A DNA stretch of 38,148 nucleotides from Planctomycetaceae bacterium (GTDB taxonomy: Bacteria > Planctomycetota > Planctomycetia > Planctomycetales > Planctomycetaceae): assembly GCA_020426515.1 (NCBI GenBank), contig JAGQPW010000036.1, forward strand, positions 3,813 through 41,960, written 5' to 3'. Each line of letters begins with the position of its first letter. Within the stretch, counting starts at the first letter, position 1. Shown here piece after piece: positions 1 through 38,148 of the stretch. The translations under genes were made by a program, and so were the position numbers. The notes beneath the pieces are model-generated. The model ran no database searches, had not been told where the DNA came from, and was given only the letters and a program-made list of their open reading frames with translations.

Positions 1-1
1 C

Positions 2-2707
2 GCCGAGCAGTTGAAGGCGTTGCGGGCCGAAGCTGGTCCCGCGTTGCTCAGGGCGTTTGCGGAACTGGTGGAGCCGACCGTCAACGATGCTGACAAGTAT
101 CTGTTGGCGGCCCAGTCCGTGCTGGAGGATGGGATCACTCTGAAGAAAACCGCCGCTGATCTGGTCTTTGCGGACTTTGAAACTGGCACATACGAAGACT
201 GGACCGCGACCGGCGATGCCTTTGGGGCCATCCCGCAGACTCAACAGACGATCGCCTCATATCAGGGGAATGTGAAGGCCCACGGCACGTACTTCGTCAA
301 TTCACACCAGAAGCGCGAGGGGGGGCGAGGTGATGATGCGGTTGGCACGCTGACCTCAACACCGTTCGTCATTGAGCATCCACACATCAACTTCCTTGTG
401 GGCGGGGGAGCCCATGCTGGTAAGACCTGCGTCAATCTGCTGGTCGAAGGCAAAGTGGTTCGCACGACGACGGGGCGCAACAGCAATGAGATGGTCTCCG
501 CCAGCTGGGATGTCAGCGACCTGCGAGGCCAGACTGCCCGCATTCAGCTCGTCGATGAGGAACGCGGAGGCTGGGGGAACATCGGCTTCGATCATGTGGT
601 CTTCAGTGATCGGGCACATGGAGCTGATCAACCGCGGCGTATCACCCCCGCTGATTTTGCTCCCAGGATGCAGCGTCAACTGGTGAATGCTGCCCAGGAA
701 TATGGAGTGCATGTCAGCACGCTCGGCCACTGGGTTGCTGCACTGGCTTCTGCTGGCGACAAGTCCGATTTCCTGTCGCAATTCAATCAGCCTTTACCTG
801 TCGCGGGGCAGAGTCCCGCAGTTATCCAGACAGTTTCGACGGATACCTCCGCCGAGAATTCGATTCAGCGTCAACTGGAAGAGTTACTCAGCCGCGATGA
901 TGTGCAGGTCATTGCCAATTATCACGCATCGCCTGAACTCCTCACCGATGGGCCCGTGTTTGCTACGGGCTATCGTCGAGGCGGCGAAGCGCTGCTGTCG
1001 CTCACTGGTCCAAAGCCGGTTGAGTCGATTGCAGACTTCGGGGCTGTTGAACGGGACCGCTTCTGGGACATGCTCAAGTTGGCTCCCGGCACGAACGGAG
1101 ACCCGGGGGGGACGGAGAATTGGCAACGGGCGGGCCGCCTGCTGCGAACGCCGACCTTTGAAATCACACAGCCCAAAGTGTTTGCCCTTGTGAGGGGGGG
1201 CGTGCATACCTATGCCTGTGTTGATTCACACATCACCATTCGTGGCCCGCTGCATGGCAGTCTGCTCCGGAACCATGCCAGCCGTGAAGACTGGCACTGG
1301 ATTGAGCACGATGTTCAGCGTTACGAGGGACACCGGGCTCATCTGGAGTTCGTGCCTCAAGGAGACGATGACTTTGCCGTGGCGGTCGTTGTGCAGGCGG
1401 CTTCCGGATTTCCGGCTCTGGAGCTTGGATACAGCGAGTTCGCCACCTCCGATCCGAGCCGTGCCCCCGCGCAGAAGTTGCGCATCCTGCTCGAAGCTGC
1501 CGTGCATCTGATGTACGGCGACCAGACGGTCTCGGCCGATGAGCCACATATTGTGCGGGCCGCCAACTGGCTGCTCAGTCATCCGGGACTCTCCGGACTG
1601 GATGAGTCCAATCTCAAACGCTGGCAGCAACTGGCCGAACCATATGCCCAGCGCTGGCGGACGCTGCAGTCACAGGTCAAAGCCACTTCCAGCACCGCTC
1701 CGGCATGGATGGACGGGACCCCAGAGGACGAATACGTCTTCATTCGTGGCAACTGGAAGAAGCGAGGCGAGGCGGCTCCCAGGCAGTTTCTGGAAGTCTT
1801 CCATGGCTCCGACAGCGAAACCGGTCGAGCCGCTAATCGGCTCGATCTGGCCCGGCAGGTTGTCGATCCCCAGCGCACGCCGATCACTGCACGAGTCATC
1901 GTCAATCGCATCTGGCTGCACTACTTTGGCCGCGGCATCGTGCCCACCCCTGATGACTTCGGCCATCTCGGACAGTCACCCTCGCACCCTGAGCTACTCG
2001 ACTGGCTGGCGGCCGAACTGATTGAACACGACTGGTCGCTCAAGCACGTCCATCGCCTGATCCTCAGTTCCACCGCATACCGAATGTCCTCACGCAGTGC
2101 AGACGATGCGCATGTCCTCGAAGTCGATCCCAACAATGTGCTGCTGCACCGCATGAACCTCAAGCGGCTGGAAGGGGAGATCATTCGGGATGCCATCCTG
2201 TCCCTCTCTGGTCGACTCGATCCGACGATGTATGGCCCCAGCATTCCGATTCATCTCACGCCGTTTCTCGAAGGCCGCGGCCGTCCGCAAAGCGGGCCTG
2301 TCGATGGGGCAGGGCGGAGGAGCATTTACCTGTCGGTCCGTCGCAACTTCCCGGAACCCTTCTTCCAAGCGTTCGACTTCCCCAATCCGCACACCACGAT
2401 TGGCCGCCGCAGCGTGTCGAACGTACCCAGCCAGGCACTGGCGTTAATGAACAACGAGCTGGTCATTGAGCAGGCCCGCAAATGGGCCGGCGAACTGCTC
2501 CGCAACGAACCCGATGACGAAGCCCGCCTCAACACCCTCTACCGATCCGCCCTGTGCCGCCTCCCCACGGCGGAAGAATCAGCCCGCGCCCAACAGTTCC
2601 TCACCGCTCAGGCCACTGAGTACCAAACCACCACCAACGACGAACGCATCTGGGCCGACCTGTGCCAGGTGATCTGGAACACGAAGGAATTTGTGTTCGT
2701 GCAGTAA
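2..2707 (+). CDS. DUF1553 (PSD1-type) protein, C-terminal 901 residues, 5' end outside window
   Basis: The frame is open from base 2, so this is the 3' part of a longer gene. Around fragment residues 54-200 there is a beta-sandwich-like module (VFADFETGTYEDW, FLVGGGAHAGKTCVNLLVEG, GGWGNIGFDHV) of the kind also found attached to levanases. The last ~280 residues carry the DUF1553 hallmark: TARVIVNRIWLHYFGRGIV, DFGHLGQSPSHPELLDWLA, LKHVHRLILSSTAYRMSS, and NVPSQALALMNN near the end. In planctomycetes such proteins usually start with a signal peptide, a cytochrome c-like heme domain and DUF1549, which would lie upstream of the window. Their biochemical role is not established; they are secreted and often encoded beside DUF1501 proteins. 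Family assignment is firm; substrate and function are unknown. Confidence 0.93.
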   Translation, partial: AEQLKALRAEAGPALLRAFAELVEPTVNDADKYLLAAQSVLEDGITLKKTAADLVFADFETGTYEDWTATGDAFGAIPQTQQTIASYQGNVKAHGTYFVNSHQKREGGRGDDAVGTLTSTPFVIEHPHINFLVGGGAHAGKTCVNLLVEGKVVRTTTGRNSNEMVSASWDVSDLRGQTARIQLVDEERGGWGNIGFDHVVFSDRAHGADQPRRITPADFAPRMQRQLVNAAQEYGVHVSTLGHWVAALASAGDKSDFLSQFNQPLPVAGQSPAVIQTVSTDTSAENSIQRQLEELLSRDDVQVIANYHASPELLTDGPVFATGYRRGGEALLSLTGPKPVESIADFGAVERDRFWDMLKLAPGTNGDPGGTENWQRAGRLLRTPTFEITQPKVFALVRGGVHTYACVDSHITIRGPLHGSLLRNHASREDWHWIEHDVQRYEGHRAHLEFVPQGDDDFAVAVVVQAASGFPALELGYSEFATSDPSRAPAQKLRILLEAAVHLMYGDQTVSADEPHIVRAANWLLSHPGLSGLDESNLKRWQQLAEPYAQRWRTLQSQVKATSSTAPAWMDGTPEDEYVFIRGNWKKRGEAAPRQFLEVFHGSDSETGRAANRLDLARQVVDPQRTPITARVIVNRIWLHYFGRGIVPTPDDFGHLGQSPSHPELLDWLAAELIEHDWSLKHVHRLILSSTAYRMSSRSADDAHVLEVDPNNVLLHRMNLKRLEGEIIRDAILSLSGRLDPTMYGPSIPIHLTPFLEGRGRPQSGPVDGAGRRSIYLSVRRNFPEPFFQAFDFPNPHTTIGRRSVSNVPSQALALMNNELVIEQARKWAGELLRNEPDDEARLNTLYRSALCRLPTAEESARAQQFLTAQATEYQTTTNDERIWADLCQVIWNTKEFVFVQ

Positions 2708-2761
2708 CTGGATCATGCGTTTTCCGATTTTGGTCGGTCAATTTGATTATTGAGGAACGTC

Positions 2762-3088
2762 ATGCCACGACGCCCTTTCATTGAACGCATACTTGATGCA
2801 GCAATTCGTGAAGGATTATTGGTGGTCGCAATCCAGGCCAACATTCCACCATGGATCATCTCCCACGGTCATTCAATTATGCTTGATGGGGAAGGGCGAT
2901 CGGCAAAAGAGATCAATGACATCTTCGAAAGCTTGTGCCCCGATTTTCAGCGCAGTTTCGCCGGAACACCAATGACGACGGCGCACCCCAAGTTCCCTGA
3001 ATACTCAATCACATACATGAGGCCGGAAGGATCAGATGAACCAACATTGCTCTGCGTGCGCGCAATTGAAATTCCCAGACCCGAGTAG
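2762..3088 (+). CDS. Small protein resembling a stand-alone PilT/GspE N-terminal domain
   Basis: This 108-residue product starts at the ATG preceded by TGAGGAA with a 6-base spacer; an upstream TTG in frame is less likely because it lies inside that ribosome binding site. No signal peptide or membrane segment is visible, so it is probably cytoplasmic. The order of features (FIERILDAAIREG, then IMLDGEGR, then INDIFESLCPDFQRSF, then YSITYMRPEG and LLCVRAIE) resembles the N-terminal PAS-like domain of PilT-type ATPases, where a helix leads to a 'xxDGxxR' strand, a helix with a pilus-retraction-type acidic/basic pattern, and a closing strand pair. The ATPase half (Walker A and B) is absent. The resemblance is read by eye and is an inference; hypothetical protein is the safe label. 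It follows the DUF1553 gene by 54 bases. Confidence 0.6.
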   Translation: MPRRPFIERILDAAIREGLLVVAIQANIPPWIISHGHSIMLDGEGRSAKEINDIFESLCPDFQRSFAGTPMTTAHPKFPEYSITYMRPEGSDEPTLLCVRAIEIPRPE

Positions 3089-3221
3089 AAACACGACAGT
3101 GTGGCTGGGGCGTGGTGGAGTTTCAGGGAATGATCGTGGAAGCCACGAAGAGTTCGCGTTCACTTGAGAGAGAACGTCGCGGCCCTAGCCTGTCCGGAGG
3201 GCACTGTGAGGCAGGGGCAAC

Positions 3222-3980
3222 TTACATCCCGTCCGGTTGCATTACCCAGGTCGGGTTGCCGTCGAACTCGAATTCGCCTTGATTGGGGTCGAAGCGGTCT
3301 CCCGGGCGGCTGAACTTCTGGATGATGACGCGGCGCCAGGCGGTCTGTTGACCATCGGTGCCCGGGCGGAGTTCGTAGCCGTTTGAAAAGCCTTTGGCGA
3401 TGACCTTGAAGAAGTCCGTCTCCGGGTCGATGCTGCGCCACATGGCCACACCGTAAATCCAGGGCTGCTGCTCCGCATCGGCGGCGACTGGAGCGGGGAC
3501 TTCCTGGTAGACTTCCACGGCGTTCAGCAGCTTCATCCGCTCCACCTTCAAGATGGCTGGCATCGCCTCGGGGACGACTTCGTCCAACCGAATTTCGACG
3601 GGGACTTCGGATTTGGGATTGTCGTACGTAATGAGCGTGAACTGTGGCGTAAACATCCGCGGGCCGGGCAGGGGATCCAGCTCGTTGACAGGAGCCACAT
3701 CGTCATCAGGCCGGCTGTTCAGGGGGCGGTTGATGCAGCGATACACGAGATACCAGACCTGCTCTTTTTGAACGGTTCCGGTCTTGGGATCGCGGACATC
3801 CACATACACCATGCGCATCGGCTTGAACTGGACTTCCATGATCCACAGATCAGGCTGCCGCACCAGTTCCTGGATTGTGCCGTAGGCCTCAACCGACTTC
3901 GCAAATCCCCGCTCCAGCTGTGCAACACAGGGGGAGGCAATGGACAGGAGTAGCAGGGCGGTAAACAAGGGACGCAGCAT
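3222..3980 (-). CDS. Secreted protein of unknown function
   Basis: The 252-residue product begins with a clear Sec signal peptide (MLRPLFTALLLLSIASPCVAQ, cleavage probably after CVA). The start is supported by GGAG about 7 bases upstream of the ATG. The mature part is rich in beta-type segments (LWIMEVQFKPMRMVYVDV, VWYLVYRCINRP, PQFTLITYDNP) with several Pro and acidic turns, and has no membrane helix or recognisable catalytic motif. It contains one repeated theme, a Val/Tyr-rich strand ending in a charged loop, but no true repeat. I do not recognise the family; proteins of this style are common in planctomycete exported proteomes. It is transcribed opposite to both neighbours, so it is probably monocistronic. 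Confidence 0.8.
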   Translation of the reverse strand: MLRPLFTALLLLSIASPCVAQLERGFAKSVEAYGTIQELVRQPDLWIMEVQFKPMRMVYVDVRDPKTGTVQKEQVWYLVYRCINRPLNSRPDDDVAPVNELDPLPGPRMFTPQFTLITYDNPKSEVPVEIRLDEVVPEAMPAILKVERMKLLNAVEVYQEVPAPVAADAEQQPWIYGVAMWRSIDPETDFFKVIAKGFSNGYELRPGTDGQQTAWRRVIIQKFSRPGDRFDPNQGEFEFDGNPTWVMQPDGM

Positions 3981-4543
3981 CAGTCTGCTCCGACGGGGCC
4001 AACAGAAGCCAGATATGGAAATACGGGTAAGCCACGCAAGAAATTCTGATTCAGAAATACCTGCGGAGGCTGGGAGAGGTCAAGCGGTCGTCCGGAAACA
4101 GGGCGCAAAACTTCAGTATCATTGTCGATCGGGCAGCGTAGCGATCTCAACCCAAACCCCCACCGTGACGGGATGTTGTGCAAGACCGCTGCCGATTCTA
4201 TCAGGGAACCTTATGCGGGAGGTTCGCCAAGGCCTGTTTGGAGTCGCGCAGGTGGCGTGTCCGTCCGAATCGGCAGAATCGATACGGACGTGCTGAACGA
4301 TTCGAGATGCGCAGCCCACACGATGATTGTGAACGCTCCATCGGCAGCCCGCTCGCTTTGCAGTTGGGGGGGGCTGTATTCCGAAACAACTGGCGGAGTG
4401 TCCGGCGTTTCACAGCGCTATTCGGATGGACTCCCTTCCCGGCGTTTTCGGGAAAGGGGGAAAGTCCCGTATTCCGTTCGGACACGTCCGGGATTAAGGC
4501 ATCTGCGGCCACGGACGCAGGATTTGCAGAGGGAGTGAACAAG
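3981..4543. other. Gene-free stretch between divergent genes
   Basis: This 563-base interval separates the minus-strand secreted protein from the plus-strand 63-residue membrane protein. Open frames in it are Arg/Ser/Cys-rich, lack ribosome binding sites and do not look like real proteins. It must hold both promoters. I see no repeat or strong hairpin in it. Confidence 0.5.
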
Positions 4544-4735
4544 ATGGACGTGCTGTTTCAACTGACGGATGACCAGATCGCTCTGCTGGGCTGCATGGGA
4601 GCGATTGCCGTCTCCATGCTGTTGATGTCGCTCAGCTACCACGCGAACCCTGCCAACAAGGCTGCAACTGAAGAGGAACGTCTGCAGTCGATTCCCCTGC
4701 GGACAAAACAAAACAGCGAACGCAAGGCTGCCTAG
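4544..4735 (+). CDS. Small single-helix membrane protein, 63 residues
   Basis: The ATG follows GAGGGAG by 8 bases, a strong ribosome binding site, which decides this start over a much longer upstream open frame whose translation looks non-coding. The N-terminal ten residues (MDVLFQLTDD) precede one hydrophobic segment at about residues 12-32 (ALLGCMGAIAVSMLLMSL), followed by a short hydrophilic, charged tail (ATEEERLQS, RTKQNSERKAA). The layout suggests a membrane anchor with a cytoplasmic basic tail. I recognise no family. The next gene lies about 320 bases downstream in the same direction, so co-transcription is possible but not shown. Confidence 0.65.
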   Translation: MDVLFQLTDDQIALLGCMGAIAVSMLLMSLSYHANPANKAATEEERLQSIPLRTKQNSERKAA

Positions 4736-5058
4736 CTCGGACTATTCAGCGTCTTTTCCCGGTCCGAAGCATAAGTGCAGGGACAGCAGGCGAATCAACC
4801 TCGCTTGCGCTTCGGGCAGGTACGAAGCACACTGTGCAGGCTGTTAGTGGCCTGAGCGGCTTTGGGATCGAGAGAGATTCACCAGTGGGCAGGGCGTTCG
4901 GGCCAACCGTTCAACAGGGGGGACCGGGGCGGCTCAATCTGGATTTTGGTCCACAAAGGGGATAACGTCGCTCTCAGAGCATCTTCAGCCACCTGCCTTC
5001 AGGCAGTTCTGCACTTCGCAGCGGGTGGCTTCGCAACGAACAGATTGAGGTTATCGCG
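4736..5058. other. Gene-free stretch of 323 bases
   Basis: No convincing coding frame is visible. A short hairpin (CTGCC, loop TTCA, GGCAG at 4993-5006) lies about 50 bases before the next start. It has no T-run and may be chance. Leader or promoter DNA for the following gene is the simplest reading. Confidence 0.4.
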
Positions 5059-5520
5059 ATGTCGAACTGGCGTTTCTGGGCGTTTGGACTGGCAATGTTG
5101 ACTCTCGGCTACCTGGCCGGCACTTCCGGCGTCAGCCGACCACTGGTCGCACAGGAAGCTGGCGGGGTGGGCGAAGAAACGGCGAACAAGATTCGCTCGG
5201 CCAGTCGAGCTCTCCGCGATGCCATGGAGGCACTGCAGAGCGAAGGACGCTACGAAAGCATTACACAAGGCCCCAACGCATTCCTGATTCTGGGTGGCGG
5301 CGGCAACGCCCGCGAAGATCTGGAGTCTGGTCGGGGTGTTGATCCGGAGACATTTGCCGGCTTGTACTCGAACCAGGCGATTCCGGAAATTGCCGATCAG
5401 CTGGACCGGGATGAGCAGGGCCGCGTCACCTTCAATGGAGAAGTGGTTCGCATGTACGCTCGGAGTCGATTGGAGCGTGTTTTTGCCGAACGGACCAAGA
5501 TCAACGACGTTGGGCAGTAG
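5059..5520 (+). CDS. Exported or membrane-anchored protein of unknown function, 153 residues
   Basis: The start is preceded by TTGAGG about 9 bases upstream. The N-terminus is a signal peptide or uncleaved anchor (WRFWAFGLAMLTLGYLAGT). The mature part has an Ala/Arg-rich helix (NKIRSASRALRDAMEALQSEGRYE split across ~residues 44-67), a Gly-rich turn (LILGGGGNARED), and a C-terminal segment with DRDEQGRVTFNGEVVRMY. The last block resembles calcium-loop-like acidic turns but is not a full EF-hand. No enzyme motif is seen and I do not recognise the family. The large VWA gene starts 192 bases downstream on the same strand. Confidence 0.75.
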   Translation: MSNWRFWAFGLAMLTLGYLAGTSGVSRPLVAQEAGGVGEETANKIRSASRALRDAMEALQSEGRYESITQGPNAFLILGGGGNAREDLESGRGVDPETFAGLYSNQAIPEIADQLDRDEQGRVTFNGEVVRMYARSRLERVFAERTKINDVGQ

Positions 5521-5712
5521 AGTATTGTTCGGGTCGTTCCGGCGATTCATGGAGTGCCTCTAAAAAACGGGGCAGAATGCCAAGTTTCGCAGGTTTTTGT
5601 TTTTCAGCGGCATCTACTCCCCGATAACATCGATGGAGTTGGATTGTGTGGATTGCGATGTTCAGCCAGTGTCTGGCATCTCAACACCCGTCAGCGGTGA
5701 GGTACATCGAGT

Positions 5713-8277
5713 ATGTTGAATCTGCGAAAACTGATCCGGGGATGTGCTCCTGCCGTGTGTGTGCTCGGCCTGTGGCAGGGTGCTCATGCGGGTGAAGGAA
5801 CTGTCGGATTGAGGACCTTCGAGTCGCCCGATGGGACGACTTACGGAGCGATTTCGATCCGTCCTGCCGCCGGGCGAGCGGTCACGGCTCCCATGAGCTA
5901 CGTCGTCCTGATGGATACGTCGGCTTCGCAGGTGGGCGAGCACCGCGAACAGGCCTTCCTGGTTCTTGAAGCCTTCCTGAAGGCTCTGCCCAAACAGGAT
6001 CGCGTGGCTGTGGTTGCAGTCGATGTTCAGACCGTGGCCATGACCAATGGTCTGCAGTCGCCTGAAGTGGCCCTGGAAGCCGCTCTGCCCGCACTGGATG
6101 CCCGCTTTCCGGCAGGTTCTTCAGATCTGCTGGCCGGAATCAAAGCTGCTCAGGCGTTGCTCGCCCAGCAGCAGCACGCAGGGATCGTCTACATCGGCGA
6201 CGGCATGAGCACCGCCAACCTGGTTCAGGTTGAGGAACTGCGAGCCGTGACGTCAGAACTGCGAGATGCGCAGATTGCTGTCCACAGCTTTGCCGTTGGT
6301 TCCAATACCGACTTGCAGTTGCTGGGCATTCTCGGCCAGGAAACAGGCGGGTTCGTGGTCCGCGACGAGGTTTCCGAACAGGCACTGACCGGCACGCAGG
6401 CTGGGCAGTTGCTGGGTCGTGCTGCCCATGAAGAAGTGCAGTACCCCTCGAGTGTTTCACTCGCCGATGCGGCCCTGCTTCCTAATCGTCCGCTCCCCAT
6501 GCGAGCCGACCGGGAAACGGTCTACCTGTTTCAGGGAGATGTCACTGACGGCGTTGCTCTCTCCGTGCAGGAGCGAGATGCCGTTCACAAATACACTGTC
6601 AACACGCCGACGCGAGGGCAGGGGAACACGTTCCTCCGTCAGTTGTATTTCAATGGACAGTCAACGGATGGGCTCGCACTGGGACTGGCTGGCGACTGGA
6701 TGGTCAATCTGGCTCACCAGACATTTGAAGACTACATCGCCGGTCTGGAATCGCAGGGGCAACAGGCTCTCGCCACTGGAAATGTTCAACTGGCCGAAAA
6801 GATTGGTTTCAATCTGCTGGAAATCGATCCGAACAACGCTCGCTCCCGTTCACTGATCAACGCGGCTGCCCAGGCCCAAATTCTGCAGGTTGCACAGGTC
6901 GAAAGCCCTGCCAGCGATGCGGCAGCGGCTGATCCGCTCGCGGAGCCCAAAGCGGCAGCGGCTGATCCACTGGCCGAACCGAAAGCAACAGCCGCCGATC
7001 CACTCGCTGAACGTGAAGCTCCGGTTGGGGCCAGTGAAATCGCCCGTTACGAGGCGGAACGTGCTGCCAAGGGGCAGCGCTTGCAGAGTGAGCTTGAACA
7101 ACACATTCTCCGCGCCCGCCAGAAGTTCCCGGTTTCTCCGGAAGGTGCCCTCGCCGAACTGGAACAGGCCCGCGGTCAGGTGAAATCTGCCACGGATATT
7201 GATCCTGAATTGCAGGCTAACCTGTTGCGGATGATCAATGGCGAAATCCAGAAGACTCAATCTGATAAGCGTCAGCAGGAATCGGTGATTCAGCAGCGTC
7301 AGCGTCGGATTGCTGAACGCGAAGCGACTCAGAAGCTGATCGACTTCCAGCTCGACCGTGATGCTCAACTCGAACAGATGGTCAATCGTATCCGCGCCCT
7401 GATGGAAGACGGCTACCACGGGAACCCGAACGCCTTCGAACAGGCCGAAGCCCGTGCCCGCGAAGTCATCAATGAGTACCCCCGTAGTGCGATTGGCACA
7501 TCGGAAGTGTTTGTTACCGAAGCGGCAGGGCAGTTGGACAAGGCGGATCGTCTGCGTCAGTTGCGATCAGACCGTTTCCTTGAAGTGCTGTATCAGGTGG
7601 AACTGTCACACGTTCCGTTCCCGGACGAACCACCCATTCGTTACCCCTCAGCCGAAGTCTGGCAGGCCCTTACGGAAATGCGGGCTCAGTGGAAGTCGGT
7701 CGACCTGCATCAGACCAACGAAAACGAACGTCGGATCTACGATGCTCTGAAGCAGACCACCTCGCTGGAATTCCCCGGCAACCCATTGCAGGATGTGATC
7801 GATTACATTGCCAGCCTGCACAACATTCCGATCCGCCTGGATGAAGCAGCCCTCTCTGCGGAAGGTGTTGCTCCCGATACCGAAGTGCGCATGGTGATTT
7901 CCGGGATCTCTCTGAAGAGTGCCCTCAAGCTGCTGCTGGAAGATGTGAACGGCGTTCCGTTGACATACGTGATCGAAGACGAAGTGATGAAGATCACGAC
8001 GCAGACGAAGGCCGATGAAGTGCTGCAGACTCGCGTCTATCCGGTGGCCGACCTTGTCATTCCGATTCAGCCTCTGGGCGGTGGCTTCGGCTCCGGCGGT
8101 GGACTCGGCGGTTTCGGCGGCGGTCAGCAGGGCGGCCAGGGTGGCTTCGGCGGACAGCAGGGCGGCGGCTTCGGCGGCCAGGGTGGCGGCGGCTTTGGTG
8201 GCCAAGGCGGCGGTGGTGGCTTCTTCAGCGTTCCCGCTGAGTCAGATGCCCAAAAAAAAACGACTCCACTCCGGTAA
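5713..8277 (+). CDS. Secreted VWA / STN-like protein, N-terminal part before the A9 frameshift
   Basis: This frame encodes 854 residues. It starts with a signal peptide (residues 1-27, ending GAHA). A von Willebrand A domain spans about residues 58-250: the metal-site motif DTSAS begins at residue 68, with later GSSDLLAGI and YIGDGMS. About residues 400-440 hold three tandem AADPLAEPKA-type units. A long Glu/Gln/Arg-rich coiled region follows (about 440-620). Residues ~680-770 resemble a secretin/STN-type short domain common in planctomycetes (NPLQDVIDYIASLHNIPIRL, SLKSALKLLLEDV, LTYVIEDEVMKITT). A Gly/Gln-rich stretch precedes the end. The stop at 8275 comes eight codons after a run of nine A, and the sense of the protein continues in the -1 frame (next entry), so this product may be a truncated form, a sequencing artefact or a slippage-controlled isoform. 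Confidence 0.88.
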   Translation: MLNLRKLIRGCAPAVCVLGLWQGAHAGEGTVGLRTFESPDGTTYGAISIRPAAGRAVTAPMSYVVLMDTSASQVGEHREQAFLVLEAFLKALPKQDRVAVVAVDVQTVAMTNGLQSPEVALEAALPALDARFPAGSSDLLAGIKAAQALLAQQQHAGIVYIGDGMSTANLVQVEELRAVTSELRDAQIAVHSFAVGSNTDLQLLGILGQETGGFVVRDEVSEQALTGTQAGQLLGRAAHEEVQYPSSVSLADAALLPNRPLPMRADRETVYLFQGDVTDGVALSVQERDAVHKYTVNTPTRGQGNTFLRQLYFNGQSTDGLALGLAGDWMVNLAHQTFEDYIAGLESQGQQALATGNVQLAEKIGFNLLEIDPNNARSRSLINAAAQAQILQVAQVESPASDAAAADPLAEPKAAAADPLAEPKATAADPLAEREAPVGASEIARYEAERAAKGQRLQSELEQHILRARQKFPVSPEGALAELEQARGQVKSATDIDPELQANLLRMINGEIQKTQSDKRQQESVIQQRQRRIAEREATQKLIDFQLDRDAQLEQMVNRIRALMEDGYHGNPNAFEQAEARAREVINEYPRSAIGTSEVFVTEAAGQLDKADRLRQLRSDRFLEVLYQVELSHVPFPDEPPIRYPSAEVWQALTEMRAQWKSVDLHQTNENERRIYDALKQTTSLEFPGNPLQDVIDYIASLHNIPIRLDEAALSAEGVAPDTEVRMVISGISLKSALKLLLEDVNGVPLTYVIEDEVMKITTQTKADEVLQTRVYPVADLVIPIQPLGGGFGSGGGLGGFGGGQQGGQGGFGGQQGGGFGGQGGGGFGGQGGGGGFFSVPAESDAQKKTTPLR
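6911..7020 (+). repeat. Tandem in-frame repeat (three units of ~13 codons)
   Basis: Within the VWA gene the protein motif ADPLAEPKA recurs three times in a row: AAAADPLAEPKA, AAAADPLAEPKA, TAADPLAERE. The DNA copies differ at several third positions (gatccgctcgcggagccc, gatccactggccgaaccg, gatccactcgctgaacgt), so the array is not a very recent expansion. It forms an Ala/Pro linker between the VWA part and the coiled region. Confidence 0.8.
8251..8261 (+). other. A9 homopolymer: candidate -1 frameshift or transcript slippage site
   Basis: Nine A occupy 8252-8260, read as CAA AAA AAA ACG in the upstream frame. A shift of -1 here gives QKKNDSTPVIGQPIAAEP and leads straight into the downstream open frame, with no stop until 9731. 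In the upstream frame a stop appears at 8275. The A AAA AAA heptamer fits a -1 slippery site, and runs of this length are known to allow RNA polymerase slippage. A single missing A in the assembly would give the same picture. Confidence 0.75.
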
Positions 8278-8372
8278 TTGGCCAGCCCATCGCGGCTGAA
8301 CCCGTCAGCGACAACAACACCCAGCGGACACCGGCCAGCAATGGCGGGGAGTCCGCTGGTGTCGTTTTTCAG

Positions 8373-9731
8373 GTGCCAGTTGCAGCAGTGAAATACGACG
8401 AAGTTCCGATTCCCGAGTACGCCGGACGTAAGCCGCAGGATGTCTGGCCGGCATTTTTCAAGCAGTATCGCCCGCGCCCCGCTGTGGTTGGCTCGTTGAT
8501 TCGGCGGCTCAACAACGACAAGCAGCACGAGCACACGATCAGTTGCATTCAGTCGGCGCTCATCAATGGGCAGTCTCAGCCCTGGATGTATGAAGTTCTC
8601 GCGCTGTCGATGGAGATCGCCGGTCGACCCGCTGCCGAGGTCGAACGGGTGGTGTTGTCGCTGTCAGACTTTGGTCAGGCGGACTATGGGGCGTTCATGT
8701 ATTCCGGAGCCTATCTGGCCCGATTCAAACGCCCAGCAGCGGCGCTGCGTATGTATCGGCAGGCATCGCGAATGATGCCGGAGCGCCCCGAGCCTTACAT
8801 CCTCGGCCTCAAGCTCGCTCAGGAATTGAAATCTCCGGAAGACGTCGCGTGGGCGGCAACGGGAATTCTTGAGCACTACTGGAATCATGATTACCAGGCC
8901 AGGCATCGTGATGCGGAACTGGCCGTTGCCGAAGTGCAGCGTCAACTGCAGAGAGCAGGGGAGTCGGAAATTGCTGGACAACTTGGCCAACAAATGCGGG
9001 CGGCTCAAATTCGCGATCTGAAAATTCGTGTTGAGTGGAGCGGGGCCGCCGACCTCGATCTGCTCGTCGAGGAGCCTTCCGGGGCGGTCTGTTCCTTCTC
9101 GACTCCCGAGACAGCGGGAGGCGGGCTGTTGACTCACGATGGTTGCGGGCCCGATGCCAGCCTGTGTTATGAGGAGTACGTTGCCCCTCGCGCCTATTCG
9201 GGTGATTACCGCATCACCATTAAGAATGCCGGAGGGAGTCTGGTGGGGAACCGCGCGGTCGTCATCATCACCATGAACGCCGGAGGTCCCAAGCCCATCG
9301 AACGCAAGGAAACGGTCAACCTGTCGGAGGGAGATGCGATTCTGCGCGTGACCCTCGACCAGGGGCGTCGCACGCAGCCTCGCGCTGTTCTCGGCCAGTT
9401 CGAACGGGAATTCCTTGAGCAGTTGCAGGCGGCGTCACGTCCACAGGGGCGACGCCAGGCACCAGGGGCAGGGCAGCGAGTCGCTCAGGAGTTGCTGACC
9501 GGCAGAGCAAACGCCGCCCAGCCTCGTCGAGCAGGGGCATTTGCATATGCCCCCGGCGTTCAGATTATTCCTGAAGGGACCATTCTCAGCGGTTCCACCG
9601 TGGTCTCAGCAGATCGCCGGTACGTTCGTCTTGCCATTTCGCCGACATTCAACACCATTACCGATGTATTCACGTACAGCATCTTTGGCGGTCAAACGAC
9701 ACAGCAGTCTGGTGGCCAGGGACAGCGGTAG
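8373..9731 (+). CDS. Continuation of the VWA protein in the -1 frame: TPR-like and YfaP-like C-terminal part
   Basis: The frame is open from the A9 run (8253) to 9731. The only start-type codon near its beginning is GTG 8373, which has no ribosome binding site (preceding bases gtcgtttttcag), and the codons between 8262 and 8373 read like protein (STPVIGQPIAAEPVS, NNTQRTPASNGG). So this is most likely the C-terminal ~490 residues of one ~1339-residue protein with the preceding frame. It holds a helical TPR-like section (PWMYEVLALSMEIAGRP, ALRMYRQASRMMPERPEPYI), then a YfaP/DUF2135-like beta domain (VEWSGAADLDLLVEEP, GGGLLTHDGCGPD, SGDYRITIKNAGG), then a Gln/Arg/Gly-rich end (SGGQGQR). If translated alone it would lack a signal peptide, which argues further for fusion to the upstream part. 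Confidence 0.82.
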   Translation: MPVAAVKYDEVPIPEYAGRKPQDVWPAFFKQYRPRPAVVGSLIRRLNNDKQHEHTISCIQSALINGQSQPWMYEVLALSMEIAGRPAAEVERVVLSLSDFGQADYGAFMYSGAYLARFKRPAAALRMYRQASRMMPERPEPYILGLKLAQELKSPEDVAWAATGILEHYWNHDYQARHRDAELAVAEVQRQLQRAGESEIAGQLGQQMRAAQIRDLKIRVEWSGAADLDLLVEEPSGAVCSFSTPETAGGGLLTHDGCGPDASLCYEEYVAPRAYSGDYRITIKNAGGSLVGNRAVVIITMNAGGPKPIERKETVNLSEGDAILRVTLDQGRRTQPRAVLGQFEREFLEQLQAASRPQGRRQAPGAGQRVAQELLTGRANAAQPRRAGAFAYAPGVQIIPEGTILSGSTVVSADRRYVRLAISPTFNTITDVFTYSIFGGQTTQQSGGQGQR

Positions 9732-9984
9732 TGCTACTGGCCGTTGACGGTGATGCGCCTTGCGAACCTGTGTTCGCAGGAAGTCGGCAGAGCCGGACCA
9801 TGCTCCCTGCTCAGGCTGCCGCTCTGGAACCGGGCTGACTGGATCGGTCGTGCAAATTGCGTCGGCTGAACGTTATACTGGAGAAGCGGCGCATCTCCTT
9901 GAATTCGTTGATGCGTTCCGCTCGCAATGTTACTCACCAACAGCTGCTCAATCGACAGGGCAGGGGAGCGCGAGGGGTTCTGCT

Positions 9985-11481
9985 GTGGCAGAAAACGACA
10001 ATCTCATTGATGACTTTGAACTGATCAACTGCATTGCGACCGGCAATACGACGCAGGTGTGGGAAGTCAAGCACGTCTCGACCGGACAGCAGTATGCGAT
10101 GAAGCTGCTGCTGGACGAGTTCCTGAAGAATTCCGAAGCCAAGGCGTCGCTCAAGCACGAAGCGAATGTTGGAAAGAGCATTGAGCACCCGAACATTATT
10201 CAGATCTTCGATCTTCAGATGTCGCGGGACCATGGCTACTTCACAATGGAGTATTTTCGGGCTCCCAATCTGAAGTCGATGATTCGTGGTGAACTGGCAG
10301 CAGCGCAGGCCCGCGGAGCAAAGCTCATGGAAGCTCTTGTGCAGGCCTTGGCAACTGTTCATGCCAAAGGCTGGGTGCATCGGGACATCAAGCCAGATAA
10401 CGTCCTCCTCAGCAAAGGAGGGGAAACGCGTTTGATCGACTTCTCCCTGGCCAGTCGACCCAGCAATCCACTGCTGCACGCAATGAAGCGGAAGTCTTCG
10501 GTCGTCATTCAGGGGACACGAACGTATCTCGCTCCCGAGCTGATCCAGCGCAAGGCTCTGACCTTTGCCGCGGACATCTACAGCCTGGGCATTATGCTGT
10601 TCGAACTGCTGACCGGATTTCCCCCCTTCCGGACAGGAAATCCAAACGACCTGCTGATGATGCACGTCCGCGACACGCCTGATGTGCCGTCGAGCTTCAA
10701 TCCGAATGTGACTCCGGAAGCTGACGTTCTGACCATGAAGATGATCGCCAAGGACCCGAAGAAGCGTCCTGCGAGCATGATGGAAATCGCGTCTGAGTTG
10801 CGCAACATCCGGTTCTTCAAAGAAGATCCCGAAACACTCGTGCGTCAGAAGGCCGAGAAAGAGAAGAAGGAGTCCTTTCAGTCGTTGGATGCGCGAATCG
10901 ACAGCCGAGCCGATGCCGCACGCATTGAGGCTGGAATTGCAACTCCCTCGAAAAAGTCCGACAAGCCCAAAGAGAAGCACAACTTTCGCATGGGCCTTGT
11001 CGAGGAGAAAGAAAAGCCCGCCGCCACGCCAGCTCCCGCGCCAGCAGCGCAGCAGGGACCTCCGCCCGGAGGAATGCCGGCACCGGGCATGATGCCAGGC
11101 TATCCGCAAATGTTTCCCGGCATGATGCCCGGACAGATGCCGCCAATGGGGATGCCCGGCCAGTACCCAATGCCAGGGCAGTATCCGATGCCGGGACAGT
11201 TTCCAATGCCCGGTCAGCAGTATCCGCCTCCGGGGCAGTTCCCCATGCCCGGTCAGTTCCCGGCTCCCGGTGGTCCACCGGGGCAGGCACCCATGCCAGG
11301 GCAATTGCCATCGCCCGGTCAGCAGCAGCCACCGCAGCAACCCGGTGCGGGGGGGCCTGCTCAGCAACAGCCCCCGCAGCAACAACCTCCGCAGCAACAG
11401 CAGCCGAAGCCACCTCAGCCGGCTCCACCACCTGCAGATGATCTTCCGTTGGCCTCGATCGATGACCTGGATATTGAATAG
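9985..11481 (+). CDS. Serine/threonine protein kinase with Pro/Gly/Gln-rich tail
   Basis: The GTG at 9985 is preceded by GAGGGG with a 7-base spacer and is preferred over an upstream ATG at 9760, whose extra 75 residues look non-coding. The product is 498 residues. The kinase domain covers about residues 8-270: a degenerate glycine loop (CIATGNTTQVWEV), the ATP lysine in YAMKLL (about K40), catalytic loop VHRDIKPDNVLL (about 130), DFS in place of DFG (IDFSLASRP, about 150), and YLAPEL (about 182). A charged linker follows, then a low-complexity tail with MPGQ(Y/F)P units and poly-Q/P, ending in acidic DDLPLASIDDLDIE. No membrane segment is visible, so it is probably cytoplasmic. The essential lysine and both aspartates are present, so activity is plausible. 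accA follows 105 bases later on the same strand. Confidence 0.92.
   Translation: MAENDNLIDDFELINCIATGNTTQVWEVKHVSTGQQYAMKLLLDEFLKNSEAKASLKHEANVGKSIEHPNIIQIFDLQMSRDHGYFTMEYFRAPNLKSMIRGELAAAQARGAKLMEALVQALATVHAKGWVHRDIKPDNVLLSKGGETRLIDFSLASRPSNPLLHAMKRKSSVVIQGTRTYLAPELIQRKALTFAADIYSLGIMLFELLTGFPPFRTGNPNDLLMMHVRDTPDVPSSFNPNVTPEADVLTMKMIAKDPKKRPASMMEIASELRNIRFFKEDPETLVRQKAEKEKKESFQSLDARIDSRADAARIEAGIATPSKKSDKPKEKHNFRMGLVEEKEKPAATPAPAPAAQQGPPPGGMPAPGMMPGYPQMFPGMMPGQMPPMGMPGQYPMPGQYPMPGQFPMPGQQYPPPGQFPMPGQFPAPGGPPGQAPMPGQLPSPGQQQPPQQPGAGGPAQQQPPQQQPPQQQQPKPPQPAPPPADDLPLASIDDLDIE
11095..11310 (+). repeat. MPGQ-type low-complexity tandem repeat in the kinase tail
   Basis: Units of 5-8 residues built on M/A-P-G-Q-(Y/F)-P recur about ten times (GMPGQYPMPGQYPMPGQFP, then QQYPPPGQFPMPGQFP). 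The DNA units are related but not identical. Such tails are disordered and are often phosphorylated or involved in condensate-like assembly; the role here is not known. Confidence 0.75.
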
Positions 11482-11529
11482 CAGTTCAAACCAGGGACAG
11501 CCGTCTGGACCGTTTCTATTTCAACCGAA

Positions 11530-11556
11530 TTCCTCGGCGAGATTCATCTCGAGGAA
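11530..11556. promoter_or_regulatory. Strong hairpin just upstream of accA
   Basis: CGAGAT (11538-11543), a 2-base loop and ATCTCG (11546-11551) pair perfectly, and the flanks TTCCT (11530-11534) and AGGAA (11552-11556) add five pairs around a 3-base bulge. An alternative pairing of TTCCTCG with CGAGGAA is also possible. It lies 49 bases after the kinase stop and 30 bases before the accA ATG. There is no T-run, so it could be a leader or processing structure rather than a terminator. Confidence 0.5.
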
Positions 11557-11586
11557 ATATCACCATAGCCCCAGTTTCGCCAAGCC

Positions 11587-12564
11587 ATGTCCGTTCTTCC
11601 GCTCCCCTTTGAAAAGCCGATCTTTGACCTCGAGGAGCAGCTGGAAAAGCTCGAACAGCAGCCGAATCCCAGCACCACGATGAAAGATTCCATTCGCGCC
11701 ATGCGTGCTGAATTGAATCGAGTGAAGCGGGAAATTTACGAGCAGCTCAATCCCTGGGACATTGTTCGGGTGGCTCGTCACGATGCCCGCCCCAAGGCGC
11801 TCGACTACATCGAACTGCTGTTTGACGAGTTCGTGGAACTGCACGGTGACCGCGCTTATGGAGATGACCGCGCGATCCTCACAGGGCTGGCCAAGCTGGA
11901 AGACCGACAGGTCATGCTCATCGCGCAGCACAAGGGCCGCAATCTGCAGGAGCGTCTTGAGCACAATTACGGCATGGCCCATCCCGAAGGCTACCGCAAG
12001 GCGCTGTCCAAAATGCAGATGGCCGCCAAATACGGACTGCCGATTATCTGTTTCATTGATACGGCCGGTGCCTATCCCGGAATTGGTGCTGAAGAACGTG
12101 GCCAGGCCTACCAGATTGCCTACAACTTGCGAGAGATGTCGCGCGTCGATACGCCCATCGTCTGTGTGGTGATCGGCGAAGGGGGGAGCGGCGGAGCACT
12201 GGGAATTGGCATTGGCGACCATGTGGCCATTCTGCAGTTCGCTTACTACTCCGTCATCAGTCCCGAAGGCTGTGCTGGTATTTTGTGGAAGCATGCCAAG
12301 CACGCCGACAAAGCGGCCCACGCACTCCGCTTCACTGGTAAGGATCTGCTGGAGTTTGGCATCATCGACGAGATTGTCCCCGAGCCACTTGGAGGCGCGC
12401 ATCGCGATCATCGCAAGATGGCCGCCACGCTAAAGTCTTCGCTTCTGCAGGCACTCAAGAATCTCTCCGCTGTCCCGAAGGATCAGTTGCTCAATCGCCG
12501 CTACGACAAGTTCCGCAAGATTGGCCTGTTCGAAGAAGGCCAGGTCGAGCCAGCGACAACATAG
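11587..12564 (+). CDS. accA: Acetyl-CoA carboxylase carboxyltransferase subunit alpha
   Basis: The 325-residue product has the usual length for AccA. It transfers the carboxyl group from carboxybiotin-BCCP to acetyl-CoA, together with AccD, in the first step of fatty acid synthesis in the cytoplasm. Typical AccA segments are plain: an N-terminal helix pair (FEKPIFDLEEQLEKLEQ), WDIVRVARHDARPKALDYI, FVELHGDRAYGDDRAI, GMAHPEGYRKALSKMQMA, ICFIDTAGAYPGIGAEERGQ, VIGEGGSGGALGIGIGD and YYSVISPEGCAGILWK. The start has no strong ribosome binding site, but the N-terminus matches family length. No accD is in the window. Identification is secure. Confidence 0.97.
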   Translation: MSVLPLPFEKPIFDLEEQLEKLEQQPNPSTTMKDSIRAMRAELNRVKREIYEQLNPWDIVRVARHDARPKALDYIELLFDEFVELHGDRAYGDDRAILTGLAKLEDRQVMLIAQHKGRNLQERLEHNYGMAHPEGYRKALSKMQMAAKYGLPIICFIDTAGAYPGIGAEERGQAYQIAYNLREMSRVDTPIVCVVIGEGGSGGALGIGIGDHVAILQFAYYSVISPEGCAGILWKHAKHADKAAHALRFTGKDLLEFGIIDEIVPEPLGGAHRDHRKMAATLKSSLLQALKNLSAVPKDQLLNRRYDKFRKIGLFEEGQVEPATT

Positions 12565-12593
12565 CTCGCGGTCGACGCAGTCTGACAAGCAAT

Positions 12594-12628
12594 CAAGGCT
12601 CGATTCACACTTGTTGGATCGAGCCTTG
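12594..12628. terminator. Hairpin after accA, probable terminator
   Basis: CAAGGCTCGAT (12594-12604) and ATCGAGCCTTG (12618-12628) form a perfect 11-bp stem with a 13-base loop, 29 bases after the accA stop. No clear T-run follows on either strand, so it may stop transcription from both sides or protect the accA transcript end. Confidence 0.6.
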
Positions 12629-12766
12629 CTGCGTTTGATACGGCGTTATTCTTGCCCCGTGGTTTCCACTGGATCGTCGCTCGCCGGGATGACGGATGCA
12701 GTGGTCTACGGTATTGGGATTGAGACCAGAATTACGAAACAAATCGCGTTCGCAATCCATCGTTGT
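12605..12766 (-). pseudogene. Decayed copy of the 5' end of the adjacent membrane-protein gene
   Basis: Bases 12703-12766 match 13357-13420 at about 81% over 64 positions without gaps. On the minus strand, reading from ATG 12760, this gives MDCERDLFRNSGLNPNTVD, against MDYERDWFRDFGLDPSSID at the start of the intact gene next door. After about 20 residues the match is lost and the frame ends at a TGA near 12605. It looks like the remnant of a tandem duplicate whose body was deleted. It lies between the accA hairpin and the intact gene's stop codon. Confidence 0.6.
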
Positions 12767-12793
12767 CTCGCTGGCTCCAACGTATTTCGCTCA

Positions 12794-13417
12794 TCAGGTT
12801 CGCTGATTGCGCCAAGCGATGCGTACGATCAGTGGTGAGCCCTCAACGCTTCGGACATCGGCATGTAGTTCGCCGAGCTCGCTCAACTGGAACAGGATTG
12901 CTTGCATCAGCTCGCGTGCGTTTCGCATCGCTGGATCGGCACAGCAGATTTGAATGGGCGCGCCTCCGTCTTCAAAGCGAATCAGAAACGCTTTGATCCG
13001 TCCCCACAACGCTCCGGCAATTCTTGTTTCCATCGCGACACGACTGAGAACCACCGGCACAATCTCGGACACCTCGGACAGATCTCGCTCCCGTTCTCGG
13101 CTGGTGTAGAGATGCCGCGATCTCAGTGTTGTTCCTTCGAGTTCGACCCAGGCCAGATCGAGTCGAGTCCCGCGCCACACGATGTATCCACCAGCGATCG
13201 CCCCGAACAGCGCGGCAGGTACTGGCCATGGATCAGGGAGATGCCAGAGGGCGAACGCGATCCCCAGACCAACGCATGTCATGACTCCGGTTCCGAGCCA
13301 CTGGGCCAACATCTGCGGCAGCGAAAACGAAGCACGCACACGCGGCTCGACAGGGCGGTCTATCGAACTGGGATCGAGACCAAAATCGCGAAACCAATCG
13401 CGCTCGTAATCCATCAT
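12794..13417 (-). CDS. Membrane protein of unknown function with two predicted helices
   Basis: I start the gene at the tandem ATGATG (13417/13414); an in-frame ATG at 13453 is possible, but the decayed copy downstream is similar only from MDYERDWF on. The 207-residue product has a hydrophilic N-terminus (residues 1-40), two adjacent hydrophobic segments (GTGVMTCVGLGIAFALWHLP and VPAALFGAIAGGYIVW, about 42-80) and a soluble C-terminal part with beta-type segments (LAWVELEGTTLRSRHLYTS, IKAFLIRFEDGG, PIQICCADP). The layout recalls small bacterial proteins with a PH-like domain after two helices, but I cannot assign the family. It converges with accA and probably forms its own transcript. Confidence 0.72.
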   Translation of the reverse strand: MMDYERDWFRDFGLDPSSIDRPVEPRVRASFSLPQMLAQWLGTGVMTCVGLGIAFALWHLPDPWPVPAALFGAIAGGYIVWRGTRLDLAWVELEGTTLRSRHLYTSRERERDLSEVSEIVPVVLSRVAMETRIAGALWGRIKAFLIRFEDGGAPIQICCADPAMRNARELMQAILFQLSELGELHADVRSVEGSPLIVRIAWRNQRT

Positions 13418-13453
13418 TGTGGCCAGACCATTGCTTGTGAGTGATCCGCACAT

Positions 13454-13761
13454 CGGGTCGCCAGGATTCGCACTTGAGTACGCTCAATGCGGAGCTGGCA
13501 GCCGTACGACGGCACGCGAGATCACATCATGCAATTGATCCCGGTTGGGACGTGCAGCGATCATTCAGTCCGTGGAAAAGCGGCAGTGGGAACCATCAGA
13601 AGCCGGCGACAGGCAATCAGAAAGGAACTATCCCCAACGTCCGATAATGTCCGTTATGTTCATCCCAGGCATGGAAATTGACTGGCGACCGTCAAATTTG
13701 TGTTGCCGGGAAACAACGGGCGTGTTGCGAGGATTCAACACTCGGGGGTGAAACCGTCACC
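13454..13761. other. Gene-free stretch of 308 bases between two minus-strand genes
   Basis: The frames here are short and compositionally unlike the neighbours. I see no hairpin of note, no tRNA and no repeat. It probably holds the promoter of the membrane protein gene to its left. Confidence 0.35.
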
Positions 13762-15120
13762 TTAGTACAGCACACGTTGGCTCCCCTGAGCGGCACGCAG
13801 GCGATCCTGGAGCGGGCGTGAAAGTTGTTCGAAGGGATAGCCAACTTTCGAAAGATGGCGGATGATGCGCTGTTCGGGAGTGGACGTGCGATTGGTCGCC
13901 GGATCGGGGTCAGCCTGTCCCGTGATGTCTGCGTACCAGTCTCGCAATACTTCGATGGCCACGCTGTCTGGAACGCCCTCGAGATGTGCGTTGATCTGAC
14001 TGACGATCCCCTTTCGGATGACGGGAAAGTCAGAGACCTTTTCGGCGATCAGGTTGGCCAGTTCCTGCTTCGCCTGGAGTGTCTGGACCGGCGGTTGAGG
14101 AATCGTGCTGGCGGGCGGTGTCGAAGTCGCCGGCGGCGAATACGGATTGGCGACTGGCGGAACTGTTCCGGATGATGCCGGACTCTGCCCCGCCTGGACC
14201 CAACTGTTGAGCAGCTGCGGCAGGTTGCTGCCTCCCGATTGCTGCACCTGCTGGCTGAACGCCGCGAGGTCCTGTGGGGTTGCCTTCTGAATGATGTCCG
14301 CCAGTTGTGACTGTAGCACACTGGACGACTGCGGGTCGGTCTGCTGGAGCTTTTCAACGATTGCTCGCTTGGCCTCTTCGCCAATGGCCGAGCGCACATT
14401 CAACCAGAAAGATGCCGAGTCTACGGGCTTCGAAGTTGTTGTTGACGAAGAACTCGGCCAGGTCGGAGCACTCCCCTGCCCGCTGGAGTTGCCGGACCAC
14501 GGGGTTGCGGTCCCGCCCCAGCTGTTGTCGGTCGAAGGGGCGGTGCCGCCAAACAGCGGTGCATCGTCGGCATGATCGTGGTCGTGTCCGTGCCCTTCCT
14601 CGGCGTACTTCTGCTTCAACTCATCGTTGTCCAGCAGGTGGATGTAATCACCAACAGCATCGTGCAGCTTCGCCGGCAGAATGGGGTGCAGCTGAAACAT
14701 CAGGTGGGCGCACGCCCAGCCGCTCTTCGAATCTTTCAGTGCCTCCCGTGCATCGGGCGAAACGGTGACGATCAGAAATGTCATCACCGTACAGAGCATT
14801 ACGCCTTTCACCAGCCCGAGGACTCCCCCCAGGTGGCGGTTGTATTCCTTCATGTCGGCCTTCTCGACCCATTTCGTCGCTGAACGAGCCAGGCCGAACG
14901 ACACAAAGCTGAAGAAGAGGTAGCCGCCAAACAGGACCACCCAATGATTTAATGGTGGCTGCAGAGTGACATACGGGCCCAGCGCGTTGGAAATGCCATC
15001 GGCAAACGCGAAACACAGGATGACCCCGGCGATCCCAGCAACCTGCCAGATGACGCCCTTGATCGCTCCTCGAGCGGTAAAGAACACCAGAATCGCCAGC
15101 ACGACAACGTCGTACCACAT
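13762..15120 (-). CDS. CvpA-like inner-membrane protein with long disordered C-terminal region
   Basis: A perfect AAGGAGG (15135-15129) lies 8 bases before the ATG at 15120 and only 2 bases before the alternative ATG at 15126, so 15120 is the likely start (452 residues). The first ~130 residues form four hydrophobic segments in the CvpA pattern (MWYDVVVLAILVFFTARGAIKG with the typical R-G-x-x-K-G turn, IAGVILCFAFADGI, WVVLFGGYLFFSFVSFGLA, LGLVKGVMLCTVMTFLIVTV). The rest is soluble: a His/Asp-rich stretch (EEGHGHDHDHADDAP), Ser/Thr/Pro/Gly-rich linkers, and a C-terminal helical domain. CvpA proteins are needed for colicin V export in E. coli and for envelope resistance in other bacteria; their molecular role is unclear. 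The long tail is unusual compared with ~160-residue CvpA. Confidence 0.85.
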   Translation of the reverse strand: MWYDVVVLAILVFFTARGAIKGVIWQVAGIAGVILCFAFADGISNALGPYVTLQPPLNHWVVLFGGYLFFSFVSFGLARSATKWVEKADMKEYNRHLGGVLGLVKGVMLCTVMTFLIVTVSPDAREALKDSKSGWACAHLMFQLHPILPAKLHDAVGDYIHLLDNDELKQKYAEEGHGHDHDHADDAPLFGGTAPSTDNSWGGTATPWSGNSSGQGSAPTWPSSSSTTTSKPVDSASFWLNVRSAIGEEAKRAIVEKLQQTDPQSSSVLQSQLADIIQKATPQDLAAFSQQVQQSGGSNLPQLLNSWVQAGQSPASSGTVPPVANPYSPPATSTPPASTIPQPPVQTLQAKQELANLIAEKVSDFPVIRKGIVSQINAHLEGVPDSVAIEVLRDWYADITGQADPDPATNRTSTPEQRIIRHLSKVGYPFEQLSRPLQDRLRAAQGSQRVLY

Positions 15121-15393
15121 CGCCATCGCCTCCTTGCGGCCACATCGAACGTTTCAGGCAGACAAGCGTTTGTCCGCCAGGTCCGGCAGTTTACGCGCGA
15201 AAAGTCGCAGGCGTAAAGACGAATTCGCGGCGGGATGTTCACCCGGCCGTGCATTGCACCTGTTCCGGTGATCAATTTCCCAATTGTTCGGCGAGCAAGG
15301 CGGCCGTGAATCCATCAACACAGAGGCCCATCACCCCGGAAAGAGCAGGGGGCTGAGCGTGGAAAAACGCCGCATGGTGAGAACCAATGGCGT

Positions 15394-16491
15394 TTAGAAA
15401 TTGCTTGTGGGAGGCTGCACTGGACGAGGGGTCGGAGCACCCGAGGGATTGGTCCCTGGCGCGGTGCCAGCAGGTGTATTGAGTTTCGCCCGCAACCAGC
15501 TGCCATCCACGAGCGGTTCCGACGATGCAGCAATCAGTTCGTCGTCTGGTTGAAACCGCGCACTCACGAAGACATGGGTCTCACCGACCTGCCCCAGAAG
15601 CTGAATTGGCAAATCGCGCACAAATCCCTCTCGCAGAACCTGCACTTTTCGCTCGCCCCCTTCACTGTTCAGGACCGCCCGGTTCGGTATCTCAGCGATC
15701 GGATGCCGGGGAATCATTGTCGAAATGATCGACTGACCAGCGGCCCATTGCCCGCCAGCATTGTTGATGGTCACCTGCGCGGCTGCGAGGGAGACGAAGA
15801 GATCACGCAGCGGCTCCATGTCTGGCGTTGCCGGGATGATCGCCTGAATCTGTCCAGATGCCACACCGTTTTCGACCTGCAGCGTCAATTCATCGCCCAC
15901 CTTCACAGAGTTTCGCTCCACCGGAATGACAGCCGTCAGCATGCTGGGGTCGACGAGTTCCACGATCGAGTCACCCGCATCGACATACATGCCCGGCTGC
16001 ACGAAAACACGTGTCACAATGCCATCGAATGGAGTTCGAACCTGCGTTGCAGCCAGCCGCAGCTCGGCGAGCTTCAGTGCCGACTGTGCTGCTGCGGTTC
16101 GCTCCTTGGCAATCGCCTGTTCCGCAGAGCTGGCTGCGGCCTGCTGAGCCTGAGCGAGCCGCATCAGGGCCTGAGCCTGTTCCAGTTCCAACTGTCGTTC
16201 CTGGGCATCGATGCGGGCCACTTCCACCTGTGTGCTCAAACGCTTCCCCGGTTCGGCGAACACGTCGGAAATCACACCGCTCATCTGACTCGCCACCGCC
16301 ACGCGGCGTTGAGCCCTCAGCACGAGCGGAATTCGGTAGGCATCGGGAGCCCGCAGCGTCAGGGCTTCTCGATCGACGGTCACCGGAGTGGGGACCACCT
16401 CGGTGGATGTTGATGCGGGAGCCTGTCCAAAGGCGACACCGGTCGAGAGGAGGAGCGCAAAACTCAGGAAATCTCGGGGCGAACAACGCAT
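15394..16491 (-). CDS. Periplasmic adaptor subunit (membrane fusion protein) of an efflux-type system
   Basis: The 365-residue product has a signal peptide (FLSFALLLSTGVAFGQA) and the adaptor layout: a first lipoyl half (RVAVASQMSGVISDVFAEPGKRLS), an Ala/Gln/Glu-rich helical hairpin (~residues 90-145), a second lipoyl half (TQVRTPFDGIVTRVFVQPGMYVDAGDSI) and a beta-barrel region (LTAVIPVERNSVKVGDELTLQV). The C-terminal tail is Pro/Thr-rich. Such proteins link an inner-membrane RND or ABC transporter to an outer-membrane channel. No transporter or channel gene is adjacent, so its partner lies elsewhere or it has a separate role. CvpA-like follows 273 bases downstream on the same strand. Divergent from the next gene, with about 200 bases between the starts. 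Confidence 0.88.
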   Translation of the reverse strand: MRCSPRDFLSFALLLSTGVAFGQAPASTSTEVVPTPVTVDREALTLRAPDAYRIPLVLRAQRRVAVASQMSGVISDVFAEPGKRLSTQVEVARIDAQERQLELEQAQALMRLAQAQQAAASSAEQAIAKERTAAAQSALKLAELRLAATQVRTPFDGIVTRVFVQPGMYVDAGDSIVELVDPSMLTAVIPVERNSVKVGDELTLQVENGVASGQIQAIIPATPDMEPLRDLFVSLAAAQVTINNAGGQWAAGQSIISTMIPRHPIAEIPNRAVLNSEGGERKVQVLREGFVRDLPIQLLGQVGETHVFVSARFQPDDELIAASSEPLVDGSWLRAKLNTPAGTAPGTNPSGAPTPRPVQPPTSNF

Positions 16492-16695
16492 GGCACACCA
16501 TCAGGATGAAGAGACGACACGATTCGTCGCCAAGTGCAGGGATTTGTGCCTTGAGCGTAAATGGATCATTCCATGGCGTCAAATGCTAAGATCGTCGACT
16601 CGACTTGGGACGGAATTCCATTGATTGTTGATCGTCGAACAACGAACATCGCTTCATCATGTTCCTGTCCCGCCTCTACTGAAAAGGGTGTCTTC

Positions 16696-18000
16696 GTGAA
16701 CAGTATCTTCCTGGTGACGTGCCTGCTGGCGGCTGATGTTTCTCCTCAGGCCCTGAGCTATGAAGGACAGTTGCTGCAGACGGAGCGTGGCCAGCCGGCA
16801 GTCGCCGTCAAAGAGTTCTCTGCCCGAACCGTGCTCGAACAACTCGACAGCGGAGCCTGGCAGGCGACCACGCTGGTCCAGGAGGCCAGCACTCCCCTGC
16901 CCTGGCCGGAACAGTTCACTACCCAGCAGGGGGGGGCTGCACCTGCGGTCATCGGCTATCGACACAAGGACCGCGCGTACGTGGTCTCAATGATGTTCCC
17001 GATGCTGGTCAGTCCGGAACCTCTGGCTGAAGGAGTTCGCTGGGAAGTTGAACAGGCTTCATTTGAAGTCGTCGGCAGCAGGCAGCTCGATGGAATTGAC
17101 TGCTGGGAAGTGGAAAGCGTCACCGGCCCGGCGCGACGGCACCGGATTCTCGTTCGCCAGGATTCCCCCATTGTTGAAGAACTTCGCCAGACTGTCTTCA
17201 TGGGGCAGGGAGATCGCTTTGAACTGCTGGTCCGCCGCACTGCACAGGAAGCCATTCCCGCAAACGCCTGGAAGCAGCAACAGCAACTCCAGCAGCAGTT
17301 GAGAGATTTGCAGGTGGCTCTCGACCGAAACGCCGATGATCGCGCGGCACCACTCACCGAACAGCAGGTCACCGTCGCCGCCGAGAAACTTCCAGCGCTC
17401 GTCGCTGCCGCCGAGAAGTCACCTTACGCCTCTTATCTCGCTCGCATCACCCGTGATCAGCAGGAGCGGATGCAGCGGGCTGACGAAGTTGCCCTGCTCG
17501 GCGAAAAGTTCCTGGGGCAGCCAGCTCCGAAAATCACGTTGACCAGACTGGATGGCACCGAAGCTCCGCTCGCTGCACAGACCGGCAAGGTGATTGTGTT
17601 GCACTTCTGGGGCTATCAGGATGAGCCACTGGAACAGCCCTACGGTCAGATCGGTTACCTCGATTTCCTCGCCAACAGGCATCGCCAGGAACCAGTTGCC
17701 GTGTATGGCGTCGCCGTCGACAGCCGCTTCACCAATCCGATGACCCGCGATGCCGGCATCCGCTCAGTCAAGCGGCTGATCAACTTCATGAAGCTGGGCT
17801 ATGAGGTCACGATTGATACCGGTGCCGTTCTCAACCAGTTCGGCAACCCCACCCGTCTGGGCGAAGAACTCCCCTTGTGGATCGTCATCGACCGCAATGG
17901 GAAGATCGCTCACTACCACACGGGCTACTACGACATCGATAACACTCGCGGCCTGAAAGAACTCGATGAACTGGTCAGCCGGCTCGCGAAGGGGGAGTGA
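16696..18000 (+). CDS. Exported thioredoxin-fold (redoxin-like) protein without active-site cysteines
   Basis: The GTG at 16696 follows AAAAGGG with a 7-base spacer and gives an N-terminal signal peptide (MNSIFLVTCLLAADVSPQALS); an in-frame ATG at 16561 would add 45 unlikely residues. The product is 434 residues. Residues ~25-250 form a beta-rich domain and a Gln-rich helix. The last ~160 residues look like an AhpC/TlpA-type fold: FLGQPAPKITLTRLDGTEAPL, GKVIVLHFWGYQDEPLEQPYG, VAVYGVAVDSRF, LPLWIVIDRNGKIAHYHTGY. In the position where TlpA has WCxxC, this has WGYQDE, and there is no Cys anywhere in the fold. A binding or structural role is therefore more likely than disulfide chemistry. Confidence 0.85.
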   Translation: MNSIFLVTCLLAADVSPQALSYEGQLLQTERGQPAVAVKEFSARTVLEQLDSGAWQATTLVQEASTPLPWPEQFTTQQGGAAPAVIGYRHKDRAYVVSMMFPMLVSPEPLAEGVRWEVEQASFEVVGSRQLDGIDCWEVESVTGPARRHRILVRQDSPIVEELRQTVFMGQGDRFELLVRRTAQEAIPANAWKQQQQLQQQLRDLQVALDRNADDRAAPLTEQQVTVAAEKLPALVAAAEKSPYASYLARITRDQQERMQRADEVALLGEKFLGQPAPKITLTRLDGTEAPLAAQTGKVIVLHFWGYQDEPLEQPYGQIGYLDFLANRHRQEPVAVYGVAVDSRFTNPMTRDAGIRSVKRLINFMKLGYEVTIDTGAVLNQFGNPTRLGEELPLWIVIDRNGKIAHYHTGYYDIDNTRGLKELDELVSRLAKGE

Positions 18001-18020
18001 GCGCGGAAGCCACTCATCAA

Positions 18021-19505
18021 TTACTCCCGAATCCAGATCCCCTTCCCTGTTCCGCCACGGGGAGTTGTCTGGGGGTAATCGGGATTGAGGGACAGTTCGA
18101 TGACCTTGATGTGCCGGTCAACAGGAATCGGGTGATCGATCCCCGTAGCCCGCACCTTGGAAACGCGAACATTCCGCACGGTGCAGTTACGATCGGGCGA
18201 GAAGATTTCGGTCCACCGTGTCGGATCGGCATCGCCACCCAGCCGCAGTGTCTGCGATTTCGGCCCGATCCGCAGGAGATGCCAGTCTGCGGGGAGTGGA
18301 TGGTTGAGCGTTACATCCTCGATCGTAATGCCATCAGCATTGGCGTGCAGTTCGATCATTGAGGGGCGATCAAACCGCAGTTTCTCAAAACGGATGTTCC
18401 GGAATGTCCCAATAGAGGCACTCGCATCATTCTCACGCCCCAGTTCCAGATTGGGCTGATCGTACATCTTGAACTCACGAATTCCGGAAATGTCTCGCAG
18501 CGTGATGTCGTGAATGGGGCAGTCGAGTGTTGTTCCATCATGAAACTGCTTGACACCCGGTAACATCCGAATCGCATTCTCCGGGGCTCCATCGTGATGG
18601 AACGAGCCCGCGTAGTCGCGCCCCAGAGGAGTCTGCTCATCGCCCGCACTCCCCTGCACCGCTTCGATAAGAACATGGTGAATGGGGCCAAAGCTTGGGG
18701 CATAATTTTTCCAATCCCAGGCGTTGAGCGCCACAACGTCGTCGGCCGAACGCCCGCGAATGCGGCGGATCACACCCTCACTGGCTGGTCCCTCCACCTG
18801 CACGCCACAACGTTGTGTGTCATCCAGTACGAGACCATCGACCGTGAAATTCCGGGCATTGCCCAGATGGATGGCATGCGGACCGCTTTGGCGAACGGTG
18901 ATGTTGCGGACCACAACATTTCGAACATTGTGCAGCAGGATGACTCCCGCCGTTCCAAAGACCGGATTCGCCTGTGCAGAAGCCCCGACGCGGTTCCCGT
19001 TTCGTTCACGATGAGACGTCGCCAACGTTGTCCAGATGCCGCCTTCAATGACGATGTCCTGATCAGGCTGCGTCGACTTCGGAACTGGGCGATCCACGAA
19101 GCTCACAACATGAGCGTTCCGCACCATGCAGGTGTTCGTTCCCGGCTTTAGTCGGATGACGGCGTCGCCATCTGCGGTCAGCCGCCCGCCAGACTTCAGC
19201 ACGAGTGGTCCATCGAGATAGTACGGCTCAGCACGCGCGGGAATGTGCAACGTCCCCTGCTCGTTCAGCACCGCCTGCATCGCTCCGGTCCAGATCTCAC
19301 CGCTCACGTCGCGAGTTTCCATTTCCCCGGCGGCTGTCGGCCATTGCTCCGTCCAGTTCGCCCGCTGCACCAGATGGGCGAAGTCACTCAGTGGACGGTC
19401 TTCTGCCGCTCTCAGCCGCGGCGCCAGGCTGAGGGCCAACACCGCAACGCTGAACAGGGCGACGAGGCGCCCACCTTGCTCCGACGAACGACACATACAC
19501 TTCAC
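18021..19505 (-). CDS. Secreted right-handed beta-helix protein, pectate-lyase/GH28-like
   Basis: I begin at the GTG/ATG pair (19505/19496), where a signal peptide starts (VALFSVAVLALSLAPRLRAAE); the ~150 residues upstream in frame look non-coding. The product is about 494 residues. Repeating strand patterns mark a parallel beta-helix: VILLHNVRNVVVRNITVRQS, AIHLGNARNFTVDGLVL, GVIRRIRGRSADDVVALNA, VLIEAVQG, ITIEDVTLNHPL, CTVRNVRVSKVRA. The DDVVALNAWDW segment recalls the Asp-Asp motif of GH28 polygalacturonases, but the second GH28 motif (GHG) is not obvious, so catalysis is uncertain. A role in extracellular polysaccharide binding or cleavage is inferred. Converges with the thioredoxin-fold gene; only 20 bases separate the stops. 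Confidence 0.85.
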   Translation of the reverse strand: MKCMCRSSEQGGRLVALFSVAVLALSLAPRLRAAEDRPLSDFAHLVQRANWTEQWPTAAGEMETRDVSGEIWTGAMQAVLNEQGTLHIPARAEPYYLDGPLVLKSGGRLTADGDAVIRLKPGTNTCMVRNAHVVSFVDRPVPKSTQPDQDIVIEGGIWTTLATSHRERNGNRVGASAQANPVFGTAGVILLHNVRNVVVRNITVRQSGPHAIHLGNARNFTVDGLVLDDTQRCGVQVEGPASEGVIRRIRGRSADDVVALNAWDWKNYAPSFGPIHHVLIEAVQGSAGDEQTPLGRDYAGSFHHDGAPENAIRMLPGVKQFHDGTTLDCPIHDITLRDISGIREFKMYDQPNLELGRENDASASIGTFRNIRFEKLRFDRPSMIELHANADGITIEDVTLNHPLPADWHLLRIGPKSQTLRLGGDADPTRWTEIFSPDRNCTVRNVRVSKVRATGIDHPIPVDRHIKVIELSLNPDYPQTTPRGGTGKGIWIRE

Positions 19506-19726
19506 ATATCGCCACGGTCGACCGGCAGACAAGGGGCGAGCGTGAGGGCGAACAAGGCCATCGCTGGCAGGGTAGCGAGAACGGACGTCGTGAAAACGGT
19601 GCCGGTTCATGAATGCGGTTTCTCTGGAGATTGGGGATCCAAGCGGGCGGCGAGACTGCGAGCGTACCCCTGTTCGATGAATGGAACAAGCAGAGCGTGC
19701 TTGTGGGACACCCCAATTTGAATTTC

Positions 19727-19748
19727 CGCCTGCCCCGCGTGGCAGGCG
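19727..19748. other. Perfect 8-bp hairpin
   Basis: CGCCTGCC (19727-19734), loop CCGCGT, GGCAGGCG (19741-19748). It is GC-rich and lies in non-coding DNA, 240 bases upstream of the beta-helix gene start. No T-run follows on either strand. Confidence 0.55.
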
Positions 19749-19829
19749 ATTCGGATAGCAGTTGGGAAACATCTCTGTCTGTTTATTGATGCGGGGTCTG
19801 CACATCTTGTGCGCGTAACTGCTTCGTTC

Positions 19830-19853
19830 TCTGGCAAACGCTCCGTTGCCAGA
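19830..19853. other. Perfect 8-bp hairpin
   Basis: TCTGGCAA (19830-19837), 8-base loop ACGCTCCG, TTGCCAGA (19846-19853). It lies about 80 bases from the previous hairpin, which may make them parts of one structured transcript. Confidence 0.5.
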
Positions 19854-20349
19854 CTGTGGCGATTCCAGTCCCCTGCCCCCGAGGGCTTCCCGCAATCGGT
19901 CTGCTTCAGGTGAGCGTTGGAACCCTGTCTCACAGGACATCATGGTCAACTGAAACTTCATCCGTTTCAGCGTGATTCAACTCAGTTTGTTTGCCGGCTT
20001 CGACCGGAACTGTGCGGCCGGACGCGTGCTGGCGGCCGGAGCTGAGGGAGGAGGCGTTCCGCCAATTTGTTCGGCCATGGGGATCGACAAACTTTCTCTG
20101 GCATCCGATTTGCATACTCCCCCTGAAGACCATCTCGATGTGACCGCGAGCGCTCAAGCCGTCACAACACAGGACTGATGCTTTCAGTCCGGAGTTTCTG
20201 TTCGATGCTGCTGACATCGTGGATGCCCGGAAAACTTCGCCGCCCATGTTACGGAAGACGATCACCGTCTCCGACTGCGTGCTCCCAGAACTGTTCAGCA
20301 CTCGACGTTAGTTGGTTCACATGTCATTTCATTTAATGGAGTCACTCCC

Positions 20350-21279
<930 letters not shown>

Positions 21280-21417
21280 GTGTCGCTGACTGACTCGCGG
21301 TCGATTCGTCCTCAAATTCTGGAACGCTGTTCGTACAAACTCGTCGTCCGGAGGTCGATGCACTTTCAGCAGCGGGCCTCCCGGCGATCCTGTTCTTGTG
21401 AAGGATTGGTGAAACCG

Positions 21418-21918
21418 ATGCTCCAATACATGCATGTGAAGTTTGACATATCGCTCTTACACCCTGCCTTCGGACTGGCCGTGGTGATGCTCGTTGGCTG
21501 CGGAAAGAGTGGCCCTCCGGTCGTCGAAAAACTTGTTCCAGCCGCCGTTCAGATCATGATGGATGGGAAACCGCTGGCGAATGCCACCGTGACCCTGATT
21601 CCGGTACCGGGGCAACAGGATGCGGTCAGTGCCTCGGCGGTCACGGGCGATGACGGGTACTGTGAACCCGTCTCTGCGATCCCGAGTGTTGCTCTCCATC
21701 GGTCGCGCGGCATGGTCGCCGGCAAGTACATGGTCACGGTCAGCAAGCTGTCCATGCCGGATGGATCGACACTCCCTCCCGAAACGACCGATGCCGAGGC
21801 CATGGAAAAGGGAGCCCGAGAGTCCATCCCGATCAAATACAGTCACTTTGAAAAGACGACGCTCGAAGCTGATATCAGGCCCAATGCCAACAACCTGACA
21901 TTCGATCTGAAAGGGTAA
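21418..21918 (+). CDS. Lipoprotein with carboxypeptidase-regulatory-like fold
   Basis: I start at ATG 21418; AAGGA lies 12 bases upstream, which is long, and ATG 21430 is an alternative. The N-terminus has a lipoprotein signal (FGLAVVMLVGC, lipobox LVGC), so it is probably lipid-anchored. The mature part follows the pattern of transthyretin/CarboxypepD_reg-like domains often paired with DUF1559: VQIMMDGKPLANATVTLIPV, then a Gly/Asp turn (AVTGDDGYCEP), then GMVAGKYMVTVSKL, with ESIPIKYSHFEKTTLEADI near the end. No enzyme motif is visible. It likely acts at the cell surface with the DUF1559 protein. Confidence 0.85.
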   Translation: MLQYMHVKFDISLLHPAFGLAVVMLVGCGKSGPPVVEKLVPAAVQIMMDGKPLANATVTLIPVPGQQDAVSASAVTGDDGYCEPVSAIPSVALHRSRGMVAGKYMVTVSKLSMPDGSTLPPETTDAEAMEKGARESIPIKYSHFEKTTLEADIRPNANNLTFDLKG

Positions 21919-21990
21919 TGGGGAGCGGGCTTCAGGTCTTACAGGGGGGGGGCTGCAGAACGCATTCTGACTTGCCGGGCTACAGCCCTC

Positions 21991-22761
21991 TCACGCGGCC
22001 GACCGGAAGTTTGTCTTTTCCTCGATGATCGATTCGGCATCGAAGCGATGGCCGAAGTACTTGTCGCGGGCTTCAGGGTGAGCCAGGACAGTCTGGGCAT
22101 CACCGCTGACGACGACCCGACCTGCACAGATGATGTTGCTGCGATCCACGAGCGTGAGCGTTTCACGTTCGCGGTGGTCGGTCAGCAGGATCGAGATCTG
22201 ATTGCGGTCCCGCAGTTCGGCGATGATGTCCTGAATGTCGTTGATCGTCTTGGGATCGATCCCGGTGAATGGCTCATCGAGGAGAATGATCTTGGGTTCG
22301 CTCGCCAGGCAGCGGGCGATTTCGAGCCGTCGTTTTTCGCCCCCGGAGAGCGTGGCGGAAATCTGCTTGCGGCGGTCGGTCAGTCCAAACTGCTCCAGCA
22401 GACGGTTGCCTCGTTCGATACGCTGCTTGTGGGTCAGCGGCAGGTACTCCAGAATCGCCTGCATGTTCTGTTCGACGCTGAGTTGCGTGAAAATGCTGTG
22501 CTGCTGCGGCAGATAGCCCATGCCATGGCGGGCCCGCTTGTACATGGGCCAGTTGGTTACGTCCTGGCCGTTCAGGAACACGCGGCCTTCAGTCGGGGCG
22601 ATGAGTCCGCACGCCATGCTGAAGGTGGTCGACTTCCCTGCCCCGTTGGGCCCCAGCAGGCCCACGATTTCTCCGGGCTCGACATCAAACGAAACGCCTG
22701 AGACGGCCCGCTTGCCGCCTGGGTACACCTTGACCAGATTTGTACAGCTCAAAATCGACAT
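21991..22761 (-). CDS. lptB: LPS export ABC transporter ATP-binding protein LptB
   Basis: The 256-residue product has all ABC ATPase motifs: Walker A GPNGAGKST, Q-loop LPQQHSIF, signature LSGGEKRRLEIAR, Walker B IILLDEPFTGIDP, and H-switch ILLTDHRERETL. The order GLIAPTEGRVFLNGQDVT and LLTDH..RETL is characteristic of LptB, which drives LptFG to extract lipopolysaccharide from the inner membrane and push it along the Lpt bridge. The N-terminal half is standard length. No lptA, lptC, lptF or lptG is in the window, so the gene stands apart from its partners here. Convergent with the lipoprotein gene. Confidence 0.95.
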   Translation of the reverse strand: MSILSCTNLVKVYPGGKRAVSGVSFDVEPGEIVGLLGPNGAGKSTTFSMACGLIAPTEGRVFLNGQDVTNWPMYKRARHGMGYLPQQHSIFTQLSVEQNMQAILEYLPLTHKQRIERGNRLLEQFGLTDRRKQISATLSGGEKRRLEIARCLASEPKIILLDEPFTGIDPKTINDIQDIIAELRDRNQISILLTDHRERETLTLVDRSNIICAGRVVVSGDAQTVLAHPEARDKYFGHRFDAESIIEEKTNFRSAA

Positions 22762-23009
22762 TCCGTGCCTCCCGTTCCGGCATCATGACCGCAGCGGAGA
22801 ACTGTAGGGCAAATCGCCAGAACGAGGCCAGAGGAAGTTTCCGGCTCACGGGCCAGACAAGACTTCCGGGACGGCGATAAGGCTAAAATGCGGCGTTTCA
22901 ACAGGTTCTGCCCGCACACGGACGAACGACAAGACGCACCTGACCCCTATGGCGTCGACATCATTGCCGCATGTCCTGGTCTCATGCCTCTCCCCTGCCC
23001 CGTTCCCGA

Positions 23010-26000
23010 TCAGTTGGTCAGCGGCGTGCGGCGGATGAGGTAGCTGAACAGATGGCGAATCTCGTCGTCGGAGAGTTTCTCCAACAGACCGTCGGGCATG
23101 ATTGAGGTCGACATCGCCTGCAGTACCTCGATTTCAGCCTTGTTCAGCGTGGTCGACTGATTGTTCGCTCCCCGCAAGACGACCGTGGTCGGTGATTGGT
23201 CGACAATCAGTCCGGTCAGAATGCGGCCATCTTCGAGGGCGATCTGGTACTGAGTGAACTCCTCACGAATTGCTGCGGAGGGATCGACCATGGCGAGCAG
23301 CATGAAATCCAGATTGTCCCGCTCGTAGCCGGTCAGGTTGGGACCGGTCTGGCCTCCTTCATCGAAGAGAGTGTGGCAGGTGGCGCACGTTTTCTTGAAC
23401 AGCTCGTGTCCGACATGCGGATCCGCCGCCGTTTTGCCAGGGCCGGCCCGCACCACATCGCGAATGCGCGCGATCAGTTGCTGCTTTTCTTCAGGTGTCG
23501 CTCGCGTTTTTCCCCAGTACTTGTCCAGGCGGGTTTGAATTTCTGGCACATCGTGCAGCCTCATCTGCTGCACAATATCCAGTGGCACTTCGCCCGCCTT
23601 GATGCGGAACTCGTCGATTTCCTTGAGCAGTTGTTGTGTCCAGACGGGCCTGCTGGCGAGCACTCGCAACGCCGTCCCTCGCAGGTTGTGTTCTTCGGTG
23701 ATGGTTGACTGCCAGCGGCTGCAGATCGTCTGCCCGATCTTCGGGTCATCGAAGTTCATCAGCGCGGACAACGCGACCCGTTTGACGCCTGGCGACGGAG
23801 ACCCCAGCAGTCCCAGCAGTGTTCCGAGGACCTCTGGTTTCCTGCTCTGTCCGAGCAGTTCGATGTACGCGAGTCGGGTGCCGGAATTTGCGGATTCATT
23901 TCTGACGACCTTCAACGCTTCGCCGATGGCCGCCGCATCGCCCAGTTTGATGCTCAGGACGAGGTCGGACTGACCAAGCTGCTTCTGATGTTCCATGATG
24001 CGCTGCTTGAGCACATCGGGCAGCGTCGCGATATTTCGCCCCTCGTAGGCGTCCAGAAAGCCGCTCATCAACTGTTCACGGTCTTCCGGCGTTTGCGCCA
24101 GTTCAAACAGACGTACGCAGGCTGAGAGGCTGCTGTTGGCCACCTCCGCCGAGTTCCCCTGCCCTCGTTCGGCCGCCAGAACGGATTCCAGTGCGAAGCG
24201 TTGCATCAGACGATGCAGCACCACCCGCTGTGCTCCTGGAGTTCTCCAGAGATCGGGAGATTCAAACAGGGCAACAATCTGTTCGCGCGGGCTGGGGAGT
24301 TGCTGGTCGGACTTTTCCAGTGGGACGGCTACCTGCGGGGTGAGTTGCTGGCGATCCGCCGCGCAGTGCGATTCGATGGCCCACCACAGCAGCAGCGGCA
24401 GGTGTGGATCGTCCTGGAAGTCCGCGCGAGCCAACAGGGCCGGCAACACCTGGACCGCGTCTTCCGTTGGCAGACGTCGAACCGTGGAGAGAAGCTGCGA
24501 TAACACCTGCACCTGCTGTTCATCGGTCGCCAGGCGTTGCAGGATTGATGTCAGCGGAGCGGTTGAGCGACGGCGATCACCCAGCAATCGCAGCCCCCAG
24601 CGTCGCACATCGGGTTGGGGATGGTCGAGGACCTGGGCCAGCAGTTCATCTTCCACCTGATCGGCCTGTGCCAGTGTCCACAACGCCTGTAGCGATGGTG
24701 TTTCAGGCTGGGAGTCTTGTGCCAGTGACCGCAACTGCTGAACTAACGGTTGAGCCTGCTTCTCGGGCAGGTTCTGGAGTCGCTCCGCGAGCACTCGCAC
24801 TGCTGTTTGCTGCTGCCATTTGCCCGGCGAGGAGAACAACTCGATCAGTTGGGCGTTACTGAGCCCGGAGAGATTCGTTGGCTGATCTGGAGCCCCGTTC
24901 TTTGAAACAATGCGATAGATGCGGCCTGTCGTTTTGTGCCAGGTATCCCGCGGGTCGACGTGGGACAGTCGCGTGTCGTACCAGTCCGCCAGATAGACCG
25001 CTCCATCAGGACCGACTTTGAGATCGACGGGACGGAACCAGCGGTCCGGCGTGGTGACAACTGGCGGCAGGTCTTTGGTGTGATAGGTCGATCCCATTGG
25101 TTCCAGACTGCTGGCCCACACGCGATTGTGCAGTGCGTTGGCCGCGATCACCTGCCCGCGATACCGCTCGGGCAGCGAGGCTCCCTCGTAGATCACGAAC
25201 GTCTGAGCGAAGCGGTCCTTGTCGCCTTCGTGTGGCATGTGCTCGAAGTAACCAAAGGCGTACGGATTTGTCAGCGGTCCGTGCTTGCCCCAGTTTTTCG
25301 TTCCGTAAGAGCCCTGCGGATAGAACATGCCGCGAGTGTTGCCGTGGTTGGTTCCGGAGAATAGCCGACCGCCAGCATCCACTTCGGTCGAGAACGTGTT
25401 GCCGCCCCCTTCCGCGTAGATTTCGAACACGTGGGTGCGGGGGTGGTAGCGCCAGATGCATTGACCTTCGAACTTCACGTTGCGGGTCACGCGCGAGGAG
25501 ACATTCCCGGTGGTCGTGGATCCGTTGGCCCCGTACAGCCAGCCATCAGTGCCCCAGCTGAGACTGTTGGCGACCGAATGTGTATCCTCCAAACCGAAGC
25601 CCGAGAGATGCACTTCCGGGTCTCCGTCGGGCACGGCATCGTCATCCGCATCGGGATAGAACAGCAGGTATGGCGGGTTGAGCACCCAGATTCCCCCCTG
25701 CCCCACCACAACCGAACTGGTGATGTTCAGTCCGGTGATCACATCGCGGTGCGTGTCATACTGGCCGTCGCCGTTCGTATCTTCGAAGACTGTGATCTTG
25801 TCTTTGCCGCGTGCCCCACGTGGAGGGGGCTCGGGAACTTTGTCGAACACGGCCCGCAGATGCTGGTCGTAGTGGATGACCTTGAGCCCTTCAGGAAATG
25901 GATACTGCCGGTACTGCACCACCCACAGCCGGCCTTTGGGATCGAAGTGCATGAACAAAGGCTGCTCAACAGCCGGCTCGGCTCCGACCAGTTCCATTTT

Positions 26001-26240
26001 TAGATCGTCGGGCAGAATGAACTGCGTGACCGCCGTCTCCGCAGGCGTGGGGGGAGTATCGTCCCCCAGTTCGCCGCGACCGGGGAACTCCTTCAGGATA
26101 CGTTCGACCTCGGCGTTGCCAGCCACGTTGTTGTTGGTTGGTGCCGCTGGATCAGCGGTGGGATCGGCGGCGAAAACGGAACCGGCCAGCAGCAGACACA
26201 GTCCTCCGATCTTCCAACGGGTGCAATCAGTACGCGGCAT
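23010..26240 (-). CDS. PVC-type heme-binding CxxCH protein (dehydrogenase-like propeller, HEAT repeats, cytochrome c domain)
   Basis: The ATG at 26240 is chosen because AGGGGA lies about 8 bases upstream; an in-frame ATG at 26267 has no such site. The 1076-residue product has a signal peptide (GGLCLLLAGSVFAADP), then a beta-propeller of the membrane-bound glucose/sorbosone dehydrogenase type (MHFDPKGRLWVVQYRQYP, GGIWVLNPPYLLFYPDAD, DGWLYGANGSTTTGN, RPVDLKVGPDGAVYLADWYD), then Leu-rich HEAT-type repeats, and a C-terminal cytochrome c domain with CATCH at about residues 952-956 and a likely distal Met in STSIMPDGL. Such proteins are planctomycete-specific and thought to oxidise sugars or polysaccharide breakdown products in the periplasm. 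Substrate unknown. Confidence 0.94.
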   Translation of the reverse strand: MPRTDCTRWKIGGLCLLLAGSVFAADPTADPAAPTNNNVAGNAEVERILKEFPGRGELGDDTPPTPAETAVTQFILPDDLKMELVGAEPAVEQPLFMHFDPKGRLWVVQYRQYPFPEGLKVIHYDQHLRAVFDKVPEPPPRGARGKDKITVFEDTNGDGQYDTHRDVITGLNITSSVVVGQGGIWVLNPPYLLFYPDADDDAVPDGDPEVHLSGFGLEDTHSVANSLSWGTDGWLYGANGSTTTGNVSSRVTRNVKFEGQCIWRYHPRTHVFEIYAEGGGNTFSTEVDAGGRLFSGTNHGNTRGMFYPQGSYGTKNWGKHGPLTNPYAFGYFEHMPHEGDKDRFAQTFVIYEGASLPERYRGQVIAANALHNRVWASSLEPMGSTYHTKDLPPVVTTPDRWFRPVDLKVGPDGAVYLADWYDTRLSHVDPRDTWHKTTGRIYRIVSKNGAPDQPTNLSGLSNAQLIELFSSPGKWQQQTAVRVLAERLQNLPEKQAQPLVQQLRSLAQDSQPETPSLQALWTLAQADQVEDELLAQVLDHPQPDVRRWGLRLLGDRRRSTAPLTSILQRLATDEQQVQVLSQLLSTVRRLPTEDAVQVLPALLARADFQDDPHLPLLLWWAIESHCAADRQQLTPQVAVPLEKSDQQLPSPREQIVALFESPDLWRTPGAQRVVLHRLMQRFALESVLAAERGQGNSAEVANSSLSACVRLFELAQTPEDREQLMSGFLDAYEGRNIATLPDVLKQRIMEHQKQLGQSDLVLSIKLGDAAAIGEALKVVRNESANSGTRLAYIELLGQSRKPEVLGTLLGLLGSPSPGVKRVALSALMNFDDPKIGQTICSRWQSTITEEHNLRGTALRVLASRPVWTQQLLKEIDEFRIKAGEVPLDIVQQMRLHDVPEIQTRLDKYWGKTRATPEEKQQLIARIRDVVRAGPGKTAADPHVGHELFKKTCATCHTLFDEGGQTGPNLTGYERDNLDFMLLAMVDPSAAIREEFTQYQIALEDGRILTGLIVDQSPTTVVLRGANNQSTTLNKAEIEVLQAMSTSIMPDGLLEKLSDDEIRHLFSYLIRRTPLTN

Positions 26241-26429
26241 GAATTGAGTCCCCTGGCTGTCGAGCATGGCGTGAAAATTCCGATGTCGGGATTGTCATGC
26301 ATTGCCTCCAATCGTTCAAGAAGCAACACACGACGAGGAGCCCCCAGAGAACACATTGGCCATTTGGAATGTGTCTCCGCATGGGCTACTCTGACCGGGA
26401 TTCAATCGAGTTCCAACAGGTGGTGATGC

Positions 26430-27305
26430 ATGCTCAACTGGATTCAACGCTGGTGGAATCCAGCAGCCTCGGTCACCGGATTCTGCACGTCATTTGATGC
26501 CGGTCTGCTGGGCGGCCGTTACAACCTCGCCGTGCTGCTCTATACGCTGGACGAAGTCCACGCAAACAATCTTCCTCTCGTGACACAGTTGGGATATGAG
26601 TGCCACGACAAAGGTTCCGAGCTGGGAGCTTTTTTTAAATCGCAGATGGATGACGTAGGTTTTCATCCCGAGCGAAGAACGCAGATTCCGATTCCCGAGC
26701 GATTCACTCGCCAGATCCCTTTCCTGCTGGAGGGTGTGTTTCTTCAGCGCGGCCAGTGCCCTGCTCTGTTTGAGGGACGCGAAGATCTGAATACGAACCT
26801 CTTTCCCCTGGAAGTTACCGACGCGGGCCTGACCGTCCTTCACGTTTCGAACCAGAAATTGACAAACCGGCCGTTCCAGCGAATGAAGTGCTTTTCTCCG
26901 GAGGCTCGCGAAGTGACCGCTGCGCTGATTCAGGTCAATCGGGGAATGTTCAACGAAGGAAACCGGGATCAACCGGGACTGGTTGTATTCTCGACCGATG
27001 ACAAGGTAAGTACTCAGCAGTTGCAGGCACTGGGAGAAGGAATCGGACGGTTGAACCGTGAGGCTCCTCAAAATTCAGACGAGCAGTTTCTGGCCGATGT
27101 CGTGGCCAGGAGCCAGCGAATGGGGATGTATGGTCGCCGCTGGGAATTGCCGAAACGCTATTCCAAGGGGCATGTGATCTATATCGCCGACCTGTTTTTT
27201 AATCGCCAGTTTCTTCCGGGTGGGCATTTGCGGGATCAGCGATTGTTTCGCTGCCTCGCCGAACCGGGAGTTGAGGGTTACATTGAATTGCTGCCGCAGA
27301 GCTGA
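26430..27305 (+). CDS. Protein of unknown function, 291 residues
   Basis: The ATG follows AGGTGGTG by about 7 bases. No signal peptide or membrane segment is visible, so the product is probably cytoplasmic. Segments such as LLYTLDEVHANNLPLVTQLGY, GLTVLHVSNQKLTNRPF, QPGLVVFSTDDKV and GHVIYIADLFFNRQFLPGGHLR alternate strands and helices like an alpha/beta fold, but there is no nucleotide-binding or catalytic motif I recognise. The stop overlaps the next open frame (TGATG), although the next gene more likely starts at 27371, so the two may be co-transcribed. Confidence 0.75.
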   Translation: MLNWIQRWWNPAASVTGFCTSFDAGLLGGRYNLAVLLYTLDEVHANNLPLVTQLGYECHDKGSELGAFFKSQMDDVGFHPERRTQIPIPERFTRQIPFLLEGVFLQRGQCPALFEGREDLNTNLFPLEVTDAGLTVLHVSNQKLTNRPFQRMKCFSPEAREVTAALIQVNRGMFNEGNRDQPGLVVFSTDDKVSTQQLQALGEGIGRLNREAPQNSDEQFLADVVARSQRMGMYGRRWELPKRYSKGHVIYIADLFFNRQFLPGGHLRDQRLFRCLAEPGVEGYIELLPQS

Positions 27306-27370
27306 TGGCGGCTCAGGGTGAAAGCCGTCCTCGACTGAAGGGATGCTTCAATCCAGCCCCGGGAGTCACG

Positions 27371-27904
27371 ATGAGTGACCTGAAAATCATTGCAAGTTAC
27401 CCGTTTCTGTCTGTCGCGCAAGTCGCTCAGGCGGCCCTCCAGGCGGAAGGTATTCCGGCGTTCTTCGAGAATGCGGAAATCGTCAATGCCGACTGGCTCT
27501 TGGGCAACGCGGTCGGGGACGTGAAACTGCTGGTGCCTGCTGAGCACGAAGCGGCCGCTCGCGACGTGCTGGCCACCAAGCGGCTCAATGAGTCCCGGCG
27601 TAATAGGGCTGGATCGAACGACAACACCGATCGTTGCCTCGCGTGTGGCGCTGCACTACCGATCGAGTCGACCACGTGCGCCGCCTGTGGTTGGACTTTT
27701 GCCGATGATGCTGGCGGAGTGGCGGATACTCCACCGGAGATGGAATCACAGAGCGATTCAGTGGTTGGCGGGGATGCGAACGACGCCCGCCCCGCCAGTG
27801 GAGGCGACGAAGGCCTGATTCGCAGCACGTCATGGCTGCATCACGTGTTTCTGCTGATGCTGCTGATGATTCTGCTCGCACTGTACGCGCACAGCACGGG
27901 CTAA
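27371..27904 (+). CDS. DUF2007-type protein with zinc ribbon and C-terminal membrane helix
   Basis: GGGAG lies 5-6 bases before ATG 27371; an ATG overlapping the preceding stop at 27305 would add 22 residues that look non-coding. The 177-residue product begins with a DUF2007-like domain (LKIIASYPFLSVAQVAQAALQAEGIPAFFENAE, then GDVKLLVPAEHEAAARDVL), continues with a zinc ribbon of the form CxxC...CxxC (CLACGAALPIESTTCAACGW), an acidic linker, and ends in a single hydrophobic segment (VFLLMLLMILLALYA). It is probably anchored in the inner membrane with the soluble part inside the cell. DUF2007 proteins are described as putative signal-transducing proteins. It converges with the DUF1501 gene. 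Confidence 0.82.
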   Translation: MSDLKIIASYPFLSVAQVAQAALQAEGIPAFFENAEIVNADWLLGNAVGDVKLLVPAEHEAAARDVLATKRLNESRRNRAGSNDNTDRCLACGAALPIESTTCAACGWTFADDAGGVADTPPEMESQSDSVVGGDANDARPASGGDEGLIRSTSWLHHVFLLMLLMILLALYAHSTG

Positions 27905-27938
27905 GATCTCTTGGGATGGTTCGAAGAATTTGCGAAGT

Positions 27939-27959
27939 GATGCCGCGACGATTGGCATC
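27939..27959. terminator. Weak hairpin between convergent genes, possible bidirectional terminator
   Basis: GATGCC (27939-27944), 9-base loop, GGCATC (27954-27959) lies in the 62-base gap between two convergent genes, where a terminator is expected. The stem is only six pairs and no T-run follows. Confidence 0.35.
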
Positions 27960-27966
27960 GGGACGA

Positions 27967-29403
27967 TCAACCGAGCAGACCGCCAATAGGGGCTCCGTGG
28001 TACACATAGTGCGGTCGGGACTGGCCATCCAGCCAGGCTGCTTCTGCGGGAATGCCGAGGGCGGAGTAGATCGTCGCGGCGAAGTTTTCGGGCGTCTGTG
28101 CTCCAGAGATCGGATAGGCTCCCTGGGAGTCGGTTTCGCCAATCACCTGCCCGCCTCGAACGCCACCACCGGCGAACAACACCGACTGGGCACCGCCCCA
28201 GTGATCGCGGCCCGCTTTCTTGTATGCCGAGGCCAGATGTGAAATACGCGGCGTGCGTCCGAACTCGCCAGCCATCACGATGAGCGTGTCGTCCAACTCT
28301 CCGGATTCTGCCAGATCATCGATCAATGCCGAGACCGCTCGATCCATTGGCGGCAGCAGGCAGTCTTTGAGATGCGGAAAGGCATTTCCATGCGTATCCC
28401 AGGTTTCGTTGTTGCCGAGATTAACCTGCACCAGACTGACGCCCGACTGTACGAGCCGACGGGCCATCAGCAGAGACCAACCAAAGGAATTGTCGCCGTA
28501 GCGTTCCCGAATTTCCGGAGACGCCTGACGCACATCAAACGCCTGCTTCACATTCGGATCGTTCAGCAGCGAGACGGCCGCCTGTCGGAACTGGTCGAAT
28601 TGTTGTGTCTCGGCAGCGGCTGAGAGCAATCGTCGTTGAGCCTCGATGCCATCGAGCAACTGGAGCCTCGCTTCGAGTCGACGCTCCGGAAGTTCGGCCG
28701 GCAGGCTCAGATTTGGTGCCTGGAACTTCAGATTGGCGTTGTTCTCACGGCCCCGGGCATGATGAAACTCGTACTCAGGATAGGCGCCGTACGTGGTACT
28801 GTTGAAGGGGGACGCCTTGATGATCCACGGATCACGCAGTGCCCCCATTTGCCCGGCCAGCTGACCGGGAATGACGCGCCCAGAACGATGTACCAGATGC
28901 TCAGGCAGCAGCACCGCAGGAGGCAGGTTATTGCGAGGCCGCATCTGATCTCCGGCAATCGCAGCGATCGAAGGCCAGTCCTCCGGCATTGGTTTGCCTG
29001 CATTGAACGTGGGGGGCAAGGCGGTGCGTCCGGAGAACATCACCATGTGCCCCTGAGAATGCTCCTGATAAGGATGCGTCAACGAACGAACGAGAGCCCA
29101 CTGCTCGCTGCGGGCCGCCAGCATCGGCAGGTGTTCGCAAATCTGAATTCCGGGTGTCTTCGTCGAGATCGGGAGGAACTCGCCGCGTATGGTATCTGGA
29201 GCGTTTGGCTTCAGATCGAAGCTCTCGTGCTGTGCCAGTCCACCGGAGAGAAAAATGTAAATGACCGACTTGGCTGTCGTTACCGGCCCGCCGGCCATTG
29301 CCCGCAGTCCCTGCAGATGATTCATCCCCAGTCCCAGCAGTCCGATCGAGCCGGCCTGCAACAGTGTTCGTCGCGCGAAATGCGGATGGGTGGGAGTTGT
29401 CAT
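27967..29403 (-). CDS. DUF1501 Tat-exported protein
   Basis: The 478-residue product starts with a twin-arginine signal (HFARRTLLQAGSIGLLGLG). The DUF1501 pattern follows: AKSVIYIFLSGGLAQHESFDLKPN, then EHLPMLAARSEQWALVRSLTHP with HSQGHMVMFSGR, GVSLVQVNLGNNETWDTHGN, and DDTLIVMAGEFGRTPRI. The fold is related to alkaline phosphatase/sulfatase proteins; the usual metal-ligand Asp and His residues appear in place (DLKP..., DTHGN, GRDHWGG). These proteins are usually encoded beside DUF1549/DUF1553 heme proteins and are probably exported, but their reaction is not known. No ribosome binding site is evident. Its usual DUF1553 partner is about 25 kb away at the left end of the window. Confidence 0.94.
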   Translation of the reverse strand: MTTPTHPHFARRTLLQAGSIGLLGLGMNHLQGLRAMAGGPVTTAKSVIYIFLSGGLAQHESFDLKPNAPDTIRGEFLPISTKTPGIQICEHLPMLAARSEQWALVRSLTHPYQEHSQGHMVMFSGRTALPPTFNAGKPMPEDWPSIAAIAGDQMRPRNNLPPAVLLPEHLVHRSGRVIPGQLAGQMGALRDPWIIKASPFNSTTYGAYPEYEFHHARGRENNANLKFQAPNLSLPAELPERRLEARLQLLDGIEAQRRLLSAAAETQQFDQFRQAAVSLLNDPNVKQAFDVRQASPEIRERYGDNSFGWSLLMARRLVQSGVSLVQVNLGNNETWDTHGNAFPHLKDCLLPPMDRAVSALIDDLAESGELDDTLIVMAGEFGRTPRISHLASAYKKAGRDHWGGAQSVLFAGGGVRGGQVIGETDSQGAYPISGAQTPENFAATIYSALGIPAEAAWLDGQSRPHYVYHGAPIGGLLG

Positions 29404-29550
29404 GAGGCGGGAACCAATCAGGAGGGACTGATGAAAACAGAATAACGATCCTGTACACCGGCCTCAAGATGAAGCCCCCCCTGCCCGACGTTTAACTCGC
29501 TTTCCGAGCGAACACCGCTCTACTCAGTTATTGAGCAGTCGAGTGATTGT

Positions 29551-29573
29551 GATGGTCAGGCGTTCTGGCCATC
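29551..29573 (-). terminator. Hairpin after the oxidase/DUF155-like/acyltransferase unit
   Basis: GATGGTCAG (29551-29559), loop GCGTT, CTGGCCATC (29565-29573) pair with one G-T wobble, starting 10 bases after the acyltransferase stop on the minus strand. No T-run. Its position suggests it ends the three-gene transcript. Confidence 0.5.
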
Positions 29574-29582
29574 GTGATTTCT

Positions 29583-30665
29583 TCAGTCGCACAGCCAGCG
29601 CATCCAGCCTTCCATGCCGTAACGTTCATCCGGATCGAGCCGTCTCAGGATGAGATAGCAGATGGCCAGAAACAGAATTCCCAATGGCAATGCATAGACG
29701 GTGGGCATGGCCTGTTGCCAGAAATGGGTTGCCTCGTTTCCCGTGGCGAGTCCATAGATCCAAAGAGGCCAGAGATGCACGACGTGGTGGATCAGATAGA
29801 TCGTGAAGGCGTAGCGGCTAAAGGTCTTGACCAGTCGAAACAGCGGCCAGTCCCGGGGCAACTCCTGGTTCTGGTCGACATACCGATGCGACAGACTGAA
29901 CAGCAACAAGGCCATGCCGATTGTGGCCAGCATGTACTCCATTGACGGCGGAAACATCGACCATCCTGTCAACACGTAGGTTGTGATCGTCGCTGGGGCG
30001 TAGACGCGCAGCTGCAGCATTGCATTCGCGGCAACGATGAGCACTCCACCCAGGATAGCCGTTGGCCAGATCGAAGGCTTCTCCGCCTGTGACTGCGAAA
30101 ACAGCAGCGTCGCTGCCACAAATCCGGTCAGCGAGTAGGTGATCCAGGGCAGGAACGGGAAGTAGCCGGTCAGCAGAAAACCGGTCAGCACTTCAGTCAA
30201 TGTCAGGTCGCATTCAAAGTACCCGTTCTCCCAGTAAGCGGGAAAGTCGACGAGGGCGCGCAGGACGGGGCTGATCAGATACGACATGATGGCGATCAGT
30301 ACCGCGACTGAAAGCGGAAGACGCCGGACCAGGTTCAGCAGCAGCAAGGCCGCCCCGATAAAAGTCAGCACGTCCCAGTTGAACGTATCTTCGGGCAACC
30401 AGACGAAGATGTTGAAAGCGAACCCGATTCCGAAGACAAACAAGCCGCGACGGACGGAGATTTTCGAAATCTCCTCGTCGCTGACTTGCCGCCGTTCCTG
30501 TCCGTTCAGCCATAGGCGATAGCTGGCCCCGGACAGGAAAGTAAAAAGTGGAGCACCAAGCCCCGCAAATGGCAGGTAATAGCCGGACAGGTTCTCAGAG
30601 AAATGGACCAGCACCATCACAACAATGGCCACTGTCCGCAGAATGTCGACTGAGGGGTACCGCAT
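29583..30665 (-). CDS. DUF1624-like multi-pass acyltransferase
   Basis: The 360-residue product has about nine hydrophobic segments and starts RYPSVDILRTVAIVVMVLVHFSENLSG, the typical opening of DUF1624/heparan-alpha-glucosaminide N-acetyltransferase-like proteins (R-x-x-x-x-D-x-x-R, then a His in the first helix). A later part reads FSRYAFTIYLIHHVVHLWPLW, again typical. These proteins move acetyl or acyl groups across membranes to sugars or lipids. The start lies 3 bases after the stop of the preceding gene, with AGGA inside that gene's last codons, so translation is probably coupled. Third gene of a unit with an FAD oxidase and a DUF155-like protein. Substrate not evident. Confidence 0.85.
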   Translation of the reverse strand: MRYPSVDILRTVAIVVMVLVHFSENLSGYYLPFAGLGAPLFTFLSGASYRLWLNGQERRQVSDEEISKISVRRGLFVFGIGFAFNIFVWLPEDTFNWDVLTFIGAALLLLNLVRRLPLSVAVLIAIMSYLISPVLRALVDFPAYWENGYFECDLTLTEVLTGFLLTGYFPFLPWITYSLTGFVAATLLFSQSQAEKPSIWPTAILGGVLIVAANAMLQLRVYAPATITTYVLTGWSMFPPSMEYMLATIGMALLLFSLSHRYVDQNQELPRDWPLFRLVKTFSRYAFTIYLIHHVVHLWPLWIYGLATGNEATHFWQQAMPTVYALPLGILFLAICYLILRRLDPDERYGMEGWMRWLCD

Positions 30666-30668
30666 CGC

Positions 30669-31520
30669 TCAGGATCCTGTGCTTGAGAGGATGTCAAACA
30701 CGGACATCAGGATCTGTACCGTCAGCAACACGATGATGAACCATTCCAAAGTGTGCCCCGTTCGCGCCAGCACGAAGTCGCTGGAGCGCTGCGAGCACAT
30801 TTCGTAGACGTCTTCAAAGACTTCAAGTTGATCGCTGAGCGTCTCTTCGCGCTGGGCTACGTGGGTGCGTTCACGGAGTCGCTCGCCCAACTGACTGGCC
30901 AGCGTTGGCGGGTACACATGCGGACACAACAGGAACGGCGTAATTCGTGCCAGCCGAGCCCGCAGTGACAAGACTCGTTGAGATCGCTGCTGAAGCACCT
31001 TCAGCCTGTGCCTGGTTCGCTCGTCGAACCGAAACGCCAGCGGGAGATCTTCTTCCAGATCGGGCCAGTCCTCCCGCAGTTCACTTTCGATCGCACTCAG
31101 TGCGGAGAGGTAGTAGGTCACTTCAATCAATGCCCTGCGAACGTTTTCCAGCCGGCTGCTGTCAGCAATCAGGGCGATTCGAGTGGGAGACCAGAACACC
31201 TGCGCCCCCTGCAAGGTCATCATAAGTCCCTGGGGAGTTTCATTCGGCCCTGCTGGCGTATCGACCCACTCGCGCAGACGGGTCAACAGCTCTCCAGTCT
31301 CCTGCTCTTCCGAGAAGATGGAAACGAGGGTCAGGTCGGCATTGATGGCCTGTTCTCCCCGCTCTTCGGAGACTGGCTCAAGCAGTACAGCGCGACGAGA
31401 GATGGGGGCTGGCAAGGTCAGCAGGACCTCGTGCGATGTCGATGCATCGGCGGTATAGGCAATGTCCTGGATCACCGAGCCTGGAGGCAGGCAGGCGACT
31501 AGGTCTGGGGGCAACGACAT
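30669..31520 (-). CDS. Membrane-anchored DUF155 (RMD1/RMND1)-like protein
   Basis: I start at ATG 31520 (MSLPPDLVACLPPGSV), 22 bases after the preceding gene's stop, with GAGAAGAG just upstream; an in-frame ATG at 31748 would lie deep in the preceding gene. The 283-residue product is soluble up to a single C-terminal hydrophobic segment (HTLEWFIIVLLTVQILMSVFDIL). The order (GAQVFWSPTRIALIAD, then an all-helical part rich in Arg/Glu with ERTHVAQREETLSDQLEVFEDVYEM, then a final LEW-type anchor) matches the DUF155 plan of yeast RMD1 and human RMND1, in which a charged coiled region precedes a C-terminal helix. This is read by eye and is moderately sure. Such proteins sit in membranes; the bacterial role is unknown. 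Confidence 0.7.
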   Translation of the reverse strand: MSLPPDLVACLPPGSVIQDIAYTADASTSHEVLLTLPAPISRRAVLLEPVSEERGEQAINADLTLVSIFSEEQETGELLTRLREWVDTPAGPNETPQGLMMTLQGAQVFWSPTRIALIADSSRLENVRRALIEVTYYLSALSAIESELREDWPDLEEDLPLAFRFDERTRHRLKVLQQRSQRVLSLRARLARITPFLLCPHVYPPTLASQLGERLRERTHVAQREETLSDQLEVFEDVYEMCSQRSSDFVLARTGHTLEWFIIVLLTVQILMSVFDILSSTGS

Positions 31521-31542
31521 GTCGATTCTCTTCTCAAGCTGT

Positions 31543-32925
31543 TCAATACAGTGGTGTGGTCTGAACGGTCGACCGTTCGGCAAGTTCGCCGGCAATACAG
31601 GAGGCCACGTACTCCGCTGAATCGAGCACTCCATTGAGCGTCGAATCAAACAGGTAGTCCCCCACAAACAACAGTTCCGCATGTTGCCGCGGTTCCGGAC
31701 GATGGCGCTGGTCCAGGTTGTGATACACGTCTCCGCCGGGCATGGCATTGACGGCCCCGACCCAGCGATGGACCCGGCCTTCCAGGAAATGCTCCCGGCC
31801 CGACTGCAGGAACTCCGGCAACGAATCGAGTGCTGCGGCGATCAGTCGGTCGTCATCCCAGCTGCTCATCTCTCTGACGATCTCGCCGCCCAGCAGCCAG
31901 CCCAGGATTCCATGCGAGTGCCCCGGTTCTCGTGAAGACTCATCGTACAGGCAACAGCCGCCGAAGCTGTCGAGCATCCAGAAGGAATCACTCAGCCGAG
32001 ACCTCCAGAAGGGGCGGTCGAACAGAATCGTGACGCGCAGGTAGTGCGCTGGATGATCGTAGTGAGATTGATGTTCCCGTACTGCTGCCGACAAGTGTTC
32101 GCCAGCAAAGGTTACATTGGGGACAGAATTGTGCGGCAGTGCGACGACTACGTAGTCGAACTCATCGGTCCGACTGACACCGCGACAATGAGATGTGACC
32201 CGCAGTTTGTTGCCCTGCTTGTCGACACGTTCGACCCGGTGTTCCAGGAGTGTCGTCGCATGAATGCGGGCCGCCAGTTCGCGTGGCAGTTGCTCATTTC
32301 CGCCAACGATGCTGTACAGCTGCATGTAGGCGGGATCGTTCATCAGGTAGTTCTGCAAACCGTAAGTGATGCTCGTGCGGTGTGGCTCCGTAGCCAGATC
32401 GCTGTGGATGAGATGTTCCACAAACTGGCGGGTGGCGGGCTCGGCAATCCCGGCCAGCAGCGTATCGAACCGGCGGTCATCCGGCGGATGGGGGGCGCCG
32501 TCGGGATGATCGGAATGGAAGAACTCAGCGGGATTGATTCGGTCTTTCGCCAGTTGATCAAAGGCGGTCAGCTCGCGCTGCGCGTGCGGCCCCAGGTGTT
32601 CGCGGATGTCTTCCAGATTGGAAATGATCTGGTCCCGCATGATGACTGCGGAGCCTCCCATTCGTCCGATGGACAGTCCCAGTTCTGCAATCAGGTCCTT
32701 GAGCGGATCCTCATCGAAGTGAGCATAATCATAGAACTCGGCCGCTCCCGCTTCGTACCGCACCGGAACGTGATGGAAACGCGGAGTCAGCACCTTACCG
32801 CCCAGGCGATGACTTGCCTCGAACAGGGTGATTGAAACGGGGGTATCGGCCATCTTCTCCAGCAGGTAAGCAGTCATCAGACCACCCGGACCGCCGCCGA
32901 TAATTCCCACATGCTTCATGCGCAT
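31543..32925 (-). CDS. FAD-dependent amine oxidase-like flavoprotein
   Basis: The 460-residue product begins MRMKHVGIIGGGPGGLMTAYLLEK, a Rossmann GxGxxG dinucleotide site, followed by FEASHRLGGKVLTPRF as in amine oxidases and protoporphyrinogen oxidase-like enzymes. The end carries the second FAD motif (LLFVGDYLFDSTLNGVLDSAEYVA). The middle has RVEAGAAEFYDYAHFDED-type substrate-cap residues near residue 60 (YEAGAAEFYDYAHF) and the segment FDYVVVALPHNSVPNV. It is cytoplasmic by sequence. First gene of the three-gene unit. Substrate not evident: polyamine, porphyrinogen or a lipid/carotenoid-type oxidation are all possible. Confidence 0.88.
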   Translation of the reverse strand: MRMKHVGIIGGGPGGLMTAYLLEKMADTPVSITLFEASHRLGGKVLTPRFHHVPVRYEAGAAEFYDYAHFDEDPLKDLIAELGLSIGRMGGSAVIMRDQIISNLEDIREHLGPHAQRELTAFDQLAKDRINPAEFFHSDHPDGAPHPPDDRRFDTLLAGIAEPATRQFVEHLIHSDLATEPHRTSITYGLQNYLMNDPAYMQLYSIVGGNEQLPRELAARIHATTLLEHRVERVDKQGNKLRVTSHCRGVSRTDEFDYVVVALPHNSVPNVTFAGEHLSAAVREHQSHYDHPAHYLRVTILFDRPFWRSRLSDSFWMLDSFGGCCLYDESSREPGHSHGILGWLLGGEIVREMSSWDDDRLIAAALDSLPEFLQSGREHFLEGRVHRWVGAVNAMPGGDVYHNLDQRHRPEPRQHAELLFVGDYLFDSTLNGVLDSAEYVASCIAGELAERSTVQTTPLY

Positions 32926-33219
32926 CAGGTACCTGACTCAGAAAGGATTTGTGCTTCCTTGAGCGATCCGGAGAACTCCGGGCCGGACGAGGAGGCTCAC
33001 GTGCGACTTCATTCAAGGAGGGATGAAACACACCACGTTGAAAAAGCGACCGGGGAAAATGCTGAGTTTCTCGAAGTTTTCTCGCCTTGAAGACAGCCTC
33101 AGTGATGAGCTCAGGCATGCGCGCAACGGAGTAGAAACGTATCCGCCGGCTGAGATTCAACACCTACTTTTCGGCATCGTCTCATTTCAAGATCGCTTGC
33201 AGGATGGCCAGCTGCGCTT

Positions 33220-33915
33220 CTATCGAAGCTGCCTGGCGAGGTCCGGAGTCACTTTGCGTAACTCCTCGGCGATGATGCCGGCAATCACCTCTGCCCCATG
33301 GGCATTGAGGTGCGTGTGATCAATCTGCCCGTTACGTCCGGGGGGATTGAATTTGTCGGATTCTTCAGCTCCCAGTTCGTTGTGCAAGGTCACGCTGCGG
33401 GCAAATAGATCGACCAGTGGGACTTCCTTTTCAGTGGCAACTTTGCGTGCGGAATCGGCCCATGGCTTCAGCTCTCCACGAATCTTGCCATCGTCAAACA
33501 GGCGACGGGTCAGCGACGTCACCAGAATGGGCTGTGCCCCAATCGCACGGGCTTCATCCACGCAACGGATCAAATTGTCGCGATAGGTCGTCTCGGGATC
33601 GGTTTCCCGCTCAGGTCCCTTGCCGGGCATGTCGTTGTGGCCAAACTGAATCAGCACGAAGTCAGGCCTGGCATCAAGAACTTTCTGCCAGCGGCGGGAG
33701 TCACGAAAACTCTTCGAGCTTTGACCGCCAACGGCCAGATTGATGCACACTGCATCGGGGCCCAGTAACTTGGCGAATGCTGCTCCCCAGCCGGCAGAGT
33801 CGGTCACTGTTGAATCGCCAGCCAGTACCACCCGCACGGGGCGATCGGCCGCCATCGCCGTTGTTGCAGCCAACAGCAGCGAAGCGAACAATAGTCGCAA
33901 AGAGAACGTTCTCAT
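33220..33915 (-). CDS. SGNH esterase, rhamnogalacturonan acetylesterase-like
   Basis: I start at ATG 33915, giving a clean signal peptide (LRLLFASLLLAATTAMAA); an in-frame ATG at 33966 would put 17 odd residues in front. The 231-residue product has the four SGNH blocks: AGDST (catalytic Ser), NLAVGGQSS, FGHNDMPGKG and the C-terminal DHTHLNAHGAEV (catalytic Asp and His). The GHND and the DxxHLN spacing match rhamnogalacturonan acetylesterases, which remove acetyl groups from pectin-type chains outside the cell. Together with a beta-helix protein 800 bases upstream on the same strand this suggests work on acetylated polysaccharide. Confidence 0.92.
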   Translation of the reverse strand: MRTFSLRLLFASLLLAATTAMAADRPVRVVLAGDSTVTDSAGWGAAFAKLLGPDAVCINLAVGGQSSKSFRDSRRWQKVLDARPDFVLIQFGHNDMPGKGPERETDPETTYRDNLIRCVDEARAIGAQPILVTSLTRRLFDDGKIRGELKPWADSARKVATEKEVPLVDLFARSVTLHNELGAEESDKFNPPGRNGQIDHTHLNAHGAEVIAGIIAEELRKVTPDLARQLR

Positions 33916-34035
33916 GAGGGATGGGCCAGATTCGAATACGTGGTATGGCGTCGAAGTGAACCTCAAGACAATAGTGTCTCAAGCACCCGGGCGCAAGCCA
34001 ATCGGATTCTCCTGGGCCATTACCGCGATTCAGTC

Positions 34036-34701
34036 TCAACCTGGCTTGCGCAACAGGACAACATCATTGCCGCAGATTTCCAGCTCGGCGGACCATTGAT
34101 CTGCAAGCCAGACGAATGTCGTTTCGGCGAAGAAGATGACATGCGTCGGGTCGTTCTTGTAGTGCCAGGTGGCGAACGCGGTGGCGTCCCGCACCCGTTT
34201 CGTCATGATGCCCAGCCAGCCTCCGGGCGCCAGTACGGACCAGAGACGCTCGAGTTCGCGACGCGGATGATGCAGATGTTCGACGACTTCGGTGGCGGTC
34301 ACGAAGTCGTAACTCCGATTCCAGACGCGGTCATCCGGTGCAAAGAAGGGATCGTAAATGGATGTCGGAAATCCCCCTTCGGTCAACATCACCGAGAGAG
34401 TCGGCCCCGGACCGCTGCCAAAATCGAGGCCACGGTCACCCGGAGTCAGTCGGCGTATCAACGGGGTCGCCAGTCGGCCCAGGAACGTTCGATAGCCAGT
34501 GTCGTCCGGTGAGTTCTGGTGCAACTGATAACAGGCCAGTTCCTCTTCCGACGACAAAAAGTTCCGTGGCGGGACAAACACCAGCTGACAGCCCGGGCAC
34601 TGCCAGTACTCGCGCTGCCGGTCCTGATGAAAGAACACGGGCTCCTGCGTTCCGCAGAGGGGGCAGGAAGTGGGCGGCGAATTTACGGGCAACTCGGGCA
34701 T
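34036..34701 (-). CDS. Class I SAM-dependent methyltransferase with N-terminal zinc ribbon
   Basis: The 221-residue product starts with a short zinc ribbon (CPLCGTQEPVFF...WQCPGCQLVF, four Cys) followed by a seven-strand methyltransferase domain: motif I LDFGSGPGPTLSVML, an acidic strand end (SIYDPFF), TATEVVEHLHHP (motif post-I/II region), and GGWLGIMTKRV. This architecture is common in planctomycetes and many other bacteria; the methyl acceptor is unknown. It lies 31 bases after a beta-helix gene and 120 bases before the SGNH esterase gene on the same strand, so the three may share a transcript. Confidence 0.9.
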   Translation of the reverse strand: MPELPVNSPPTSCPLCGTQEPVFFHQDRQREYWQCPGCQLVFVPPRNFLSSEEELACYQLHQNSPDDTGYRTFLGRLATPLIRRLTPGDRGLDFGSGPGPTLSVMLTEGGFPTSIYDPFFAPDDRVWNRSYDFVTATEVVEHLHHPRRELERLWSVLAPGGWLGIMTKRVRDATAFATWHYKNDPTHVIFFAETTFVWLADQWSAELEICGNDVVLLRKPG

Positions 34702-34732
34702 GGTCCCAAGTTATCGACCGTCCTGTCCGCGC

Positions 34733-35908
34733 TCAATCGGCCGGCATTGTGATGACCGGCCATTGAATGACGCCATCTTTGACCTGTGGAGGCGCCATGC
34801 TGGAGAACAATTCTGTCGGCCAGGTGCCGAGGCGTTCGATCCCCTGAGGGATGGACTGTTCAAATTGAACATAGGCCACGTTTCGGCCTGTCGTCGAGTA
34901 GGAGATTTCTTCTGGCAGCCCACCGGTTCCAAAGACCTTGTACCCGGCCAGTTGGCAGTCCTGCAGATCCACATGCAGCAACGAGGGTTGCTTCTCGGAG
35001 CAAATGATGCCCGTTGACGGGGAGATCTGTGGCTGTGAGAAATTCAGAACAATCATGCGGCAGTTGATGAACTTTGCCCGCACATGCTGGCTGGCAAATG
35101 AGACCTGAACGGCATTGTCGGGATGGACCAGCGTACAATCTTCGAAGACCGCATGGGGGATCTCGGGCATGCTGGTTTCCGAACCGCCAATGAGGACCGC
35201 CCCGGTGTCTCCTCCCCAGTCGAGAGCCATGAAATAGCAGCGTCGGAACAGGCTTGGCTCGTTTTTGCGGACGATCGGATAGCAGACGCCTCCGCCAAAG
35301 GCCCGGCCAATGCCAACACAATCTTCCACCTGCACGGTGAACTCCTGGTCGCTGCCGTGGGTCAGATCCCAGAAAAGTCCCGCATCGCTGCCTGTGCCGT
35401 ACAAATTCTTCAGTGCCCAGCGGTCCCAGCTGATGCTCGAAAAGTTCGTGGCATTGTTTCCCACTGGCCAATCCTTGCTGGAGGCTCGAATGTTCGACCA
35501 CCAGTCCCAGCTCTTAAAGCCCTGTTCGGGGTCACCAGCATCGATGATGACCCAGCCGGTCGCTCCGGAACCGAGCTTGCCGTCGATGTCGCCAATAAGC
35601 TGGTTGTAAGATCCTGCGGCTCCAGGATGCGGAACTTCCAGATTCGGTTCGAGATAGTGATCGGGACGAACAATCACACGGTGTCCCCCCTGCTGGTCGG
35701 GCACAGCATTCAATGCGGCTTGAATCGAATGAAACGCCTTCTCCCAACTGCTTCCGTCGGAATTGTCTCCCCGTTTGGAGACATGCAGCGTCACGCCCGT
35801 TCGACCGGTGTACCCGGCTTGACCCGGAATGTGGGAGGCGACGTCCGCCTGGGCCAGCGAAGCGAGGCATGGACTGATGACAAGAGCCAGGAGTGCGGAT
35901 CGTAGCAT
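34733..35908 (-). CDS. Secreted beta-helix protein of unknown substrate
   Basis: The 391-residue product has a signal peptide (LRSALLALVISPCLASLAQA). The region TLHVSKRGDNSDGSSWEKAFHSIQAALNAV resembles the opening of planctomycete beta-helix proteins, and later segments alternate short strands with turns (HAVFEDCTLVHPDNAVQVSF, VRAKFINCRMIVLNF, LLHVDLQDCQLAGYKVF). No recognised catalytic pair is seen. It differs from the other beta-helix protein (18021-19505): longer N-terminal turn region, no DDVVAL-type motif. Probably acts outside the cell on polysaccharide or serves as an adhesin. Possibly the first gene of a unit with the methyltransferase and the SGNH esterase. Confidence 0.82.
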   Translation of the reverse strand: MLRSALLALVISPCLASLAQADVASHIPGQAGYTGRTGVTLHVSKRGDNSDGSSWEKAFHSIQAALNAVPDQQGGHRVIVRPDHYLEPNLEVPHPGAAGSYNQLIGDIDGKLGSGATGWVIIDAGDPEQGFKSWDWWSNIRASSKDWPVGNNATNFSSISWDRWALKNLYGTGSDAGLFWDLTHGSDQEFTVQVEDCVGIGRAFGGGVCYPIVRKNEPSLFRRCYFMALDWGGDTGAVLIGGSETSMPEIPHAVFEDCTLVHPDNAVQVSFASQHVRAKFINCRMIVLNFSQPQISPSTGIICSEKQPSLLHVDLQDCQLAGYKVFGTGGLPEEISYSTTGRNVAYVQFEQSIPQGIERLGTWPTELFSSMAPPQVKDGVIQWPVITMPAD

Positions 35909-36151
35909 GAGTTCTCACGTCGAAGGGGTTTCGGTGGATGGGAGTTGTGCGGCTCGGACAAGTGGCCTGTGCATTGCACGCGGAGGGTCATTGAGAAGGT
36001 CGTTTCCGTTCTGGTGAAACGAAGTCGCCGTCAACGCCGGAGGAGACCCTGCTCCATGTCTTGCGTCCAGGGCGACTGGTTCTTAAAGACCGCTTCGACC
36101 ATTGGTCGGGGGGCACGATCAGCGGAAACCAATACTGGCTTCCGTCGTGCA

Positions 36152-36556
36152 TCACTTGCCCTTGATGGCAAAGTCGTGAGTCGCACTGTCTTCAGGTTGA
36201 ACAACAGTGGTCGAATACTCGCCAAACAGCGCCATTCCATGCGGCATTGTTCCGCCGCCGGGAGGGGGATTGCCATCATAGCCAGCAATGCGAACACGCA
36301 AATCGCCGGAGATGACGCCCTTTCCGTTGTCGATGGCGTAAATTCCCTTCTCAATGACTCCCGTCGAAACAGGGCCTTTGTTTCCTTTACGATCGTCTGG
36401 TTCGAACGTGATTTCGCCGTAGGGAACGGGCTCACCGTTGTATGTCACGACTCCATGTACTTCGTAGAGTTTCGCCTGGTTGCCGCCACCATCACCACAG
36501 CCGATCAATAACAGCGCCGCCAGACACGAACCAGCGAACAAATGTTGAAGCGTCAT
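36152..36556 (-). CDS. Lipoprotein with carboxypeptidase-regulatory-like fold (second cassette)
   Basis: I start at ATG 36556 (MTLQHLFAGSCLAALLLIGC); an upstream ATG at 36616 adds 20 hydrophilic residues that hide the signal. The lipobox is LIGC, so the protein is probably lipid-anchored. The 134-residue product has YEVHGVVTYNGEPVPYGEITFEPDD, VIEKGIYAIDNGKGVISGDLRVRIAGYDG and STTVVQPEDSATHDFAI, the same build as the lipoprotein at 21418-21918. It lies downstream of a DUF1559 gene with a 13-bp hairpin between them, so the two probably come from one transcript. Confidence 0.85.
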   Translation of the reverse strand: MTLQHLFAGSCLAALLLIGCGDGGGNQAKLYEVHGVVTYNGEPVPYGEITFEPDDRKGNKGPVSTGVIEKGIYAIDNGKGVISGDLRVRIAGYDGNPPPGGGTMPHGMALFGEYSTTVVQPEDSATHDFAIKGK

Positions 36557-36628
36557 CGAAACGTCACCAGAGTTTGAATGTGTCTGCGGTCCGTTCCGTT
36601 TCATGGAACGCCGCAAGAAAGTTATGAC

Positions 36629-36664
36629 CGCTCAAGGAACGTAGCCCGCTGCGTTCCTTGAGCG
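36629..36664 (-). terminator. 13-bp hairpin between the DUF1559 and lipoprotein genes
   Basis: CGCTCAAGGAACG (36629-36641), 10-base loop, CGTTCCTTGAGCG (36652-36664) pair perfectly. It lies 83 bases after the DUF1559 stop and 72 bases before the lipoprotein ATG on the minus strand. No T-run follows. An intercistronic structure that sets the ratio of the two products, or protects the upstream mRNA, fits better than full termination. Confidence 0.6.
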
Positions 36665-36747
36665 CATCCCGGAAGGCCATCTGCTGCTATTCGGGGGTGG
36701 GATGCAACTTGACAAGACCCGGTGCCAGGAGGACCGAGTTACCTTGA

Positions 36748-37701
36748 CTACTGGCCGAATCCACCAATGGGCAAACTGTCGGCCTTACGCCCCAGAGCGC
36801 GATACACGCCGAGATCGATGTTCTCGCTGATAAACTGCGTCGATCCATCGGCCATCGTGTGATGGGCTCCGCCCGTATGTTCGCTGCCCAGCGTGGCTGG
36901 ATGAATCTCGTGTGTGAAGCCGCCAGTCGCAGCGGGATTCAATGTGGAAGAATTGATCGGATTCACGCACACAGCAACGGTCTGTGTGTTCACATCGCCT
37001 GCGCCACCTTCGTAGTAGCCGCTGGCCCAGGTCGCGTAGTAGCCGGGATTCGCTCCCCTCAGAATCAGATACTTCGATTCGCCCACGAGGAACGTGTTCG
37101 TCGTCCCGTCTTTGATATCCCGCATTCGCGTGGCGGAGTTGTTGTACAAGATGCCATTGCTGGACTGATATCGCGATGTGCTCGTGGCACAGCACCCAGT
37201 GTCTGAGGTACTTGAACAACCACCGGAGATCCCCATGTAATTACAGGTCGCGTTTTCCTCGGAGGCGTTGGAATCGGAAGGGCATTCAAATACCGAGTTT
37301 CGAAGCAGCTGACGAGGCGATTCAGAGAGAGTCTGAATCGGATAGAGACCAAAATACTGGCCGCTGCTGGTGTTGAATGAGTTGTAACGTGGCGCCTGAT
37401 CGACGAAGGGCAGAATCATCACGGTCCAGGGAGCACCAAAGCCACCGGCGGGAATATTGGTTTGGCAAATGCCCGACTTTCCAGTGACCACGCCCGAGGG
37501 GAATGCATTGTGGGTATCGTGGTAGTTGTGCAGGGCCAGAGCGATTTGCTTCATGTTGTTCTTGCACTGCGATCGTCGGGCCGCTTCGCGGGCCTGCTGC
37601 ACAGCGGGCAACAACAACGCAATCAGGATCGCGATGATCGCAATCACCACCAGCAACTCAATCAGCGTGAAACCGCGGCTTCGAAACGATCGAATGATCA
37701 T
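36748..37701 (-). CDS. DUF1559 prepilin-like protein (second cassette)
   Basis: GAGGAC sits 7 bases before the ATG. The 317-residue product has [25 protein letters not shown] (shown here in part: [17 protein letters not shown]), [34 protein letters not shown] and a C-terminal [20 protein letters not shown], matching DUF1559. The core has a Cys-rich loop around residues 155-170 ([15 protein letters not shown]). Prepilin-type processing after the Gly is expected. Its partner lipoprotein gene follows with 191 bases between. The same two-gene layout occurs at 20350-21918 in the opposite orientation. Confidence 0.95.
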
Positions 37702-38056
37702 GACATGTCCTCGTCAATATTGACTATGAAGTGACAACGGAAGCGGACGCTGAGGCGAGATTCAGACCGAACGTCCGAAAGAAACGACCAGCCCCGCATT
37801 CGGACTGACTTGTCAATTTGTATGACAATATGACCACTTGTGCAATCGAATTGGCGTCGCTTTATCCCAAATTCGCCGATCCCGACGAAATTGCTCCCCT
37901 GGCAGGACCCGGGAAGGGCGAAGAATGGGTGTGTTGCCTGGAATAGCCGTGCGCGATCGGGCCAAAATCGCGGGAAGTGAGGATGTGTCGACTTCCCCTG
38001 CCCTTGTTTCGCCCGTGTGTTCAGCCAAGTGTGGCAGCGGCCCGGCCGCAGAAACG
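37702..38056. other. Gene-free stretch, leader of the DUF1559 gene
   Basis: This 355-base interval lies between the DUF1559 start and the tRNA terminator. It contains a dyad TTGTCA (37810-37815), 7 bases, TGACAA (37823-37828) that could be an operator or promoter element. A plus-strand open frame here ends in the tRNA complement and is not a gene. Confidence 0.45.
37810..37828. promoter_or_regulatory. 19-base dyad upstream of the DUF1559 gene
   Basis: TTGTCA-N7-TGACAA is a perfect 6-bp inverted repeat, 109 bases upstream of the ATG. A minus-strand TTGACA lies within it (37816-37811), but no matching -10 element is obvious. Operator or chance. Confidence 0.3.
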
Positions 38057-38098
38057 AAAAAACCCCCGAGCGGCCAGAGGACGACTCAGGGGTTTTTC
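38057..38098 (-). terminator. Rho-independent terminator of the tRNA
   Basis: On the minus strand AAAAACCCC (38097-38089) pairs with GGGGTTTTT (38066-38058) and a T-run follows (to 38057). CTC/GAG pairs extend the stem inward. It begins 5 bases after the tRNA 3' end. This is the clearest intrinsic terminator in the window. Confidence 0.85.
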
Positions 38099-38102
38099 AA
38101 AG

Positions 38103-38148
38103 TGGCGGGGGCCGGATTCGAACCGACGACCTCGAGGTTATGAGCCTC
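38103..38148 (-). tRNA. tRNA-Met (CAU), 3' portion; 5' end outside window
   Basis: Read on the minus strand from the right edge: anticodon arm GAGG-CTCATAA-CCTC with anticodon CAT, variable loop, T-arm GTCGG-TTCGAAT-CCGGC, acceptor strand CCCCGCC and discriminator A. The CCA end is not encoded. The 5' half (acceptor GGCGGGG and D-arm) lies beyond the window. CAU could also be a tRNA-Ile2 (lysidine-modified) or initiator; the missing half would decide. Elongator Met is the simplest reading. Confidence 0.92.

Follow-up and report, generated by a model that had tools for sequence, protein, structure and literature searches.

The question raised by this locus is why the gene of a secreted VWA protein is broken by a run of nine A, and whether the break is due to programmed slippage, to an error of the assembly or to a real interruption of the gene. 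The window, that is, the whole stretch of 38,148 nucleotides that was analysed, has exactly nine A at positions 8252–8260, as the original prediction had claimed. The upstream ORF, which defines the zero frame, runs from 5713 to 8277 on the plus strand (as do all features of the window described here) and encodes 854 amino acids, being orthologous in 24 aligned family members. It closes at a TAA (8275–8277) behind the C-terminus ..DAQKKTTPLR. This stop begins 14 nt past the run, and the predicted distance of eight codons agrees if these are counted from the codon holding the first A. From 8241, the −1 frame stays open as far as a TAG ending at 9731, overlapping the upstream ORF by a few dozen nucleotides, and one added A joins both halves into 1339 residues; the ORF list thus confirms the predicted 854-residue ORF, the open −1 frame and the length of about 1339 residues. 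The third frame (ORF 8015–8299) has a stop at 8297–8299, which would close transcripts with eight or eleven A in the run.

The upstream half starts with a likely Sec signal peptide, read from the sequence (5713–5793; MLNLRKLIRGCAPAVCVLGLWQGAHA followed by GEG, end approximate). The VWA domain (5902–6354), with a MIDAS-like DTSAS motif, is recognised by Pfam VWA_3 (4e-14, residues 64–214), and VWA folds are among its top PDB matches. It therefore has both the VWA fold and the MIDAS-type DxSxS motif that membership of this domain class asks for, and its residues D68, T69, S70 and A71 are invariant in the 24 aligned family members. An STN-like (secretin/TonB short N-terminal) domain lies at 7720–8028; Pfam STN is found in six of 24 relatives, and residues 670–772 of the model adopt an alpha/beta fold. 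A Gly-rich linker follows, predicted to be disordered (8074–8226, limits approximate), with pLDDT below 50 from residue 774. Searches of the window's downstream half with Pfam and NCBIfam gave no match. Its TPR-like helical repeat region (8433–9008), which had been predicted, is supported by the agreement of Pfam on relatives (TPR models in up to nine of 27) with a fold model showing eleven helices and matching the TPRs of MamA and OGT. The following all-beta domain (9012–9356), at the place for which a YfaP-like domain had been predicted, has eight strands in residues 241–355, mostly with pLDDT above 90, and lacks a Pfam match. Alignment, class search and model delimit a C-terminal two-strand element (VVSADRRYVRL...FTYSIFGG, 9582–9647). 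This strand pair recurs in separate planctomycete ORFs of 1200–2200 aa, e.g., G000:C333:32-199 (G000 being the window genome), and may be a module for sorting or assembly that these proteins share.

As the 5.81-Mb assembly of the window genome consists of 530 contigs and is 92% complete, and homopolymers are error-prone, an assembly or sequencing error hiding a true run of ten A and a gene in one frame was a fair initial suspicion. Relatives of the downstream half occur, however, in 169 of the 170 genomes of the same family (f1), from 58 genera, and in nearly all strong family matches the open frame holding it has only about 400–700 aa, which implies that the window shares its break with relatives. 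The junction is covered in 128 of the 130 family loci fetched, the remaining two ending at a contig edge, and in all 128 genomes it carries an uninterrupted A-run: A9 in 122, A8 followed by G in three and A10 in three. Among them are 21 single-contig assemblies and a named isolate, Thalassoglobus neptunius KOR42. If the 14 genomes of a second family (f2) are added, a run of A8–A10 is present at 142 of 142 orthologous junctions. In the 45-nt stretch from −15 to +30 around the f1 junction, the nine A are the only columns that are invariant over 122 family sequences. The missing A that the original prediction had offered as the plain alternative is thus excluded for practical purposes by the same run in 128 family genomes, 21 of them single-contig, and by the 14 of another family, and an error is most improbable. 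The comparison with orthologues that had been proposed as a check yields a conserved run, and the counter-evidence then named, orthologues in one uninterrupted frame with no conserved run, is seen only in other families of the class. The family-wide run clearly favours slippage over error and real break, and, as far as sequence can tell, the gene very likely uses programmed slippage.

The same counts bear on phase variation, in which replication slippage between A9 and A10 in the DNA would switch a long form on and off. Homopolymers can serve this purpose (PMC3711429), and one family locus, L097, has A10 and a continuous frame of 1351 aa. A switch of this kind would show mixed states across species, yet A9 is found in 122 of 128 genomes, nearly all of them split, and this explanation is scarcely credible. 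For L097 itself, a transcript with nine A would stop within a few codons.

The halves could also be two separate genes, the second of them with an independent start or translationally coupled to the first, and an ORF overlap of a few dozen nucleotides is common in coupled genes. Start codons close to the junction are nonetheless rare, on which ground both kinds of start are rejected: ATG, GTG or TTG in the downstream frame between −30 and +60 nt occurs at 22 of 125 junctions, with only two ATG and four cases having a Shine-Dalgarno-like site. In the window, the first start codon listed for the downstream half is a GTG at 8373. Moreover, no signal peptide is seen on the downstream half, and both halves are in one frame in six other families, so that two genes are a very improbable arrangement. 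On both counts, the want of a start with a ribosome binding site and of a signal peptide, the original prediction stands.

It had been left undecided whether the RNA polymerase or the ribosome slips on the run. In the dnaX gene of E. coli, a −1 ribosomal frameshift takes place at A AAA AAG, together with an upstream Shine-Dalgarno sequence and a stem-loop. Programmed −1 frameshifting of this type could act here on A AAA AAA or A AAA AAG within the run, as the former is read in frame in all −1 members with A9 and the latter occurs in the three A8G members. A heptamer needs seven nucleotides, yet a run of nine is kept in all three codon phases: by assigned upstream frame, the first A is at codon position 1, 2 and 3 in 99, 19 and 14 cases, respectively. 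Since A AAA AAA is available in all three phases, some −1 ribosomal slipping is possible. At the run itself AAA AAA AAA is kept, although AAG is preferred over AAA nearby (840 versus 508 lysine codons).

The direction of the shift also varies. The relation between both halves among orthologues is −1 in 125, +1 in about five and in frame in one, the A10 locus L097. For the family alone, 111 loci have the downstream half at −1, and ten gave no match to the upstream half. The +1 relation is found in three species of one genus, g16 (L092, L109 and L111), and also in L091 and L123, each of which rests on a single assembly. One locus (L064) has another indel within its Gly-rich part and is −1 locally, and in another (L072), with N's upstream, −1 was read by eye. 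According to the criterion of Antonov and colleagues, a conserved direction denotes ribosomal recoding and a varying one transcriptional slippage (PMC3711429).

The stops behind the run point the same way. A zero-frame stop lies within 40 nt of it in 100% of the orthologues versus 22% of control sites within these linkers, and a third-frame stop in 90% versus 38%. The conservation, phase and stop counts are uncorrected for shared ancestry, which may account for part of the third-frame excess. Where mRNAs differ in length at the run, early third-frame stops are to be expected, and in the dnaX gene of Thermus both other frames close early after the run (PMC1088944). The enrichment of third-frame stops counts against a ribosomal −1 shift. 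Neither of the usual ribosomal stimulators is enriched at the orthologous junctions: Shine-Dalgarno-like sites occur near 15% of them versus 14% of shuffled sequences, and downstream structure has a mean fold z of −0.69, with 15% below −2 versus 8% in the control. The window has a strong hairpin followed by TTTTT at 8320–8370, about 60–110 nt past the A9 (z −3.3), which may be a private attenuator. An attenuator shared by the family at this place was considered and rejected, as the structure is, on average, not supported in relatives.

The conserved run, the frame relations, the stops and the absence of other signals are read directly from the DNA. They comprise three marks of transcriptional slippage, namely a homopolymer of at least about eight A or T under purifying selection, a varying direction and early stops in the other frames; of the marks of −1 ribosomal frameshifting, the in-frame X XXY YYZ heptamer is present, and an enriched stimulator and a conserved direction are both absent. 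The varying direction, the nine-long run in all phases, the prompt closure of the two wrong frames and the A9 or A10 of dnaX described below favour RNA polymerase slippage, which, judged from these features, very probably gives both a short and a long protein. Ribosomal frameshifting is unlikely, with the caveat that three genomes, those with A8G, contain A AAA AAG, a strong ribosomal heptamer. Of the two mechanisms left open by the original prediction, it is thus the transcriptional one that gains support.

The proposed model is that the RNA polymerase slips on the A9 and produces a population of mRNAs of mixed A-run length. Transcripts with nine A would reach the stop 14 nt further on and yield a secreted short form of 854 aa, with the VWA domain, long helices, the STN-like domain and the Gly-rich tail. 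Those with one extra A would enter the −1 frame and yield the long form of 1339 aa, to which the TPR-like region, the beta domain and the C-terminal strand pair are added, and those in the third frame would terminate within a few dozen nucleotides. We infer from these sequences that slippage occurs, with what efficiency it may do so, that both products exist and which roles they might play: the protein would be an envelope or surface scaffold made as short and long versions in a set ratio. Since in other families of the class a single frame encodes nothing but the long form, it is the short form that slippage would add, in a fixed proportion to the long one.

These families were reached by searching a 27-row alignment (A1) over 59 genomes of the class and then reading the junctions. 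In f2, probably Isosphaeraceae, the gene is split in 14 of 14 genomes, always at −1 and always by an A9 that starts 14 nt ahead of the zero-frame stop. Six families (f3, f4, f5, f7, f8 and f9) have a single open frame of about 1240–1600 aa, with no A7 or longer run in the linker, and this fused gene encodes only the long form. In the gene tree, f1 adjoins the single-frame families f5, f7 and f9 (99/96 support) and f2 stands apart, which implies either two origins of the site or several losses of it. One common origin of the A9 in f1 and f2 was considered and rejected, as the tree does not unite both families.

A pattern search for A9/T9 found only six runs in the whole 5.81-Mb window genome; with so few, and with a run at every orthologous junction, the A9 of the VWA gene exceeds what chance would give. 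Four of these are at slippage-type coding sites, in the VWA gene, dnaX, an ABC-ATPase/GNAT gene and a transposase; of the remaining two, one is in a tRNA-like and one in a terminator-like stretch. The run at G000:C222:710-718 (L275) reads, on the other strand, like a tRNA-Arg gene. The dnaX run (G000:C388:31858-31866, L279) lies within a single ORF of 656 aa, soon after gamma/tau domain III, and the other two frames close 3 and 23 nt past it. All 15 family genomes examined keep A9 or A10 there, and the dnaX of this family appears, from its sequence, to be a Thermus-type slippage site in planctomycetes. At G000:C288:32160-32168 (L276), an ABC-type ATPase ORF and, at −1 to it, a GNAT-like ORF are separated by an A9. 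A8G or A9G stands at this junction in each of the ten family loci that were read, and eight of the nine loci in f3 have a fused gene that lacks the run. The fourth site (G000:C332:18709-18717, L278) is in a DDE transposase ORF, which has a −1 extension of 42 aa at the A9. Another genome, G006, has six distinct A9 sites, three of them in the same three genes as in the window genome. In a further one (L342, G006:C44:201523), the run splits a gene for a phosphonate-binding domain and a PQQ propeller, which carries A8–A10 in 12 of 14 loci from three families, mostly at −1 and in frame in L364 and L365. A genome of the window's family with lower G+C (G157) is much richer in A9 runs, most of them lying outside long ORFs, which indicates that A9 is not purged equally strongly in every genome. 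There is a reasonable case, if a less firm one, that in Planctomycetia RNA polymerase slippage on A9 is a general route to short and long forms of proteins (VWA-STN/TPR, dnaX, ABC-ATPase/GNAT and phosphonate-binding/PQQ-propeller), with A9 otherwise nearly purged in some genomes and with repeated gain or loss of sites within one gene.

A literature search, outside which most subscription journals lay, found no published report on this gene or on slippage in planctomycetes; the sole mention of this group in a slippage paper is a genome count that includes two planctomycete genomes (PMC3711429). The mechanism is known from other genes, and the literature searched gave no account of the gene, the depth of its conservation or the multi-gene planctomycete pattern. 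Conserved recoding in non-mobile chromosomal genes is uncommon, few bacterial cases being named in the papers found. As the site is family-wide and present in a second family, with a fused gene elsewhere, it allows slipped and unslipped versions of one gene to be compared in nature. Genes of this kind will often be annotated automatically as a pseudogene or as two ORFs. Should slippage indeed be at work, planctomycetes would be well suited to studies of the tuning of RNA polymerase slippage and of the reasons for which some genes retain it.

Among known systems, the dnaX of E. coli resembles the VWA gene in its A-rich −1 shift site and differs from it in that the run of the VWA gene is longer, its stimulators are not enriched and its direction is not conserved. 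The transposases of insertion sequences with A-run slippage (IS630 and others; PMC3711429, PMC1088944) also have −1 and +1 orthologues at an A-run, but they are mobile and the VWA gene is not. In mxiE and spa13 of Shigella flexneri (PMC1088944, PMC5009743), as here, two ORFs are joined solely by slippage and the longer product comes from it; those are plasmid-borne type III secretion genes, whereas the VWA-STN gene is chromosomal and family-wide. In dnaX of Thermus thermophilus, transcriptional slippage takes place at nine A (PMC1088944, PMC5009743). It shares with the VWA gene an A9 on the sense strand, other frames that stop early and two products per gene, but the gene and its domains are different, and its long product comes from the unslipped frame, while in the VWA gene, L097 excepted, the slipped frame gives the long one. 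The Thermus layout itself is found in the dnaX of the window's own family.
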